Assembly (NCBI RefSeq): GCF_000314855.2 | Contig: NZ_KB233225.1 | Coordinates: forward strand, 62,001-126,000 | From: Providencia burhodogranariea DSM 19968 | Lineage (GTDB): Bacteria; Pseudomonadota; Gammaproteobacteria; Enterobacterales; Enterobacteriaceae | Reading direction: 5' to 3' | DNA length: 64,000 nucleotides | Shown: positions 1 through 64,000 of the stretch, in pieces | Numbering within the stretch: the first letter of the stretch is position 1 | Layout of the letters: each line of letters starts with the position of its first letter | Position numbers and translations under genes: made by a program | Notes under the pieces: generated by a model | Databases searched by the model: none | The model's input: only the letters and a program-made list of their open reading frames with translations | Told to the model about the DNA's origin: nothing

Positions 1-18
1 GTGAACAGGGATACTTCC

Positions 19-1305
19 ATGCAACTCATTATGAGTCTGGTCGGGATGGCAGTGCTAATTGGTATTGCCGTGCTGTTTTCCAGTAATCGTCGAGCGATTA
101 AACTCCGCACTGTTGGCGGAGCTTTTATCATTCAACTCGCAATTGGCGCTCTTGTTCTCTACGTACCTGCTGGACGCAGCGTCTTAGAGGGAATGTCTAA
201 TGCGGTCTCTAAAGTCATTGGCTATGGCCAAGACGGAATGAGTTTCATCTTTGGTGGCCTTGTTTCTGACAAAATGTTTGAACTGTTTGGCGGCGGTGGC
301 TTTGTTTTCGCCTTACGTGTTCTACCTATCATCGTGTTTTTCTCTTCTTTAATTGCGGTATTGTATTACCTCGGCGTTATGCAACTTGTCATCAAAGTGC
401 TAGGTGGTGGTCTGCAAAAAGTATTAGGTACCTCAAGAACTGAGTCATTATCTGCAACGGCGAATATCTTCGTTGGTCAAACTGAAGCACCTTTAGTGGT
501 CCGCCCCTATATTGCAACGATGACAAATTCTGAATTGTTTGCGGTAATGAGCGGTGGTTTAGCCTCTGTCGCGGGTTCTGTTTTGGCGGGTTATGCTCAG
601 ATGGGCGTACCAATGGAATACCTGATTGCGGCATCATTTATGGCGGCTCCGGGTGGTCTATTGTTCGCTAAATTATTGGTTCCTGAAACGGAAGATTACC
701 GAGATAGAACGAATGCTGAAGAGTTAGTTGCAGAAGATGAGCGTCCAGCTAATATCATTGATGCAGCGGCATCAGGCGCAGCTTCTGGTATGCAATTAGC
801 CTTAAACGTCGGTGCAATGCTATTGGCATTTATCGCACTAATTGCATTGATTAACGGTATTTTAGGTGGTGTTGGTGGTTGGTTTGACTACCCGGAACTT
901 TCTCTCGAATTAATTCTTGGTTGGTTGTTTGCTCCAATCGCTTATCTGATTGGTGTACCATGGAATGAAGCAACCATAGCAGGTTCTTTCATTGGTCAAA
1001 AAATTGTTGTTAACGAATTTGTTGCCTTTATGAACTTCGGTGAATATATGAAGGCGGATGCGGATGTCATTGCAGCAGGTAAACAAGTCCTTTCTGATAA
1101 TTCCAAAGCAATTATTTCATTCGCACTATGTGGATTCGCTAACCTATCTTCAGTTGCTATCTTAATCGGTGGATTAGGTGGTATGGCACCTAATCGTCGT
1201 AGTGATGTTGCTCGCCTTGGTATGAAAGCAGTACTTGCGGGTACCCTCTCTAACTTGATGAGTGCAACAATTGCGGGTCTGTTCTTAACTCTCGCATTAA
1301 TATAA
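19..1305 (+). CDS. Concentrative nucleoside transporter (NupC/NupX, CNT family)
   Basis: Inner-membrane H+-coupled nucleoside importer of the CNT family, 428 aa. The sequence is a series of hydrophobic helices with Gly-rich gate domains; the stretch [12 protein letters not shown] (around residue 150) and the C-terminal NEFVAF and [10 protein letters not shown] segments are typical of CNT proteins. It looks closer to E. coli NupX (YeiM) than to NupC. The ATG at 19 is preceded by AGGGA at 7-11, so I prefer it to the GTG at base 1. It lies directly upstream of deoCABD, so uptake and phosphorolysis of nucleosides are genetically linked here. A strong terminator follows. The promoter is outside the window. 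Confidence 0.9.
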
Positions 1306-1319
1306 TTCCCTGATTTAGG

Positions 1320-1346
1320 CGGAAGGGCATTTGCCCTTCCGTTTTT
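1320..1346 (+). terminator. Rho-independent terminator after the nucleoside transporter gene
   Basis: A perfect 9-bp stem (CGGAAGGGC / GCCCTTCCG) closes an ATTT loop and is followed by a run of five T. It separates the transporter gene from the deo operon. Confidence 0.9.
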
Positions 1347-1601
1347 ATTATTTTTATTTATATTCTTGTTACTTTTTATATTATTCCTCTAATTTTAAAC
1401 TACGCTTAATCAAGTGTATTGATACGGTAACTCAATGAATAAAGGTCACATATCCTTCATATTTCAATCGGTATAGCGAGTATCGAAAATATTGAATGGC
1501 GTTCAGTGAGTTAAATGGCAGTGTTATCGTAATTTTAGGTTTTTCCGTAGATATAACTATGCAGGTCGTTTACATGCAACACCGATTATTTGGTGTATAA
1601 T

Positions 1602-1617
1602 GTTGATGAGATTCACA
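1602..1617 (+). promoter_or_regulatory. Candidate upstream CRP site of the deo promoter
   Basis: GTTGATGAGATTCACA matches the CRP half-site TCACA perfectly and the left half in three of five bases. Its centre is exactly 52 bp from the second CRP-like site, close to the spacing of CRP-2 and CRP-1 at E. coli deoP2. The site is inferred from sequence only. Confidence 0.5.
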
Positions 1618-1619
1618 AT

Positions 1620-1639
1620 TTTACATTTAACAATGTAAC
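1620..1639 (+). promoter_or_regulatory. CytR-like inverted repeat between two CRP sites
   Basis: TTTACATT and AATGTAAC are inverted octamers separated by TAAC; each resembles the CytR octamer GTTGCATT. They sit midway between the two CRP-like sites, which is where CytR binds cooperatively with CRP at E. coli deoP2. No good DeoR 16-mer was found nearby. Confidence 0.5.
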
Positions 1640-1653
1640 AGTAAGGTAATTAA

Positions 1654-1669
1654 TGTGATTTTAAGCACA
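1654..1669 (+). promoter_or_regulatory. Candidate proximal CRP site of the deo promoter
   Basis: TGTGATTTTAAGCACA has the TGTGA-N6-TCACA form with a single mismatch (GCACA). If it lies at -40.5 as in class II promoters, transcription would start near 1702. The -10 there is poor, as expected for an activator-dependent promoter. Confidence 0.6.
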
Positions 1670-1878
1670 TAAAATACCTCTATTACATGGTCAAATAGGT
1701 TTAAGTTAGCTGCTATGGACTGCTAGTTCTCAGAGTGGAGACACTCTAGGGCATTGTGCGGTGAAAAGGAATTCAGCTGCTACACTCGGATTTTTTGGGT
1801 AGCATCTTTAAGGAACCAAGCCCGCTCGCCAACAAAGAACGTGTTGTTCTGACAGAATTCACAACGTTGGAGAGTTTT

Positions 1879-2658
1879 ATGACTGATTTAACTGCAGCTG
1901 CGCAACGCGCACTGAGCCTGATGGATTTAACCACCCTGAATGATGATGACACTGATGAAAAAGTGATCGCATTATGCCATCAAGCAAAAAGCCCAGCGGG
2001 TCAAACTGCTGCTATCTGTATCTATCCACGTTTTATACCTGTTGCTCGCAAAGCACTGCGTGAACAAGGTACACCAGAAGTACGTATCGCTACAGTGACT
2101 AATTTCCCTCATGGTAATGATGACATTGAGATTGCACTTGCTGAAACTCGTGCAGCTATTGCTTATGGTGCGGATGAAGTCGATGTGGTTTTCCCATACC
2201 GTGCATTAATTGCAGGCAATGAGCAAATTGGTTTTGACTTAGTGAAAGCGTGTAAAGATGCTTGTGCTGCTGCTAATGTGTTATTGAAAGTTATTATTGA
2301 AACAGGTGAGCTGAAAGATGCTGATCTTATTCGTAAAGCTTCAGAAATTTCTATTAAAGCAGGCGCAGATTTTATCAAAACCTCAACAGGTAAAGTGCCA
2401 GTCAATGCGACATTGGAAAGTGCTGAAATCATGATGCAAGTTATCCATGATATGGGTGTTGCAAAAACAGTTGGTTTTAAACCTGCTGGTGGTGTTCGTA
2501 CTGCGGAAGATGCGGCTCAATACTTAGCATTAGCAGGTAGAATTTTAGGTGATGATTGGGCTGATGCTCGCCACTTCCGTTTTGGTGCATCAAGCCTACT
2601 GGCTAGTCTATTAAATACACTTGGTTTTGATACCAAAAAATCAAGCAGCAGCTATTAA
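1879..2658 (+). CDS. deoC: Deoxyribose-phosphate aldolase
   Basis: Cleaves 2-deoxyribose 5-phosphate to glyceraldehyde 3-phosphate and acetaldehyde, the last step of deoxynucleoside catabolism in the cytosol. The product is 259 aa, the same length as E. coli DeoC and collinear with it. The Schiff-base lysine lies in [10 protein letters not shown], and [13 protein letters not shown] forms the phosphate-binding end of the TIM barrel. I chose the ATG at 1879 because GGAGAG lies 5-10 bases upstream and the protein then starts MTDL as in E. coli; the frame is open further upstream, but that extension is not conserved. First gene of deoCABD. Confidence 0.97.
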
Positions 2659-2681
2659 TTATTGACCTAATTGTTGTTTGT

Positions 2682-2780
2682 CGAGCATGTGGGCGAGATT
2701 GATAATCCGAGTGAGATACTGACTATGTTCCTCGGGATATTAATGCCATTAGCCGACATGCTACTCGAATTATTTAGGGG
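2682..2780. repeat. ERIC-type repeat in the deoC-deoA spacer
   Basis: The right end reads CGAATTATTTAGGGG, the typical ERIC terminus, preceded by a CTCGGGATAT core like the ERIC centre. AGCATGT and ACATGCT form outer inverted repeats and CCGAG/CTCGG an inner pair, so the transcript can fold into a long hairpin. It is transcribed as part of the deo mRNA. Confidence 0.65.
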
Positions 2781-2872
2781 CTGTTTGATAACTGATATAA
2801 AGCAACTAGCTGCAAAATAAGCTCAATAGGCCACAGAACCTAATAAATTCTATTTGAATTAAGGAGCATACC

Positions 2873-4195
2873 GTGTTTCTGGCACAAGAAATTATTCGTA
2901 AAAAACGTGATGGTAAACCACTAAGTGAAGAAGAGATCCGTTTCTTTATTAATGGTGTGCGTGATAATTCAGTTTCTGAAGGTCAGATAGCTGCTTTAGC
3001 GATGACTATCTATTTTAATGATATGACGATGCCTGAGCGAGTTGCATTAACACTTGCTATGCGTGATTCAGGTACGGTATTAAATTGGAAGTCGTTAAAT
3101 CTGAATGGTCCACTGGTTGATAAGCATTCAACAGGTGGGGTAGGTGATGTAACTTCATTAATGTTAGGCCCAATGGTGGCAGCATGTGGTGGTTATGTCC
3201 CAATGATTTCAGGTCGTGGTTTGGGCCATACGGGGGGGACACTGGATAAGCTAGAAGCTATTCCAGGTTTTGATATTTTCCCTAATGATGAGCGTTTTCG
3301 TGACATCATCAGCAATGTTGGGGTGGCGATTATCGGTCAAACTAACTCATTAGCACCTGCTGACAAACGTTTTTACGCGACACGTGATATCACTGCAACG
3401 GTTGACTCTATTCCATTGATTACCGCTTCCATCCTAGGCAAAAAATTAGCCGAAGGTCTTGATGCATTGGTGATGGACGTCAAAGTGGGTTCTGGTGCGT
3501 TTATGCCAACCTATGAAAAATCAGAGCAGTTGGCTGAGTCTATTGTCAAAGTCGCAAATGGTGCGGGTTGTAAAACAACGGCATTATTGACTGATATGAA
3601 TGAAGTACTGGCTTCGAGCGCAGGTAATGCTGTTGAAGTTCGTGAAGCAGTCCAGTTCTTAACGGGTGAGTATCGTAATCCGCGTTTATATGAAGTTACG
3701 ATGGCACTGTGCGTTGAAATGTTAGTTTCAGGCACATTAGCAGCGAATAGAGACGAAGCTCGTCAAAAATTACAAGCTGTACTCGATAATGGTAAAGCGG
3801 CAGAGATCTTTGGTCGTATGGTTGCGGCTCAAAAAGGCCCAAGCGATTTTGTTGAAAATTACAGCAAATACTTACCAACCGCCGTATTGAGCAAAGCAGT
3901 TTACGCTGAAAAATCCGGTATTATCACAGCAATGGATACCCGCGCGCTGGGTATGTCTGTCGTCACTTTAGGTGGTGGACGTCGCAAAGCGAGCGATGAT
4001 ATTGATTATAGCGTTGGTTTAAGCGATATCGCGGCACTCGGTGCTTCAGTTGATAATCAAGTCCCACTTGCGGTTATTCATGCGAATAGCGAAAAAGCAT
4101 GGGAAGAGGCAGCGAAAGAAGTACGTGCAGCGATGGTTATTGGTGATAAAGCACCAGAAGCTACACCGATGGTTTATCGTCAAATTAGCGAATAA
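2873..4195 (+). CDS. deoA: Thymidine phosphorylase
   Basis: Phosphorolyses thymidine (and deoxyuridine) to the base and 2-deoxyribose 1-phosphate. The protein is 440 aa, identical in length to E. coli DeoA and clearly collinear. KHSTGGVGD near residue 84 is the phosphate/pyrimidine-binding motif of the nucleoside phosphorylase-II family; [16 protein letters not shown] and the VKVGSGAFM segment also match. Translation starts at GTG 2873, supported by AAGGAG at 2861-2866. Second gene of the deo operon; 214 nt containing an ERIC repeat separate it from deoC. Confidence 0.97.
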
Positions 4196-4257
4196 TCAAC
4201 AAAACAAATTTATCAGTGGCATTTCCCAATTGGGGATGATGACGCAGGAGAGAAGTT

Positions 4258-5481
4258 ATGAAACGTACATTTATTATGGTATTAGATTCCTTTGGTATTG
4301 GTGCAGCAGGCGATGCACACAAATTTAATGATGAAGGTTCAAATACATTAGGTCATATCGCAGATGCTTGTGCGAGTGGTAAAGCTGATGTTGGTCGTAA
4401 AGGCCCTCTGAATCTACCTAACTTAACTAAACTAGGTTTAGGTAAAGCGGCTGAAGAATCTTGCGGTAAATTCCCTGCAGGTCTGGATCCTAATTCAGAC
4501 ATTATTGGTGCTTATGCTTACGCGAGTGAAATTTCTTCGGGTAAAGATACTCCTTCAGGCCACTGGGAAATCGCGGGTGTTCCAGTATTGTTTGATTGGG
4601 GATACTTTGCTGATCACGAAAATAGCTTCCCGCAAGAGCTACTTGATATCATTGTTAAGCGCGCTAACCTGCCTGGGTACTTAGGTAACTGCCACTCATC
4701 AGGTACAGTTATTCTTGACCAGTTGGGTGAAGAGCATATGAAAACTGGCAAGCCGATTTTCTATACCTCTGCTGACTCCGTATTCCAAATTGCTTGTCAT
4801 GAAGAAACTTACGGTTTAGACGAATTGTATGAACTGTGTGAAATCGCTCGTGAAGAATTGACTAATGGCGGTTATAACATCGGTCGTGTTATTGCTCGTC
4901 CATTTGTTGGTGATAAAGCAGGTAACTTTGAGCGTACTGGTAACCGTCATGACCTTGCTGTTGAGCCACCTGCACCAACTATGCTGAAAAAATTAGTAGA
5001 CGAGAAACAAGGTGAAGTTGTTTCAATTGGTAAAATTGCTGATATTTATGCTCACGTTGGTATCACCAAAAAAGTGAAAGCAACAGGAATTGATGCACTA
5101 TTTGATGCGACTGTTGAACAAATGAAACTAGCGGGTGATAAAACTATCGTTTTCACTAACTTCGTTGATTTCGACTCTGCTTATGGTCACCGTCGTGATG
5201 TTCCGGGTTATGCAGCTGCGTTAGAACTGTTTGACCGCCGTTTACCTGAGCTGATGGAGCTAGTTGGAGAAGATGACATTCTGATCCTAACAGCTGACCA
5301 TGGTTGTGATCCAACTTGGCATGGTACTGATCATACTCGTGAGCACATCCCTGTTCTGATTTATGGACCGAAAGTAAAACCGGGTTCTTTAGGTCATCGT
5401 GAAACGTTTGCTGATATCGGTCAGACTGTCGCGAAATATTTTGACCTGTCTCCGATGGAATACGGTACACCAATGCTGTAA
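4258..5481 (+). CDS. deoB: Phosphopentomutase
   Basis: Interconverts (deoxy)ribose 1-phosphate and 5-phosphate, linking DeoA/DeoD products to DeoC. The protein has 407 aa, as in E. coli. It belongs to the alkaline-phosphatase superfamily: metal ligands are in [14 protein letters not shown] at the N-terminus and in [20 protein letters not shown] near residues 340-360; the phosphothreonine site is in [18 protein letters not shown] precedes the ATG. The gene follows deoA by 62 nt and is surely cotranscribed. Confidence 0.97.
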
Positions 5482-5498
5482 GCGCTGAGCAATAATTT

Positions 5499-5524
5499 AA
5501 ATAAGGCAGGTAACTGCCTTATTT
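5499..5524 (+). terminator. Hairpin after deoB (terminator or mRNA stabiliser)
   Basis: A perfect 11-bp stem AAATAAGGCAG/CTGCCTTATTT with a GNRA-type GTAA loop is followed by ATTTTATC. The U-tract is broken by A, so it may be a partial terminator or a processing and stability element within deoCABD rather than a full stop. Confidence 0.6.
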
Positions 5525-5547
5525 ATTTTATCATCTCATGGTATTTG

Positions 5548-5581
5548 GTCATTTGCCGTAGACTGCCCCAGAGCAAATGAC
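5548..5581 (+). other. Second stem-loop in the deoB-deoD spacer
   Basis: GTCATTTGC (5548-5556) pairs perfectly with GCAAATGAC (5573-5581) around a 16-nt loop containing CTGCCCCAG. It has no U-tract. With the preceding hairpin it makes the 162-nt spacer highly structured; the role is unknown. Confidence 0.5.
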
Positions 5582-5643
5582 GACAATTATCGGGTAGTTA
5601 CGCTAAAACTTAAATCATGATAGTTATATAAGGAATAATAATA

Positions 5644-6360
5644 ATGGCAACTCCACATATTAATGCAGAAATGGGTGATTTCGCTGACGTCGTTTTGATG
5701 CCTGGCGACCCACTGCGTGCAAAATACATTGCAGAAACTTTCCTTGAAGACGTGCGTCAAGTTAACAATGTTCGCGGTATGTTAGGTTTCACAGGTACCT
5801 ATAAAGGTCGTAAGATCTCTGTTATGGGGCACGGTATGGGTATCCCTTCTTGCTCTATCTATGCAAAAGAATTGATTACTGATTTTGGCGTCAAAGTCAT
5901 CATCCGTGTAGGTTCATGCGGTGCAGTAATGGACGATGTGAAACTGCGTGATGTCGTTATCGGAATGGGTGCTTGTACTGACTCTAAAGTAAACCGTCTG
6001 CGTTTTAAAGATCACGATTTTGCAGCAATTGCAGACTATGACTTGGTGCATAATGCAGTTGAAGCAGCAAAAGCGAAAAACGTTAATGTACGCGTTGGTA
6101 ACCTGTTCTCTGCTGATTTATTCTACTCACCAGATCCTGACATGTTCAAAGTGATGGAAAAGTACGGCATTTTGGGTGTTGAAATGGAAGCTGCGGGTAT
6201 CTATGGTGTGGCTGCTGAGTTTGGCGCTCGTGCATTAACTATCTGTACTGTTTCAGATCATATCAAAACTGGCGAGCAAACCACATCTGATGAGCGTCAA
6301 AATACGTTCAACGAGATGATTGAAATCGCACTGGATTCCGTTCTGTTAGGCGACAAATAA
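5644..6360 (+). CDS. deoD: Purine nucleoside phosphorylase
   Basis: Phosphorolyses purine (deoxy)nucleosides to free base and (deoxy)ribose 1-phosphate; a hexameric NP-I family enzyme. The protein is 238 aa (E. coli 239). Phosphate-binding residues are in [13 protein letters not shown] and [15 protein letters not shown] binds the ribose; the catalytic aspartate is in [16 protein letters not shown] lies ahead of the ATG. It ends the deo cluster, but two stem-loops upstream leave open that it is also expressed from its own promoter. Confidence 0.97.
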
Positions 6361-6369
6361 TCATCGATT

Positions 6370-6400
6370 AAGTGCATATTGGTATCACCAGTCTGCACTT
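6370..6400 (+). terminator. Stem-loop directly after deoD
   Basis: AAGTGCA and TGCACTT enclose an inner TGGT-ATC-ACCA hairpin with symmetric three-base internal loops. It is followed by TCTCTATA, so termination here would be weak; the stronger terminator is at 6473-6505. Confidence 0.5.
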
Positions 6401-6407
6401 TCTCTAT

Positions 6408-6474
6408 ACACGTCATACTTCAAGTTGCCAGTCGGCTATCCTTACATATCTCTTGAATTATTTTGTGTTTATAA
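6408..6474. repeat. Short ERIC-type repeat (about 67 bp)
   Basis: Left end CGTCATACTTCAAGTTGC and right end CTTGAATTATTTTGTG are ERIC termini, but the central part is missing. Internally deleted ERIC copies of about 70 bp are known in enteric bacteria. Confidence 0.75.
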
Positions 6475-6505
6475 ATGCCACGCAATAACTTGTGTGGCAT
6501 TTTTT
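6473..6505. terminator. Terminator between deoD and the convergent acetyltransferase gene
   Basis: AAATGCCACGCAA pairs with TTGTGTGGCATTT (one G-U) around a TAAC loop, followed by T6. It terminates deoD transcripts. Confidence 0.85.
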
Positions 6506-6532
6506 ATGTTTATTATTTTGATTGTGAAGTGG

Positions 6533-7036
6533 TTAGTTGCTTTTTTTATTAATGCGACTCATGGCAATCGCATCAACATATTGGCCATCTCGAAATGCAT
6601 AGTCACGCATCACACCTTCTTGCTCAAAACCAAACTTCTTATAAAGTTCTAGCCCATTATCATTGATGGCATAAACTTCGAGCTCAATGCGGCGAATGTT
6701 GAGCCAGTTATCGCAGTAATCAACCATCACCTCCATCAGTTTGGAGCCGATACCTTTACCTTGATACTGTTCGCTAACCGTAATACCAAAACTTGCGACA
6801 TGTTTACGGCGAATTTGACTAGGTTGGTGAACAACGAGAAGACCAACAACTTTATCTTCAATGGTCGCAACAAATTGTGAAACAAGTGGATCATTCCTAC
6901 CAAGGCGATCTTCCCATATTTTTGTTGATGGGTAAGGTAGCTGTAGTGTGTTTGCATAAGCTGAATAATCAGTATGCATTTGAGTAACAGCAGGAATATC
7001 GTTGATGGTGGCCCTACGGATAATAACGTCGCTCAT
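6533..7036 (-). CDS. GNAT-family N-acetyltransferase (YhhY/AaaT-like)
   Basis: Predicted acetyl-CoA-dependent acyltransferase of 167 aa. The acetyl-CoA pyrophosphate loop is QYQGKGIGSKLM near residue 100, and beta-5 and the C-terminal part RRIELEVYAINDNGLELYKKFGFEQEG are standard GNAT. The whole protein aligns well with E. coli YhhY, an L-amino-acid N-acetyltransferase. I start at the ATG at 7036 (MSDVIIRRA); a start seven codons upstream is possible. The gene converges on deoD and is bracketed by two short ERIC-type repeats. The natural substrate is not readable from sequence. Confidence 0.85.
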   Translation of the reverse strand: MSDVIIRRATINDIPAVTQMHTDYSAYANTLQLPYPSTKIWEDRLGRNDPLVSQFVATIEDKVVGLLVVHQPSQIRRKHVASFGITVSEQYQGKGIGSKLMEVMVDYCDNWLNIRRIELEVYAINDNGLELYKKFGFEQEGVMRDYAFRDGQYVDAIAMSRINKKSN

Positions 7037-7046
7037 ATTTATCTCT

Positions 7047-7104
7047 AGCTTATTCATATTTCAAGTCATAGGGCTATTGGCTACAACAGGAATTATTTAG
7101 TTTT
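7047..7104. repeat. Short ERIC-type repeat upstream of the acetyltransferase gene
   Basis: Left end CATATTTCAAGTCATAGGG and right end GGAATTATTTAGTTT are degenerate ERIC termini about 57 bp apart. The element lies immediately upstream of the minus-strand acetyltransferase gene, so its promoter or leader probably includes it. Confidence 0.55.
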
Positions 7105-7210
7105 TTCATTAATGCTCGTTAATTTAAACACTAATATAATTAATCATATTAAGCACGATTAATGTCGATTATTTGACTCTATTTTATTAATCTTGGTTAG
7201 GTTGTGAGCT

Positions 7211-7237
7211 AAAAAAAGGAGCTAAAGCTCCTTTTTT
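7211..7237 (-). terminator. Terminator of the Fus-like minus-strand operon
   Basis: GGAGC-TAAA-GCTCC with A7 before and T6 after can terminate in both directions. It lies 21 bases beyond the stop codon of the M16 protease gene and is the likely 3' end of the sigma-receptor-ABC-protease transcript. Confidence 0.85.
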
Positions 7238-7257
7238 GATTATCGCAAAAATGAATA

Positions 7258-10056
7258 TTATGGTGTCATCATAAATACTTTTGCATTTTTCCCTAAGTAT
7301 TGGCGAGTAAGACGATTGATGTCTTCTGCCTTTAATTGGCGGACTATCGTCTGCTCTTGATTTAAACGTTGGTACTGCTTATCGTCAGAGGCTGCTTGGG
7401 CAAGTGCTTCTGTCCAATAACCTGAGCTGTCCATACCTTGTGAATTCTCGGTTAGCCAAATATTTTTCGCCTCGATGAACTCTTTGTCATTCACACCTGA
7501 TTGGTGCAGTTGAGTAATAGTGTTCTGGGCAATTTGCGTCATTTCATCCGCTCGTTGAGGGGATGTCGTGAAATTGAGGCGCGCAAAATAGTAAGGTTGT
7601 GGTTTTTTCGCCAGCATTTGAGAGAAGCCTAGCGCATAAATGCCACTGGCTTTTTCACGTAATTCACTACGTAAACGCTGGCTAACAATAGTATCTAACA
7701 ACTGCATTGCTAGCTGATCTTGCTGTGTCCACTGTGCCGGTGCTGCAAATTGAATACTAACCATGCTTTTATCGCTGCTACTGATTGGATAGCGTTTATT
7801 AAAGCTTTCCATCTTTGGCATAATCCCTTGATCACGCCAAGCGAGCTGCTGATTACTTGCTGGGATAGATGCAATCCACTGTTCAAGTAATGGCTTTAAT
7901 TCACGTGCATTCATGGCTCCACTAATCACCAGTGTCATATCCGAAGTAGAGGTCAATAATTGACGGTTAGCTTGCTGAAGCTGACCCGCGGTAAAGTTTT
8001 GCCAGCCACCTTGAGGATTAACCACCATCAATTCGCCATGTTGATAGCTCTCCTTATTGATATTATCAAGGAAGGTGCGTTCAACAGGCATTTTTGACAG
8101 ATTCAATGCAAATGATTGCTTCTGTTGCTCTAATTTCGCACCACTGAATTGTGGTGCGGTGAGTTTTAAATGTAATAACTGAAAAGCCATTTCTAAGTTA
8201 TCGACAGGGGTTTTTCCACGGTAGCCATGATTAAGCAGTTCACTATAAGGACGAATTGAAATTTGGTTTTTCTTTGCTAATAGCGCCAAATCACGCGCAC
8301 TGTATTCCCCGTAACCACTACTTTCCGGCAACTTTAATGCCCAATCCGTCAATCCTGCTGTTTGTACCGTCTCAAGAGAGCGTCCACCCGGTAATTGTAA
8401 GTTAAACTGAATATCATCTTTCAGGTTTTTGTCTGCTTTAACAATCACCTGAATACCATTACTCAATTGCCAATGTTCGGCTTTATTCACAGGTAGTGCC
8501 GACTGCTCAGTAATCGAACCTTTAGTCACTCGAGGTAACTGCAGATTGATTGACTGAGAGCGTAGGGTGAATGGACCCGGAGAGCTTTGGCGAATTCTCT
8601 GCCATTGCTCATTAAAGGTCGAGTTATCGACTTTTTTGGCATCAGTATCAGGGCCAATCAGCGCAAGCCGTGGTGATGCTTGATTTAACAAGGTCGCAAT
8701 GTGTTTCTGCAAATCGTGTGGTTTCACTTTGCCGATTAACTGGTAGCTATTGTCTAACTGTTGGCGTTTATTCCACATCGGCATGTCATATTCGAGGGCT
8801 GTGGTAAGCTGACCTGCTAAATAATCATTCCCATAACGCTGTTCAGTTGCCGCTTGTTGGCTGAGTTTTTTGAGTATTGCTTGGCGAGCACTCTCTAGCT
8901 CTTCTTGCTGGACAGGTTCAGTGGCTAATCTTTGCAATTCAGTAAATAATATACTCGTTGCTCCAGCGTAATCATCCCCTTTCGGGTGAATAATCATGAG
9001 TTGCTGAAGACGTTGATTATCGAGCATTGAACCTTGTTCATTGATACTGATAGCGGGCAAAATGCCATTATCAACTAACACGGAAAAACGCTGATTCAAA
9101 ATGGCTAACCATAGGCTATCCATCAAATCATCATATTGTCCTTGGCGAGTATTCAAAGGCGCACTGACATCTTTTTGCAAGGCAAACTGAACGAAACGGG
9201 AGCCTTGTTCTTTATCAAACACTGGTTGAACCAGCATGGAGGTTGAGTTAGCAAACTGTTTCCATTGCGGGTTATCTTGAGATGGCTGTGTAGGTTTTGG
9301 TAATACAAACAGCGTACCGATTTCTTTGCGTACAGTTGTGTTATTAAAATCGCCAATGACGATTAAAGCCATGCGCTGTGGCTGATACCACGTTTGATAA
9401 TACGCTTTTGCTTGTTCAATCGGTGCCTGACGAACGACATCCAATGATCCAATTGGGTTGCGTTCAGCGTAGCGGCTTCCGTGATAACGCAGTTTTTCAA
9501 GGCTATCATTGATGCGATAGCCCATCCCTTGGCGTAAACGCCACTCTTCAATGATCACTGGGCGCTCTTTTTCAAAGGCATCTTGATCGAAGGTCATATT
9601 CGATGCCCAATCTGCAATGACTTGTAGGCCCGTTGTGATTTGAGCTGGCGTTGCCTCTGGTAGTGAAAGTTTATACAGCGTGGAGTTCAGGCTGGTGATG
9701 GCGTTCACATGGCTTCCGAGTTTCAAGCCTTGTTGCTCTAATTGCTTAAAGCCAGTAGTGCCCGGAAAATGCTTGGTGCCTTTAAATGCCATGTGTTCGG
9801 TAAAGTGGGCAAGCCCAAGTTGTTGCTCATTTTCTTGTACTGAACCGCTATTGACTAATAAGCGTAATTCCACACCGGGTTGGTTGCGTTGTAAGAGATA
9901 AACTTGCAGACCATTATCCAGCTGATAATGTTGTAAATCGGTGCGTACAGGCAGTAGTACCTGTCCATTTTGGCTATTTGGTGTATTCGGTGTATTCGCA
10001 GCACAGCCACTGATAACGAGGCCCATAAAAGCGGCGAAGGTTATTTTACGAAGCAT
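7258..10056 (-). CDS. M16 zinc metalloprotease, PqqL/FusC-like, predicted lipoprotein
   Basis: Predicted periplasmic protease of 932 aa with the two-half M16 architecture. The N-terminal half carries the inverted zinc motif HFTEH (residues 84-88) and a downstream EKERPVIIEEWR helix that supplies the third ligand; the C-terminal half lacks the motif. Length and neighbours match E. coli PqqL (931 aa) and Pectobacterium FusC, which cleave an imported iron protein in the periplasm. The N-terminus has a lipobox, LVISGC with Cys18 followed by Ala, which suggests an outer-membrane lipoprotein. The start overlaps the end of the ABC gene by 11 nt, indicating coupling. Substrate unknown. Confidence 0.88.
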   Translation of the reverse strand: MLRKITFAAFMGLVISGCAANTPNTPNSQNGQVLLPVRTDLQHYQLDNGLQVYLLQRNQPGVELRLLVNSGSVQENEQQLGLAHFTEHMAFKGTKHFPGTTGFKQLEQQGLKLGSHVNAITSLNSTLYKLSLPEATPAQITTGLQVIADWASNMTFDQDAFEKERPVIIEEWRLRQGMGYRINDSLEKLRYHGSRYAERNPIGSLDVVRQAPIEQAKAYYQTWYQPQRMALIVIGDFNNTTVRKEIGTLFVLPKPTQPSQDNPQWKQFANSTSMLVQPVFDKEQGSRFVQFALQKDVSAPLNTRQGQYDDLMDSLWLAILNQRFSVLVDNGILPAISINEQGSMLDNQRLQQLMIIHPKGDDYAGATSILFTELQRLATEPVQQEELESARQAILKKLSQQAATEQRYGNDYLAGQLTTALEYDMPMWNKRQQLDNSYQLIGKVKPHDLQKHIATLLNQASPRLALIGPDTDAKKVDNSTFNEQWQRIRQSSPGPFTLRSQSINLQLPRVTKGSITEQSALPVNKAEHWQLSNGIQVIVKADKNLKDDIQFNLQLPGGRSLETVQTAGLTDWALKLPESSGYGEYSARDLALLAKKNQISIRPYSELLNHGYRGKTPVDNLEMAFQLLHLKLTAPQFSGAKLEQQKQSFALNLSKMPVERTFLDNINKESYQHGELMVVNPQGGWQNFTAGQLQQANRQLLTSTSDMTLVISGAMNARELKPLLEQWIASIPASNQQLAWRDQGIMPKMESFNKRYPISSSDKSMVSIQFAAPAQWTQQDQLAMQLLDTIVSQRLRSELREKASGIYALGFSQMLAKKPQPYYFARLNFTTSPQRADEMTQIAQNTITQLHQSGVNDKEFIEAKNIWLTENSQGMDSSGYWTEALAQAASDDKQYQRLNQEQTIVRQLKAEDINRLTRQYLGKNAKVFMMTP

Positions 10057-11752
10057 ATTCAGACGTTCCTATAATTGTATTGGCGCACGTTTGCGCTTCA
10101 ATAAGCGGGAGCTTTTGTTCAGCTAATTGCGATAGAAAACGTTGATGGCTGACGAGTACAATTGCACTATCATGTAGTTCAGCTTTTAATAACTGTAACA
10201 ACTCAAGCGCGCTGGTCTCATCAAGTGCCGAGGTCGTTTCATCCAACAGTAATAATTTAGGGCGATTAAGTAATAAACGGGCAAACATGATGCGTTGCTG
10301 CTCGCCACCGGATAGGCGGTTATTCCAATCAGTATCCAAACTCAGTTGATAATGCAATTTTTCAAGGCCAACTTGACTGAGTACAGATTTAAAATCAGCC
10401 TCGTTAAACTGTGCTGTATCTTGAGGGTAAGCCAGTAGAGTATCTAATCGGCTGATAGGCAGATAAAGCCGTTGCGGTATCCACATGAGGTTATCGGTGC
10501 GCTCAATTTCCCCTTCAAAGAAAGGCCAGTGGCCGCTCAAGGTTCGCAGTAGGGTTGATTTGCCAATACCTGAACGACCTGAAATCAATGTCAGTTCGCC
10601 TTGCTTAGCCGTTAAGTGAATGTTTTCAATTAACGTGCGATTATCGGCTGTTGCGATTTTCAATGTTGCATTGAGGATCGGTTGATCTTCATTAATGCTG
10701 ACATCTGCTGTTTTATCGTTTTCCAATAGAATAACGAAGTTATATAAACGTGAAACCGTCGCTTGCCATGCAGCTATCTCTTTATAGGCAAAAATAAACC
10801 AGCCTAAGGATGTGGCAACGCTACTAAACGCTTGGCGTAATTGCATTAAGCCACCTAACATTATTTCACCCGCAAGGAATTTCGGAAGCGCTAATAATAC
10901 GGGGGCAAGAGCAGTCACTTGTTGGTAGCCAACGGTATAGAAAGCAAGATTTCGTTCGCAGCGGATCAGCTGGTTCCAGTTACCGATAATTTTACCGAAG
11001 CGTTGCATTAACTCTTTTCTATCTTGTGTTTCACCGCGCTGCCCTGCGATAGCATCACCATGTTGGCGACAGTCAATTAACGCACTACGGTAATCGGCTT
11101 CACGGCGCTGTTTATCCATATTCAAACGACGTAGAGGAAAACCAATCCACTGAGTCAGCGCGATACCGATAATGGTATAGATAATACAAGCCCAAAACAT
11201 ATAGCCGGGGATAGTCCAATCACTGTCGGCAAAGCTAAATGACAGGCTACCGGATAGTGTCCATAAAATGGTAGCGAATGAAATTAAGGTCAATATCGAG
11301 TGCAAAAAGGACACTAATAAATTGAGAGTTGATTCAATTAATAGACGAATATCTTCAGCAATACGTTGGTCTGGGTTATCAGGTTCTTGCGAAGCTAGGC
11401 GCAGCATATAATGTTTACTGTTTGGTGATAGCCAGCGACCCAGAACTAATTCGGTCATTCCTTTACGCCAACGGATGATCAGCATTTGTTTCAGGTAATT
11501 GCCCATTACCACGACAAAGATTAAGCCGCTGACCAACACCACAAAATATTGCAGTAGACCATACAAAGCCTGACCATCGAGTTGTTGAAGTGCATTATAA
11601 AAGTCACCGTTCCACATGTTCATTTTGACATTGAACCAGACGGATGACAGAGTTAGCCCTAGTGAGGCGGCAAGCAGTATCCAGCAGAAAAGGGCAGCAC
11701 GCTGCCCCCAAAAAGGTTTTATTAAATAGAAAAATTGCTTCAATGTTTTCAT
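10046..11752 (-). CDS. SbmA/BacA-like ABC transporter, YddA/FusD-like
   Basis: Inner-membrane protein of 568 aa: an N-terminal domain of about six hydrophobic helices (residues 1-320, SbmA/BacA type) fused to an ATPase domain. Walker A is SGRSGIGKST near residue 395, the signature is LSGGEQQRIMFAR and Walker B is LLLLDETTSALD. E. coli YddA has the same architecture and the same two partners (YddB receptor, PqqL protease); in Pectobacterium the equivalent FusD handles products of ferredoxin breakdown. 54 nt separate it from the receptor gene upstream, and it overlaps the protease gene downstream. Direction of transport is not certain from sequence. Confidence 0.87.
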   Translation of the reverse strand: MKTLKQFFYLIKPFWGQRAALFCWILLAASLGLTLSSVWFNVKMNMWNGDFYNALQQLDGQALYGLLQYFVVLVSGLIFVVVMGNYLKQMLIIRWRKGMTELVLGRWLSPNSKHYMLRLASQEPDNPDQRIAEDIRLLIESTLNLLVSFLHSILTLISFATILWTLSGSLSFSFADSDWTIPGYMFWACIIYTIIGIALTQWIGFPLRRLNMDKQRREADYRSALIDCRQHGDAIAGQRGETQDRKELMQRFGKIIGNWNQLIRCERNLAFYTVGYQQVTALAPVLLALPKFLAGEIMLGGLMQLRQAFSSVATSLGWFIFAYKEIAAWQATVSRLYNFVILLENDKTADVSINEDQPILNATLKIATADNRTLIENIHLTAKQGELTLISGRSGIGKSTLLRTLSGHWPFFEGEIERTDNLMWIPQRLYLPISRLDTLLAYPQDTAQFNEADFKSVLSQVGLEKLHYQLSLDTDWNNRLSGGEQQRIMFARLLLNRPKLLLLDETTSALDETSALELLQLLKAELHDSAIVLVSHQRFLSQLAEQKLPLIEAQTCANTIIGTSEYAS

Positions 11753-11806
11753 GACATTCTTCGTATTGTTATTGTAAATAAGCTCACATTACTCATTAAA
11801 ACTAAT

Positions 11807-14578
11807 TTATAAGTCGTAATTCACTTGTAACCAGAACTGGCGACCCGGGTCATAAGATTTCAACACTCTGTCTTCGAAAACAAAGCGGTCTGCGATGTTT
11901 TTGTTATTCAAAATGTTGTTCACTTCAACGGAGAAACCGAAGCCATACGCAAAGTCAGGTTTCCAGCCAAGGCGGGTATCCCAAGTATATTTACTTGCGA
12001 AATGTTGCTTGGTGTATTTGCGCACTTGTCCATATTCAGGGTCAAAGTCATAAGCATTTTCATAACGAACAGCTTGATCGCGAGCACCCCACCATTGCAG
12101 GCGGTTATACCAAGTCAAATCGTAGTCATCCCAAACGCTGGTTAGTTCGACGTTTACTTTGAATGGCGAGTTAAAGCTGGTGGAAGGCAGTTTTGATGCA
12201 TCAATGATTTTGCCGTTATACGAAACTTTATTCAGATTGACCTTATTGGCAGGATCAAAGGAGTTATAGCCAGCATCCTTTGGTGTATTACTTTCGCTCT
12301 GCTGCCAAGTTAGAGAGGCGGACATGACATGAGTAGCTTCTGCCCATTCCCACGGTTGGCTGTTATTAACAGATAATGTCACTGTGTCATGTGAGCTGCG
12401 GCCACCATTATCAAAAGTACGGATGCTACGCTTATCGGCATCGCGAGTATCGTATTTGGTGCGAGTTCTAACTTCGTCATAGCCTTCGCGGTGAACATAC
12501 TGTAAGCGCCATGTAGTCGAAAGAATTTCTTGTTGCAGTGCGAGCGTTAACTCATCGTTATAAGGTGTTTTGAGTGACTCGAGGCCTTCATAGTCCTTTT
12601 TGTTATCCCAATCATTTTTGTTAGGGTCCATCGAACAGGCATCACCTTCCCACCACGCATTACATAACTGCATACCGCCATTTTGTGCACCATACAGCGC
12701 ATATGTCAGCATTGAACGGCCGTAATAGCGGTTTGCTCCTGCAATAATTTGTGTTTTACCATTGCCAAACACATCATAATTACCGGATAAGCGGGGTGCG
12801 ATATTGGTGCGATCTACAAAGTTATCACGGTCAAGACGAACGCCAGGACGCAGGGTTAGTTTGCCATATTGAATATTATCATCGAGGAATAGTGCGTAAT
12901 TGGTATAGTCAGCTGAGTAAGTTCCTGCTTGGAATCTTGTTATATTACTCAGATAGCCGCTATACATATTATTTTTGTCAATATTACCGGAATAAGTATA
13001 ACGAAAGTAATCATTGTCACGCTGATAGGTGCCTTTAGTGTAATTAACTTCAGCGCCTAAGGTTGGTTGATGAGTAAACCCTAAACCATCTTCAGCAGAG
13101 TTAAAACGCATTACAGTTTTAAGTCCGTGACTTTTTTGTTTAGAAGTTAAATCGCCTAAACCACCACTATTTAGCTCAACCGTATTCCATTTATCATCCC
13201 AAGCACGAACAGTCAGTGCATACTTCTGATCATCCTTACGGTCGTCTTTTAAGTCTTGTGTATTGGCCGTGATCTCTAATTGGCCGAGGTCTAGCTGGTG
13301 TTTGAATACGGCTGTAAAACCAAGACCATCATGGGTAGAGTCATAGCCAGAATTCATGACGGAGGCAGAAAACAGACGGCTATCATAAGATGCATAGTTA
13401 GCCGATAAATCTAACGAGCTTTTCTCTGAAAGGTCGATAGAGTATTTAAGGAAGTAGTTATCGGATGTACGGCGTTGCTTTTTCTCTCCATAAGGAAAGT
13501 CGATCAATTCTAGTTGATTATTTTCGCCAATAATAGCGGAGTCGCCACCGGTCACTGTCATGGGGATCGTGGAGCTACGACGTGATGCAGAAAACACAAT
13601 TCCCGAATTTTCGCTGAGTCCTAATTCGAACCAGCCACCGAAATCATTCTTATCATAGCGGTTTTGGAAACGAGCTGGGTTAGATGTCTCATTCTTAGTA
13701 GTATCAATACCTTGAGATGAATCATGAAACAGGTTGTTCCAACCAGAGCGAGTCAAACGGTAGTAAGCATGCGCGCTATTTTCACCTTGCCAACGGCGAC
13801 TATTCACCTCGACAGTACCACCGGTAAAACCACCAAATTCAACAGGGATATTGTTGTCATACACCGTCATGCTATCAATCAGACGGCTATCAATATAGAT
13901 GCCTTGATCGCTACTACTTAAGCGTGTTGCTGTTTCGCCAAGCCCACTATCAGCAGGGTCAAAGTCATTATTAAAACTGACTCCATCGAGACGATAGGCG
14001 TTTTGGTAACTGCTTGAACCATGAATTGAGACACGAGAAGGCTTAATTTCACCCTGATTCATTGAGTTGCTGTCATTATTCGCAAACTGAACCGCGGGGT
14101 TGGTCTTCATCAAGTCAGTGATATTACCATCGCCGGTATTGCGCTGCCTGATCTCTTCTGATGTTACATATTGCGGTGCAGACATCACATCAGTGGTTGG
14201 ATGATTTTGCACCACACCTGAAACTTGCGTTGCAGGCAAGACAAGCGTGCCTTGATTAATATTTTGAGGGCGAATAACAAACACGCCATTTTCGCTGACC
14301 AGTTCTAATCCGCTACCGATAAGTATTTTTTGTAATGCGGTTTGTGCGGTGTAGTCTCCTGACAGTGCGGGGGCGCGTAAGCCATTTAACTGGCTTTTGT
14401 CATAGAGTAATTGGATTTGACCTTGCTGACTAATTTGTGCCACCGAAGAGGCAAGTGGTTGTTCTGGAAGTGATAAAGACACTTCCTGCGCAGCAGCAGA
14501 TTGATAGACTATCGCACTACTAACTGCAACGAACAGTGCAAGCGGTTTAAACCGTTTGTGTGTGAATCGAATAGACAT
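11807..14578 (-). CDS. TonB-dependent receptor with secretin/TonB (STN) signalling domain, FusA/YddB-like
   Basis: Outer-membrane receptor of 923 aa. Residues 1-30 are a signal peptide ending SAAA. Residues about 33-105 form an STN domain (LSLPEQPLASSVAQISQQ), found on receptors that signal to FecR-type proteins. A plug domain follows (about 118-250) and then a beta-barrel to the C-terminus, which ends in NYDL instead of the usual aromatic residue. Neighbouring YddA-like and PqqL-like genes indicate a receptor for an iron-containing protein rather than a siderophore. A sigma factor and FecR-like gene lie directly upstream, so it is probably both transporter and signal transducer. Ligand unknown. 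Confidence 0.88.
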   Translation of the reverse strand: MSIRFTHKRFKPLALFVAVSSAIVYQSAAAQEVSLSLPEQPLASSVAQISQQGQIQLLYDKSQLNGLRAPALSGDYTAQTALQKILIGSGLELVSENGVFVIRPQNINQGTLVLPATQVSGVVQNHPTTDVMSAPQYVTSEEIRQRNTGDGNITDLMKTNPAVQFANNDSNSMNQGEIKPSRVSIHGSSSYQNAYRLDGVSFNNDFDPADSGLGETATRLSSSDQGIYIDSRLIDSMTVYDNNIPVEFGGFTGGTVEVNSRRWQGENSAHAYYRLTRSGWNNLFHDSSQGIDTTKNETSNPARFQNRYDKNDFGGWFELGLSENSGIVFSASRRSSTIPMTVTGGDSAIIGENNQLELIDFPYGEKKQRRTSDNYFLKYSIDLSEKSSLDLSANYASYDSRLFSASVMNSGYDSTHDGLGFTAVFKHQLDLGQLEITANTQDLKDDRKDDQKYALTVRAWDDKWNTVELNSGGLGDLTSKQKSHGLKTVMRFNSAEDGLGFTHQPTLGAEVNYTKGTYQRDNDYFRYTYSGNIDKNNMYSGYLSNITRFQAGTYSADYTNYALFLDDNIQYGKLTLRPGVRLDRDNFVDRTNIAPRLSGNYDVFGNGKTQIIAGANRYYGRSMLTYALYGAQNGGMQLCNAWWEGDACSMDPNKNDWDNKKDYEGLESLKTPYNDELTLALQQEILSTTWRLQYVHREGYDEVRTRTKYDTRDADKRSIRTFDNGGRSSHDTVTLSVNNSQPWEWAEATHVMSASLTWQQSESNTPKDAGYNSFDPANKVNLNKVSYNGKIIDASKLPSTSFNSPFKVNVELTSVWDDYDLTWYNRLQWWGARDQAVRYENAYDFDPEYGQVRKYTKQHFASKYTWDTRLGWKPDFAYGFGFSVEVNNILNNKNIADRFVFEDRVLKSYDPGRQFWLQVNYDL

Positions 14579-14661
14579 GAGTATCCCTTATTCCTAAGCG
14601 GCACAAAAAGTGTGCTGAAAAATTGCCAAATAAATAACAACTGCTTAAGAAGAGGATGAAA

Positions 14662-14676
14662 TGAGAATTATCCTCA
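14662..14676 (-). promoter_or_regulatory. Weak Fur-like palindrome upstream of the receptor gene
   Basis: TGAGAATTATCCTCA is an imperfect palindrome in the 118-nt gap between the FecR-like and receptor genes. It matches about 11 of 19 positions of the Fur consensus. I could not define a FecI-type -35/-10 pair with confidence. Confidence 0.35.
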
Positions 14677-14696
14677 CCTGTAAAACGAAGTAATTT

Positions 14697-15683
14697 TCAT
14701 TTATTTTTTTTGTTCTGAATAATCAATATGTTATTTTTATCTTGATAGACAACTTGGACGGGTAATAACATCGGAAGGGCTTGAAAAAACTGATCTGGCT
14801 GACGTAAATTGATTTTCCCTGATATTTTGCTCTGACTAAGAGAGGCAGGGGAGAGCTGAATATTGGCAGAGGTATAGAACTTAAGTTCTGTTAATACCTC
14901 AGCAAGGGGTTTATCGGTAAAGTTTAATTCACCAAAGCGCCATCTTGCTACATCTAATGGATCAACTTTATTTACTTTGACGGAGCTATTAATCGTTGGG
15001 CTGACTCCACTATCCCCGGCAAATAGGTAAGTGGATTTTTGTTTATCACCTGTTTGTAAGCTGACAACGCCCTGAGCGACGCTTACAGCAACTTGCTGGC
15101 CGTTTCTATCGACCTCAAATTCGGTTCCAACGACTTGAATTCGTCGCTTATCAGCTTGGATCACAAAGGGACGATAAGGATTCGATTTGACCTTGAAGTA
15201 AGCATTACCCTCATCCAAATAGATTTTACGAACTTCAGTTTCATAAGCGACTCGAACTTGGGTATTGTGGTTAAGAAATAATTTAGAGCCATCGGACAAT
15301 GTGACTTCTTTGGGCATGTCTGTCGCTACTAGCGTCATGTTGTTGAGCAGCATTGAAGGTAAGTGGCTGTAAGGTAAAAATAAAATTGCTGCGATAAAGC
15401 ATGCCGCCAACGCATTACCTAGTGGTCGCCAAAGCTGAAAAAAAACACGTTTTTTAGGGGATAACTCCACAGAAGCAGGTCTTGGCATCAAATCAAAATC
15501 ACGCCAAATACATGCAATTGCTTCATAAGCTTTTGCATGTTCAGGTGAGGCACTTAACCACTCATCAAACTGTTTTGATTGTTCGGCACTCATTTTCTGG
15601 CTTTGCTTGCGCGTAAACCACAGTGCCGCTTCTTCATTCATAATGTTGAGTGCATCGGACTCAGGTGAAGATGAACGTGTCAT
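14697..15683 (-). CDS. FecR-like sigma regulator (anti-sigma / signal transducer)
   Basis: Inner-membrane regulator of 328 aa. The N-terminal cytoplasmic domain (residues about 12-70, EEAALWFTRKQSQKM) is the DUF4880/FecR_N type that binds the sigma factor. One membrane helix (about 90-112) is followed by a periplasmic FecR domain (DMPKEVTLSDGSKLFLNHN) and a C-terminal STN-like module (LNFTDKPLAEVLTEL) that would contact the receptor's STN domain. The start codon overlaps the sigma gene stop as TAATG, so the two are translationally coupled. Confidence 0.9.
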   Translation of the reverse strand: MTRSSSPESDALNIMNEEAALWFTRKQSQKMSAEQSKQFDEWLSASPEHAKAYEAIACIWRDFDLMPRPASVELSPKKRVFFQLWRPLGNALAACFIAAILFLPYSHLPSMLLNNMTLVATDMPKEVTLSDGSKLFLNHNTQVRVAYETEVRKIYLDEGNAYFKVKSNPYRPFVIQADKRRIQVVGTEFEVDRNGQQVAVSVAQGVVSLQTGDKQKSTYLFAGDSGVSPTINSSVKVNKVDPLDVARWRFGELNFTDKPLAEVLTELKFYTSANIQLSPASLSQSKISGKINLRQPDQFFQALPMLLPVQVVYQDKNNILIIQNKKNK

Positions 15684-16249
15684 TAATTATTATTGCTCTG
15701 ATTATCTAGGTGCTTTTTACAATGTACTAAGGCCGCTGCAATGTGTTTTTCAACCATACTGATCGAAATATCCATACGTTCAGCGATTTCACTTTGTGAC
15801 AAACCATCAAACCGATAAAGTAAAAAGGCTTCTCGACGCCGTGGAGGTAACGAGTCTATTGCCTCACCGAGCCTTTGTATACGCTGTTGATGCTCCAGTA
15901 TTTCACTGGGATCTTCTTGTGTCGCCTCAACATTGTGTTCAATTGATGCATCATCAATTGGTGTTTCTGATTTTGCTTGACGTTGATTACGTCGCCAATG
16001 ATCAATCAGAACATGGTTTGCGATTTTGAACAAATAAGCACGACTCTCTTTAACAGGAGATTGCTCTTTTCTGTTAAGCCATAGTGTAAACACATCCTGT
16101 GATAAATCATCAGCATCATTGCTGTTACCTAGCCGATTGCGGAAAAAGCGGACAAGTTGGCTATAGGTTGACTGATATGCCCCACTAATTTTGCGGGAAA
16201 GGGATTTATCGTTAGTCATTTTCGCTGGTATCAAATAGTGAAAGAGCAT
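15683..16249 (-). CDS. FecI-like ECF sigma factor
   Basis: RNA polymerase sigma factor of the iron-starvation ECF group, up to 188 aa. Region 2 is FFRNRLGNSNDADDLSQDVF, close to the FecI family; region 4 is SLPPRRREAFLLYRFDGLSQ with the HTH SEIAERMDISISMVEKHI. An internal ATG at 16219 (MTNDKSLSRK) is an alternative start; neither has a strong ribosome binding site. It is expected to drive the receptor operon when the receptor binds its ligand and signals through the FecR-like protein. Confidence 0.9.
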   Translation of the reverse strand: MLFHYLIPAKMTNDKSLSRKISGAYQSTYSQLVRFFRNRLGNSNDADDLSQDVFTLWLNRKEQSPVKESRAYLFKIANHVLIDHWRRNQRQAKSETPIDDASIEHNVEATQEDPSEILEHQQRIQRLGEAIDSLPPRRREAFLLYRFDGLSQSEIAERMDISISMVEKHIAAALVHCKKHLDNQSNNN

Positions 16250-16282
16250 AATTGCTCATAAATAATTTGCTCAAATTACTTT

Positions 16283-16361
16283 CATATCCATCATATTTCG
16301 ATTTGCATGGGCATTATCATCGCTTATTGATTACATGCATCTTGAATTATGTTGGGCGTAC
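16283..16361. repeat. Internally deleted ERIC-type repeat in the sigma/TonB divergent promoter region
   Basis: Left end CATCATATTTCGATTTGCAT and right end CATCTTGAATTATGTTGGG are degenerate ERIC termini about 79 bp apart. It lies just upstream of the sigma gene, between it and the Fur box. Confidence 0.6.
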
Positions 16362-16473
16362 TTTTCGAGTTTTGAAATTTTATTATTATATTTCATTGGG
16401 ATAATTTTAATTTCCCTATTAGAGACTCGAGCTGTTCGGATGTTTTTTTTCTAAATATAATGAGTTCATTAAT

Positions 16474-16492
16474 AATAATGAATATCATTTTT
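16474..16492 (+). promoter_or_regulatory. Fur box upstream of the TonB-like gene
   Basis: The 19-mer AATAATGAATATCATTTTT matches the Fur consensus at 14 of 19 positions and has the palindromic core AATGA-ATA-TCATT. A -10 hexamer TATAAT lies at 16507-16512, so bound Fur would cover the -35 region. Confidence 0.7.
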
Positions 16493-16542
16493 GTTTGTAT
16501 TATGCCTATAATCTGCAAAAAATAAAGTCGTGAGGCACGAAT

Positions 16543-17325
16543 ATGAGCAGTATTACGGGCAAGTTTGAGCGCCCGATTTTCCGTCCACTAGGCGGTTTGT
16601 TTTTAAGTCTTCTTTTCCACGGAACACTCGTAGTGATTTTTATTGGATGGTTTACAACAACACTTCCTACAACAGGGGTATTGCCGCCGGCAGTATCACT
16701 CCAGCTTGGTGTTTATCAACTTGAGGAACATTCAGAGCCTGAAGTTAACCATGCCCCTAAACAGCAAATGGCAACTTATGAAGAGGTTCTTCCAGAGCTT
16801 GTTGAAAAAACAGAAAAATTACCTGAAACATTGTTGGTTGATAATGGAACGTTAACTAAAGTTAGTGAGAAGAAAACCCCACCCAAAAAGAAACTCCTGC
16901 AAGTTAAAAAAGTGGTTGAAGAAGCACCTATAAATACTCAGGAGTCTGCGGTGACATCAGTTCCTACTGCGGGAAGCTCAGCAAGTAGTAGTGCTAACTT
17001 TTCGAGTCATACTTCTGTGCCGGTTAGTGGTCATCAAAGCTGGCATAGTGACGTTCTTCAACGTTTAGCTAAATCAAAGCGTTATCCAAGAGAAGCCCTT
17101 CGCTATCGTTCAGCAGGCATATCTCAAGTAAAAGTGACCATAAATAGTAAAGGCGAAGTAGTTGCTGCAAGCTTATTCAGTTCTTCTGGAACGAAAATCT
17201 TAGATAAAGAAGCACTCGCGACGATTAATCGTGCTGCGCCATTTCCTCTACCACCTGAAACACTTTTGATCGAAGGTCGAGTCGAATTTATCGCACCTAT
17301 CGAATTTAATACGACTTCTATTTAA
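16543..17325 (+). CDS. TonB-like energy transducer (FusB-like)
   Basis: Predicted 260-aa TonB family protein. One N-terminal membrane helix (residues about 19-40, LFLSLLFHGTLVVIFIGWF), a central Lys/Pro-rich periplasmic spacer (EKKTPPKKKLLQVKK) and a C-terminal TonB_C domain (residues about 165-260) with YPREALRYRSAGISQVKVTI and a conserved ALATINRAAPFPLPP segment. It is divergent from the sigma factor and has a Fur box and TATAAT upstream, so it should be induced by iron limitation. Pectobacterium fus loci also encode a dedicated TonB (FusB); by analogy this one probably powers the adjacent receptor. It is not the housekeeping tonB. Confidence 0.85.
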   Translation: MSSITGKFERPIFRPLGGLFLSLLFHGTLVVIFIGWFTTTLPTTGVLPPAVSLQLGVYQLEEHSEPEVNHAPKQQMATYEEVLPELVEKTEKLPETLLVDNGTLTKVSEKKTPPKKKLLQVKKVVEEAPINTQESAVTSVPTAGSSASSSANFSSHTSVPVSGHQSWHSDVLQRLAKSKRYPREALRYRSAGISQVKVTINSKGEVVAASLFSSSGTKILDKEALATINRAAPFPLPPETLLIEGRVEFIAPIEFNTTSI

Positions 17326-17492
17326 CTAACTCAATAATATTTAACAGCTATAGCATTCCAAGCGAAGCTATCCTGAAACCTAAAAATAAATACAGGGATC
17401 TGGATAGCTAAGTTTGATCCTTAATAACAATTATGTATTTTTGATATCTGATGAAATCTAAAAATGCACATGGATTACAACTTTATATATTA

Positions 17493-18254
17493 TCAATGTT
17501 CAGGCGGTGTAGGCTTATTTGGCTTACTTTTCGAACGACGTTTTTTCTGACGATAAGGACGTTGTTCTACTTTACGCTTATCGCTAGTCAGTTTTTTCGC
17601 TACTTTTGGTGTTTCATCGTCATTTTCATCATTGGTATTGTCTTCTTCCACAACGAGCTGTGGAGATAAATTTTTCCCTTTCTTTTTCTTTACACGAAAT
17701 AAGGTATTTGCCAGCACTATTCCTATACAAAAAGCTAATAAAATAAAAAAGCGCAGGACATTGGTACTATTATCCGCTTGCTGAATTTCCGCTGTTAAAA
17801 GTTCAGTATCAATTGTTAATCGTAGGTAGCCTTTGGGTTCGTCTTTTCCGGGAACAGGGACGACCAGTTGATATTGAAACGGTTGAATAGATTGGTTGCT
17901 ATCAATAGCTAGTCTTTTACGGACCGAAACTGATTCCCCTGAACTTGCAATTAATGTGCCGCTTGCTGAGTAGATATTGGCATCTAAAATATATTTATCT
18001 TTCGTAATATTATTCAAATTAGCAACAATTCTCTCTTGGTTAAAATCCTTGCTACCAGAAACGATATAGTCAGATAAGCTGAAAGCGACCTGCTCTGCCA
18101 AAACGCGGGTGAGTTGCTTGAATTGTTCAACCCTATTTTGGTTTTGGCTATTTACTAAATAGGAAATGCCGTGCATTAATAAGGCAATTAACGTAACGCA
18201 GATAACAATTATCACGGTTTTGTGAAGCTTAAATGTTAGTTTCATAAAAATCAC
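17493..18254 (-). CDS. smp: Smp/YtjB-family membrane protein
   Basis: A 253-aa inner-membrane protein collinear with E. coli Smp (YtjB), which also lies divergently next to serB. A membrane helix near residues 12-32, a periplasmic domain, and a second helix near 175-195 are visible. The C-terminal tail is very basic (RQKKRRSKSKPNK) and longer than in E. coli. A GTG start at 18254 has AAAGAG six bases upstream; the ATG at 18245 is the alternative. Function is not established in any species I know. Gene order confirms orthology. Confidence 0.85.
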   Translation of the reverse strand: MIFMKLTFKLHKTVIIVICVTLIALLMHGISYLVNSQNQNRVEQFKQLTRVLAEQVAFSLSDYIVSGSKDFNQERIVANLNNITKDKYILDANIYSASGTLIASSGESVSVRKRLAIDSNQSIQPFQYQLVVPVPGKDEPKGYLRLTIDTELLTAEIQQADNSTNVLRFFILLAFCIGIVLANTLFRVKKKKGKNLSPQLVVEEDNTNDENDDETPKVAKKLTSDKRKVEQRPYRQKKRRSKSKPNKPTPPEH

Positions 18255-18333
18255 TAAGTGCTCTTTATCTATTCTATGGCATCATGTTGCCAGAGCTTGT
18301 GCAGATAGGGTAGTTTTGATACGCATTTTTATT

Positions 18334-18521
18334 ATATATTCATCATAGTTCAAGTTGCTGTTGGCCTGAGCTATTGAACTTTTATGCTAAAAAATAAGCA
18401 ATTAAGCTCAACAGTCTTTTGGTACGCAGGCTAAGTTGGTTACTCAAGTCTCAGTGTTATCTATACGAACTAGAATCGCTTCGCCCGTTGGTTACATGCA
18501 GCTTGCGTTATTTTATGTATA
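18334..18521. repeat. Degenerate ERIC-type repeat upstream of serB
   Basis: Left end CATCATAGTTCAAGTTGC and right end CATGCAGCTTGCGTTATTTT are ERIC termini with an extended, diverged middle. It fills most of the smp-serB divergent spacer, so it lies in the serB leader. Confidence 0.5.
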
Positions 18522-18553
18522 AAATTTTGAGTCGATTACAGGAGCTAATTTTC

Positions 18554-19531
18554 ATGTCAACGAGTTTGACCTATTGCTATTTACCCGATGAAATTCAGAA
18601 ATGGCCAGGTTTACCGCTATCACTGAGTGGGGAAGAGGTAATGCCTTTAGATTATCGTGCTGGCGATAGTGGTTGGTTATTGTATGGTCGTGGGCTGGAT
18701 AAAGCACGGATCAGTAATTTTCAACAGCGTTTAGGAATAGCAATTGTTATCGTCTCGTCATGGCGAATTGATGATTATCAGGTAGTGAGAATAGCGGGAA
18801 GCATCACGCCTCGTATTAAAAAACTAGCAGATGAATGCTTATTAGATGTCGTACCTTTAGGGCAAATTCCTCGTTTACGCTCACCGGGTTTATTGTTGAT
18901 GGATATGGACTCTACGGCAATTCAAATTGAGTGCATTGATGAAATTGCACGTTTGTATGGTGTTGGTGAACAAGTTTCAGAAGTCACTGAGCGTGCAATG
19001 CAAGGTGAACTCGACTTCACTGAAAGCTTAAGAGAACGAGTTGGCTTGCTAAAGGGCGCTGATGTCGCAATTTTACAGCAAGTTATGGACACTCTGCCAT
19101 TAATGCCGGGGCTTACCAGCCTAGTCCGTAAGCTACAAGCGATGGATTGGCATGTCGCGATTGCATCTGGTGGGTTCACTTTTTTTGCCGATAATTTGCG
19201 TCAACAACTTAAATTATCAGCAGCTGTTGCTAATCAACTCGAAATCAAAGATGGCAAGCTGACAGGGAAAGTAAAAGGACCGATTGTTGATGCGAAATTT
19301 AAAGCGCAAACGCTGGTAAAACTTGCTGAGCGCTTAGAGATCCCTATTGAGCAAACAGTGGCAATTGGTGATGGCGCAAATGATCTCAAAATGTTGCGTA
19401 AAGCAGGACTTGGAATTGCTTATCATGCAAAACCAAAGGTTTATGCAAGAGCCAAAGTGGCTATCCGTCACGCTGATTTAATGGGGGTGATGTGTGTGCT
19501 TAGTGGTGGTTTGAAACACGAGGAGCGGTAA
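18554..19531 (+). CDS. serB: Phosphoserine phosphatase
   Basis: Hydrolyses O-phosphoserine to serine, the last step of serine synthesis. The protein is 325 aa (E. coli 322) and collinear. HAD motif I with the nucleophilic aspartate is LLMDMDSTAIQIECID near residue 120; motif II is AIASGGFTFF; motif III/IV is AIGDGANDLKML. The ATG at 18554 has AGGAG nine bases upstream; the open frame continues further 5' through the ERIC repeat but that part is not protein-like. In E. coli serB and radA form an operon; here 383 nt of repeats separate them. Confidence 0.96.
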   Translation: MSTSLTYCYLPDEIQKWPGLPLSLSGEEVMPLDYRAGDSGWLLYGRGLDKARISNFQQRLGIAIVIVSSWRIDDYQVVRIAGSITPRIKKLADECLLDVVPLGQIPRLRSPGLLLMDMDSTAIQIECIDEIARLYGVGEQVSEVTERAMQGELDFTESLRERVGLLKGADVAILQQVMDTLPLMPGLTSLVRKLQAMDWHVAIASGGFTFFADNLRQQLKLSAAVANQLEIKDGKLTGKVKGPIVDAKFKAQTLVKLAERLEIPIEQTVAIGDGANDLKMLRKAGLGIAYHAKPKVYARAKVAIRHADLMGVMCVLSGGLKHEER

Positions 19532-19533
19532 TA

Positions 19534-19735
19534 CTCGTCATACTTCGCGTTGCTTCGTTGTTGACTACATTCAGCAACCCAAGTCACATACTTTTGTATG
19601 CTCCGAATACTCGTCATACTTCGTACTGTAGCGTTGTTGGCTTCATTCGGCAACTCGGGTCACATACTTGTGTATGCTCCCCGAGATATCCTCATTTGCC
19701 GCCTAGCTACAGTGCGAATTATTTAGAGTATTACG
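19534..19735. repeat. Nested pair of ERIC-type repeats between serB and radA
   Basis: A first left half (19534-19604, CGTCATACTTCGCGTTGC, ending TATGCTCCG) is followed by a second, complete copy from 19605 (again CGTCATACTTCG) with the ERIC centre TCACATACTTGTGTATGCTC and the right end GCGAATTATTTAGAGTAT. It looks like one ERIC inserted into, or duplicated beside, another. Confidence 0.8.
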
Positions 19736-19793
19736 GATAGCGGCTTACAGAATTATTTAGAGTATTACGGATAGCGGCTTACAGAATTATTTA
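19716..19793. repeat. 34-bp tandem repeat derived from an ERIC end
   Basis: Two perfect copies of a 34-bp unit beginning GAATTATTTAGAGTATTACG lie at 19716-19749 and 19750-19783, and a third partial copy (GAATTATTTA) at 19784-19793. The first copy overlaps the ERIC terminus. The rest of the gap to radA holds nothing recognisable. Confidence 0.9.
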
Positions 19794-19914
19794 ACGTGTT
19801 ACTGGTTTATTTGGCGAATTATTGGTGATTTGAGCTATTTAGTGTGTGGTTGGTTATTAAAATGGTTTAGAGTGCGAGTAAGTCGTACATGTGAGTTTGA
19901 ATAGGAGTTGGGTT

Positions 19915-21303
19915 GTGGCTAAAGGTGCAAAAAGGGCGTTTGTTTGTAATGAATGCGGGGCGGATTACCCGCGCTGGCAGGGGCAATGTAGTGCCTGTCA
20001 TGCATGGAACACCATCACGGAAGTGCGCCTTGCCTCAAGTAGCTCTTCTTCACGTAGTGAGCGTTTAATGGGCTATGCAGGTAATGCTGCTGGTGTGAGC
20101 CGAGTGCAAAAGCTTTCGGAAATCAGCCTTGAAGAACTACCTCGTTTTACGACAGGATTCAAAGAGTTTGATCGCGTACTTGGTGGTGGCGTAGTACCCG
20201 GTAGCGCTATTTTAATTGGTGGAAGCCCCGGTGCAGGTAAAAGTACCTTACTTTTACAAACAATGTGCTTGCTGTCTCGCGAAATGAAAACCCTATATGT
20301 CACAGGGGAAGAATCACTCCAACAGGTTGCGATGCGCGCCCATCGATTAGGTTTGCCAACAGATTCATTGAATATGTTGTCGGAAACTAGCATAGAGCAA
20401 ATCTGTCTAACCGCAGAGCAAGAACAGCCTAAATTAATGGTGATCGACTCCATTCAAGTCATGCATATGGCAGATATCCAATCTTCTCCCGGCAGTGTGG
20501 CACAAGTGCGTGAAACTGCCGCATATCTCACCCGGTTCGCAAAAACACGAGGTGTCGCGATCATAATGGTCGGCCATGTAACGAAAGATGGTTCATTGGC
20601 AGGCCCAAAAGTGTTAGAGCACTGTATTGACTGCTCTATTATGCTTGATGGTGATGCCGATAATCGTTTTCGCACATTACGTAGCCATAAAAACCGTTTC
20701 GGTGCAGTTAATGAGCTAGGTGTATTTGCCATGACTGAGCAGGGGTTAAAAGAGGTCAGTAACCCTTCGGCAATTTTCTTGAGTCGCGGTGATGAAATTA
20801 CCTCAGGTAGTTCGGTGATGGTGGTTTGGGAGGGTACACGACCCTTGTTGGTTGAGATCCAAGCTCTAGTCGACCACTCTATGATGTCTAACCCGCGTCG
20901 TGTGGCTGTTGGATTGGAACAGAATCGCTTGGCTATTTTATTAGCCGTCTTACACCGTCATGGTGGCTTGCTCATGGCTGACCAAGATGTTTTTGTTAAT
21001 GTTGTCGGCGGGGTTAAAGTAACGGAGACCAGTGCTGATCTTGCATTATTGCTTTCTTTAGTTTCCAGTTTCCGTGATCGTCCTTTACCGAGAGACCTTG
21101 TTGTGTTCGGTGAGGTGGGGCTTGCAGGAGAGATTCGTCCTGTACCGAGTGGTCAAGAACGTATTTCAGAAGCGGCAAAACATGGTTTTAAGCGGGCGAT
21201 TGTTCCGCATGCAAATATGCCGAAAAAATTACCACCCGATATGAAAGTATATGGTGTGAAAAAATTATCAGACGCACTAAGTGTAATGGATGAATTTGAT
21301 TAA
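19915..21303 (+). CDS. radA: DNA repair protein RadA
   Basis: RecA-related ATPase that promotes branch migration during recombinational repair; 462 aa, nearly collinear with E. coli RadA (460). An N-terminal C4 zinc finger (CNECGADYPRWQGQCSACHAW), Walker A GGSPGAGKST near residue 104, the RadA-specific KNRFG motif, and a C-terminal Lon-protease-like domain are all visible. I start at GTG 19915 because AGGAG lies seven bases upstream and the protein then begins VAKGAKRA as in E. coli. nadR follows after 13 nt. Confidence 0.96.
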   Translation: MAKGAKRAFVCNECGADYPRWQGQCSACHAWNTITEVRLASSSSSSRSERLMGYAGNAAGVSRVQKLSEISLEELPRFTTGFKEFDRVLGGGVVPGSAILIGGSPGAGKSTLLLQTMCLLSREMKTLYVTGEESLQQVAMRAHRLGLPTDSLNMLSETSIEQICLTAEQEQPKLMVIDSIQVMHMADIQSSPGSVAQVRETAAYLTRFAKTRGVAIIMVGHVTKDGSLAGPKVLEHCIDCSIMLDGDADNRFRTLRSHKNRFGAVNELGVFAMTEQGLKEVSNPSAIFLSRGDEITSGSSVMVVWEGTRPLLVEIQALVDHSMMSNPRRVAVGLEQNRLAILLAVLHRHGGLLMADQDVFVNVVGGVKVTETSADLALLLSLVSSFRDRPLPRDLVVFGEVGLAGEIRPVPSGQERISEAAKHGFKRAIVPHANMPKKLPPDMKVYGVKKLSDALSVMDEFD

Positions 21304-21316
21304 TAAAGGAAATCAA

Positions 21317-22549
21317 ATGGCTGAATTTGACTATCTTAAGAATACAATAAAGCAAGCGGGCTATACATTACAGCAAGTTGCAGATGCCTCTGATATGACT
21401 AAAGGCTATCTTAGTCAGCTTATCAACAATAAAATTAAAAGCCCAAGTGCGCAGAAAATTGCTGCGCTTCATCGTTTTCTTGGCCTTGAATATCCGAATA
21501 AGCAAAAAAAGATTGGGGTAGTGTTTGGCAAATTTTATCCGTTACACACAGGGCACATCTATCTTATTCAGCGTGCTTGTAGCCAAGTAGATGAATTACA
21601 TATCATTCTTTGTCATGATGAACCGCGTGATAAAGACTTATTTGTAAACAGTTCAATGTCACAACAACCGACGGTTAGTGACCGCCTACGTTGGTTATTA
21701 CAAACATTTAAGTATCAGAAAAATATCCATATTCATTCCTTTGATGAGCAAGGTATCGAGCCTTATCCACATGGTTGGGAAGTCTGGAGTGATGGGATGA
21801 AAGGTTTCCTGAAAAAACACAATATCCACCCAAGCTTTATCTATTCAGGTGAAGTTAATGATGTCACTCGTTATAAAAAACATTTAGGGATAGAAACTAT
21901 TCTTATCGACCCTGAGCGCACTTTTATGAACATCAGTGGCAATCAAATTCGTCAGGCACCTTTTCGTTATTGGGACTATATTCCGACTGAAGTTAAACCT
22001 TTTTTCGTGCGTAAAGTCGCTGTGCTTGGTGGTGAATCCAGTGGGAAATCAACTCTAGTTAATAAGCTCGCTAATATTTTTAATACGACAAGTGCGTGGG
22101 AGTTTGGGCGTGACTATGTATTTTCTCATCTCGGTGGTAATGAAATGGCATTACAGTATTCAGACTATGATAAAATCGCGTTAGGTCATGCCCAATATAT
22201 TGATTTTGCAGTTAAATATGCTAATAAAGTGGCTTTTATCGATACTGACTTTATTACAACACAAGCTTTTTGTAAGCGTTATGAGGGGAGAGAACATCCA
22301 TTCGTTCAGGCTCTTATCGATGAATACCGATTCGATTTAGTGATTGTATTGGAAAATAATACGCCTTGGGTTGCGGATGGTTTACGTAGTTTAGGCAGTG
22401 AAAAAGATCGCTATGAATTTCAATCATTACTTATTGAAATGCTAAAGAAAAATAATGTGGAATTTGTCCGTGTAGACTCTCCTGATTATGACAGTCGATT
22501 TTTAACCTGCGTTTCACTTGTTCAACAGTTATTAATGCTGGATGAGTAG
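21317..22549 (+). CDS. nadR: NadR: NAD biosynthesis repressor, NMN adenylyltransferase and ribosylnicotinamide kinase
   Basis: Trifunctional protein of 410 aa, same length as in E. coli. Residues about 1-60 form an HTH (LQQVADASDMTKGYLSQLI) that represses nad genes; residues about 63-230 are the nucleotidyl transferase (GVVFGKFYPLHTGHIYLI); residues about 235-410 are the kinase with Walker A GGESSGKSTLVNKL. AAGGA precedes the ATG at 21317. Operon with radA; a bidirectional terminator follows. Confidence 0.96.
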   Translation: MAEFDYLKNTIKQAGYTLQQVADASDMTKGYLSQLINNKIKSPSAQKIAALHRFLGLEYPNKQKKIGVVFGKFYPLHTGHIYLIQRACSQVDELHIILCHDEPRDKDLFVNSSMSQQPTVSDRLRWLLQTFKYQKNIHIHSFDEQGIEPYPHGWEVWSDGMKGFLKKHNIHPSFIYSGEVNDVTRYKKHLGIETILIDPERTFMNISGNQIRQAPFRYWDYIPTEVKPFFVRKVAVLGGESSGKSTLVNKLANIFNTTSAWEFGRDYVFSHLGGNEMALQYSDYDKIALGHAQYIDFAVKYANKVAFIDTDFITTQAFCKRYEGREHPFVQALIDEYRFDLVIVLENNTPWVADGLRSLGSEKDRYEFQSLLIEMLKKNNVEFVRVDSPDYDSRFLTCVSLVQQLLMLDE

Positions 22550-22600
22550 CTAATAAGACTTATTGATCATCTACATGAAATTATCAATTTCATCAAATAG

Positions 22601-22638
22601 AAAAAGGACAACGTGATTATCACTTTGTCCTTTTTTTT
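22601..22638. terminator. Bidirectional terminator between nadR and ettA
   Basis: GGACAA-c-GTGA pairs with TCAC-t-TTGTCC around a three-base loop, with A5 before and T8 after. It can stop transcripts from both convergent genes. Confidence 0.9.
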
Positions 22639-22688
22639 CATTGGAGTAGAGCAATGGGATGCTCTACTAAATCCAAGATTTTAAGGCG

Positions 22689-24356
22689 TTACTTGCTCAT
22701 GCGCTTATATTTCATGCGGTGAGGTTGCAGGGCTTCAGCGCCCAACGTACGTTTCTTGAAATCTTCATATTCAGTGAAGTTACCTTCGAAGAAAGTGATG
22801 TTACCTTCATCTTGATAATCAATAATATGAGTTGCAATACGGTCAAGGAACCAGCGGTCATGCGAGATTACCATTGCGCAGCCAGGGAATTCCAATAATG
22901 CGTTTTCTAATGCGCGCAATGTTTCAATATCAAGGTCATTGGTTGGTTCATCGAGGAGTAGTACGTTACCGCCAACTTGTAACAGTTTTGCCAAGTGCAG
23001 ACGACCACGCTCACCACCAGATAACTCACCGACACGCTTACCTTGGTCAATGCCTTTAAAGTTAAAGCGACCAACATAGGCGCGACTTGGAATTTCAAAG
23101 TTACCAATACGCATGATGTCTTGCCCGTTAGAAATTTCTTCCCAAACGGTTTTGCTATCATTCATTGAGTCACGGAACTGGTCAACAGAAGCGATCTTCA
23201 CGGTATCACCGAGGGTAATCGACCCTGAATCAGGTTGCTCTTGACCAGAAATCATACGAAATAGAGTTGATTTACCCGCACCGTTAGGACCGATAATACC
23301 GACAATAGCCCCTTTAGGAATTGAGAAACTTAAGTTATCGATAAGAACACGGTCGCCGTATGACTTGCTAAGGTTTTCAACTTCGATGACTTTATCACCT
23401 AAACGTGGTCCCGGTGGAATAAATAGCTCGCTTGTTTCGTTGCGTTTTTGGTACTCAACACTGTTAAGTTCTTCAAAACGAGCTAAACGCGCTTTACCTT
23501 TTGCCTGACGACCTTTCGGGTTTTGGCGGATCCACTCCAGCTCTTTCTCTATGGATTTACGGCGAGCAGCTTCGGTTGAGGCTTCTTGAGCTAAACGCTC
23601 ATCTTTTTGTTCTAGCCAAGATGAGTAGTTGCCTTCCCATGGAATACCTTCACCACGGTCAAGCTCAAGGATCCAACCTGCAACGTTATCTAAGAAGTAA
23701 CGGTCATGCGTGATAGCAACAACAGTTCCTTCGTAATCGTGCAAGAAACGCTCTAACCAAGCAACAGATTCGGCATCCAAGTGGTTAGTGGGTTCATCAA
23801 GAAGTAACATGTCTGGTTTTTCGAGCAGCAGTTGGCAGATTGCCACACGGCGACGTTCACCCCCAGATAGATTTTCAATTTTTGCATCCCAAGCAGGTAA
23901 GCGTAGTGCATCAGCAGCACGCTCGAGTTGGTGCTCTAGATTATGGCCATCTTGTGCGGCAATGATAGCTTCTAATTGGCCTTGCTCTTTCGCCAATTTA
24001 TCGAAGTCGGCATCAGCTTCTGCGTATGCGGCATAAACTTCATCTAAACGCGTTAATGCATTTTTGACTTCAGAAACGGCTTCTTCAACCGCTTCACGAA
24101 CAGTATGTTCAAGGTTAAGCTTAGGCTCCTGTGGGAGATAGCCAATTTTAATACCAGGCTGAGGGCGTGCTTCCCCTTCAATTTCGGTGTCAATACCCGC
24201 CATGATGCGCAGTAATGTTGATTTACCGGCACCGTTAAGGCCTAAAACACCAATCTTTGCTCCAGGAAAGAAGCTCAGGGAGATATTTTTTAGAATATGA
24301 CGTTTCGGTGGAACAATTTTTCCAACTCGAAACATAGAGTAAACGTATTGAGCCAA
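22689..24356 (-). CDS. ettA: Energy-dependent translational throttle protein EttA (ABC-F)
   Basis: Ribosome-binding ABC-F ATPase that gates the first elongation step according to the ATP/ADP ratio; 555 aa as in E. coli EttA (YjjK). Two ATPase domains: Walker A GLNGAGKST near residue 40 and GPNGAGKST near residue 350; signatures LSGGERRRVAIC and LSGGERGRLHLA; Walker B LLLDEPTNHLD and LLLDEPTNDLD. The linker between them contains the basic tRNA-interaction region (NPKGRQAKGKARLARFEEL). No membrane segments, as expected for ABC-F. Convergent with nadR. Confidence 0.96.
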   Translation of the reverse strand: MAQYVYSMFRVGKIVPPKRHILKNISLSFFPGAKIGVLGLNGAGKSTLLRIMAGIDTEIEGEARPQPGIKIGYLPQEPKLNLEHTVREAVEEAVSEVKNALTRLDEVYAAYAEADADFDKLAKEQGQLEAIIAAQDGHNLEHQLERAADALRLPAWDAKIENLSGGERRRVAICQLLLEKPDMLLLDEPTNHLDAESVAWLERFLHDYEGTVVAITHDRYFLDNVAGWILELDRGEGIPWEGNYSSWLEQKDERLAQEASTEAARRKSIEKELEWIRQNPKGRQAKGKARLARFEELNSVEYQKRNETSELFIPPGPRLGDKVIEVENLSKSYGDRVLIDNLSFSIPKGAIVGIIGPNGAGKSTLFRMISGQEQPDSGSITLGDTVKIASVDQFRDSMNDSKTVWEEISNGQDIMRIGNFEIPSRAYVGRFNFKGIDQGKRVGELSGGERGRLHLAKLLQVGGNVLLLDEPTNDLDIETLRALENALLEFPGCAMVISHDRWFLDRIATHIIDYQDEGNITFFEGNFTEYEDFKKRTLGAEALQPHRMKYKRMSK

Positions 24357-24716
24357 TTTGTTTTACCTATTGTTTTTTAAATAATATGTCTATATTTGAT
24401 AGCGTTTTAGCAAACAAATAAAGGTTTTATACAAGTATAATACCTTATGTGACTTTTGCTGCTGCAAACTTTACGCTCTATCTTTATAAATTTCTGAGCT
24501 TCACTCTAATTGTTCTTCACTTTAAGTCAATAGTTAGGGCTTGTAGCAGATAATCGGATAAGCTTATTTTAATTAGTGGGAAGTTGAATAGTGATGATAA
24601 AACGGTCTCAACATTAAATAGGCGTTTAGTAAATGCAATCTTCGCCATACTTCTTGTTTATCAGGGAGTTATTTTTGTAACAAACTCAAATTTAAACCCT
24701 AACATTGAGGTTCTCC
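24357..24716. other. Divergent spacer between ettA and the DUF1622 gene
   Basis: No gene seen. Bases 24539-24570 form the first of two 32-nt direct repeats (26 of 32 identical) that flank the DUF1622 gene; the other is at 25109-25140. Promoters for both genes are expected here but no hexamers stand out. Confidence 0.45.
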
Positions 24717-25076
24717 ATGTTTGATTTAGCTTTTCTACGTGAATTACTGGTCTCTTGTGTTCATTATCTACAACTATTGTTAGAGATCATTTCGGTTATT
24801 TGTGTTGTGATTGGGTTAGTCAAAACACTGATTGTTTCGATCCGTTTAAAATCAGGGCGAGTAGCTCGTTATTGTTTTGGTGGATGGCTGGCAACAGCAT
24901 TAGAATTTCAATTAGCCGCTGATATTCTCGTCACAACAGTCGATCCTGATTTAGATAGTCTGATCAAACTGGGGATTATTGCGGTAATTCGTACCTTCTT
25001 AAATTACTTCTTAGCAAAGGAACTCGAACATAGGCCTTTGAATGAAAAAGAGCAAGACGTAGTCACGGGTAAGTAA
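24717..25076 (+). CDS. DUF1622 family membrane protein
   Basis: Small 119-aa inner-membrane protein of the DUF1622 family, function unknown. Helices are visible at residues about 15-40 (LLEIISVICVVIGLVKTLIV), 55-75 and 88-105; the segment RVARYCFGGWLATALEFQLAADIL is the conserved part of the family. The ATG at 24717 has GAGG six bases upstream. It is inserted, with the bactofilin locus, between ettA and slt, which are adjacent in E. coli. A similar 32-nt sequence lies on each side of it. Confidence 0.75.
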   Translation: MFDLAFLRELLVSCVHYLQLLLEIISVICVVIGLVKTLIVSIRLKSGRVARYCFGGWLATALEFQLAADILVTTVDPDLDSLIKLGIIAVIRTFLNYFLAKELEHRPLNEKEQDVVTGK

Positions 25077-25568
25077 CTATCTTGCATTATCTTCAGTATC
25101 GTTAGAGAGCTTATTGCAAATAATTGGATAAGCTCATATTGCTTTAGGTGAAGTAATATAAAATAGTTCTAATATAAAGAGAGGTCGAGATAGGCTATTC
25201 TTTCCTGTTTATTAACTTTAGATATTAGCCTCTATGTTCGTTAGACTTCAATTTACATAGTTGTTAGCTGGGCTGCTTGTTGTTATCTACATGAAAATCG
25301 GATTGTTTAGAGTATAATTTTAAAGTTACTCTTTTTTATTTTTAAAAGTAAAACATTAGGTCGTTAATACTTATAATTTTCTTATATTAAAATACATTAA
25401 ATAATAAAATTAAAATCCGAGCTTAATCGTGGGTTTTATTAATTTCACAGAATGATGTGCAAACAATCGATTGTTATGAGTTTTACTTTATAGCGGTCAA
25501 CTTTTTTGCTATAAAATTGACCGCTATACTCATATTAAGTTTAATATGTTGGCAGGAATATATAATAA
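25077..25568. other. AT-rich intergenic region with two dyad elements
   Basis: No gene is seen. 25109-25140 is the second copy of the direct repeat flanking the DUF1622 gene; it ends and begins in AGCTTA/TAAGCT. A perfect 14-bp palindrome AACAATCGATTGTT is at 25462-25475. A perfect 12-bp stem is described separately at 25489-25528. Confidence 0.5.
25489..25528 (-). terminator. Perfect hairpin downstream of the bactofilin gene
   Basis: TATAGCGGTCAA and TTGACCGCTATA form a perfect 12-bp stem with a 16-nt loop, 41 bases beyond the bactofilin stop codon. There is no clear U-tract, so it may be a 3'-end stabiliser rather than an intrinsic terminator. Confidence 0.5.
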
Positions 25569-26060
25569 TTATTTTACTGAGATAGAAGATGTTTCTAATT
25601 TTGTTATTTCTGTTTTTTTCTGTGTAAGCTCTTTTTTCACATCATTAGGTTGTATTTTTTTATCTGTTCTTTCTGATGAACCAGTAAATATACCGCCTTT
25701 TTTAATCGTTAAGTTTTTAGTTTGGCAAATACCATCTAATTGGCCATTCTCTAAAATATCAAGATTTTCAGAAACGCATAATCCTTGCACTTTACCGTTG
25801 ATTGATATGGTTTGCGCATGAATTTCACCTTCTATAACGCCTTCTTTTTCAATTGTTACTTTACCATTATTGCTACGGATACTCCCTTTTATATAGCCAA
25901 AAACATTAATGTCATCATCGAGAATAAAATCCCCAGAAATATTACAGCTGTTTGAAATTGAAGTGGTTTTATGAGTATTGGATAATGGAGTTAATTTTTC
26001 TTCTTTAGATAAAATAGCTTCTTTTTTAGCTATTGCTGCATCGTTTTTTTCAAGTTCCAT
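25569..26060 (-). CDS. Bactofilin (CcmA-like polymer-forming protein)
   Basis: A 163-aa protein with a central beta-helical bactofilin domain (residues about 38-130): repeated short strands such as ISGDFILDDDINVFGYIKGSI, VTIEKEGVIEGEIHAQTI and ISINGKVQGLCV. Bactofilins assemble into filaments that shape the cell; Proteus mirabilis CcmA (curved cell morphology) is the closest case I know and is membrane-associated. Here the ATG overlaps the stop of the upstream 61-aa membrane ORF as TAATG and has no Shine-Dalgarno sequence in front of it (only AAAAACAATTTA). An A8 run allows -1 frameshifting that would fuse the two. N- and C-termini are charged and probably disordered. Confidence 0.85.
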   Translation of the reverse strand: MELEKNDAAIAKKEAILSKEEKLTPLSNTHKTTSISNSCNISGDFILDDDINVFGYIKGSIRSNNGKVTIEKEGVIEGEIHAQTISINGKVQGLCVSENLDILENGQLDGICQTKNLTIKKGGIFTGSSERTDKKIQPNDVKKELTQKKTEITKLETSSISVK

Positions 26061-26245
26061 TAAATTGTTTTTATTTTTTTTGTAAACATCCGTTTATTCC
26101 TTGTTGAGAGTATGTAAAAAATAATAAAGAATATGATTAAGAATGGCAAAAACACAATTGAAGAGTAATAATCTGTTAATGTGTAAATTAAAATGTATGC
26201 CCAACCACATCCTAGAATAGAAAAAAATAAATTATTTAAATTCAT
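26060..26245 (-). CDS. Small two-helix membrane protein, probable N-terminal part of the bactofilin
   Basis: A 61-aa ORF with two hydrophobic helices (residues about 4-22 and 28-47) and a basic tail RNKRMFTKKIKTI. AGGATAGGAT lies just before the ATG. Codons 55-57 run ACA-AAA-AAA followed by ATA, which is the slippery heptamer A-AAA-AAA in the correct register; a -1 shift leads through NKNNL straight into the bactofilin ATG, giving a membrane-anchored 225-aa fusion. Without a shift the ORF stops five codons after the run. It could also be a sequencing or true single-base indel. Confidence 0.7.
   Translation of the reverse strand: MNLNNLFFSILGCGWAYILIYTLTDYYSSIVFLPFLIIFFIIFYILSTRNKRMFTKKIKTI
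26075..26081 (-). other. Putative -1 ribosomal frameshift site (A-AAA-AAA)
   Basis: Read on the minus strand, the 0-frame codons are ACA AAA AAA ATA. The seven A bases from 26081 down to 26075 fit the X-XXY-YYZ rule, and the next A makes an A8 run that would also permit transcriptional slippage. GGA triplets lie 7 and about 16 bases upstream and could act as internal Shine-Dalgarno stimulators. I see no clear downstream hairpin. Confidence 0.55.
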
Positions 26246-26813
26246 ATCCTATCCTATTTTAAAGGCTTTTTTGATTGTTCCAAATACGATTTATATCATT
26301 AAATCTGTATTAAAATTTATTCAATTTATGATATGAAAAAATTTAAGAGAACTATAAGTCATATATCCATAAAAAATCTTAAAGTAATAATGATTATAGT
26401 GATATAGCTAGCTGAAAGTAATCAAAAACTATGCATCTTGAATATATGATAAGGATGTTATTTAACAGTAAATATGAATGTTTGTCCATATTACACTTAA
26501 CTAATACGGCGCTTTCTGGCATATAAGCCATTTATAGGCGAGACTAATTAGGGGGATGCGATATCAAGTTGTATGAGAAGCACCAGAGTTCGGATTACAC
26601 CTCTTGTCCTCTTTTTTCATCTGAACATTTACACTTGGCATCTAAACTAAATATAAATAACCTTGTAAGTAAATGTATTTAACTACTTGTTTTTATTTTT
26701 ATTTTTATCATTTCTGTTTATGGGATTGTTTCTTACATTCAACTCGAATTATTTCAGGTATAGTTATAAAGTTAAACAATTCAGAGCACAGCAGGAATAG
26801 GGAAATATTAAGT
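26246..26813. other. Intergenic region upstream of slt and the bactofilin locus
   Basis: About 570 bp with no gene. Bases 26727-26766 resemble a lone ERIC right end (CTCGAATTATTTCAGGTATAG). An in-frame extension of slt covers 26673-26813 but reads like non-coding sequence. Nothing else could be identified. Confidence 0.4.
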
Positions 26814-28727
26814 ATGAAAAAATTCTTGGTGGCAGTTCCGATTGCCATGATGTTGATATCTACCACGGTATGGGCAGATTCTTTACAAGCTCAACGTGAG
26901 CGCTACCAAGCAATTAAGCAAGCTTGGGACGCAAAGCAAATGGATGAAGTAGAGCGTTTACTGCCTACATTACAAGAGTATCCATTATATCCTTATTTAG
27001 AGTACCGAGAACTCACTCAAGATCTCGATATTATTTCACCAAGCCAAGTGCAAACATTTATTGATGCTCATCCAACATTACCAGTTGCGAAAACGCTAAA
27101 AACACGATTTGTGAATGAATTAGCACGTCGTCAAGAGTGGAAGTCATTATTAGCTTTCAGCCCTGAGGTACCAAAGCCTGCTGAAGCACAATGTAATTAT
27201 TATTATGCGAATTGGGCTACGGGAAACAAAACTCTTGCATGGCAAGGTGCTGAGAAGTCTTGGCTTAATGGACGCTCGATGCCAGAAGCGTGTGACAAAT
27301 TATTTAATGAATGGGAAAAAGCGGGATATTTAACACCTGAAATGATCCTTGAGCGGATCCATCTTGCTATCGATGCGGGCAATACATCAATAGCGGCATA
27401 TCTCGCTAAGCGTTTACCGCCAAATTATAAAACCATCGGTGATGCATTAGTTAAGCTGCAAAATGATCCCGCGTCAGTGACCAATTTTGCGAAAACAATG
27501 ACGCCAACAGATTTTTCACGGCAAGCAACATTGGCAGCATTTAGCCGTTATGCTCGACAATCACCGGATGAAGCTCGCGCAGCGCTAAAAAGTATCAGCA
27601 GCACACAGAAAATGAATATCGCTGAAACCCAAAAAATGAAAGACAGCATCGCTTGGCAGTATATGGGGGACGTCACTCCAGAACAGGCAAACTGGCGTGA
27701 TGAAGTGATTGGAGAGACGGATTCAACGACCTTAAAAGAACGTCGAGTGCGTTTGGCTTTGGGGTTAGGGGATAAAAAAGGTGTTTCAGTGTGGTTGAAG
27801 CAACTTCCTGATGATGCTAAGAATAAAGAAGAATGGCAATATTGGCAGGCGATCACTTTGCTTGATGAAGGTAGAAAAGCTGAAGGTGAAGCGATATTAC
27901 ATAAGCTCATGAATGGACGTGGCTTCTATCCAATGGTCGCCGCACAAAAACTGAACATAGAATATCCTCTGTACATTAAAGCCGCCGACAAACCGGACAA
28001 TAGCATTGATAAAATGGCTGAGATACAGCGTGTTCGTGAATTGATGTATTGGGAAATGGATAATCTCGCGCGCACTGAGTGGGTAAGTTTGGTTGCTTCA
28101 TTGCCTACCAATCAACAAGAGAAGTTAGCGCGTTACGCATTTGATCACAATTGGGCTGATTTAAGTGTGCAAGCGACGATCACGGCTAAATTATGGAATC
28201 ACTTAGAAGAGCGTTTTCCATTAGCGTGGGAAAAAGAATTTGAACGTTATATTAAAGATAAATCCATCACAAAAAGCTATGCGATGGCAATCGCACGCCA
28301 AGAAAGCGCATGGAATCCACAAGCTCGTTCACCAGTTGGGGCTACGGGACTCATGCAGCTGATGCCAGCAACAGCGAAACACACGGCCCAAAAACAAGGG
28401 ATTAGTGATTATGTTAATGTCAGCCAATTAACTAATCCAACCAAAAATATTGAGATTGGTACGGCTTACTTGGATGATGTTTATCAGCAATTTTCAAATA
28501 ACCGAATTTTATCCAGTGCTGCATATAATGCGGGCCCATCACGGGTGAATCGTTGGTTAGGCAATAGTGGTGGACGTATAGATGCAGTGGCTTTTGTTGA
28601 AAGCATTCCATTTTCGGAAACCAGAGGTTATGTGAAAAACGTTCTTTCTTATGATGTATTCTATCGCTATTTTATGGGGCAAAATGGTCCTGTTCTAAGC
28701 GATAATGAATGGTTAATGAAGTATTAA
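26814..28727 (+). CDS. slt: Soluble lytic murein transglycosylase
   Basis: Periplasmic exo-acting peptidoglycan lytic transglycosylase producing 1,6-anhydromuropeptides; 637 aa (E. coli Slt70 645). A signal peptide (residues 1-22, ending VWA-DS) is followed by the alpha-superhelical U-domain and the C-terminal lysozyme-like domain. The catalytic glutamate is in ARQESAWNPQARSPVGATG, followed by LMQLMPATA; YNAGPSRVNRW is the conserved third motif. I start at ATG 26814 because only then does a signal peptide begin the protein. trpR follows as in E. coli. Confidence 0.95.
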   Translation: MKKFLVAVPIAMMLISTTVWADSLQAQRERYQAIKQAWDAKQMDEVERLLPTLQEYPLYPYLEYRELTQDLDIISPSQVQTFIDAHPTLPVAKTLKTRFVNELARRQEWKSLLAFSPEVPKPAEAQCNYYYANWATGNKTLAWQGAEKSWLNGRSMPEACDKLFNEWEKAGYLTPEMILERIHLAIDAGNTSIAAYLAKRLPPNYKTIGDALVKLQNDPASVTNFAKTMTPTDFSRQATLAAFSRYARQSPDEARAALKSISSTQKMNIAETQKMKDSIAWQYMGDVTPEQANWRDEVIGETDSTTLKERRVRLALGLGDKKGVSVWLKQLPDDAKNKEEWQYWQAITLLDEGRKAEGEAILHKLMNGRGFYPMVAAQKLNIEYPLYIKAADKPDNSIDKMAEIQRVRELMYWEMDNLARTEWVSLVASLPTNQQEKLARYAFDHNWADLSVQATITAKLWNHLEERFPLAWEKEFERYIKDKSITKSYAMAIARQESAWNPQARSPVGATGLMQLMPATAKHTAQKQGISDYVNVSQLTNPTKNIEIGTAYLDDVYQQFSNNRILSSAAYNAGPSRVNRWLGNSGGRIDAVAFVESIPFSETRGYVKNVLSYDVFYRYFMGQNGPVLSDNEWLMKY

Positions 28728-28769
28728 TATGTTTTGCAGGTGATTTGCAAAATTGTGTGTTATTATTTT

Positions 28770-28787
28770 GTACTAGTTGAATAGTAT
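28770..28787 (+). promoter_or_regulatory. TrpR operator upstream of trpR
   Basis: GTACTAGTTGAATAGTAT matches 15 of 18 positions of the trp operator consensus GTACTAGTTAACTAGTAC. It ends 11 bases before the trpR start codon, so trpR is probably autoregulated as in E. coli. Confidence 0.75.
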
Positions 28788-28798
28788 GGTTAGATAAT

Positions 28799-29119
28799 AT
28801 GACAGCAAATCACCTGAATGACCCTGCGCTCACAACTGATGAGAATGATGACTGGCAACGCTTCGTTAAGTTACTTCAGCTTGCATTTGAGCAAGACTTG
28901 CAGCATCCCATACTCCAATTATTGCTTACACCTGATGAACGAACAGCGCTTGCAACTCGAGTTAGAATTGTCCAAGAATTAATGCGAGGTGAGATGAGCC
29001 AAAGAGAATTGAAAAATGAACTTGGCGTCGGAATTGCAACCATTACCCGTGGATCAAATAGCTTAAAATCAGCGCCTTTACCTGTTAAAGCATGGTTGGA
29101 AGAGCAGTTACTCAAATAA
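28799..29119 (+). CDS. trpR: Trp operon repressor
   Basis: Tryptophan-dependent DNA-binding repressor, 106 aa (E. coli 108). The helix-turn-helix is [25 protein letters not shown], and the corepressor pocket residues around [12 protein letters not shown] are conserved. It sits between slt and yjjX as in E. coli. An operator matching its own binding site overlaps the short upstream region, which also leaves little room for a strong ribosome binding site (none seen). Confidence 0.95.
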
Positions 29120-29192
29120 ATTTTTAGTTGATGAGTCGTATAATTTGGTATGTTTTATCCAATTTGTGTGATTTTTGTCACTAAAGTACGTA

Positions 29193-29227
29193 AATAGGGG
29201 CAAAAATTGCCCCTATTATTATTTTTT
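29193..29227. terminator. Bidirectional terminator between trpR and yjjX
   Basis: AATAGGGGCAA and TTGCCCCTATT make an 11-bp perfect stem with an AAA loop; ATTATTTTTT follows on the plus strand. Confidence 0.85.
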
Positions 29228-29235
29228 CGTTATAA

Positions 29236-29772
29236 TTAGTCTTCTATCTGGTTTAGCTCTTTATAAATTTCATGCTTAATGGGAACCAGTGCCAGTATCA
29301 GTGCTTGTTGGTAGACGCTTGTGCGTGTTAGTACCCCGTTAGTGAAAAATCCAATAGCGCCACCTTGCTGTTTGATATTATCAATGCCAGTTAAATCTGC
29401 CATTTCTTCGCCAAGTTCACGCCCTTCTCGAATACCAGCCAGAATTTTTTCTGGGATCATGATGCTTGCTGAACGTGATTCACCACGGATTTGCTTATGT
29501 TCAATCACAATCCAAGCAAAAGTCATGTCGTCTTCAATACCCGCTTCAATACCGACCCAAAAATCGGCTTCAGGGCGAACTTGTCGTGATGCCATTACGC
29601 GTTGTCTAGCGCCTGTACGGGTTTCATTATTACCGATAGGTTGCTGTGGAACGCTGCTATCGACGTTAATATCTTCTATCTGATAACTGCCTGGCCCAAA
29701 AACAGCATCGAAAGCAAGATGAATCGCTTTAATTTTGGCAGGATTAGTCGTTGCAGCTATAACTTGGTACAT
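29236..29772 (-). CDS. yjjX: Inosine/xanthosine triphosphatase YjjX
   Basis: House-cleaning nucleotidase that hydrolyses ITP/XTP and protects from noncanonical purine nucleotides; 178 aa (E. coli 170). [15 protein letters not shown] at the N-terminus is the family nucleotide-binding start; [13 protein letters not shown] and [13 protein letters not shown] are the other conserved blocks. It is divergent from gpmB with only 52 nt between the start codons. Confidence 0.93.
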
Positions 29773-29824
29773 TAATTATTTTCCTTTGAACACATACTTT
29801 GCAAAGTAATAACGGAACACATCT

Positions 29825-30472
29825 ATGTTACAGGTTTATCTTGTTCGCCATGGCGAAACCGAATGGAACGTGGCTCGCCGTATACAAGGGCAATCTGATA
29901 GCCCTCTAACGGCCACTGGACGTCTGCAAGCAAGGCAGGTTGCCGAAAGGATTAAATCAGAAGGCATTACCCATATTATCACTAGTGATATGGGGCGCAC
30001 ACGCGAAACTGCACAAATAATTGCTGAGGTTTGCGGATGTGAAATTATCACAGAACCGCGTCTTCGTGAACTAAATATGGGCGTTCTTGAGCAACGAGAG
30101 ATTGAAATGCTCACAGAGCAAGAAGAGCAATGGCGCAAAAGCCTTATTGATGGCACCGAGGGCGGCCGTATTCCCGAGGGTGAGTCGATGGAGGAATTGT
30201 ATGAGCGCATGTTAGCAGCGTTAAACAATTGTCTTGATTTACCTAAAGGCAGCAGACCACTTTTAGTGAGTCATGGCATTGCTCTGAGTACTTTATTAAG
30301 CCGTATTCTTGGAGTTCCTGCCTATTCTGAACGTCGCTTACGCTTACGTAACTGCTCAATTTCGCGGGTAGATTATCAAAATAGCCCTTGGCTAGCGAAT
30401 GGTTGGATCGTAGAAAGTACGGGGGAGATTACACATTTAACTCAACCGGCTTTAGATGAGCAGCAAGCTTAG
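29825..30472 (+). CDS. gpmB: Phosphoglycerate mutase-like phosphatase GpmB
   Basis: Histidine phosphatase superfamily member of 215 aa, same size as E. coli GpmB (YtjC). The phosphohistidine motif is LVRHGETEWN at residues 6-15; the second catalytic histidine lies in LLVSHGIALSTLL. Annotated as a phosphoglycerate mutase, but the E. coli protein's physiological substrate is not firmly known, so phosphatase activity is equally possible. Gene order yjjX-gpmB-rob is as in E. coli. Confidence 0.92.
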   Translation: MLQVYLVRHGETEWNVARRIQGQSDSPLTATGRLQARQVAERIKSEGITHIITSDMGRTRETAQIIAEVCGCEIITEPRLRELNMGVLEQREIEMLTEQEEQWRKSLIDGTEGGRIPEGESMEELYERMLAALNNCLDLPKGSRPLLVSHGIALSTLLSRILGVPAYSERRLRLRNCSISRVDYQNSPWLANGWIVESTGEITHLTQPALDEQQA

Positions 30473-30483
30473 CTTACGTTGGC

Positions 30484-30521
30484 AGTATTAGGAGTTTCAA
30501 TTTGATGGAACTCCTAATACT
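30484..30521. terminator. Hairpin between gpmB and rob
   Basis: AGTATTAGGAGTT pairs perfectly with AACTCCTAATACT over 13 bp around a 12-nt loop, 12 bases after the gpmB stop. It lacks a strong U-tract but is the likely 3' boundary of gpmB. Confidence 0.6.
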
Positions 30522-30635
30522 TAGCTTTATGATAGCTTAGCGGAACCTATATTCATTATTATGACTTTAGATCGAGGCCGCTGATATCTATAATTTACTA
30601 AAGCATATACGCGAAAGGTCAACATCCCCTAATCA

Positions 30636-31532
30636 TTACCGTTTTATTGGAACATAGTATTCAAAAGCGGCAATGTGTGTTTTGGGGTCATCATGCTCCC
30701 TGTCAATTTTACTTATTTCGACATTTCGTAATTTATAGTGCTCGATATCATATCCTGGCCTACGAGTAATATTGAGCTTAGGCATGTAAACACCATAAAT
30801 TTGATACAGAAACTCTTGCAATGCATCACGTGTTGCGTCGCCGGTGAAGCTAAATTTCACATAATCTCCAGCAGGAATCGTTAGATTGCTACATTCCGCA
30901 TTATTAAAATTCGCATCTTCAGGTTTTACTGCCGTTGTATAGAACACGGTTTGCTCATCTTCTTTTTCAGCACTATGAATAGCATGATGCAAACCAAATA
31001 CTTCAGAAGCAACCGAGTTAGTATGTTCTAAGTAATAGTGCCAGAATGTCTTACGCATTTGCGAGCAAGCCATCGACCATTCCTCTAGTGCATAGGAACA
31101 ACTTTGCTCTAATCCTACTAATGGTTGCTCTGGCATTTCGACAAATTCATGATCTAAATGCCGGTGGTCATTTAAAATAATTGGCGGGCAAATACCTGTT
31201 GCACACCACTCTTCAGTACGTCGATAGTAGGCAGGCGTGAGATTAAATTGTTTCTTAAATGCACGCGTAAATGTTTGTTGTGAATCAAAACGATACTGTA
31301 GTGCGATATCAAGAATGGGGCGGCTGGTGAGGCGTAGGGCAACAGCAGAACGAGAAAGCCTTCTAGCTCGAATATAAGCTCCAATTGCTTGATCGGTAAC
31401 ATCCTTGAACATTCGCTGTAAATGCCATTTGGAGTAACCCGCTTTTGCCGCAACATTATCGAGTGATAAAGGCTTATCTAGGTTATTATCGATCCAACGT
31501 AGAAGGTCACGAATGATATTAATTTGATCCAT
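30636..31532 (-). CDS. rob: Right origin-binding protein, AraC/XylS-type regulator
   Basis: Transcription factor of the MarA/SoxS/Rob group, 298 aa (E. coli 289). The N-terminal AraC domain with two HTHs (LDNVAAKAGYSKWHLQRMF and ILDIALQYRFDSQQTFTRAF) is almost identical to E. coli Rob; the C-terminal domain (residues about 125-298) is GyrI-like and binds small amphipathic effectors. I start at ATG 31532 (MDQINIIRDLL) with GGGGA four bases before it. It is expected to control efflux, solvent and stress genes. Confidence 0.95.
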   Translation of the reverse strand: MDQINIIRDLLRWIDNNLDKPLSLDNVAAKAGYSKWHLQRMFKDVTDQAIGAYIRARRLSRSAVALRLTSRPILDIALQYRFDSQQTFTRAFKKQFNLTPAYYRRTEEWCATGICPPIILNDHRHLDHEFVEMPEQPLVGLEQSCSYALEEWSMACSQMRKTFWHYYLEHTNSVASEVFGLHHAIHSAEKEDEQTVFYTTAVKPEDANFNNAECSNLTIPAGDYVKFSFTGDATRDALQEFLYQIYGVYMPKLNITRRPGYDIEHYKLRNVEISKIDREHDDPKTHIAAFEYYVPIKR

Positions 31533-31718
31533 GTATATCCCCAGTCGACATGACTTAAAAAACAGATATAGGCTATCAATGAACACCTATTCTATATCAA
31601 GTTACCTTTTTCGTTTATATCAAAAGAGTTGTATTTGTTATTTAGTTATAAAGAAAACAGACAGTTTTGTTTATAATTAGTGCCATAATGGCACTTTCTG
31701 GTTGAAAAGGAATCCAAT

Positions 31719-32195
31719 ATGCATTTTTGCAAGTTGAAGAAAATATTACTAGCATCACTATTGTCTGCATTACCCTTTGCGACATTTGCAGAAGAAATTG
31801 GCTCTGTAGATACAGTTTTTAAAGTATTCGGTCCGGATCATAAAATCGTAGTTGAAGCTTTCGATGATCCTGATGTTAATAATGTGACATGTTATCTTAG
31901 TCGTTCAAAGACTGGTGGCATTAAAGGTGGACTTGGTTTAGCCGAAGATACTGCGGATGCAGCAATTTCTTGCCAGCAAGTAGGCCCTATTGAATTAAAT
32001 GACCGAATTAAACGCTCACCGAAAAAACCACATGTGGTCTTTCAAAAACGAACGTCGTTAGTATTCAAAAAACTACAAGTGGTTCGCTTTTATGACCCGA
32101 AACGCAACACGTTAGTCTATTTAACTTACTCGGATAAGATGATTGAGGGTTCACCAAAAAATGCACTGAGTGCTGTACCAATTATGCCGTGGTAA
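31719..32195 (+). CDS. creA: CreA family periplasmic protein
   Basis: A 158-aa secreted protein with a signal peptide (residues 1-24, ending TFA-EE), collinear with E. coli Cre[21 protein letters not shown] and [20 protein letters not shown]. Function unknown. In E. coli creA is followed by creBCD; here arcA follows directly and creBCD are absent. Confidence 0.93.
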
Positions 32196-32219
32196 GGTTT
32201 TTCATCATATTTATTGATA

Positions 32220-32254
32220 AGACGAAAACTGGTCGGTTGATCAGTTTTTGTCTT
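32220..32254 (+). terminator. Terminator after creA
   Basis: GACgAAAACTG and CAGTTTTtGTC form a stem followed by TTTT, 25 bases after the creA stop. Confidence 0.65.
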
Positions 32255-32270
32255 TTAGGGCTTTAAATGA

Positions 32271-32300
32271 AAAACACCGGCAAGTTATGGCCGGTGTTTT
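32271..32300. terminator. Bidirectional terminator between creA and arcA
   Basis: AAAACACCGGC and GCCGGTGTTTT form a perfect 11-bp stem with an 8-nt loop; the A and T tracts allow termination of arcA transcripts on the minus strand. Confidence 0.85.
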
Positions 32301-32318
32301 AGCTGATGCGACAACGAA

Positions 32319-33035
32319 TTACTCGTCTAAATCACCACAAAAACGGTAACCTTCACCATGGATGGTTGCGATAATTTCTGGTGTATCAGGTGTTGATTCG
32401 AAATGCTTACGAATACGACGAATAGTCACATCAACTGTTCTGTCATGTGGCTTAAGTTCACGACCAGTCATTTTCTTCAGTAAGTCTGCTCGAGTTTGGA
32501 TTTTTCCAGGGTTTTCACAGAAATGTAGCATTGCGCGGAACTCACTACGAGGTAATTTGTAGTGTTCGCCCGCAGGGCTAACAAGTGAACGACTATTAAT
32601 GTCTAGTTCCCAGCCATTAAACTTATAGCTTTCAACAAGGCGACGTTCTTCTGTGCCACCAGCTAAATTCATTGTGCGAGAAAGTAGATTACGTGCACGG
32701 ATAGTCAGCTCGCGTGGGTTGAATGGTTTAGTGATGTAGTCATCAGCACCAATTTCAAGACCAAGTATTTTATCGACTTCGTTATCACGTCCCGTCAAGA
32801 ACATCAAAGCAATGCTTTCTTGCTCACGTAATTCACGTGCGAGAAGAAGACCATTTTTACCTGGCAGGTTGATATCCATGATAACTAAGTTGATGTCATG
32901 TTCAGACAGAACATTGTGCATTTCTTCGCCATCAGTAGCTTCGTGTACAACATAGCCTTCAGCTTCAAAGATGCTTTTAAGCGTATTGCGAGTGACAATT
33001 TCATCTTCAACAATTAAAATGTGTGGGGTCTGCAT
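32319..33035 (-). CDS. arcA: Aerobic respiration control response regulator ArcA
   Basis: OmpR-family response regulator of the ArcAB two-component system, 238 aa as in E. coli and nearly identical along its length. The phosphoacceptor aspartate lies in [14 protein letters not shown] (Asp54); the winged-helix output domain covers residues about 135-235 ([31 protein letters not shown]). It represses aerobic respiration genes under low oxygen. A perfect FNR site lies 257 bp upstream. Confidence 0.97.
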
Positions 33036-33622
33036 ATTTGCTACCTAAAGTTTTTAAAATAAAATAGTGAACTTATAAGCCGCTTCCAAATTAGGTGGTT
33101 TTTTTTTGTTTTTTTGGAAAAACGCGTCTACAAGCTATAAATATGTCATCAGAATCAACGCTATTTGGTTGCCTCTGTCATTGTCAGATTCTAAAAAAGT
33201 GAATCAAAATTTAGGCACTTTCCCAACGTTGGGCTGTTAACAGCAATATAACAGCTAATACTGCATTTACCACCTAAAAAAATAACTTTTGTTGATACAT
33301 ATCAAAATCAATTGTAGCACGTTAACAAAATTTGTTAGGAAGAAAGTTATACAAATTTTATTGACGCATACTATAAGATGAAGTGTCAAACTTTGATATT
33401 TTCCTCATCATCTATGTGATACATTTGCTCAAAAAAAGTTCGACTTATACACTTTTAGATACAATAAATATCTCAAGTATTATATTTTGCAATTTATCTA
33501 TTCTATAGTGATAAAATTCAATTTTTTATGAGTTATATCCGTTGAGTTTTGGGTTTTATTAAATAGGTAGAATAATTTCGAATAATTAATTTCGAAGTAA
33601 AATGATTTTTTTGCAAATAAAT
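33036..33622. other. arcA-thrL divergent spacer
   Basis: Long 5' region of arcA plus thr promoter upstream sequence. Apart from the FNR box it contains a CTGTTAACAG palindrome near 33234 and many A/T tracts. I see no protein-coding gene; a small yjjY-type ORF as in E. coli was not found. Confidence 0.5.
33292..33305 (-). promoter_or_regulatory. FNR box upstream of arcA
   Basis: TTGATACATATCAA matches the FNR consensus TTGAT-N4-ATCAA exactly. E. coli arcA is FNR-activated, so the same control is likely here. A nearby GTTAACAAAATTTGTTA (from 33317) could be an ArcA-type site, but this is less certain. Confidence 0.7.
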
Positions 33623-33657
33623 TTGACATTTTAGGGTAATTGCTTTAACCGTATAAG
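33623..33657 (+). promoter_or_regulatory. thr operon promoter
   Basis: TTGACA at 33623-33628 is followed by CTTTAACC with TTAACC at 33645-33650 (16-bp spacer), the same layout as the E. coli thr promoter (TTGACT... CTTTAACC). Transcription should start near 33658. Confidence 0.7.
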
Positions 33658-33692
33658 AAGAAAAGTAACGAATCAAGAGACAGACAGAATCT

Positions 33693-33764
33693 ATGCGTAT
33701 TATCAGCCTGAATACTATTATTATTACCACCACCACCGTAACCACAGGAAACGGGGCGGGCTGA
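33693..33764 (+). CDS. thrL: thr operon leader peptide
   Basis: A 23-residue peptide MRIISLNTIIITTTTVTTGN ending GAG. It contains seven Thr and five Ile codons, the regulatory amino acids of thr attenuation. The C-terminal TTGNGAG is the same as in E. coli ThrL. It ends 22 bases before the attenuator stem. Ribosome stalling at Thr/Ile codons would prevent the terminator from forming. Confidence 0.95.
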   Translation: MRIISLNTIIITTTTVTTGNGAG

Positions 33765-33785
33765 CGCATCCAAAAAATAAAATGA

Positions 33786-33821
33786 AAAAGCCCGCATCCA
33801 ATAAGATGTGGGTTTTTTTTT
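33786..33821 (+). terminator. thr attenuator
   Basis: CCCGCATC (33791-33798) pairs with GATGTGGG (33805-33812, one G-U) around a CAATAA loop and is followed by T9. It lies between thrL and thrA as in E. coli. Confidence 0.92.
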
Positions 33822-33846
33822 GGCGTGAAATCAGGAGAGGAATACC

Positions 33847-36306
33847 ATGCGTGTGCTTAAATTTGGCGGTACTTCGGTTGCAAACGACGAACGAGTACTG
33901 AATGTTGCAGATATCGCCGAAAGCAAATTAGCTGATGGGCAAGTGGCTTTGGTGCTATCTGCGCCAGCAAAAATCACTAACCATTTAGTCGCTATGATTG
34001 ATAAAACGGCGGAAGGTCAGAATGTCATCACTCATGTGAATGATGCAGAAATGATTTTTGCTAATTTATTAAAAGGATTGAAAGAAAAGCAACCTGATTT
34101 TGATTACGAAAGGTTGAAAAAGCTCACTGAGCAAGAATTCGCGCAAATTAAACAAGTACTGCATGGTATTACTCTTCTTGGGCAATGTCCTGATAGCATA
34201 AATGCATCAATCATTTGCCGTGGTGAAAAACTCTCTATCGCTATTATGGAATCGGTGCTGACGGCACGCGGTCACAAAGTTACCGTAATTAACCCAGTAG
34301 AAAATTTATTGGCAGTGGGTCATTATCTTGAATCGACAGTTGATATCAATGAATCCACCAAACGCATTACTGAATTAAATATCCCCAAAGATCACTTTAT
34401 TTTGATGGCAGGCTTTACTGCGGGTAACGATAAAGGGGAGTTAGTTGTATTGGGTCGTAATGGCTCTGATTACTCAGCTGCTGTACTAGCTGCTTGTTTA
34501 CGAGCCGATTGTTGTGAAATATGGACCGATGTTGATGGTGTCTATACTTGTGACCCCCGGCTTGTCCCAGATGCGCGCCTGCTAAAAGGTATGTCCTATC
34601 AAGAAGCGATGGAGCTATCTTATTTCGGCGCTAAAGTTCTTCACCCTCGTACCATAGCTCCAATTGCCCAATTCCAAATACCTTGTCTGATCAAAAATAC
34701 GACAAACCCAAGCGCACCGGGTACCTTGATTGGTGATGGTCAAACGGATGACAGCACGCCAGTAAAAGGCATTACAAATCTTAATAATATGGCGATGATT
34801 AACGTTTCAGGCCCAGGAATGAAGGGCATGGTCGGTATGGCGGCACGAATTTTTTCAGTAATGTCACGTAAAGGCATCTCTGTTGTACTTATTACCCAGT
34901 CATCTTCTGAATACAGTATTAGCTTTTGTGTACCGCAAGGAGAATTGGGACGTGCGCGTACGGCATTAGAAGAAGAGTTCTATTTAGAACTTAAAGATGG
35001 TGTACTTGACCCATTAGATGTGATGGAACAATTAGCAATTATTTCAGTTGTAGGCGATGGAATGCGCACTCTGAAAGGAATTTCCGCCCGTTTCTTTTCC
35101 GCACTAACGCGTGGCAACATCAATATTATTGCCATTGCACAGGGTTCATCTGAACGTTCAATTTCAGCAGTTATTGCCAATGAGTCAGCGACAACAGCGG
35201 TGCGTTTGTGCCATCAAATGCTATTTAATGCTGAACAAGTCATCGAAGCCTTCATCATAGGTGTTGGTGGCGTCGGAAATGCACTGATCGAGCAAATTTA
35301 TCGCCAGCAACAATGGTTGAAGCAAAAACATATTGATTTACGAGTTTGTGGTATTGCTAACTCAAGAGCGATGCTGACCAACATGCAGGGTATTTCTCTT
35401 GATAATTGGAAAGAAGAACTGGCACAAGCCTCTGAGCCATTTAGTTTAAGCCGCCTTATCAGATTAGAGCGTGAGTATCATTTTCTTAATCCTGTGATTA
35501 TCGATTGTACTTCGAACCAAGAAATCGCTGAACAGTATGTGAATTTCTTGAAAGATGGCTTCAACGTTGTGACACCAAATAAAAAAGCAAACACGCTGTC
35601 GATGGACTACTACCATCAATTACGTTCGGCGAGTGAAGTGTCAAAACGTAAGTTCCTGTATGACACTAACGTGGGGGCTGGCTTACCCGTTATTGAAAAC
35701 TTACAAAATCTACTCAATGCTGGTGATGAACTCGTTCATTTTAGTGGGATCCTTTCTGGCTCGTTATCCTTCATTTTTGGTAAGTTAGATGAGGGTATGT
35801 CACTGTCAGAAGCAACAATATTAGCGAAAGAGAAAGGTTTCACTGAGCCTGATCCACGAGATGATCTCTCGGGTATGGATGTTGCCCGTAAGTTATTGAT
35901 CCTTGCTCGCGAAGCTGGCTACCAGCTAGAACTAGGCGATATTGAAATCGAAGCCGTGTTACCGGCAGAATTTGATAGCAGTGGTGATGTGACTGAATTT
36001 ATGTCCCGACTGCCACAGCTTGATCAACCATTCGCTGAACGTATAAAAGCCGCTGAAGCAGAAGAAAAAGTGTTACGCTATGTCGGATTAATAGAAGAAG
36101 GCCGTTGCCAAGTGAAAATCGTTGCAGTTGACGGCAATGATCCTCTGTTCAAAGTAAAAAATGGCGAAAATGCATTGGCTTTCTATACGCGCTATTATCA
36201 ACCTATTCCTTTAGTACTCAGAGGCTATGGTGCAGGTAATGATGTTACTGCTGCCGGCGTATTTGCAGACATGTTGCGTACCCTATCATGGAAATTGGGA
36301 GTTTGA
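33847..36306 (+). CDS. thrA: Bifunctional aspartokinase I / homoserine dehydrogenase I
   Basis: Catalyses the first and third steps of threonine synthesis; 819 aa (E. coli 820). The N-terminal kinase starts with KFGGTSVAN; two ACT regulatory domains occupy residues about 315-460 ([35 protein letters not shown]); the dehydrogenase begins with the NAD(P) motif [14 protein letters not shown] near residue 470. Feedback inhibition by threonine is expected from the family. AGGAGAGG precedes the ATG. Confidence 0.97.
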
Positions 36307-36309
36307 TAA

Positions 36310-37239
36310 GTGATTAAAGTTTATGCACCCGCTTCAATTGGTAATGTTAGTGTCGGGTTTGATGTACTTGGGGCGGCTGTATCGCCTGTAGATGGAACAC
36401 TATTAGGTGATTGTGTCACTGTTGAAGCGGCAGATACCTTTTCTCTGACTAATCAGGGTCATTTTGTCTCAAAATTACCGAAAAAAAATGAACATAATAT
36501 CGTTTACCAATGTTGGGAGCTGTTTTGTGAACGCCTTGGTAAGCCGCTAAATGTTGCTATGATACTTGAAAAAAATATGCCTATTGGCTCAGGACTTGGT
36601 TCAAGTGCTTGCTCGGTTGTAGCTGCATTGATGGCACTCAATGAATTTGCAGGCAAACCTTTCGATCAAACCACATTGCTGAGTATGATGGGGGAGTTGG
36701 AAGGGCGTATTTCAGGTAGCGTACATTATGATAATGTTGCCCCTTGCTATTTAGGCGGTTTACAACTGATTATCGAGCAAAATGGCATTATTTCTCAGCC
36801 AGTTCCAGCATTTGAAAATTGGTATTGGGTAATGGCGTATCCCGGTATTAAGGTGTCTACAGCAGAAGCACGAGCTATCTTACCTAATAGCTATCCGCGC
36901 CATGATATTGTTAATCATGGGCGTTATTTGTCAGGCTTTATCCATGCTTGCCATACAGGGCAGCCGAAGCTTGCCGCTACCATGATCCAAGATGTGGTTG
37001 CTGAACCTTATCGTACACAGCTACTTCCTGGTTTCGCTGAAGCGCGCAAAAACGCCTATGAAATTGGTGCGCTTGCTTGCGGTATTTCCGGATCTGGGCC
37101 AACGCTATTTGCGATTTGTGATAATAAGCAAGTTGCAGAAAAAATGGCGGATTACCTACAACAACATTACATTCAAAATGATGAAGGCTTTGTGCATATC
37201 TGCCGTTTGGATCTCACTGGGGCAAGGACAATAGGGTAA
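36310..37239 (+). CDS. thrB: Homoserine kinase
   Basis: GHMP-family kinase making O-phosphohomoserine, 309 aa (E. coli 310). The phosphate-binding motif is [17 protein letters not shown] near residue 91-107; the C-terminal [11 protein letters not shown] motif is typical. Starts with GTG three bases after the thrA stop, so it is tightly coupled. Confidence 0.97.
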
Positions 37240-37242
37240 AGA

Positions 37243-38538
37243 ATGAAACTGTATAATTTGAAAGATAATAGTGAGCAAGTTAGCTTCGCGCAGGCGGTTA
37301 AACAAGGACTAGGCAAGCAGCAAGGTCTATTTTTTCCGCAAGATCTCCCAGAATTTAATGCCGCTGAAATTGATGAGTTACTGAAACTGGATTTCGTCAC
37401 CCGTAGTAGCCGTATTTTAACCGCATTTATTGGTGATGAGATCCCCGAATCTGAGCTTAAGGCTCTAGTTAAGGAAGCATTTGCATTCCCTGCACCTGTA
37501 GCCCAAGTTGAGCCAGACGTTGCAACATTAGAACTTTATCATGGTCCGACTTTAGCCTTTAAGGACTTCGGTGGCCGTTTTATGGCACAAGTTTTAGGGA
37601 AAGTCGCAGGTAATCAACCTGTTACTATTTTGACAGCAACATCAGGCGATACTGGCGCCGCAGTAGCGCATGCATTTTATCGTCTGAATAATGTTCAAGT
37701 TGTTATCTTGTATCCGGAAGGTAAGATAAGTCCATTGCAAGAGAAGCTTTTCTGCACACTGGGTGAGAACATTCATACCGTTGCAATTAAAGATGATTTT
37801 GATGCATGTCAGGCACTGGTTAAGCAATCTTTCGATGATGAAGAGCTTAAAAAAGCGTTGTATTTGAACTCTGCTAACTCGATCAATATCAGTCGTCTAC
37901 TCGCTCAGATTTGTTATTACTTTGAAGCAGTCGCTCAAATTCCTGCTGAAAAGCGCGAACATCTGGTGATTTCTGTTCCAAGTGGGAACTTTGGTGATTT
38001 AACTGCGGGGCTATTGGCTAAAGTTATGGGGCTACCGGTTAAGCGTTTTATCGCGGCAACTAACGCCAATGATACTGTTCCTCGTTATCTTGATAACGGC
38101 GAATGGGCACCACATCAAACAGTGGCAACGTTATCAAATGCGATGGATGTTAGCCAGCCAAATAACTGGCCGCGTATTGAAGAGTTGTTTAGCCGTAAAG
38201 GTTGGTCTTTAAAAGATCTTGGTCATGGTGTTGTTAGCGATGAAGTGACCAAAGACACGGTACGTGAGCTTGATAAAAAAGGTTATATATCAGAGCCTCA
38301 TGCGGCTATTGCTTATCGTGTATTGCGTGATCAACTGCAAGATGGGGAATATGGTCTCTTCTTAGGTACTGCGCATCCTGCTAAATTTAAAGAGAGCGTA
38401 GAGGAGATCCTGAATAAGGAGTTGCCTTTACCGCAAGCTTTAGCAGAGAGAGCAGATTTACCTTTATTATCACATTTCTTGCCATCTGATTTCGCACAAT
38501 TACGTAAATTCTTAATGAAGCTTGCACCTAAGCAGTAA
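37243..38538 (+). CDS. thrC: Threonine synthase
   Basis: PLP enzyme converting O-phosphohomoserine to threonine, 431 aa (E. coli 428). The PLP lysine is in GPTLAFKDFGGRFMAQVL near residue 108, and TATSGDTGAAVAHAF binds the cofactor phosphate. It starts three bases after thrB and is the last gene of the operon. Confidence 0.97.
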   Translation: MKLYNLKDNSEQVSFAQAVKQGLGKQQGLFFPQDLPEFNAAEIDELLKLDFVTRSSRILTAFIGDEIPESELKALVKEAFAFPAPVAQVEPDVATLELYHGPTLAFKDFGGRFMAQVLGKVAGNQPVTILTATSGDTGAAVAHAFYRLNNVQVVILYPEGKISPLQEKLFCTLGENIHTVAIKDDFDACQALVKQSFDDEELKKALYLNSANSINISRLLAQICYYFEAVAQIPAEKREHLVISVPSGNFGDLTAGLLAKVMGLPVKRFIAATNANDTVPRYLDNGEWAPHQTVATLSNAMDVSQPNNWPRIEELFSRKGWSLKDLGHGVVSDEVTKDTVRELDKKGYISEPHAAIAYRVLRDQLQDGEYGLFLGTAHPAKFKESVEEILNKELPLPQALAERADLPLLSHFLPSDFAQLRKFLMKLAPKQ

Positions 38539-38575
38539 ATAATAATGCTCAAATAGTACAATTAGTATTTATTTC

Positions 38576-38602
38576 AAACGGAAGCCTAAGCTTCCGTTTT
38601 TA
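38576..38602 (+). terminator. thr operon terminator
   Basis: AACGGAAGC and GCTTCCGTT form a perfect stem around CTAA, followed by a T-rich tract, 38 bases after the thrC stop. Confidence 0.88.
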
Positions 38603-38728
38603 ATAAAAAATAAAGTGTAAGAAGATCATCTTATGATATCTCTTGTTAATTTATGAGTATTTAGTTTTAGATAAAAAGCCATATTAATAAATACTCGCTA
38701 ATATGGCTCTAGGGTAATAAATTAACGT

Positions 38729-39196
38729 TTACTTGATTTGTTTAAGATGGTAGTTAATTTCATTTTGAATGGTAGAAGCACCACTGTTTTTATTAAAAGA
38801 CAACATTACAATGGCTTTTTCATGTTGATTCATATCAGAAAACAACTTTGCTGTTTGTGGTTGGCTTTTAATAAAGTTTGCAGATTGCTTCTGATGCTGT
38901 GTGAGCATTTTTTCTATCATAGGTGAGGTATTATTTTTGGTAAAGGTTAGTGCGACAGCGGCTTTTTCATTGGTATCAAGCTCAGAAAATGTTCTACCTT
39001 GATGGATCACTTCATTGGTATTGCTCCCGGCTTTTGCTAAATGACTTTTTACGGCAATTTGATTAGCTGCGGACATATTATTTTCTGTAAACATTAATGC
39101 AATTGCTGTATTTTTATGAATATCAATCTCGGATTGAGCATAAGCAAGATTAATCGCGCTGATAATCACACCAACTGCGACAATAATATTTTTCAT
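38729..39196 (-). CDS. Periplasmic three-repeat protein of unknown function, predicted CusR target
   Basis: I do not recognise this 155-aa protein. A signal peptide (residues 1-20, ending NLAYA) is followed by three repeats of about 47 residues, starting near residues 24, 71 and 120. Each has the pattern EKAxVxLxFxxN: HKNTAIALMFTENNMS, NEKAAVALTFTKNNTS and HEKAIVMLSFNKNSGAS, and each ends in a His/Lys/Gln-rich helix. It lies downstream of cusS on the same strand, but a CusR-like box 79 bp before its start suggests its own metal-responsive promoter. Metal binding or stress protection in the periplasm is plausible but unproven; there is no Cys. Confidence 0.7.
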   Translation of the reverse strand: MKNIIVAVGVIISAINLAYAQSEIDIHKNTAIALMFTENNMSAANQIAVKSHLAKAGSNTNEVIHQGRTFSELDTNEKAAVALTFTKNNTSPMIEKMLTQHQKQSANFIKSQPQTAKLFSDMNQHEKAIVMLSFNKNSGASTIQNEINYHLKQIK

Positions 39197-39274
39197 GATT
39201 TTTCCCTATTAAGTTAAACGATATCTGTTATAACGATAATAAGGGATAAACTCTGACTAAAAGCTGACAGTAAG

Positions 39275-39290
39275 ATGACAATTTTGCCAT
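39275..39290 (-). promoter_or_regulatory. Second CusR-like box, upstream of the three-repeat protein gene
   Basis: ATGACAATTTTGCCAT differs from the CusR core ATGACAA-NN-TTGTCAT at one of 14 positions. It is about 79 bp upstream of the three-repeat gene, on its promoter side. Confidence 0.6.
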
Positions 39291-39341
39291 ATTACTGTTT
39301 TTTTGGTGTTTTAATCTGATGCGTGTCTGTTTTTTACACTA

Positions 39342-40745
39342 TTATATGTTTTTAGGTAAATGTAAAGTAAAGCGTGTTGAATATTCATCAGACTCAACTT
39401 TAATTGTACCTTTGTGTGCCAGTATAATTGATTTAACAATTGCTAATCCAATTCCACTTCCTTCATTTTTTCGTTGTCTTGATTTATCGACACGATAGAA
39501 GCGGTCAAATAGCTTAGGCAAGTGTTCTTTAGAGATTTGAGCGCCTGGGTTACTAATAATTATTTCAATGTAATCTTTAATACTGGCAATATTAATCGTG
39601 ACATAATCCCCTTTAGGGGTATAACGGATAGCATTAGAAATTAAATTTGTTATAGCTCTTCTTAGCATTTCCTTATCTGCTAAGATAGGTTTGGCACTGC
39701 CAATTAGTTTAAGTTTTATTTCATTCTCATCGGCTAAAAATTCAAAGTAATCAAGGATTGATGATATTTCTGTTTTGATATCTATTTGTTTTTTTTCTGG
39801 AATTAGCATATTGTCATCCGCCTGAGCAAGAAACAGCATGTCAGAAATCATACGAGAAAGCCGGCTATATTCTTCAAGGTTCGAATACAACACTTCAATT
39901 AACTCTTCTTTGGTACGGTCCTTACTTAATGAGATCTGTGTTTCTGTCATCAAATTGGTAATTGGAGTGCGCATTTCATGAGCAATATCGGCAGAAAAAT
40001 TGGTTTGTCGAACAAATACATCTTCTATCTTAATCAGCATCTGATTGAATGACATCGCTAGCTGCTTTAATTCGTTAGGAACGGTAGTAGGATCTAAGCG
40101 AATACTTAAATTTTCCGAAGTAACAGCTTTTATTTTATTACTGACATTTTTAAGCGGTTTTAATCCATTGATCACTAAAATATAAACAATAAAAATCGTA
40201 AATAAACACAATGCGATAGCACTAATCACAAGATTTCTAATTAATGAATTTAAATAATCATGATGAAAATTCAACGACAATGCGGTGACTAATCGATATT
40301 GCTTAGGTTGGTTATCGATATTGATATCAATGAAAGACTCCATTAATCGATAACTATTAATATACTCTTCGCTATTATCTTTCTCAGGATTATATTCTTT
40401 TAGTCGATGAATGATTTCACTACTCGCATTAGGTGATGTTAAAATATTGCCTTTTCCATCATCAAGGTAAACAACAATATCTTGATGTTCATCAATAATT
40501 GTTTTTATACGAGTGAGTTTTGCATTATCCGATTCATTATTTTCGCTTAATAAGTTGCAAATAGCCAAAGTGACTTGGTTTAACGTATATTCATCTTGTT
40601 GCTTAAAATGCAACACAACAGAGTTAATCATGATCCAACTAAATAACAGTAATGCGAGAGAAAAAGTAATACTAATCAGAAAAATAAGTCGGGTTGAAAT
40701 AGAAATAGGGGATTTAAATAAATTATTCATCGTGTGGAAGCTCAA
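39342..40745 (-). CDS. cusS: Copper/silver sensor histidine kinase (CusS-like)
   Basis: Inner-membrane sensor kinase, up to 467 aa (E. coli CusS 480). Two membrane helices (about 18-40 and 170-192) bracket a periplasmic sensor domain; HAMP follows; the phosphoacceptor His is in [18 protein letters not shown]-binding motifs are [13 protein letters not shown] and [13 protein letters not shown]. It overlaps the end of cusR by 8-23 nt depending on the start (ATG 40745 or ATG 40730, MNNLFKS). Senses periplasmic Cu(I)/Ag(I) by homology. Confidence 0.92.
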
Positions 40746-41406
40746 ATAGATATCCCATTCCTCTGACCGTATGGATTAGCTTAGGTTCATAATCCAAATC
40801 AATTTTGGAACGTAACCTTTTAACCGCAACATCAATAACGTTAGTATCACTATCAAAATTCATATCCCATACTTTTGAAGCGATAAGGGAGCGAGATAAA
40901 ACTTCACCTTGGTGTAGAATAAAAAACTCAAGTAATGAAAATTCTTTGCTAGTTAAAATTATTTTGTCATTTGCGCGAGTAACGCGTCTTTTAATGACAT
41001 CAACGTGTAGGTCAGCAATATTATATTGTACCTTTTGAATAGTATTATTACCTCTACGAAGTAATGTCCTGACTCGTGCTAACAGCTCAGAGAAATCAAA
41101 AGGTTTAATTAAATAATCATCTGCACCAATCTCAAGGCCTTTTACTCGATGTTCAACATTACCCAATGCACTTAGCATTAATATCGGTGTATTTTTCCCT
41201 AAATTACGTAAATTCTTTGCAATATCCCAACCATTAATATCTGGAAGCATGACATCAAGAATAATCAAATCATACTCTTCTGTAGATGCCATGTGTAGGC
41301 CTGTGATCCCATTCTCAATCGCATCAACGATAAAACCAGACTCGGTTAAACCTTTTGATAAATATTCTCTCGTTTTATGTTCATCTTCAACAATGAGTAA
41401 CTTCAC
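40723..41406 (-). CDS. cusR: Copper/silver response regulator (CusR-like)
   Basis: OmpR-family response regulator, 227 aa, same size as E. coli CusR. Phosphoacceptor Asp51 lies in [16 protein letters not shown]; the winged helix is [20 protein letters not shown] and [14 protein letters not shown]. It is divergent from cusC, and the shared promoter region contains a perfect CusR box. Overlaps cusS. Confidence 0.93.
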
Positions 41407-41469
41407 AATAACCTCAACAGTGCGATAGATATATACAATCTCATTCTAAGCATTGAAGTCCTAAAATGT

Positions 41470-41491
41470 AAAATGACAAATTTGTCATTTT
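41470..41491. promoter_or_regulatory. CusR box between cusR and cusC
   Basis: A perfect 22-bp palindrome with core ATGACAAATTTGTCAT flanked by A and T tracts. It matches the E. coli CusR box (AAAATGACAA-NN-TTGTCATTTT) at every defined position and lies 53 bp before cusC and 63 bp before cusR, so it probably controls both. Confidence 0.92.
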
Positions 41492-41544
41492 CATGTCATG
41501 AACCTAACACGAACGTTTTTTTACTATAGCGAAAATACGGATCA

Positions 41545-42945
41545 ATGTTGAGGTATCGCTACACCATGTATTACCCGAAAATAGTAATAATAATTAGTGG
41601 GTTATTGCTCAGTGGATGTGTATCACTGGCTCCTCAATATTTGCGTCCTGACCTCCAAGTTCCTAACAACATAGAAAATGAATCCATTGCATTGGCTCGT
41701 AGTATGAACCCTAGTTTTATCACACCAAGCTGGAAAGCATTTATTACTGATCCTCAAATGCAACAGACAATTCAGCTGGCGCTCAATAAAAATAATGACA
41801 TGTATTTGGCGGCTTTAGATGTTGAAGAGGCTAGATTGCGTTTTGGTATCTCAGAGGCTGAAAAATATCCACAAGTTATGTCTTCCCTTGGCGGGGACTA
41901 CAGCCGAAGCTTGAATGGCGATAGTTCATTAGAGAAAAAATATAACACAGGTGTGGATATTAGTTATGAATTAGATTTTTTTGGTCGGATAAAAAATCTT
42001 TCTGAAGCTGATAAGGCGAGTTTTTTAGCTTCGCAAGCAATGAATCGAGCGACTCAAATTATAACAATAAAAACTGTCGCAGAAGCTTATCTTGATGTGG
42101 TTTATAACCAGCAATTACTTTTAATTGCACAGGATACCAAGACAAATTACCTCAACAGCCAATCTATTGTGAAACAAAAGGTTCTTGCAGGACAAGCCAA
42201 TATTTCAGATTTAGACCAAGCCAGAGGCCAAGTGCAATCTATTGATATCACAATTGAAAAAATTAAAAGTGACATTGCACGTAATGAAAATCTGGTGGAT
42301 TTTCTGACAAATAATTACAGCCAAAAAATAGGTTTTAGTTTATCTGACTATCAGCCTATTGGTATGCCGTTAGATATCCCCTCTGAAATTTTATTAAAAC
42401 GTCCTGATGTGATGGCGGCAGAGCAAGGCATCGTATCAGAGAATGCCAATATTGGTGTAGCTCGTGCGGCCTTTTTTCCTTCGATTTCCTTTAATAGCAG
42501 TATAACCAGCAGCAACGATTCATTATCAGGTTTATTTGATTCATCTAATGGTATTTGGAATTTCTTACCAAAAATAACATTGCCTATTTTTACGGGTGGG
42601 AAAAATAGTAAAAATTTAGATCTCGCTATTATTCGCAAGAATAAAGCGATTGTTAATTATGAGAAAAGCATTCAAGTCGCATTTAGAGAAGTGAAAGATG
42701 CCTTAACAATGAAATCGAGTTTGGAAAAACAGCTTGTCGCCCAAGAAAACTACGTTAATACGTTAAATAACATCCTAGCTCAAAAGCAGGTGAGTTACCG
42801 TTATGGTGGCTTAAGCTATCTAAATGTCCTTGATGCACAAAGAGATTTGTTCACGGGAAAACAAAATTTATTGTTGTTAAAAATAGAGCAGCAGAAGAAT
42901 GAAGTTAATTTGTTCTCTGCGCTTGGTGGTGGATCAATAGAATAA
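41545..42945 (+). CDS. cusC: Outer-membrane channel of the Cu/Ag efflux pump (CusC-like)
   Basis: TolC-like lipoprotein of the NodT family, 466 aa (E. coli CusC 457). The lipobox is LLLSGC; two repeats of the outer-membrane efflux domain follow (residues about 65-255 and 270-460), with LKRPDVMAAEQGI in the second. The ATG at 41545 is used; an ATG at 41566 (MYYPKIVI) would give a shorter signal sequence. First gene of cusCFBA. Confidence 0.93.
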   Translation: MLRYRYTMYYPKIVIIISGLLLSGCVSLAPQYLRPDLQVPNNIENESIALARSMNPSFITPSWKAFITDPQMQQTIQLALNKNNDMYLAALDVEEARLRFGISEAEKYPQVMSSLGGDYSRSLNGDSSLEKKYNTGVDISYELDFFGRIKNLSEADKASFLASQAMNRATQIITIKTVAEAYLDVVYNQQLLLIAQDTKTNYLNSQSIVKQKVLAGQANISDLDQARGQVQSIDITIEKIKSDIARNENLVDFLTNNYSQKIGFSLSDYQPIGMPLDIPSEILLKRPDVMAAEQGIVSENANIGVARAAFFPSISFNSSITSSNDSLSGLFDSSNGIWNFLPKITLPIFTGGKNSKNLDLAIIRKNKAIVNYEKSIQVAFREVKDALTMKSSLEKQLVAQENYVNTLNNILAQKQVSYRYGGLSYLNVLDAQRDLFTGKQNLLLLKIEQQKNEVNLFSALGGGSIE

Positions 42946-42956
42946 TGAGGTCATAC

Positions 42957-43304
42957 ATGAAGACATTAAATAAAGCAGTTTTTGTTTTATCAATAACCTT
43001 TTTTTCAGTTGTGGGATATGCAAATACCCATGAACATAATCATTCAGCTTCGATGGATATGACGAAAACAGTAGAGTCAGTTATTGATTCCAAGGGAAAA
43101 TTAATTTCAATTGATACAGAAAATAAAAAATTAACGATAAATCATGACGCAATACCGAGTATTGGCTGGCCACCAATGACAATGAGATTTACATATGAAA
43201 ATGACCAAATAATTAATGGCCTTAAGGATGATGACGAAGTGAAATTTTCATTTATCCAGCAAGGCAATATTTCATTATTGAAATCAGTCGAAAAGACAAA
43301 TTAA
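42957..43304 (+). CDS. cusF: Periplasmic Cu(I)/Ag(I) chaperone (CusF-like)
   Basis: Small metallochaperone of 115 aa that hands metal to CusB. A signal peptide (about 1-22, ending GYA) is followed by a His/Met-rich stretch (HEHNHSASMDM) and a CusF beta-barrel. The Cu(I)-binding set is visible: His in LTINHDAIP, and Trp plus two Met in GWPPMTMRF, equivalent to His36, Trp44, Met47 and Met49 of E. coli CusF. The ATG at 42957 has GAGG in front; an earlier in-frame ATG overlaps the cusC stop. Confidence 0.93.
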   Translation: MKTLNKAVFVLSITFFSVVGYANTHEHNHSASMDMTKTVESVIDSKGKLISIDTENKKLTINHDAIPSIGWPPMTMRFTYENDQIINGLKDDDEVKFSFIQQGNISLLKSVEKTN

Positions 43305-43321
43305 ATAGATAGAGAAATGTT

Positions 43322-44584
43322 ATGTCACTAGTTAATTTCATTAAATTATTCTTGGTTGTTCTTTTATCGAGTGCCGTTTCGATTTTTTTCTATCGCCATT
43401 TTTTTGTCATTGAACAAAGTAGCGAAGAAATTGAAGTTAAGGAACGTACAGTTTTGTATTGGTATGACCCTATGTATCCCAATACAAAGTTCGACCAATC
43501 AGGTAAATCTCCCTTTATGGATATGGATTTAGTACCTAAATATGAAGATGAGAATGTCTCTTCTATAAATAATAAAGGCATTACTATTAATCCAGCACAA
43601 ATTCAAAACTTGGGAGTTAAAACCGTTGATGTGAAGTGGGGAAAACTAAACTATGACTTAACATTTCCTGCTGAAGTTGCTTTCAATGATCACCAATTTG
43701 TTATTGTTCAAGCTAGAGAAAATGGTTTTATTGAAAAAATTTACCCTCTAGCAATCGGCGAGCGAATTTTAAAAGGTACGCCTATTGCTGATTTAACTAT
43801 ACCTGCATGGGTCGAAGCGCAGAGTGAATACCTAGCTTTAAAACAGATAGGTTCAACGAAAAATGAATTAAATAGTGTCATCGAACGGTTACGATTAAAT
43901 GGAATGCCTGAAGAATATATTGCGCAATTAATTCGTTCAGGGAAAGTGCAAACACGTTTTGTGATTAAAGCACCAATATCAGGTGTGATTACAGCATTAA
44001 ATTTACGACAAGGTATGAATGTCACAAAAGAAGGTGTAATAGCGCAAATTCAAGGAACAAATCCATTATGGATTAATGCATCTCTATCCCAATCCGCCGC
44101 TGAATTATTGACTAATGACGTGACTTTTTTCGTTTCAATTCCTGCTTATCCAACACATCAATTTGTAGTGAATAATTGGATTGTCTTACCTAGCGCTGAT
44201 ATTACCAGCCGGACTATCAGTATTCGTGCGGAAATTAATGATGATGAAAATTTACTTAAACCCGGAATGACAGCTTATTTAAATTTGGTCGCGCAAGGCA
44301 AGGAAAGCATGTTAATTCCTTCTCAAGCAATCGTAGATTCAGGGAAAGAACAGCATGTTATTGCGGTGGGTGAAAATGGTGAATTTATCCCTAAGAAGAT
44401 CCGCAGAATTAATGAATCTCAACAAATAGCAGCCATCTCTGACGGTGTACAGGTTGGGGAACATATTGTGACCCAAGGGATCTTTCTTATTGATTCTGAA
44501 GCTAATATTTCGGGAGCTTTAGAAAGAATGGCCCCACTTCCTGATCCACAACAATCGGCTCAGTCCTCATTACATACACATTAG
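43322..44584 (+). CDS. cusB: Membrane-fusion protein of the Cu/Ag efflux pump (CusB-like)
   Basis: Periplasmic adaptor linking CusA and CusC, 420 aa (E. coli 407). An N-terminal membrane helix (about 5-26) is followed by the metal-binding motif YWYDPMYPNTKFDQSGKSPF and MDMDLVPKY, which carries the Met residues that accept Cu(I) from CusF. The rest has beta-barrel, lipoyl and alpha-hairpin domains of the HlyD/CusB family. A His ends the protein. 17 nt separate it from cusF. Confidence 0.94.
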   Translation: MSLVNFIKLFLVVLLSSAVSIFFYRHFFVIEQSSEEIEVKERTVLYWYDPMYPNTKFDQSGKSPFMDMDLVPKYEDENVSSINNKGITINPAQIQNLGVKTVDVKWGKLNYDLTFPAEVAFNDHQFVIVQARENGFIEKIYPLAIGERILKGTPIADLTIPAWVEAQSEYLALKQIGSTKNELNSVIERLRLNGMPEEYIAQLIRSGKVQTRFVIKAPISGVITALNLRQGMNVTKEGVIAQIQGTNPLWINASLSQSAAELLTNDVTFFVSIPAYPTHQFVVNNWIVLPSADITSRTISIRAEINDDENLLKPGMTAYLNLVAQGKESMLIPSQAIVDSGKEQHVIAVGENGEFIPKKIRRINESQQIAAISDGVQVGEHIVTQGIFLIDSEANISGALERMAPLPDPQQSAQSSLHTH

Positions 44585-44593
44585 GAATCGGTT

Positions 44594-47500
44594 ATGTTGG
44601 AATGGATTATCAGACGGTCAGTCGCTAATCGCTTTTTAGTATTGATGGGCGTATTTTTCTTAGTGATAGCAGGGATATGGAGTATTCGAAATACCCCGGT
44701 CGATGCATTGCCTGATTTATCGGATGTACAGGTTATTATTAAAACAACCTATCCGGGACAGGCTCCTCAAATTGTCGAAAATCAAGTCACTTATCCGATT
44801 ACTACAACCATGTTATCTGTGCCCGGTGCGAAAACCGTAAGAGGATTTTCTGCATTTGGTGATTCTTACGTTTATGTGATTTTTGAAGACAATACCGATT
44901 TGTATTGGGCTCGCTCTCGGGTATTAGAGTATTTAAATCAAGTTCAAGCTAAGCTACCAAAAGGCGCAGTTTCATCAATTGGCCCTGATGCTACAGGAGT
45001 AGGTTGGATCTTTGAATATGCTTTAGTGGATAAAACAGGAAAACATAATTTAGCTGAATTACGTTCTTTGCAAGATTGGTTTCTTAAATATGAATTAAAA
45101 GCATTGCCGAATGTTTCTGAAGTTGCAACTGTTGGTGGTGTTGTTAAATCCTACCAGATCATTGTTGATCCATTAAAATTAACACAATTTTCAATTACTT
45201 TAGCTGAAATTAAACAAGCAGTAGAAGCCGCAAACCAAGAAGCGGGGGGAGCATCGATTGAAATTGCCGAAGCTGAATATATGGTAAGAGCGAGCGGTTA
45301 CTTACAATCGATGGAGGATTTTAATAAAATTTTCTTAAAAACCTCGGCAACAAGTGTGCCTATTTACTTGCAAGATGTGGCACGTATTCAAGAAGGTCCC
45401 GAGATGCGTCGAGGGGTTGCTGAGCTAAACGGTGAAGGTGAAGTGGTAGGGGGAATAATATTACTGCGCTCAGGGGAGAATGCACGTGATGTTATTGATA
45501 GTGTAAAACAAAAGCTTAAAGAGCTTAGCGCTAGCTTACCTGATGGTATTGAAATTATCACCACTTACGATAGAAGCATTCTGATTGATAATGCAATTGA
45601 TAATTTAAGTTACAAATTGTTAGAAGAGTTTATTGTTGTCGCATTGGTTTGTGCTGTGTTTTTGTGGCATATCCGTTCTGCTTTAGTCGCTATCATATCT
45701 TTACCTCTTGGTTTATTTATTGCTTTTATTATCATGCGTTACCAAGGAATAAATGCAAATATTATGTCGCTTGGAGGCATTGCAATTGCCATTGGGGCGA
45801 TGGTCGATGCGGCCATTGTTATGATAGAAAACGCACATAAAAAATTAGAATCGTGGCAACATCAAAACGAAGGTCAAACACTTGATAATGCGCAGCGCTG
45901 GAAGCTCATTACTGACTCAGCTGTTGAAGTTGGCCCTGCATTATTTATTAGTTTATTAATTATCACTCTATCGTTTATTCCTATTTTTACTTTAGAAGGG
46001 CAAGAAGGGCGTTTATTTGGGCCTCTTGCTTTTACTAAAACCTATGCAATGGCTGGCGCTGCTGCATTAGCATTAATTGTCATTCCAATTTTAATGGGAT
46101 ATTGGATCCGAGGAAAAATTCCTAATGAAAATAGTAATCCACTTAATCGTTGGTTAATTTCGCTCTATAGACCGATTTTATTAAAAGTATTGGCTTGGCC
46201 GAAAACAACATTATTAATTGGTTTTCTGTCGCTATTTACCGTGATATGGCCGTTAAAGCATTTAGGTGGGGAATTTCTTCCCTCGATAAATGAAGGCGAT
46301 CTATTGTATATGCCTTCAACATTACCGGGTGTATCTCCCGCACAAGCGGCATTCTTGCTACAAAATACCGATAAATTAATTAAAACGGTTCCTGAAGTTG
46401 AAACGGTATTTGGCAAGGCAGGAAAAGCAGAAACAGCAACAGATTCTGCGCCGATGGAAATGATAGAAACAGCGATTCGATTAAAGCCGCAAGATCAGTG
46501 GCGTCCCGGAATGACTATCGACAAAATTATTGAAGAGCTCGATGAAACTGTGCGTTTACCGGGAGTTGCAAACCTTTGGGTTCCTCCTATTAGAAATCGT
46601 ATTGATATGTTATCAACAGGGGTGAAAAGTCCAATTGGAATTAAAGTTTCGGGGAAAAACCTTGAAGAAATTGATGCGCTAGCTCAAGAAATAGAAAAGG
46701 TGACTAAGTCCGTGCCGGGGGTAGTTTCTGTCTTAGCTGAGAGACTTGTTGGTGGTCGTTATATTGACGTTAAAATTGATAGAGAAAAAGCGGCGCGCTA
46801 TGGAATGAGTATTAGTGATGTTCAAGTTTATATATCAATGGCAACAGGCGGTGAAATGATTGGCGAAACCGTCGAGGGCATTGAGCGTTATCCAATTAAC
46901 ATTCGCTATCCTCAAGATTATCGAAATAGTATTTCTGCAATGCGTTCATTGCCGATTTTAACTCCAAATAAACAACAAATAGTATTAAGTGATGTCGCCG
47001 ATGTATTTGTACAAATGGGACCTCCGATGCTAAAAACTGAAAATGCGCGTCCAACCAGCTGGATCTATATTGATGCACGTGGCCGAGACATGGTTTCTGT
47101 TATTTCTGATATCGATACAGCAATTAAAGATAATATTCAGATGAAACCGAGTGTGAGCTATTCATTTACAGGCCAATTTGAATTGCTAGAGCGTGCAAAT
47201 CAAAAGCTAATGTTAATGGTTCCTGCAACTATCATGATTATATTTGTGTTGCTCTATTTGGCATTTAGGCGCTTGAGTGAAGCATTACTTATTTTATTGA
47301 GCTTACCATTCGCATTAATTGGTGCCATTTGGTTTTTATATTGGATGAATTTTAATTTATCCGTTGCAACAGGAACTGGGGTTATTGCACTTGCCGGGGT
47401 AGCTGCTGAATTTGGGGTTGTGATGTTAATTTATTTAAGACATGCCATTGAAGATAAAGAAAAAATGGAAAATATCGATAAATTATCCACCCGTGATTTG

Positions 47501-47725
47501 AATAATGCCTTATATGAAGGTGCAGTTCTTAGAGTTCGCCCAAAAGCCATGACCGTAGCAGTAATATTAGCGGGATTAATACCCATTTTATTAGGCTCTG
47601 GGGTTGGCTCTGAAGTTATGAGCCGAATTGCGGCACCGATGATTGGTGGAATGATTACTGCACCATTGCTCTCTTTATTTATTATTCCGGCTGCATATAA
47701 ATTGATTTATCAGTATAGAAATTAG
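44594..47725 (+). CDS. cusA: RND Cu/Ag efflux transporter (CusA-like)
   Basis: Heavy-metal-efflux RND pump of 1043 aa (E. coli CusA 1047), with 12 helices and two large periplasmic loops. Proton-relay residues are seen in [16 protein letters not shown] (Asp), [12 protein letters not shown] (Glu) and [10 protein letters not shown] (Lys). [10 protein letters not shown] and the Met-containing [19 protein letters not shown] block are typical of Cu(I)/Ag(I) pumps. Nine nt after cusB. Confidence 0.96.
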
Positions 47726-47801
47726 GCTATGACACTTTTGGTTGATGTCGACTGTAAGTTTGAACGATTTTATTAATATTTCGATTATGAGGAGTGCTGT
47801 A

Positions 47802-48224
47802 ATGAAAAAATTTATGTTAGGTGGAATGTTATTATTATCATTCTCTGCTTTATCTCAAGTAGAGAGCGTTGAGCTGTATAAAGATGTCAATTGTGGTTGT
47901 TGTCAATTATGGGGAGATGCAATCCAAAAGGCTGGTTATAACGTGGTTGTTAATGAAGTTGATTACAACGAGTTAAATCAACTCAATGATGAGTTGAAAG
48001 TTCCTTATGACTTACGTAGTTGCCATATTGCAAAATATAAAGGGAAGGTAATTGTAGGGCATGTGCCAGTGAGTAATTTAGCATCAATTGATTCATTACC
48101 AGATGATGCAATCGGTATTTCAGTGCCGGGTATGCCAATTGGTAGTTTGGGTATGGAACAACCGAGTGGTGCTACCCAGCCGTATTCAGTGGTTACCTTC
48201 AAAACGAATGGTGAACGTTATTAA
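47802..48224 (+). CDS. DUF411 metal-binding protein
   Basis: Predicted periplasmic 140-aa protein of the DUF411 family. A signal sequence (about 1-18) is followed by LYKDVNCGCCQLWGDAI, whose C-x-C-C motif is the family's metal site, and LRSCHIAKYKGKVIVGHVP. The ATG at 47802 has AGGAG about ten bases upstream; a longer in-frame ORF starts at 47742 but lacks protein-like sequence. It lies 76 nt downstream of cusA on the same strand and is likely in the cus transcript, as in many copper loci. Function probably copper handling. Confidence 0.85.
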   Translation: MKKFMLGGMLLLSFSALSQVESVELYKDVNCGCCQLWGDAIQKAGYNVVVNEVDYNELNQLNDELKVPYDLRSCHIAKYKGKVIVGHVPVSNLASIDSLPDDAIGISVPGMPIGSLGMEQPSGATQPYSVVTFKTNGERY

Positions 48225-48238
48225 AGAATAGTCATTGG

Positions 48239-48272
48239 AGCACAGTAACGTTGCTAGCTTGTTAACTGTGCT
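48239..48272 (+). terminator. Stem-loop after the cus operon
   Basis: AGCACAGT pairs with ACTGTGCT, extended by AAC/GTT with one bulge; no strong U-tract follows. Probably the 3' end of the cus transcript. Confidence 0.4.
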
Positions 48273-48331
48273 TATAATTAAAATGACTTTACGTAATTAA
48301 TGTCATAGGCTCTGAAACAAAAGGGAATAGC

Positions 48332-49327
48332 TTAAATATCATCTTCTAAGATGACTTCTATCGCTTTTAACTCTTCTTGAGTAAATTGGCGGTTAGCCAT
48401 CATGCCAAGGGCATCATCAATTTGGCTTACTCGACTGGCACCGATAAGAACAGAAGTGAGTCTGTCATGGCGTAAAATCCATGCGAGTGACATTTGGCTC
48501 AGCTTTTGTCCTCGGCCAAGTGCCAATTCATTGAGTTTTTTCACTTTAGCTAATACAGTTGATGTTAGTCTTTCTGGTGGCAGTGATGGATTACCCGCTG
48601 CTCTCGAATCCGCAGGAATGCCATTCAAATAACGATCGGTCAGTATACCGCCCGCTAAAGGTGAATAGGCGATCGAACCAACACCTTCATCTTCAAGTAC
48701 ATCAAGTAGCCCCTGCTCAGGTTCTCTAACTAACATTGAGTATCGTGGTTGATGAATGAGGCAAGGAGTACCAAGTTGATTGAGGATATCTATTGCTTCT
48801 TTTGCGGTAGCTTCAGGATAGTTTGATATCCCAACATACAGAGCTTTACCTTGACGTACGATTAAATCGAGAGCTCCCATCGTTTCTTCCAGTGGGGTAT
48901 CTGGATCGGGCCGATGATGATAAAAAATATCAACATAATCTATGCCTATTCGTTTAAGGCTTTGATTTAGACTGGCTATCAAATACTTTTTACTTCCCCA
49001 ATCGCCATAAGGACCATCCCACATGGTAAATCCGGCCTTTGATGAAATGATCATTTCATCACGGTAAGGTAAAAAGTCTTGCTGAAGTATCCTACCGAAC
49101 TGACTTTCAGCGGCTCCTGGAGGAGGGCCATAATTATTAGCCAGATCAAAATGGGTAATGCCATGATCAAATGCATGTCTTAGCATGGCTCGGCAATTAT
49201 CTTGCGGTTTATTCTCACCAAAATTGTGCCAGAGACCCAAAGAGATAAGAGGGAGCCTTAACCCGCTACGACCACAAAGGCGATATTCCATGTCTGTATA
49301 ACGATGAGAATTTGCGATGTAAGGCAT
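48332..49327 (-). CDS. Aldo/keto reductase, YghZ-like (L-glyceraldehyde 3-phosphate reductase family)
   Basis: NADPH-dependent reductase of 331 aa, close to E. coli YghZ (346 aa; the C-terminal tail is shorter here). The catalytic region is THFDLANNYGPPPGAAE; LHRIGI-type barrel strands appear as LKRIGIDYVDIFYHHRPD; the NADPH site is TSVLIGASRVSQIDD. Function in vivo is not clear: methylglyoxal or L-glyceraldehyde 3-phosphate reduction by homology. It faces the DUF411 gene and may simply be a passenger of this accessory block. Confidence 0.88.
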   Translation of the reverse strand: MPYIANSHRYTDMEYRLCGRSGLRLPLISLGLWHNFGENKPQDNCRAMLRHAFDHGITHFDLANNYGPPPGAAESQFGRILQQDFLPYRDEMIISSKAGFTMWDGPYGDWGSKKYLIASLNQSLKRIGIDYVDIFYHHRPDPDTPLEETMGALDLIVRQGKALYVGISNYPEATAKEAIDILNQLGTPCLIHQPRYSMLVREPEQGLLDVLEDEGVGSIAYSPLAGGILTDRYLNGIPADSRAAGNPSLPPERLTSTVLAKVKKLNELALGRGQKLSQMSLAWILRHDRLTSVLIGASRVSQIDDALGMMANRQFTQEELKAIEVILEDDI

Positions 49328-49698
49328 AATTCACCTCCAAAGATTGGTAAAAAGATCCGAAATATATTCGCACAAATATATTGAGTGATCTGAGGAATCA
49401 ATGCTAATTCCTTTTGTTAGTAAAGGTTTTTAACGAATATGTGATGGAGAATGAAAAATGAACATATTTGTGGTCATTTGGTTGAGATAAGCATTTTGCT
49501 TTGGCTACTAATGCTTATCATTTTTTTATTTATCTTTGCTCACCTGTTTTTTGCGGTGCAGTTCACTTTAGGGCGGGGAGGATGTCAAACAACCGGGCAA
49601 TGGCTGCATGTGCGAGCCATATAACTCGACTATATTTATCAAGTCGAGTTATGAGCCATTTACGAGTAATTAGCCTTGTTTGAGGGCAAATATTCTCG
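49328..49698. other. Spacer between the aldo/keto reductase gene and yaaA
   Basis: No gene is supported. Bases 49621-49631 (ATAACTCGACT) and 49642-49652 (AGTCGAGTTAT) form a perfect 11-bp stem with a 10-nt loop, and GAGCCAT occurs directly before (49614) and after (49653) it. No U-tract is present on either side. Confidence 0.5.
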
Positions 49699-50475
49699 CT
49701 AGCTTTGTTCAGAGCGAGTAAACACTAATTCATTACCCTTCGATTGGCTTTCATCAAATTGATAGCCTTCGAGATTAAAATCAGCTAATTGGTCTGTTTT
49801 ACTCAGTTTATTTTGAATAATAAAGCGGCTCATCAATCCTCGAGCTTTTTTCGCATAGAAACTAATGACTTTATATTTGCCATTTTTTTCATCAAGAAAA
49901 ACGGGTTTAACTATTATTCCATCTAATTTTTTGGCGTTAACGGATTTAAAATATTCATCCGATGCGAGGTTAACTAGAACGTGATCACCTTGGGTCGCTA
50001 TAGCACTATTGAGCTGCTCAGTAATAATATCGCCCCAAAATTCATACAGATCTTTACCTCTAGGGTTTTTTAAGCGAGTGCCCATTTCAAGACGATAAGG
50101 CTGCATTAAATCAAGTGGACGTAATAAGCCATATAGCCCAGATAAAATGCGTAGATGCTGTTGTGCAAATTCGAAATCTTGCGTAGAGAAAGTTTCTGCT
50201 TGCATACCAGTATAAACATCACCTTTAAATGCCAAAATAGCTTGGCGAGCATTTTCTGGATTGAAATCTGGTTGCCATTCACCAAAACGTGCTGCGTTAA
50301 GGCCTGCAAGTTTATCGCTAATTTTCATTAGGGTTGCGATATCCGCAGGTGAAAGCTTGCGACAGACATTAATCAATTTCTGTGATTCATTTAGTAATTC
50401 AGGTTGAGTGAATGTCTGTGTTGCTACCGGGCTTTCGTAGTCTAATGTTTTGGCGGGTGAAATAGTGATTAACAT
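49699..50475 (-). CDS. yaaA: Peroxide stress protein YaaA
   Basis: DUF328/UPF0246 protein of 258 aa, the length of E. coli YaaA, which lowers free iron and limits Fenton damage under H2O2 stress. [17 protein letters not shown] at the N-terminus, [20 protein letters not shown] and [12 protein letters not shown] are the family hallmarks. The ATG at 50475 has AGGGAC upstream. In E. coli it also lies close to talB. Confidence 0.94.
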
Positions 50476-50696
50476 GACAAGGTCCCTATAGAAAAATGAC
50501 TTGCACCACTTTAGCAAAATTTAATACAAAATAGTTAATTGATCGAATAGGAAAAAACTATTTTGTTGCTAAAAGGATTCAGTTGAAACTTAGCATACGA
50601 AAACGATTACACATCAATTAGTTGCTTTTAGCCGCTTGCAGCAACTTAGATGCGTGATATTATCAGTGTACGGTGCGGCGTTTGCCTCAATTCCTT

Positions 50697-50825
50697 TATA
50701 TACTCAAAATAATACGATTTACATGTAGGCGTAGAGCGAAGGTAGCGCGGGGAGCATAGGTAACTACGTGACTCGAGTCGCTGATAGAATACAACCTCCA
50801 TGGAACTTGAAGTATGGCGAGTATA
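50697..50825. repeat. Full-length ERIC-type repeat directly upstream of talB
   Basis: About 129 bp, in reverse orientation: it begins TATACTCAAAATAATACGAT and ends AACTTGAAGTATGGCGAGTA, with the GAGCGAAGGTAGC core and a GTAACTACGTGACTCG centre. Its end is 18 bases from the talB start codon, so it forms most of the talB leader. Confidence 0.8.
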
Positions 50826-50842
50826 ACAACGAGATTAATGAA

Positions 50843-51796
50843 ATGACCGATAAATTAACTTCCCTACGTAATCTAACCACCGTTGTTGCTGATACTGGCG
50901 ACATCGAAGCTATGAAGATTTATAAGCCGCAAGATGCGACAACTAACCCTTCTTTGATTCTGAATGCAGCACAAATTCCTGAATATCGTAAGCTGATTGA
51001 TGAAGCTGTCGAGTGGGCTCGTAAGCAAAGCAATAATCGTGAACAACAGGTTATTGACGCTTGTGACAAACTTGCAGTCAACATTGGTTTGGAAATTCTG
51101 AAATTAGTTCCGGGCCGTATTTCGACTGAAGTTGATGCACGTCTGTCTTACGATGAAGAAGCTTGTATTACTAAAGCCCGTCATCTGATCAAACTCTACA
51201 ACGAAGCAGGTATCAGTAACGATCGCATTCTGATCAAATTGGCCTCAACTTGGCAGGGTATCCGTGCTGCGGAGAAACTGGAAAAAGAAGGCATCAACTG
51301 TAACCTAACTCTGTTGTTCTCCTTTGCTCAAGCACGTGCTTGTGCTGAAGCAGGTGTTTTCCTGATTTCGCCATTTGTTGGTCGTATTATGGATTGGTAC
51401 AAAGCCAATACCGATAAAAAAGAATTCGCTCCGCAAGAAGATCCAGGGGTGATTTCAGTCACTGAAATCTACAACTACTACAAAGCACATGGCTACAAAA
51501 CGGTCGTAATGGGCGCAAGCTTCCGTAACGTGGGTGAAATTCTGGAATTGGCAGGCTGTGACCGTCTGACCATCTCTCCAGCATTGCTCAAAGAGCTATC
51601 TGAAGCACAAGGTGAAGTTACCCGTAAGCTTATTGATGCTGGTAAAACACAAGAACCTGAAGCGAAATTAACTGAATCTCAGTTCTATTGGCAGCATAAC
51701 CAAGATCCAATGGCAGTTGATAAACTGACTGATGGCATCCGTAAGTTTGCAATCGACCAAGAAAAACTGGAAAAGATGATCGCAGAACTGCTGTAA
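50843..51796 (+). CDS. talB: Transaldolase B
   Basis: Pentose-phosphate enzyme transferring dihydroxyacetone units, 317 aa as in E. coli TalB. The Schiff-base lysine is in [17 protein letters not shown] near residue 132; [10 protein letters not shown] and [16 protein letters not shown] are family signatures. The ATG at 50843 gives the E. coli-like [11 protein letters not shown] start; an in-frame ORF continues into the upstream ERIC repeat but is not conserved. Only a weak GAG lies before the ATG. Confidence 0.96.
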
Positions 51797-51879
51797 CTTT
51801 TGCCACTGTTTCTGATAAAAAATTCAGAGTAGTGTATAAAGTCGAACAGCTAAGGGTCAATTGATTCTACTGATACGCA

Positions 51880-51922
51880 AATATCCGTGATATTAAAATC
51901 AATATCACGGATATTGTTATGT
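51880..51922. terminator. Perfect 15-bp hairpin between talB and the LRR gene
   Basis: AATATCCGTGATATT and its exact complement flank an AAAATC loop, followed by GTTATGTTTTAAAA. It is the likely terminator of talB and possibly of the convergent LRR gene. Confidence 0.75.
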
Positions 51923-51967
51923 TTTAAAAAATTAACCCATCTGTTAATACAATAAAAATTTACATTT

Positions 51968-53371
51968 TTATGCGTTGATCACCAATTGTCTTACTTCCCC
52001 GTCAAACTCTCCTATAGACAATTTATCGGAAAATGTCAGTGAATTACTGCCACTATTATCCCAGACGAGTAAAGAATTGTTCAGACTTCCTGACGTATTA
52101 AATATAATTGAGGGAGGAGTACCTACAATATTAAAAAGTTTAATATTTGTTGATTCTCCTTTTTTGACATCAGGTAATGTGATTTTTTGAAACTTACAAG
52201 ATAACGTTTGCAAAGAGAGAGTAGATAGCGGTGTTAAATCGGTTATATTGTTACTGTCAAGTGATAACACTTTGACCGCAGGATAGTTTTTCATAAATGA
52301 AACATTTGTTAAATTTGAATCTGCTACACCAAGTAAAACTAATGTATCACTTTGGCCTAATGTTTTTATTAACTCATCGCTTAAACCTCCATTATTGGTA
52401 ATTAATTGTGTCATCGATGTATTACTTAATAAAAAATATTTTGAAATATTAGGGTTTTCTCGAGTATATAAAACTGAAAGTTTTTTCAATTCCCCCAAAT
52501 TACTTATATCAACTAATTTATTTTCTGTGAGGTCTAAAGTGGTTAACGCGGGAATACTGTTGATATTATCAATGTTTTTGATTGAATTATGAGGTGCTAA
52601 TAACGTCACTAGTGATGGTGCATCATCAATATCCAAATTAGTTAAACTATTATACGCTGCATTAATGTAGGTTAATGTTTTATTGTTAACGTCATGTAGT
52701 GATGTTAATTTATTCGCATCTACATATAAGTGTGTTAAGTATTTCATACTTGAAACAAATTTTAGGTCGACAAGATTATTGTCAGAAGCCATTATTCTTT
52801 GCGTTTTCCCAAAATTCTTAACATCTGAAAGTGTTGTTATGTTGTTTGTTCTACACCACAATCCAATTAATTCATTACTATTAAGTGATGATAGAGATTG
52901 AATGTTATTATTATTAAGTTGCAAGGTAACAAGTTTATTTAATGAAGATAAAAAGCTAACATCTGTAAGCGTTGTATCATTGATCCATAATGTTGTTAGT
53001 TCAGTTAAATTAGATAATTTTTTTATGTCACCGATCATTTGATTGTTAAGCGATAAATCAAGTTCGGTTATTTTTTCAAATTTTAATATTTCATCGAGTG
53101 GTAGATTAATATTAGCAGCGACACCAATGCTGAATAATTTATTCAAGTCTTTAAGTGGTTCAAGGGAAATAATATTATTGTCTGTAAATGTGATTTTTTG
53201 GAGGTTAGCTGCATGTTCTAAACCTGATAATGAAAAAATCCCTTTACTCACTACAACTAATGATTTCACGAGAAGAATATTTTCAGTAGTGACATTTTCA
53301 TCGGGATTTAAATCTAATGTTTCTTTAATAGCTAATTCTAAATTAATATCTATAAATGTGATTTTACTCAT
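51968..53371 (-). CDS. Internalin-like leucine-rich repeat protein
   Basis: A 467-aa protein composed largely of about 13 LRRs of roughly 20-22 residues (residues about 55-385), with the internalin pattern LxxLxLxxNxIxDIxxL: LTTLDLTENKLVDISNLGEL and VKVLSLDSNNITDLTPLSTL are clear examples. The N-terminal cap (LAIKETLDLNPDENVT) and a C-terminal region of about 80 residues resemble internalin caps. There is no signal peptide, transmembrane segment or sortase motif. AGGAAGGA lies six bases before the ATG, so it is well translated. Codon use is very AT-rich and the gene interrupts the E. coli talB-mog order, so horizontal origin is likely. Function unknown: effector, adhesin-like or intracellular binding protein. 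Confidence 0.8.
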   Translation of the reverse strand: MSKITFIDINLELAIKETLDLNPDENVTTENILLVKSLVVVSKGIFSLSGLEHAANLQKITFTDNNIISLEPLKDLNKLFSIGVAANINLPLDEILKFEKITELDLSLNNQMIGDIKKLSNLTELTTLWINDTTLTDVSFLSSLNKLVTLQLNNNNIQSLSSLNSNELIGLWCRTNNITTLSDVKNFGKTQRIMASDNNLVDLKFVSSMKYLTHLYVDANKLTSLHDVNNKTLTYINAAYNSLTNLDIDDAPSLVTLLAPHNSIKNIDNINSIPALTTLDLTENKLVDISNLGELKKLSVLYTRENPNISKYFLLSNTSMTQLITNNGGLSDELIKTLGQSDTLVLLGVADSNLTNVSFMKNYPAVKVLSLDSNNITDLTPLSTLSLQTLSCKFQKITLPDVKKGESTNIKLFNIVGTPPSIIFNTSGSLNNSLLVWDNSGSNSLTFSDKLSIGEFDGEVRQLVINA

Positions 53372-53920
53372 GATATGTCCTTCCTATAAATGGAAATACA
53401 TAAATATGTATTTTATGTTTTAAAGATTAATAACAAAGGTAAACCTTGTTTTTATTAATCTTATTGTTAAAAACAGGAGAGTAGTAAAGATAATTAGCTG
53501 TAAATGTGGCCGTGCACAGATAACTATTCTTTTATCGTGAATACTTTTTAAAGTCGAATATTTATTATTCCGTTATGGGGTGTTATTAATTCCAAGCAAT
53601 AATAAACTTTCGGTATTAAATGCTTTCATATGTATTAATTCCTAGTTGTTATCTATTGATTTATTAATTATTACATAATGTATAGTCTAGTTTTTTTAGT
53701 CTGTACAGTATTTTTACTTAAAATGATGGGTGTGTGCACTTTTTAGTGTTAAGCAAGCCATGTTCGTTTGGCTCTTGATTACTTTTTAGCGAATAAATAT
53801 CGCGATACTTCGCACTAAAATACGGTATCTGTGTGATATAATATTCAGCATATCTATGAGCGTAGTTTGTGAGATTACTGCGCAAACGACACTTTCTATT
53901 AGTTACTTATTGAGGTTTGT
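53372..53920. other. AT-rich spacer upstream of the LRR gene and mog
   Basis: About 550 bp without a gene. It must hold the LRR promoter (minus strand) and the mog promoter (plus strand) but no hexamer pair is convincing. No repeat family member is seen. Confidence 0.4.
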
Positions 53921-54499
53921 ATGGATGAGCTGCGCATAGGTCTGGTTTCGGTTTCTGATCGTGCTTCAAGTGGTATTTATGAGGATAAAGGTATCCCATC
54001 TTTAGAAGCATGGCTTGCGAAAACACTCACAACCCCTTTTCGTATTGAAACTCGCCTGATCCCTGATGAGCAAATCATGATAGAACAAACATTGTGTGAG
54101 CTAGTGGATGAGTTTGCCTGCCATTTAGTGTTAACGACAGGCGGAACGGGACCTGCACGACGAGATGTAACGCCTGATGCTACATTAGCAATAGCTGATC
54201 GTGAAATGCCGGGGTTTGGTGAGCAAATGCGTCAAATTAGCTTGAAGTTTGTGCCAACGGCTATTCTATCGCGTCAGGTCGGGGTTATTCGTAATCAAGC
54301 ACTGATTTTGAATTTACCGGGACAACCAAAAGCAATAGCGGAAACGCTTGAAGGGCTAAAAGATGCGGAAGGTAATGTCATTGTATCGGGGATTTTTGCA
54401 AGCGTACCTTACTGTATTCAACTGCTTGATGGGCCTTACGTCGAAACCGATCCGACGATAGTCAAAGCATTTAGGCCAAAATCTGCAATTCGTTCTTAA
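53921..54499 (+). CDS. mog: Molybdopterin adenylyltransferase
   Basis: Adenylates molybdopterin before molybdate insertion in molybdenum-cofactor synthesis; 192 aa (E. coli Mog 195). The MoaB/Mog motif TTGGTGPARRDVTPDA near residue 70 and LNLPGQPKAIAETLEG near 135 are diagnostic. The gene is monocistronic and convergent with satP as in E. coli. Confidence 0.95.
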   Translation: MDELRIGLVSVSDRASSGIYEDKGIPSLEAWLAKTLTTPFRIETRLIPDEQIMIEQTLCELVDEFACHLVLTTGGTGPARRDVTPDATLAIADREMPGFGEQMRQISLKFVPTAILSRQVGVIRNQALILNLPGQPKAIAETLEGLKDAEGNVIVSGIFASVPYCIQLLDGPYVETDPTIVKAFRPKSAIRS

Positions 54500-54515
54500 T
54501 AATAATAGTCACGCC

Positions 54516-54551
54516 ATGCTAAATCAGGTGAGGTTGCTCACCTGATAGCAT
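54516..54551. terminator. Bidirectional terminator between mog and satP
   Basis: ATGCT-aa-ATCAGGTGAG pairs with CTCACCTGAT-AGCAT around GTTG; a T-rich stretch follows after six bases. Confidence 0.75.
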
Positions 54552-54567
54552 AAATCAATTTTTCGGT

Positions 54568-55134
54568 CTAACTACGCTGACCAATAGGTAGAACTGTCTT
54601 GCCATATTGTTCATTCAGAACTTCAGCCATCGCTAAGTAGAATGCACTGGCGCCACAAATAATTCCTTCGAAGCCTGCAACAGTTAAAATGGTCGCATTA
54701 CCCGTTATATTACCAATTGCTAATAAAGCAAACAGTACAGTTAAGCTACCAAAAATGAATTGTAGGACAAAGTTTGCTTTAAATGTTCCAAGGAACATGA
54801 AGAAAGTGAAGATTCCCCAAATCAGCAAATAAACACCTAAAAATGTAGGATCAGTTGCTTCTGCTAAGCCCATTGTTGGTAAGAATAATAATCCAACTAA
54901 TGTTAGCCAAAACATACCATATGAGCTAAACGCAGTTGCGCCAAACGTATTTCCTTTCTTATATTCAATAAGTCCGGCAATCACCTGAGCAATACCACCA
55001 TAAAAAATTCCCATGCTTAAAATGACTGATGAGAGAGGGAAAAACCCTGCATTATGGAGATTGAGCAGAATTGTTGTCATACCAAAGCCCAATAAACCTA
55101 GGGGGCCCGGATTAGCAATAGAGCTAGATTGCAT
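54568..55134 (-). CDS. satP: Acetate/succinate-proton symporter SatP (YaaH)
   Basis: Six-helix inner-membrane protein of the AceTr/YaaH family, 188 aa as in E. coli. The family motif is [14 protein letters not shown] at residues 7-20, followed by helices separated by short loops. It takes up acetate and succinate with protons by homology. Located between mog and dnaK as in E. coli. Confidence 0.94.
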
Positions 55135-55292
55135 ATAACCTCTGGTGAGAAAAAATCATAAAATTCAAATGAATATGTAATTACTTTGCCGGCTAAATCA
55201 AGTCGGCGGCGAATCATACGCAGTTTTCGTTGTTGAAACAATGATCGAAATGCAGGTTTTTTTGGAAAAAATATGAAATTTTTTTAAATCAT

Positions 55293-55323
55293 CCCCTTGA
55301 TGAATGAATTTATGGCCCCATCT
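55293..55323 (+). promoter_or_regulatory. Sigma-32 promoter P1 of dnaKJ
   Basis: CCCCTTGAT (55293-55301) and CCCCATCT (55316-55323) are 14 bp apart and match the heat-shock promoter consensus CTTGAAA / CCCCAT. The sequence is very close to E. coli dnaK P1. Confidence 0.88.
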
Positions 55324-55396
55324 TTAAAGCATCCCTCGTTATCAATCGAAATTATTGCGTAAAGCAAAAAAATTTGTGGCTTGGAGTAAAAACTCC

Positions 55397-55424
55397 CTTG
55401 AAAATGAAATATTGAGCCTCATAT
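55397..55424 (+). promoter_or_regulatory. Probable second sigma-32 promoter of dnaKJ
   Basis: CTTGAAA at 55397-55403 and CCTCATAT at 55417-55424 are 13 bp apart. This is a less perfect -10 than P1; E. coli dnaK also has a second promoter in this position. Confidence 0.6.
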
Positions 55425-55474
55425 AGATTGATATCGAAATTGAATAAAAAAGAATTCCTTTGGAGGCGTTTTAG

Positions 55475-57388
55475 ATGGGTAAAATTATTGGTATCGACTT
55501 GGGTACAACTAACTCATGCGTTGCAATTATGGATGGCACTACTGCGCGCGTTCTTGAGAACAGCGAAGGTGATCGTACTACTCCTTCCATCATTGCGTAC
55601 ACTCAAGATGGTGAAATTTTAGTTGGTCAGCCAGCAAAACGTCAGGCTGTGACTAACCCAGAAAATACATTGTTCGCGATCAAACGTTTGATCGGTCGTC
55701 GTTTTCAAGACGAAGAAGTTCAGCGTGATGTTTCTATCATGCCATACAAAATTATCGCAGCAGATAATGGTGATGCTTGGATTGATGTTAAAAGCCAAAA
55801 ATTAGCTCCACCACAAATCTCAGCTGAAGTTCTGAAAAAAATGAAGAAAACAGCAGAAGATTACTTGGGTGAGCCAGTAACAGAAGCTGTTATTACTGTT
55901 CCAGCATACTTTAACGATGCTCAGCGCCAAGCAACAAAAGATGCAGGCCGCATTGCTGGTTTAGATGTTAAGCGTATTATCAACGAACCAACTGCGGCAG
56001 CGCTTGCTTACGGCTTGGACAAAGAAATTGGTAACCGCACCATCGCTGTTTATGACTTAGGTGGTGGTACATTTGACTTATCAATTATCGAAATTGATGA
56101 AGTTGATGGTGAAAAAACGTATGAAGTTCTTGCAACCAACGGTGATACTCACTTAGGTGGTGAAGACTTTGATAACCGTTTGATCAACTACTTAGTAGAA
56201 GAATTCAAGAAAGACCAAGGTGTTGACCTGCGTAATGATCCGCTGGCAATGCAACGTCTTAAAGAAGCTGCTGAAAAAGCGAAAATTGAGCTTTCTTCTG
56301 CACAACAAACTGATGTGAACCTGCCGTACATTACTGCGGATGCAACAGGTCCTAAACACATGAATATCAAAGTGACTCGTGCAAAATTAGAGTCATTGGT
56401 AGAAGATTTAATTAAACGTACTATGGAGCCTGTTAAAGTTGCTCTGCAGGACGCAGGCTTAAGCGTAAGCGACATCAACGATGTAATTTTAGTTGGTGGT
56501 CAAATTCGTATGCCTATGGTTCAAAAAGTTGTTGCTGATTTCTTTGGTAAAGAACCACGTAAAGATGTAAACCCAGATGAAGCAGTTGCAATCGGTGCAG
56601 CAGTTCAAGGCGGTGTATTAGCGGGTGATGTTAAAGACGTTCTGTTACTTGACGTAACACCACTGTCTTTAGGTATTGAAACGATGGGTGGCGTGATGAC
56701 TGCGTTAATCGCTAAAAATACCACTATCCCAACTAAACATAGCCAAGTGTTCTCAACAGCTGAAGATAACCAATCTGCGGTAACTATCCATGTTCTGCAG
56801 GGTGAGCGTAAACGTTCTGGTGATAACAAATCACTGGGCCAGTTTAACTTAGATGGTATCCAACCTGCGCAACGTGGTATGCCACAAATTGAAGTCACAT
56901 TTGATATCGATGCTGATGGTATTTTGCATGTTTCTGCGAAAGACAAAAACAGTGGCCGTGAGCAAAAAATCACCATTAAAGCTTCTTCAGGTCTGAATGA
57001 AGAAGAAATTGCAAAAATGGTGCGTGATGCTGAAGCAAACGCAGAAGCTGATCGTAAATTTGAAGAGTTAGTACAGACTCGTAACCAAGCTGATCAACTG
57101 ATTCACGGCACGCGTAAGCAAATCGAAGAAGCAGGCGATAAACTGCCAGCAGAAGATAAAGCGAATATTGAAAAAGCATTGTCTGAGTTAGAAGTAGCAA
57201 CTAAAGGCGAAGATAAAGCTGACATCGAAGCGAAAATCCAAGCTCTAGTTACAGCTTCAGCTAAACTTCTAGAAATTGCACAACAACAAGCTCAAGCTGG
57301 TGCTGCTGATGCAGGCACTGATGCTAAGAAAAATGACGATGTTGTTGATGCTGAATTCGAAGAAGTTAACGACAAAGACAAAAAATAA
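55475..57388 (+). CDS. dnaK: Chaperone DnaK (Hsp70)
   Basis: ATP-dependent Hsp70 chaperone, 637 aa (E. coli 638). The N-terminal nucleotide-binding domain has the phosphate loop [33 protein letters not shown] and [15 protein letters not shown]; the linker [12 protein letters not shown] precedes the substrate-binding domain; the C-terminal lid ends in a [13 protein letters not shown] tail. GGAGG lies just before the ATG. Heat-shock promoters precede it and dnaJ follows. Confidence 0.98.
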
Positions 57389-57444
57389 TGCCCTTAGCGG
57401 GCGCAGTGACCTTGCTAATGGTTATTAATGGTTACTGATACCGA

Positions 57445-57476
57445 GCACGGGCGTCGAGGAAACTTTACGCCCGTGT
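57445..57476 (+). other. dnaK-dnaJ intergenic stem-loop
   Basis: CACGGGCGT pairs with ACGCCCGTG (10 bp including flanks) around a 12-nt loop. There is no U-tract, so it more likely tunes mRNA stability or dnaJ expression than terminates transcription. Confidence 0.6.
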
Positions 57477-57498
57477 CGGCATGTTAAGGGTAAAATAA

Positions 57499-58644
57499 AT
57501 GGCAAAAAGAGATTTTTATGAGGTATTAGGCCTCGAGAAAAATGCTTCTGATAAAGATATTAAGAAAGCATATAAGCGTTTAGCAATGAAGTACCATCCT
57601 GACCGTAATCAGGAAAAAAAAGATGAAGCAGAAGTTAAATTTAAAGAGATAAAAGAAGCTTACGAAATACTTTCTGACGACCAGAAACGTGCTGCGTATG
57701 ATCAATATGGTCATGCTGCATTTGAGCAAGGTGGAATGGGCGGCGGTGGCGGCGGCTTTGGTGGCGGTGGCGCTGATTTCAGTGATATCTTTGGTGACGT
57801 CTTCGGTGATATTTTTGGTGGTGGCCGTAGACAGCAGCGCCCAAGCCGTGGTTCTGATCTGCAGTACAACATGGAATTGACTCTTGAAGAAGCAGTCCGT
57901 GGAGTGACCAAAGAGATCCGTATCCCGACGTTGGAATCTTGTGATGTTTGTCATGGAAGTGGTGCTAAACCGGGGACGAGTGCAGATACCTGTTCAACTT
58001 GTCATGGTATGGGTCAAGTCCACATGCGTCAGGGCTTTTTCTCTGTACAGCAACCTTGTCCAACCTGTCATGGCCGCGGTAAAGTCATTAAAGATCCGTG
58101 CAATAAATGTCATGGTCATGGTCGCATTGAACGCTATAAAACGCTGTCTGTTAAAATTCCTGCAGGGGTGGATACTGGTGACAGAGTTCGCTTATCAGGC
58201 GAAGGCGAAGCAGGTGAAAATGGTGCACCAGCAGGCGATCTGTTTGTCCAAGTTCATGTGTTACCGCATAATATTTTTGAGCGTGATGGTAGCAACCTGC
58301 ATTGTGAAGTACCGATTAATTTCACAATTGCAGCCCTAGGCGGTGAAATTGAAGTACCGACTCTTGATGGTCGTGTAAAACTTAAAATTCCAGCAGAAAC
58401 CCAAACAGGTAAGATTTTCCGCATGAAAGGTAAAGGCGTGAAATCTGTTCGTGGTGGGTTGCAAGGTGATTTGATGTGCCACACTGTTGTTGAAACGCCA
58501 GTTAAACTTAATGAGAAACAAAAAGAGTTACTCAAAGAGTTTGGTGATTCTCTTGGTGGTACAAGTGGCGAAAAAAATAGCCCTCGCTCAAAAAGCTTTT
58601 TGGACGGCGTGAAGAAATTTTTTGACGACCTAACCAATAAGTAA
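57499..58644 (+). CDS. dnaJ: Chaperone DnaJ (Hsp40)
   Basis: Co-chaperone stimulating the ATPase of DnaK, 381 aa (E. coli 376). J domain with the HPD motif ([12 protein letters not shown], residues about 31-40), a Gly/Phe-rich linker ([14 protein letters not shown]), four CxxCxGxG zinc repeats ([32 protein letters not shown]) and a C-terminal substrate domain. Cotranscribed with dnaK. Confidence 0.98.
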
Positions 58645-58656
58645 TCGATAATGATT

Positions 58657-58688
58657 AAAAATACCCACCAATCCGTGGGTATTTTTTT
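58657..58688 (+). terminator. dnaKJ terminator
   Basis: AAAAATACCCAC and GTGGGTATTTTT form a perfect 12-bp stem around CAATCC with a T7 tract. Confidence 0.92.
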
Positions 58689-58920
58689 ATCAAAATAAAT
58701 TTTTACTTATATTTGTTTATAAGCTACCACTCAGAAAGAGCGAATTTGAACTCGTTACAATATTTATCAATGTGACATGTCACGATAAATCAAAATTTTC
58801 CTGCGTAATATGTCATGAGACCCACTCACAGCTGAATTTTCCAAATACCTAATAATAAAATGATTCTATAATCAATGAATCAATTGTTATAGTATGACAA
58901 TGTCAGCTATTGGATTTTTT

Positions 58921-59028
58921 ATGTTTTATTTGTTTTATTTGTTTTATTTGTTTTATTTGTTTTATTTGTTTTATTTGTTTTATTTGTTTTATTTGTTTTA
59001 TTTGTTTTATTTGATCACGTTTAATTAA
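58921..59028 (+). CDS. Possible 35-aa hydrophobic mini-ORF made of (Phe-Tyr-Leu)10
   Basis: An ATG immediately before the tandem repeat opens a frame that reads M, ten times FYL, then ITFN and a TAA stop. GGA lies six to seven bases upstream and a TATAAT 49 bases upstream. If translated it would be a very hydrophobic, tyrosine-rich peptide. No homologue is known to me and all three plus frames of the repeat are open, so this could be chance. Confidence 0.2.
   Translation: MFYLFYLFYLFYLFYLFYLFYLFYLFYLFYLITFN
58924..59013. repeat. 9-bp tandem repeat, ten perfect copies
   Basis: The unit TTTTATTTG is repeated exactly ten times without a mismatch. Perfect identity suggests recent expansion and likely instability by slipped-strand replication. 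Because the unit is nine bases long, copy-number changes do not alter reading frame. Confidence 0.97.
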
Positions 59029-59107
59029 ATTTATTGGCAGGTCTTTCATATAAACCGTGGCATTAGGTTTTTATTCAAAACTATTCATGATTGTCATGTT
59101 AAATGCG

Positions 59108-59956
59108 CTAGCTACCTAATTTTGCTAACAACACTCCAGCTAAAATAACGATACAGGCAATGACTCTCATCATATTGAAGCGCTCTTTGAGGAACACGAT
59201 TGATAAGAACATTGCAAACAATACGCTGGTTTCCCTAATCGCGGCAACCAGAACAATAGGGGCTTGGCTCATTGCCCAAATTGCAATGCCATAACTGATT
59301 AGCTGCATTAGCCCTCCGAGTAAACCTGTACGCCAATACTGTTTGATACCTTGAAACAGTGTTGCCCGATATTTCATAATACCCGGCGCCATCAGGACGA
59401 TCCCATTCAATAAAAATAGCCACAAAGTATAAACAATAGGGTCTTCACTCGTTCGTGAACCATGTCCGTCAGATAAGGTATAGCAGGCGGTAAAAAATGC
59501 AGTACACAGTGCGTAAAATAGTGCTTTTCCTTTGATATTCAATGTGAATTTTCTGCCTGCAAATGCAATTATAATCACACCACTAATGATTAATAAAATC
59601 CCGATAAATTCCGTCAAAGAGATCACTTCATTAAAGATTAATACGCTGAGTAATGCTGTGATAAGAGGGGCAGATCCTCGCGAAATAGGGTAAATCTGTC
59701 CTAAATCACCATGGGTATAAGCTTGACTTAAAAAGTAGGTATAACCGATGTGAAAAATAACAGAGAGCATTAACCAACGCATTGCATTCATAGAAGGTAA
59801 CCCTAGCCAGAATAGAGCGGGTATGGCTAATACGCCAGAGAAGAATGAGATCATGATAAGACCAAAAAATCGATCATTACCAAATTTAACTAAGGCATTC
59901 CAACTCGCGTGGCAAAAAGCGGCGAATAGTACGGCTAGGAGAACTGAAGTTGTCAT
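59108..59956 (-). CDS. EamA/DMT-family transporter
   Basis: A 282-aa inner-membrane protein with about ten helices and two EamA repeats (residues about 5-133 and 146-280). AFCHASWNALVKFGNDRFFG and SRGSAPLITALLSVLIFNEV in the first half, and AAIRETSVLFAMFLSIVFLKE in the second, are typical of drug/metabolite transporters. The substrate cannot be inferred. It is not found between dnaJ and nhaA in E. coli, so it is an addition to the conserved order. Confidence 0.85.
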   Translation of the reverse strand: MTTSVLLAVLFAAFCHASWNALVKFGNDRFFGLIMISFFSGVLAIPALFWLGLPSMNAMRWLMLSVIFHIGYTYFLSQAYTHGDLGQIYPISRGSAPLITALLSVLIFNEVISLTEFIGILLIISGVIIIAFAGRKFTLNIKGKALFYALCTAFFTACYTLSDGHGSRTSEDPIVYTLWLFLLNGIVLMAPGIMKYRATLFQGIKQYWRTGLLGGLMQLISYGIAIWAMSQAPIVLVAAIRETSVLFAMFLSIVFLKERFNMMRVIACIVILAGVLLAKLGS

Positions 59957-60348
59957 AATAATAAAAAATGATTATTTGAGTAATGAATTAGTATTACCTA
60001 ACGACTCATCTTTGTGAAGCTGTTGCCATTTTTCATGTTATTTACGTTGTAGTAATTCTTCTTTTGCGAGCAAGCTCGAAACAAATAACGAGCTTTGAAA
60101 AAAATTAAGGTTCAAATTGATAGTTAGCTTAATATAGGTTAGGTAGCGCTTTAGGGATGCCATTTATTGAAAAATAAGTACAAACTTTAAATGATTTTTT
60201 TAATTGAAACTTGCAGTTATTTTTTATTAAAAGTGATCTAGCACACAAATAGATCGAAAATTCCGATTTATTATTGATGAATAAACTACTTTTTACGAGT
60301 TAATGATTAGCATACTATTAACACTCTATATATTTTGAGGTTAAACAT
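59957..60348. other. EamA-nhaA divergent spacer
   Basis: About 390 bp with no gene seen. It includes the nhaA promoter region, but no NhaR site could be assigned. A GAGCAAGCTCG dyad near 60069 is the only small element noticed. Confidence 0.4.
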
Positions 60349-61521
60349 ATGACAGCGATCATTCGTAAATTTTTAAGGTTAGAAGCGGCTGGAGGGCTAC
60401 TCCTAATTATTGCTGCCATAGTTGCATTAATTATGGCAAATTCGCCATTTCAGGGGCTATACCAGCAGTTTCTAGATATTCCCATTGTTATCAAGATTTC
60501 AGCACTCGAATTCGATAAGCCATTAATTTTATGGATTAATGATTTCTTGATGGCAATTTTCTTTTTAGTTGTCGGCCTTGAAGTGAAGCGTGAGTTACTC
60601 GAAGGGTCATTGGCTGGGCGTGATAAAGCAATTTTTCCTGCCATTGCTGCTTTAGGTGGAATGATTGCACCGGCATTGATTTATCTACTATTCAACGGTG
60701 CTGATGATGTGGCACGCCAAGGTTGGGCTATACCCGCAGCAACCGATATTGCATTTGCACTTGGTGTCATGGCGTTATTAGGAAAAAGAGTCCCGACTGA
60801 ATTAAAAGTTTTTCTGTTGGCATTAGCGATTATTGATGACCTTGGCGTAATTGTCATTATCGCTTTTTTCTACACAAGTTCAGTTTCTATGATTGCATTA
60901 GGGCTATCAGCCTTATGTATTGCTTTACTGATAATGATGAATTGGCGTCGAGTCGAAAATACCGCTGCCTATTTGATTATCGGTCTAATTTTATGGGCAT
61001 GTATACTTAAGTCAGGGGTTCATGCAACACTTGCTGGTGTTATTGTTGGCTTCTTGATCCCACTACATGGAACGAATGGCACTAAACCTTCAGAAGAACT
61101 GGAGCATGTATTACATCCTTGGGTTGCTTATATGATTTTACCTATATTTGCATTTGCTAATTCAGGTGTGCAATTGGGCGGAGTCACTTTTGATGGGTTG
61201 ATGAGTACATTACCTTTAGGTGTAGCTGCAGGCCTTTTATTTGGTAAGCCTTTAGGTATTTTCTTGTTTAGTTGGGTTTCGGTAAAACTTGGGGTTGCTA
61301 AATTGCCTGAGTCGATGAATTTGAAGCAAGTCTTTGCCGTTTCAGTTTTATGTGGAATCGGTTTTACTATGTCTATTTTTATTACAGGTCTTGCATTTGA
61401 TGGACTAGATGATAGCTATAGTACCTATTCACGACTGGGAATTTTGATAGGATCGACATCTGCAGCATTTTTAGGTTACTTTTTATTAAAGGTAGTGTTA
61501 CCGAAAGTTAAACAAAGGTAA
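60349..61521 (+). CDS. nhaA: Na+/H+ antiporter NhaA
   Basis: Sodium-proton antiporter of 390 aa (E. coli 388). Essential transport residues are visible: the aspartate in [14 protein letters not shown] (Asp133 equivalent) and the pair in [12 protein letters not shown] (Asp163/Asp164). Twelve helices in the NhaA fold. Transcribed with nhaR downstream, which is expected to activate it in response to Na+. Confidence 0.97.
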
Positions 61522-61590
61522 CCATTGTCTGAATTCCAATTTTTTCAGAAATAAATAGTAAGAATTTCCGAGCTAATCATCTATCATGTA

Positions 61591-61690
61591 CCCCGCAGTA
61601 TTCATTTTATGTACTCAAAATATTTCGATTTGTATATGGCGAACGTAGTCAAAATTTATACAGTTTGAAGGGTGATGAAGTACTGCGGGG
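61591..61690. repeat. ERIC-like element with 10-bp inverted ends between nhaA and nhaR
   Basis: CCCCGCAGTA (61591-61600) and TACTGCGGGG (61681-61690) are exact inverted repeats. The sequence between them carries degenerate ERIC ends (GTACTCAAAATATTTCGATT and CAGTTTGAAGGGTGATGAAG). It can fold into one long hairpin in the transcript. Confidence 0.6.
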
Positions 61691-61772
61691 CGTTTATAGT
61701 AACGCCTGAAAAGGGGCATAGAGAAAATATAGTCAGCATTGATTATATATTGGCAGTGCAGAAGGAATAGAT

Positions 61773-62696
61773 ATGCGGGTTTCACATCTTAATTTTAATC
61801 ATCTTTATTATTTTTGGCATGTCTGTAAAGAAGGTTCGGTGGTTGGTGCTGCTGAAGCACTATACTTAACACCTCAAACAATCACAGGGCAGATAAAAGC
61901 ATTAGAAGAGCGATTAGGTGGTAAATTATTTAAACGCCAAGGGCGTGGTTTAGTACCATCAGAGCTTGGGCAGCTCATTTTTCGTTACGCAGATAAAATG
62001 TTTATGTTAAGCCAAGAGATGCTTGATATTGTCAACTATAGCCGAGAATCAAATTTACTGTTCGATGTTGGTGTTGCCGATGCACTATCAAAACAGCTGG
62101 TGAGTCGTGTTTTAGAAACCGCGGTTGTTGAACATGAGCAAATCCATCTTCGTTGTTTTGAATCGACTCATGAAATGCTTCTTGAGCAACTTAGCCAACA
62201 TAAACTTGATATGATTTTGTCGGATTGCCCGGTGGATTCCTCACAGCAAGAAGGTCTATTCTCAGTAAAACTAGGCGAATGTAGTGTTAGCTTTTTTTGT
62301 CGGCAGCCGGCCCCGAAAAAACCTTTCCCTGAGTGTTTAGAAGAGCGCCGTTTACTGATACCCGGTCGCCGTTCTATGTTAGGGCGCCATTTACTTACTT
62401 GGATCCGTAATAAAAATTTGCAAGTTGAAGTGCTCGGTGAATTTGATGATGCGGCATTAATGAAAGCTTTTGGTGTATCTCATAATGCGATATTTGTTGC
62501 GCCATCATTATATGGTGAAGATATTTTAGAGGGTGAGGATGTCATCGAACTAGGGCGGTTAGATAGCGTTAAAGAAGAGTATTTTGTTATTTTTGCTGAA
62601 CGAATGATTCAACATCCAGCTGTTCAACGTGTCTGTAATAAAGATTTTTCGAATTTATTCTCAACGCCATTTGATAAGCTTGAGAAAAAAGTCTAA
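61773..62696 (+). CDS. nhaR: LysR-type activator NhaR
   Basis: Transcriptional activator of nhaA, 307 aa (E. coli 301). N-terminal HTH ([20 protein letters not shown]) and LysR substrate-binding domain; [20 protein letters not shown] is the NhaR N-terminus. AAGGAA lies ahead of the ATG. A 251-nt gap with an ERIC-like element separates it from nhaA, so it may also have its own promoter. Confidence 0.94.
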
Positions 62697-62701
62697 CAGA
62701 C

Positions 62702-62729
62702 AAAAAAACCGGCAAAAGCCGGTTTTTTT
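62702..62729. terminator. Bidirectional terminator between nhaR and rpsT
   Basis: ACCGGC-AAAA-GCCGGT with A7 and T7 on the flanks; a 12-bp stem in total that works for both convergent genes. Confidence 0.92.
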
Positions 62730-62748
62730 AGCTAATCAAGAAGCAAAA

Positions 62749-63009
62749 TTACATTGCTTTGATTTGAGCAACTAAGTTAGCTTTATGACGTGCTGCTTTA
62801 TTTTTGTGGATCAGGCCTTTACTAGCGTGGCGATCAACAAGAGGTTGCATGTCATTGAATGCTTTCTGAGCTGCTTCTTTATCGCCAGTAGCGATAGCAA
62901 GGTAAACTTTCTTGATAAAAGTACGCACCATAGAACGACGGCTAGCATTATGCTGGCGACGTTTCTCAGATTGTATAGCGCGTTTCTTAGCTGATTTGAT
63001 ATTAGCCAA
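62749..63009 (-). CDS. rpsT: 30S ribosomal protein S20
   Basis: Primary 16S-rRNA-binding protein, 86 aa (E. coli 87). [20 protein letters not shown] is the conserved basic N-terminus; the C-terminus [15 protein letters not shown] also matches. Translation starts at UUG (63009-63007), as in E. coli, with GGGAG upstream. The poor start codon is part of S20 autoregulation in E. coli. The promoter is at 63058-63086. Confidence 0.97.
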
Positions 63010-63057
63010 GTTCCAACTCCCAAATGTATTCTATTGAGGACAATTCAAAGGTCGAGG

Positions 63058-63086
63058 AATATGCCCTCTCGGCCTTCATTTGTCAA
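63058..63086 (-). promoter_or_regulatory. rpsT promoter
   Basis: On the minus strand TTGACA (63086-63081) and CATATT (63063-63058) are spaced by 17 bp. This gives a leader of about 45 nt before the UUG start. Confidence 0.75.
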
Positions 63087-63549
63087 TGGATTTGTGCAAA
63101 TAAACGTCGTGTACTTCGACGCAAGTGCGTTTGTGAATGGTGCAAGATTCTACCAGCAAATGCTAGAGGAATACAGATCTTCACATGAAAAAAAGCTTAT
63201 TTGATGATACATAATAAAAAATATTTTTGCTGAAAATAATTTTGAGGTGATGATAATATACCGTTGCGCAATTATTGGTCAGTTGTTGTTTGATTATTAG
63301 TCGCTGATAACAATCACTTGTGTTGGAATACTCGAAAGTTAGAAAAATTTACGATTTTTCGAGACCTCAGCGTAATTTTGTTGTATTGATAATCCATTGG
63401 TTATCCCTATATTTTGATCTTTATATCCAACAATGGGCGATTTTAATAACCTTCCGTTGAATAACAGTAAATTGATTAGGCAAAAGCTGCCTATAACGAG
63501 AACTGAGATCAAAAAAAGAGGATTAAATGAAACCTTTTACGAACATGGG
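63087..63549. other. Spacer between rpsT and ribF
   Basis: About 460 bp without a gene. It may contain a distal rpsT promoter (TATATTATCATC on the minus strand near 63260), but this is uncertain. No repeat element is seen. Confidence 0.4.
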
Positions 63550-63578
63550 TTAACCTTCAGCGTCGTACAAGGTATAAT
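63550..63578 (+). promoter_or_regulatory. Probable ribF promoter
   Basis: TTAACC at 63550-63555 and a perfect TATAAT at 63573-63578 are 17 bp apart, 30 bases before the ribF start codon. Confidence 0.65.
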
Positions 63579-63607
63579 CCAGCAATTTCCTCGGTATTGA
63601 GCCTGTT

Positions 63608-64000
63608 ATGGAGCTAATTCGCGGTATACAAAATATCCGGGCGTGCCATCATGGTTGCGTACTGACTATTGGTAATTTTGATGGTGTTCATCGTGGGCAT
63701 CAGGTTTTACTTCAAAATTTAAAGCTTAAGGGTGAGCAGTTGGGGCTACCAACTGTCGTGATGATTTTTGAACCACAACCTCTTGAATTTTTTATTGGTG
63801 ACAAAGCACCTGCTCGTTTGACGCGTTTGCGAGATAAAGTGAAATACTTAGCGGATAGTGGGGTTGATTACCTACTTTGCGTTGAGTTTAACGATCATTT
63901 TGCCTCACTGACTCCTAATGAATTTGTGGCTGACTTACTGGTCGAAAAATTGGGTGTGAAATATCTCGCCATTGGCGATGATTTCCGTTTTGGTAAAAAT
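63608..64000 (+). CDS. ribF: Bifunctional riboflavin kinase / FAD synthetase (partial, 5' end)
   Basis: The first 131 codons of RibF, cut by the window end. MELIRGIQNIRACHHGC is followed by the nucleotidyl-transferase motif LTIGNFDGVHRGHQVLL, FEPQPLEFF, and AIGDDFRFGKN, all FAD-synthetase domain. The C-terminal flavokinase lies outside. In E. coli ribF leads the ileS-lspA-fkpB-ispH operon. Confidence 0.95.
   Translation, partial: MELIRGIQNIRACHHGCVLTIGNFDGVHRGHQVLLQNLKLKGEQLGLPTVVMIFEPQPLEFFIGDKAPARLTRLRDKVKYLADSGVDYLLCVEFNDHFASLTPNEFVADLLVEKLGVKYLAIGDDFRFGKN

What the first reader, a model, noticed from the sequence alone, without database searches (positions are those of the whole stretch)
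25569..26245. Membrane-anchored bactofilin possibly made by programmed -1 frameshifting at A-AAA-AAA
A 61-aa two-helix ORF ends in a TAATG overlap with a bactofilin ORF. Just before its stop the 0-frame codons ACA AAA AAA place a slippery heptamer at 26081-26075. A -1 shift reads AAT AAA AAC AAT TTA and enters the bactofilin ATG in frame, giving a 225-aa protein with two membrane helices. The bactofilin ATG has no Shine-Dalgarno sequence of its own, which fits dependence on the upstream ORF. From memory, Proteus mirabilis CcmA is membrane-associated and occurs in long and short forms; here one locus could supply both forms by recoding. A8/A9 slippage could also make it phase-variable.
Basis: partly seen in the sequence, partly recalled or inferred. 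Interest (0 to 1): 0.8.

Follow-up and report, generated by a model that had tools for sequence, protein, structure and literature searches.

The report
Split bactofilin gene with internal start
The gene for a membrane-anchored cell-shape filament protein is cut in two by a one-base shift at a run of A's in this one genome, and comparing relatives suggests that such genes normally make two membrane-bound forms from two start codons rather than by frameshifting.

Summary
In detail: a 61-aa hydrophobic ORF, an A8 run with an in-frame A-AAA-AAA, a TAATG overlap and a bactofilin ORF. Programmed -1 frameshifting is not supported. The 22 other Providencia genomes with a match (of 23 searched) carry one continuous ORF, including five orthologues at the same ettA-slt locus; no stimulatory RNA structure was found. 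The split is most likely a lineage-specific frame lesion at a lysine-coding A-run, possibly leaky; a sequencing error is not excluded. Unexpected was how the two forms probably arise. Five bases before the A-run lies an in-frame ATG with a good Shine-Dalgarno site. MF or M-x-x-F stands at this place in 96 of 101 homologues with a detected hydrophobic segment (6 of 675 control windows). The Shine-Dalgarno match beats the mean of synonymous shuffles in 96 of 99 genes (49 of 52 genera), against 40% and 36% at control Mets. It coincides with the published N-terminus (MFSRKTE) of the Proteus mirabilis short form, described in print as proteolytic. Two starts, not recoding, probably supply the two forms; the lesion lies behind both.

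The parts
26060..26245 (-). ORF1, 61 aa: the hydrophobic N-terminal membrane anchor (two helices by eye) plus the first residues of the membrane-targeting peptide; in relatives it is the N-terminus of the continuous bactofilin ORF
   Evidence: aligns with the N-terminal part of L003-L007; own start duplex energy -4.0
26098..26102 (-). AAGGA, Shine-Dalgarno site of the internal start, 8 nt before the ATG (inferred function)
   Evidence: duplex energy -5.4; the codons ACA AGG AAT AAA are identical in the five intact orthologues and the same in the window
26087..26089 (-). internal ATG, start of the short form that in the five orthologues begins M-F-(T/S/A)-K-K (inferred)
   Evidence: same place as the published MFSRKTE N-terminus of the P. 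mirabilis short form (homologues L122 and L130)
26074..26081 (-). A8 run where the reading frame is lost; first 7 A are the in-frame A AAA AAA heptamer
   Evidence: the five orthologues have A7-A9 here in an unbroken frame
26058..26062 (-). TAATG: stop of ORF1 overlapping the ATG of the 163-aa ORF; possible termination-reinitiation
   Evidence: the ATG is not conserved in relatives
25569..26060 (-). bactofilin ORF, 163 aa, PF04519 domain, without anchor or membrane-targeting peptide

Best explanation
This is the Providencia orthologue of ccmA, a bactofilin with an N-terminal transmembrane anchor. In its relatives the gene is one ORF read from two starts. The first start gives the full-length, integral form. 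An internal ATG right after the second hydrophobic helix, with its own Shine-Dalgarno site, gives a short form beginning with the membrane-targeting peptide MF-x-KK. In this genome the frame is shifted by one base in the lysine-coding A-run just behind the internal ATG, so ribosomes from both starts stop at the TAA overlapping the ATG at 26060. The 163-aa core can then be made only by weak reinitiation, without either membrane anchor. A minor amount of anchored product may arise by RNA polymerase or ribosome slippage on A8. Shown by sequence: the split, its restriction to this genome among the Providencia genomes searched, the conserved Met-Phe and the Shine-Dalgarno excess. Inferred: that the internal start is used, that the lesion is a real and unprogrammed mutation, and how much leaks.
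For: One continuous ORF in the 22 other Providencia genomes with a match, of 23 others searched. Neighbours slt and ettA shared with all five close orthologues. In 223 genes shared with the nearest relative (about 91% DNA identity) this is the only clear frame break on the window's side, and that relative has two of its own, so breaks are sporadic and this contig is not full of homopolymer errors. No RNA structure. MF or M-x-x-F after the hydrophobic segment in 96 of 101 homologues, against 6 of 675 control windows in the same proteins; any Met in 99 of 101 against 274 of 675; the two without a Met come from 0.7-Mb genomes. Shine-Dalgarno energy there -4.95 against -2.10 for within-gene synonymous shuffles, stronger than the shuffle mean in 96 of 99 genes and 49 of 52 genera (sign test 1e-11), against 40% of 300 other Mets in the same genes and 36% of 515 post-helix Mets in two genomes. 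Synonymous codons fixed in 5 of 5 upstream positions against 44 of 126 elsewhere in five orthologues (Fisher 0.006). In other families of the order, 39 of 41 bactofilins show no such anchor by my reading, and several carry the equivalent peptide as their probable N-terminus. Published short-form N-terminus MFSRKTE.
Against: No other strain of this species and no reads were available, so a sequencing error or a polymorphism cannot be excluded; only 378.6 kb of 4.58 Mb was checked for other breaks. Selection on the window's branch looks like that on its sister branch (C part 14 synonymous and 13 nonsynonymous, against 15 and 10, 19 unresolved), so the core still seems constrained, or the lesion is very recent. 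One gene of another genus (G210, L099) has a break at nearly the same place, also a -1 relation, which could hint at something other than accident. Only 17 of 99 internal Shine-Dalgarno sites reach p<0.05 singly. Four genes have no site at all (L110, L111, L114, L117, +0.6, though still below their shuffle mean) and three are no better than their shuffle mean (L068, L075, L078). The second Providencia type has weaker sites (-3.4 to -3.9) and no significant codon fixation (2 of 4 against 20 of 88, p 0.24). Even in the orthologues 7 of 127 contiguous codon stretches are as fixed as the one upstream of the internal Met.
Confidence: 0.6

Rival explanations
1. Programmed -1 ribosomal frameshifting at A AAA AAA makes a fused 225-aa membrane bactofilin alongside the split products.
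For: The heptamer is in the right frame and the -1 frame enters the bactofilin ORF. A Shine-Dalgarno site lies 16 nt upstream of it and could act as a weak stimulator.
Against: Split absent in the 22 other Providencia genomes with a match. No downstream structure. A review states that in E. [quoted passage not shown] Little truncated product from ribosome sliding was seen with A9 or A10 in vitro (PMC4363877, passage).
Confidence: 0.05
2. Slippage of RNA polymerase (or leaky ribosomes) on A8 supplies enough frame-correct product for the gene to work, a tolerated or rescued frame lesion like tssM1 of Citrobacter rodentium.
For: Precedent in another enterobacterium: an A11 run rescues tssM1 at about 20% (PMC4256274, passages). 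A8 is suggested to be productive in some IS elements, and human apoB A8 gives about a tenth full-length product (PMC1088944, passages). The core still looks constrained.
Against: Selection against A-runs is evident at nine in a large proportion of bacterial genomes (PMC1088944), so A8 may slip little in this host. No conserved arrangement. Three residue changes at the anchor's N-terminus, which is invariant in the five orthologues (MDFKN, here MNLNN).
Confidence: 0.15
3. Sequencing or assembly error at a homopolymer: the strain really has an unbroken gene.
For: The 22 relatives are unbroken and the break lies exactly in a homopolymer.
Against: Only one clear break in 223 shared genes on a contig with 51 A/T runs of 8 and 5 of 9, so no general homopolymer problem is seen there. 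The ORF2 ATG is also absent from the five orthologues.
Confidence: 0.2
4. Phase-variable (contingency) switch: the run length flips between generations and turns both membrane forms on and off together.
For: Run length differs among orthologues (A7 to A9) and the tract sits directly behind both starts.
Against: All five orthologues are in the unbroken state. No within-species data. Short A-runs are ordinary here.
Confidence: 0.07
5. Two genuine, separately useful proteins: a small membrane protein and a soluble bactofilin coupled by TAATG.
For: TAATG overlap; both parts have dN/dS well below 1 against the nearest relative (0.27 and 0.13).
Against: That constraint may mostly predate the split. 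The coupling ATG is absent in the five orthologues and has no Shine-Dalgarno site (+1.6).
Confidence: 0.08

Closest known systems
CcmA of Proteus mirabilis (bactofilin with N-terminal transmembrane segments)
   Same: Bactofilin domain, hydrophobic N-terminus, membrane-targeting peptide starting with Met-Phe right after it; known to exist as an integral long and a peripheral short form (PMC12448750, passage; two forms also in PMC6590870, passage)
   Different: In the window the frame is broken behind both starts; the P. mirabilis short form has been ascribed in print to proteolysis, whereas the sequences here argue for an internal start
tssM1 of Citrobacter rodentium
   Same: Chromosomal gene interrupted in frame behind a poly-A run, where slippage could restore the product
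   Different: A11 with measured slippage of about 20% (PMC4256274, passages), against A8 here with nothing measured
E. coli dnaX -1 frameshift cassette
   Same: A-rich heptamer with a Shine-Dalgarno-like site upstream (recalled for dnaX)
   Different: A_AAA_AAG (PMC5009743, passage) and a conserved stem-loop (recalled) there; here A_AAA_AAA, no stem-loop beyond shuffles, not conserved

Membership tests
Bactofilin (PF04519) | Bactofilin beta-helix domain over the curated cut-off | tested here: met
   72.6 bits against 27.9, E 3.2e-20
Transmembrane bactofilins (CcmA type) | N-terminal transmembrane anchor in the same ORF as the domain | tested here: not met
   In the window the hydrophobic part is in a separate ORF; same ORF in the five orthologues at the same locus
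Transmembrane bactofilins (CcmA type) | Met-Phe membrane-targeting peptide after the second helix | tested here: met
   RMFTKK in ORF1; MF or M-x-x-F at this place in 96 of 101 homologues with a detected hydrophobic segment
Programmed -1 ribosomal frameshift | In-frame slippery heptamer X XXY YYZ | tested here: met
   A AAA AAA at 26081-26075
Programmed -1 ribosomal frameshift | Stimulatory downstream structure or upstream Shine-Dalgarno at suitable distance | tested here: inconclusive
   No structure beyond shuffles; AAGGA 16 nt upstream, explained better as an internal start site
Programmed -1 ribosomal frameshift | Conservation of the split and the slippery site in relatives | tested here: not met
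   0 of 22 other Providencia genomes with a match are split
Programmed -1 ribosomal frameshift | Fused product detected | not testable with these tools
   No proteomics
Transcriptional slippage site | A or T run long enough to slip in this host | tested here: inconclusive
   A8; selection is evident at nine in many genomes, but the length varies between bacteria (PMC1088944, passages)
Dual-start gene (internal in-frame initiation) | Conserved internal ATG with Shine-Dalgarno site beyond codon chance | tested here: met
   As a family: 96 of 99 genes and 49 of 52 genera stronger than the mean of synonymous shuffles; controls 40% and 36%. Singly only 17 of 99 reach p<0.05
Dual-start gene (internal in-frame initiation) | Short product shown to begin with the initiator Met of that codon | not tested
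   Only a literature passage: the P. mirabilis short form begins MFSRKTE; the original paper is not held

The most novel reading that the evidence does not exclude
In this lineage the A-run directly behind a dual start has become a slippage-set valve. Both membrane-anchored forms of the bactofilin (integral and peripheral) are made only through slippage or run-length change at one tract, while TAATG reinitiation keeps up an unanchored 163-aa filament pool. One homopolymer would then set the ratio of membrane-bound to free bactofilin.
Probability: 0.1. Interest if true: 0.75.

Novelty: new variant of a known kind. Interest (0 to 1): 0.42.

Why it matters
The split itself is probably an ordinary lesion in one genome. 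What it uncovered makes an older question testable: how CcmA of P. mirabilis, called the first discovered bactofilin (PMC6590870, passage), comes in an integral and a peripheral form. The sequences suggest that a transmembrane anchor was added upstream of an ancestral start and that this start, with its ribosome-binding site, has been kept by selection across about fifty genera. Many bactofilin genes of this family would then each encode two proteins with two modes of membrane binding, one of them easily missed by annotation.

Tried and rejected
Programmed frameshifting was tested by conservation, RNA folding and literature on the heptamer, and rejected as the main explanation. A generally error-ridden assembly was tested on one contig against 400 kb of the nearest relative and found unlikely; a single error remains possible. 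Relaxed selection on the broken gene was tested by assigning changes to branches: no clear difference, few changes. The thought that the Shine-Dalgarno excess is a codon effect after any transmembrane helix was tested on 515 Mets of ORFs with hydrophobic segments and rejected; these come from two related genomes, so many are orthologous pairs, and G018's own bactofilin was not taken out. Looking for further split bactofilins in the family gave three in other genera: G210 (frame lost in the linker shortly after the internal ATG), G263 (frame lost before the internal ATG, short form left whole) and G049 (in-frame TAG in the linker). G184's match covers only positions 1-65 of the domain model. 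The 84-aa second 'break' is a mechanical ORF that I did not take for a gene; of the two other multi-frame hits of that direction one is a paralogue pair and one a break on the relative's side.

Rows dropped before counts: of the places, 13 weak ones (E 2.3e-5 or worse) were not fetched, and L093 and L094 were left out as duplicates of loci already held. In one search four of 105 entries had no hydrophobic segment in the domain's frame (L002, L098, L099, L100) and two had no Met (L104, L147), leaving 99. Some genomes in the 105 are near-identical (for example L021 and L022), which is why 'one per genus' is also given; it takes the first listed gene of each genus. For the codon test of the second Providencia type L012 and L022 were dropped. 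The hydrophobic segment is a simple Kyte-Doolittle window, not a helix predictor. The start codon was chosen by a simple rule (last Met before the domain followed by F, L or G, otherwise the last Met), so its mean energy is rough.

Literature: the 1999 paper on CcmA is not held; what is said of it comes from passages of later papers. No paper was read whole: from those cited I saw passages only. Searches for bactofilin with Shine-Dalgarno (3 papers), with isoform (7), with internal plus start codon plus transmembrane (4), with Providencia (1), and the six terms (403 papers hold two or more; one listed) showed in their listings no title or abstract start proposing an internal start for transmembrane bactofilins. 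That covers only the held library.

Full report
What is there. On the minus strand of the window a 61-aa hydrophobic ORF (26245-26060; two helices by eye) ends in TAATG, overlapping a 163-aa ORF (26060-25569). The latter is a bactofilin (PF04519, 72.6 bits) and the only match in the genome. An A8 run at 26081-26074 holds the in-frame heptamer A AAA AAA. The bactofilin ATG has no Shine-Dalgarno match (+1.6 kcal/mol), while the ORF1 start has one (-4.0). The neighbours are an ABC-F-like ATPase (ettA-like; the name is recalled) on the same strand downstream, a DUF1622 protein, and a lytic transglycosylase (SLT domains; slt), transcribed divergently.

Is the split a conserved device? No. Of 24 genomes of the genus (own included), 23 have a match and one (G006) has none. 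In the 22 others with a match the bactofilin lies in one open frame of 221-239 codons, with a hydrophobic N-terminus. Five of these (L003-L007, 69-84% identical) lie at the same place between ettA and slt and are orthologues. The seventeen others are a divergent type (27-36% identity) without these neighbours in the 1.5 kb fetched on each side. At the A-run the five orthologues show A7 to A9, in differing contexts, always within one frame. The window is out of register by one base at this place. The ATG of the downstream ORF is not conserved either: the five have ATA, GTC, ATT or ATC there. RNA folding downstream of, and around, the run is no better than in shuffles (z -0.79 and -0.26).

Is it a sequencing artefact? 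The contig of the window (378.6 kb of a 4.58-Mb genome) was compared with 400 kb of the closest relative, G018, whose contig has the same length as the named P. alcalifaciens BIGb0506 record; long matches average 90.8% DNA identity. Among 223 shared genes the bactofilin is the only clear frame break on the window's side; an 84-aa mechanical ORF is the other multi-frame hit. The relative has two apparent breaks of its own in the reverse comparison of 224. The contig holds 51 A/T runs of exactly 8 and five of 9, so homopolymer errors are not general there. A single error is not excluded, because neither reads nor a second isolate were available. The contig has three stretches of N whose nature I do not know.

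What the A-run is. It codes for the lysines of a short basic peptide, MFTKK, immediately after the second helix. Among 99 homologues, 12 have at least 8 A in the 33 nt from that Met. The peptide explains the run. It looks like the bactofilin membrane-targeting sequence: a survey of 14,337 bactofilins without predicted transmembrane helices gives the consensus N-terminus MFSKKKK (PMC12448750, passage).

The internal start. The same paper says that P. mirabilis CcmA exists as an integral full-length form and a shorter, peripheral form whose N-terminus is MFSRKTE, and calls this proteolytic processing (passage). Two homologues of one unnamed genus in my set (L122, L130) read ...AMFSRKTE... at exactly this place. 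I therefore asked whether that Met is a start codon. From 246 genomes of the family, 82 had a PF04519 match. With the genus set, and without duplicates and 13 weak places, 105 bactofilin frames were examined. Four, the window and three other broken genes, had no hydrophobic segment in the domain's frame. Of the 101 others, 99 have a Met in the 34 positions around the end of the last hydrophobic segment, and 96 have MF or M-x-x-F there. In 675 control windows of the same length further along the same proteins, 274 have a Met and 6 have MF or M-x-x-F. The two without a Met come from 0.7-Mb genomes of one genus.

For those 99 I computed the pairing energy of the bases from -20 to -5 with the 16S tail and compared it with shuffles of synonymous codons within the same gene. 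Mean -4.95 against -2.10; stronger than the shuffle mean in 96 of 99 genes, and in 49 of 52 when one gene per genus is taken (sign test 1.0e-11). Controls: 300 other Mets in the same genes, -2.38 against -2.35 with 40% stronger; 515 Mets just after hydrophobic segments in ORFs of two genomes, -1.62 against -1.73 with 36% stronger. The commonest arrangement is AAGGA 8 nt before the ATG (9 of 52 genera; median spacing of the best cores 8, 38 of 49 within 4-12 nt, three genera with none), which is the window's own arrangement (-5.4). Single genes are weak evidence: only 17 of 99 reach p<0.05; four (L110, L111, L114, L117) have no site, and three (L068, L075, L078) are no better than their shuffle mean.

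Further support comes from codon conservation. In the five intact orthologues all 5 amino-acid-invariant degenerate codons in the six before the internal Met are fixed, including AGG for arginine, against 44 of 126 elsewhere (Fisher 0.006), though 7 of 127 contiguous stretches are as fixed. In 15 genes of the divergent type the difference is not significant (2 of 4 against 20 of 88, p 0.24), although the two lysines there are always AAA-AAG. Of 41 bactofilins from other families of the order, 39 show no such anchor by my reading; the probable start, chosen by a simple rule, has a mean energy of -5.9, and several carry the equivalent peptide there (for example MFNNKKK, MFTQKKD). The simplest history is that an anchor was added in front of an ancestral start and the start was kept.

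How the window's allele most likely works. The frame is lost in the run that begins five bases behind the internal ATG, so products of both starts end at the same stop: the 61-aa protein and a 9-aa peptide MFTKKIKTI (read from ORF1). Ribosomes stopping at TAATG may reinitiate and make a 163-aa bactofilin without either membrane anchor. Whether a little anchored product is still made depends on slippage. In C. rodentium an A11 run gives about 20% (PMC4256274, passages). Selection against A-runs is evident at nine in a large proportion of genomes, with a suggestion of productive slippage at eight in some IS elements (PMC1088944, passages). Ribosome sliding gave little truncated product at A9-A10 in vitro (PMC4363877, passage). 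[quoted passage not shown] coli (PMC5009743, passage). I expect leakage to be low. On the window's branch the core shows 14 synonymous and 13 nonsynonymous changes against 15 and 10 on the sister branch (19 unresolved), and the anchor 6 and 6 against 1 and 1 (1 unresolved). The lesion is thus recent, or the core is still used.

Other breaks of this gene. Three more were found in the family sample: in G210 (L099) the domain's frame opens only 8 bases after the A of the internal ATG and in another frame; G263 (L100) loses the frame before the internal ATG, leaving the short form whole with AAAGGGA upstream of its ATG; G049 (L098) has an in-frame TAG in the linker. Together with a genome lacking the gene (G006), this suggests a gene that is lost or broken now and then. 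G263 is what one would expect if the short form can stand alone.

Verdict. Observation confirmed. Programmed frameshifting is not supported; the split is probably a lineage-specific lesion. The side result, a conserved internal start in transmembrane bactofilins, is well supported by sequence (my estimate about 0.85 that it is used), and the listings on the held library did not show it proposed. The original 1999 paper could not be read and may already have considered it.

Noticed in passing
L008-L024 (17 other Providencia genomes): A divergent bactofilin type (27-36% identity to the window's) without ettA or slt within 1.5 kb, so Providencia seems to have two bactofilin lineages at different places.
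   Followed up: partly
L104 and L147 (two 0.7-Mb genomes of one genus): The only homologues with a hydrophobic segment but no Met behind it; reduced genomes that may have given up the short form.
   Followed up: no
L098, L099, L100: Three other genera with broken bactofilin genes: in-frame TAG in the linker, frame loss shortly after the internal ATG, and frame loss just before the internal ATG.
   Followed up: partly
window 26673-28727 (+): A lytic transglycosylase gene (SLT domains) is transcribed divergently from the bactofilin, and this pairing is kept in all five close orthologues; bactofilins elsewhere are thought to organise cell-wall enzymes (PMC5502672, passage).
   Followed up: partly
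G018 (L048-L067 stretch): The relative has two apparently split genes of its own (homologues of a 520-aa and a 268-aa ORF in the window's contig).
   Followed up: no
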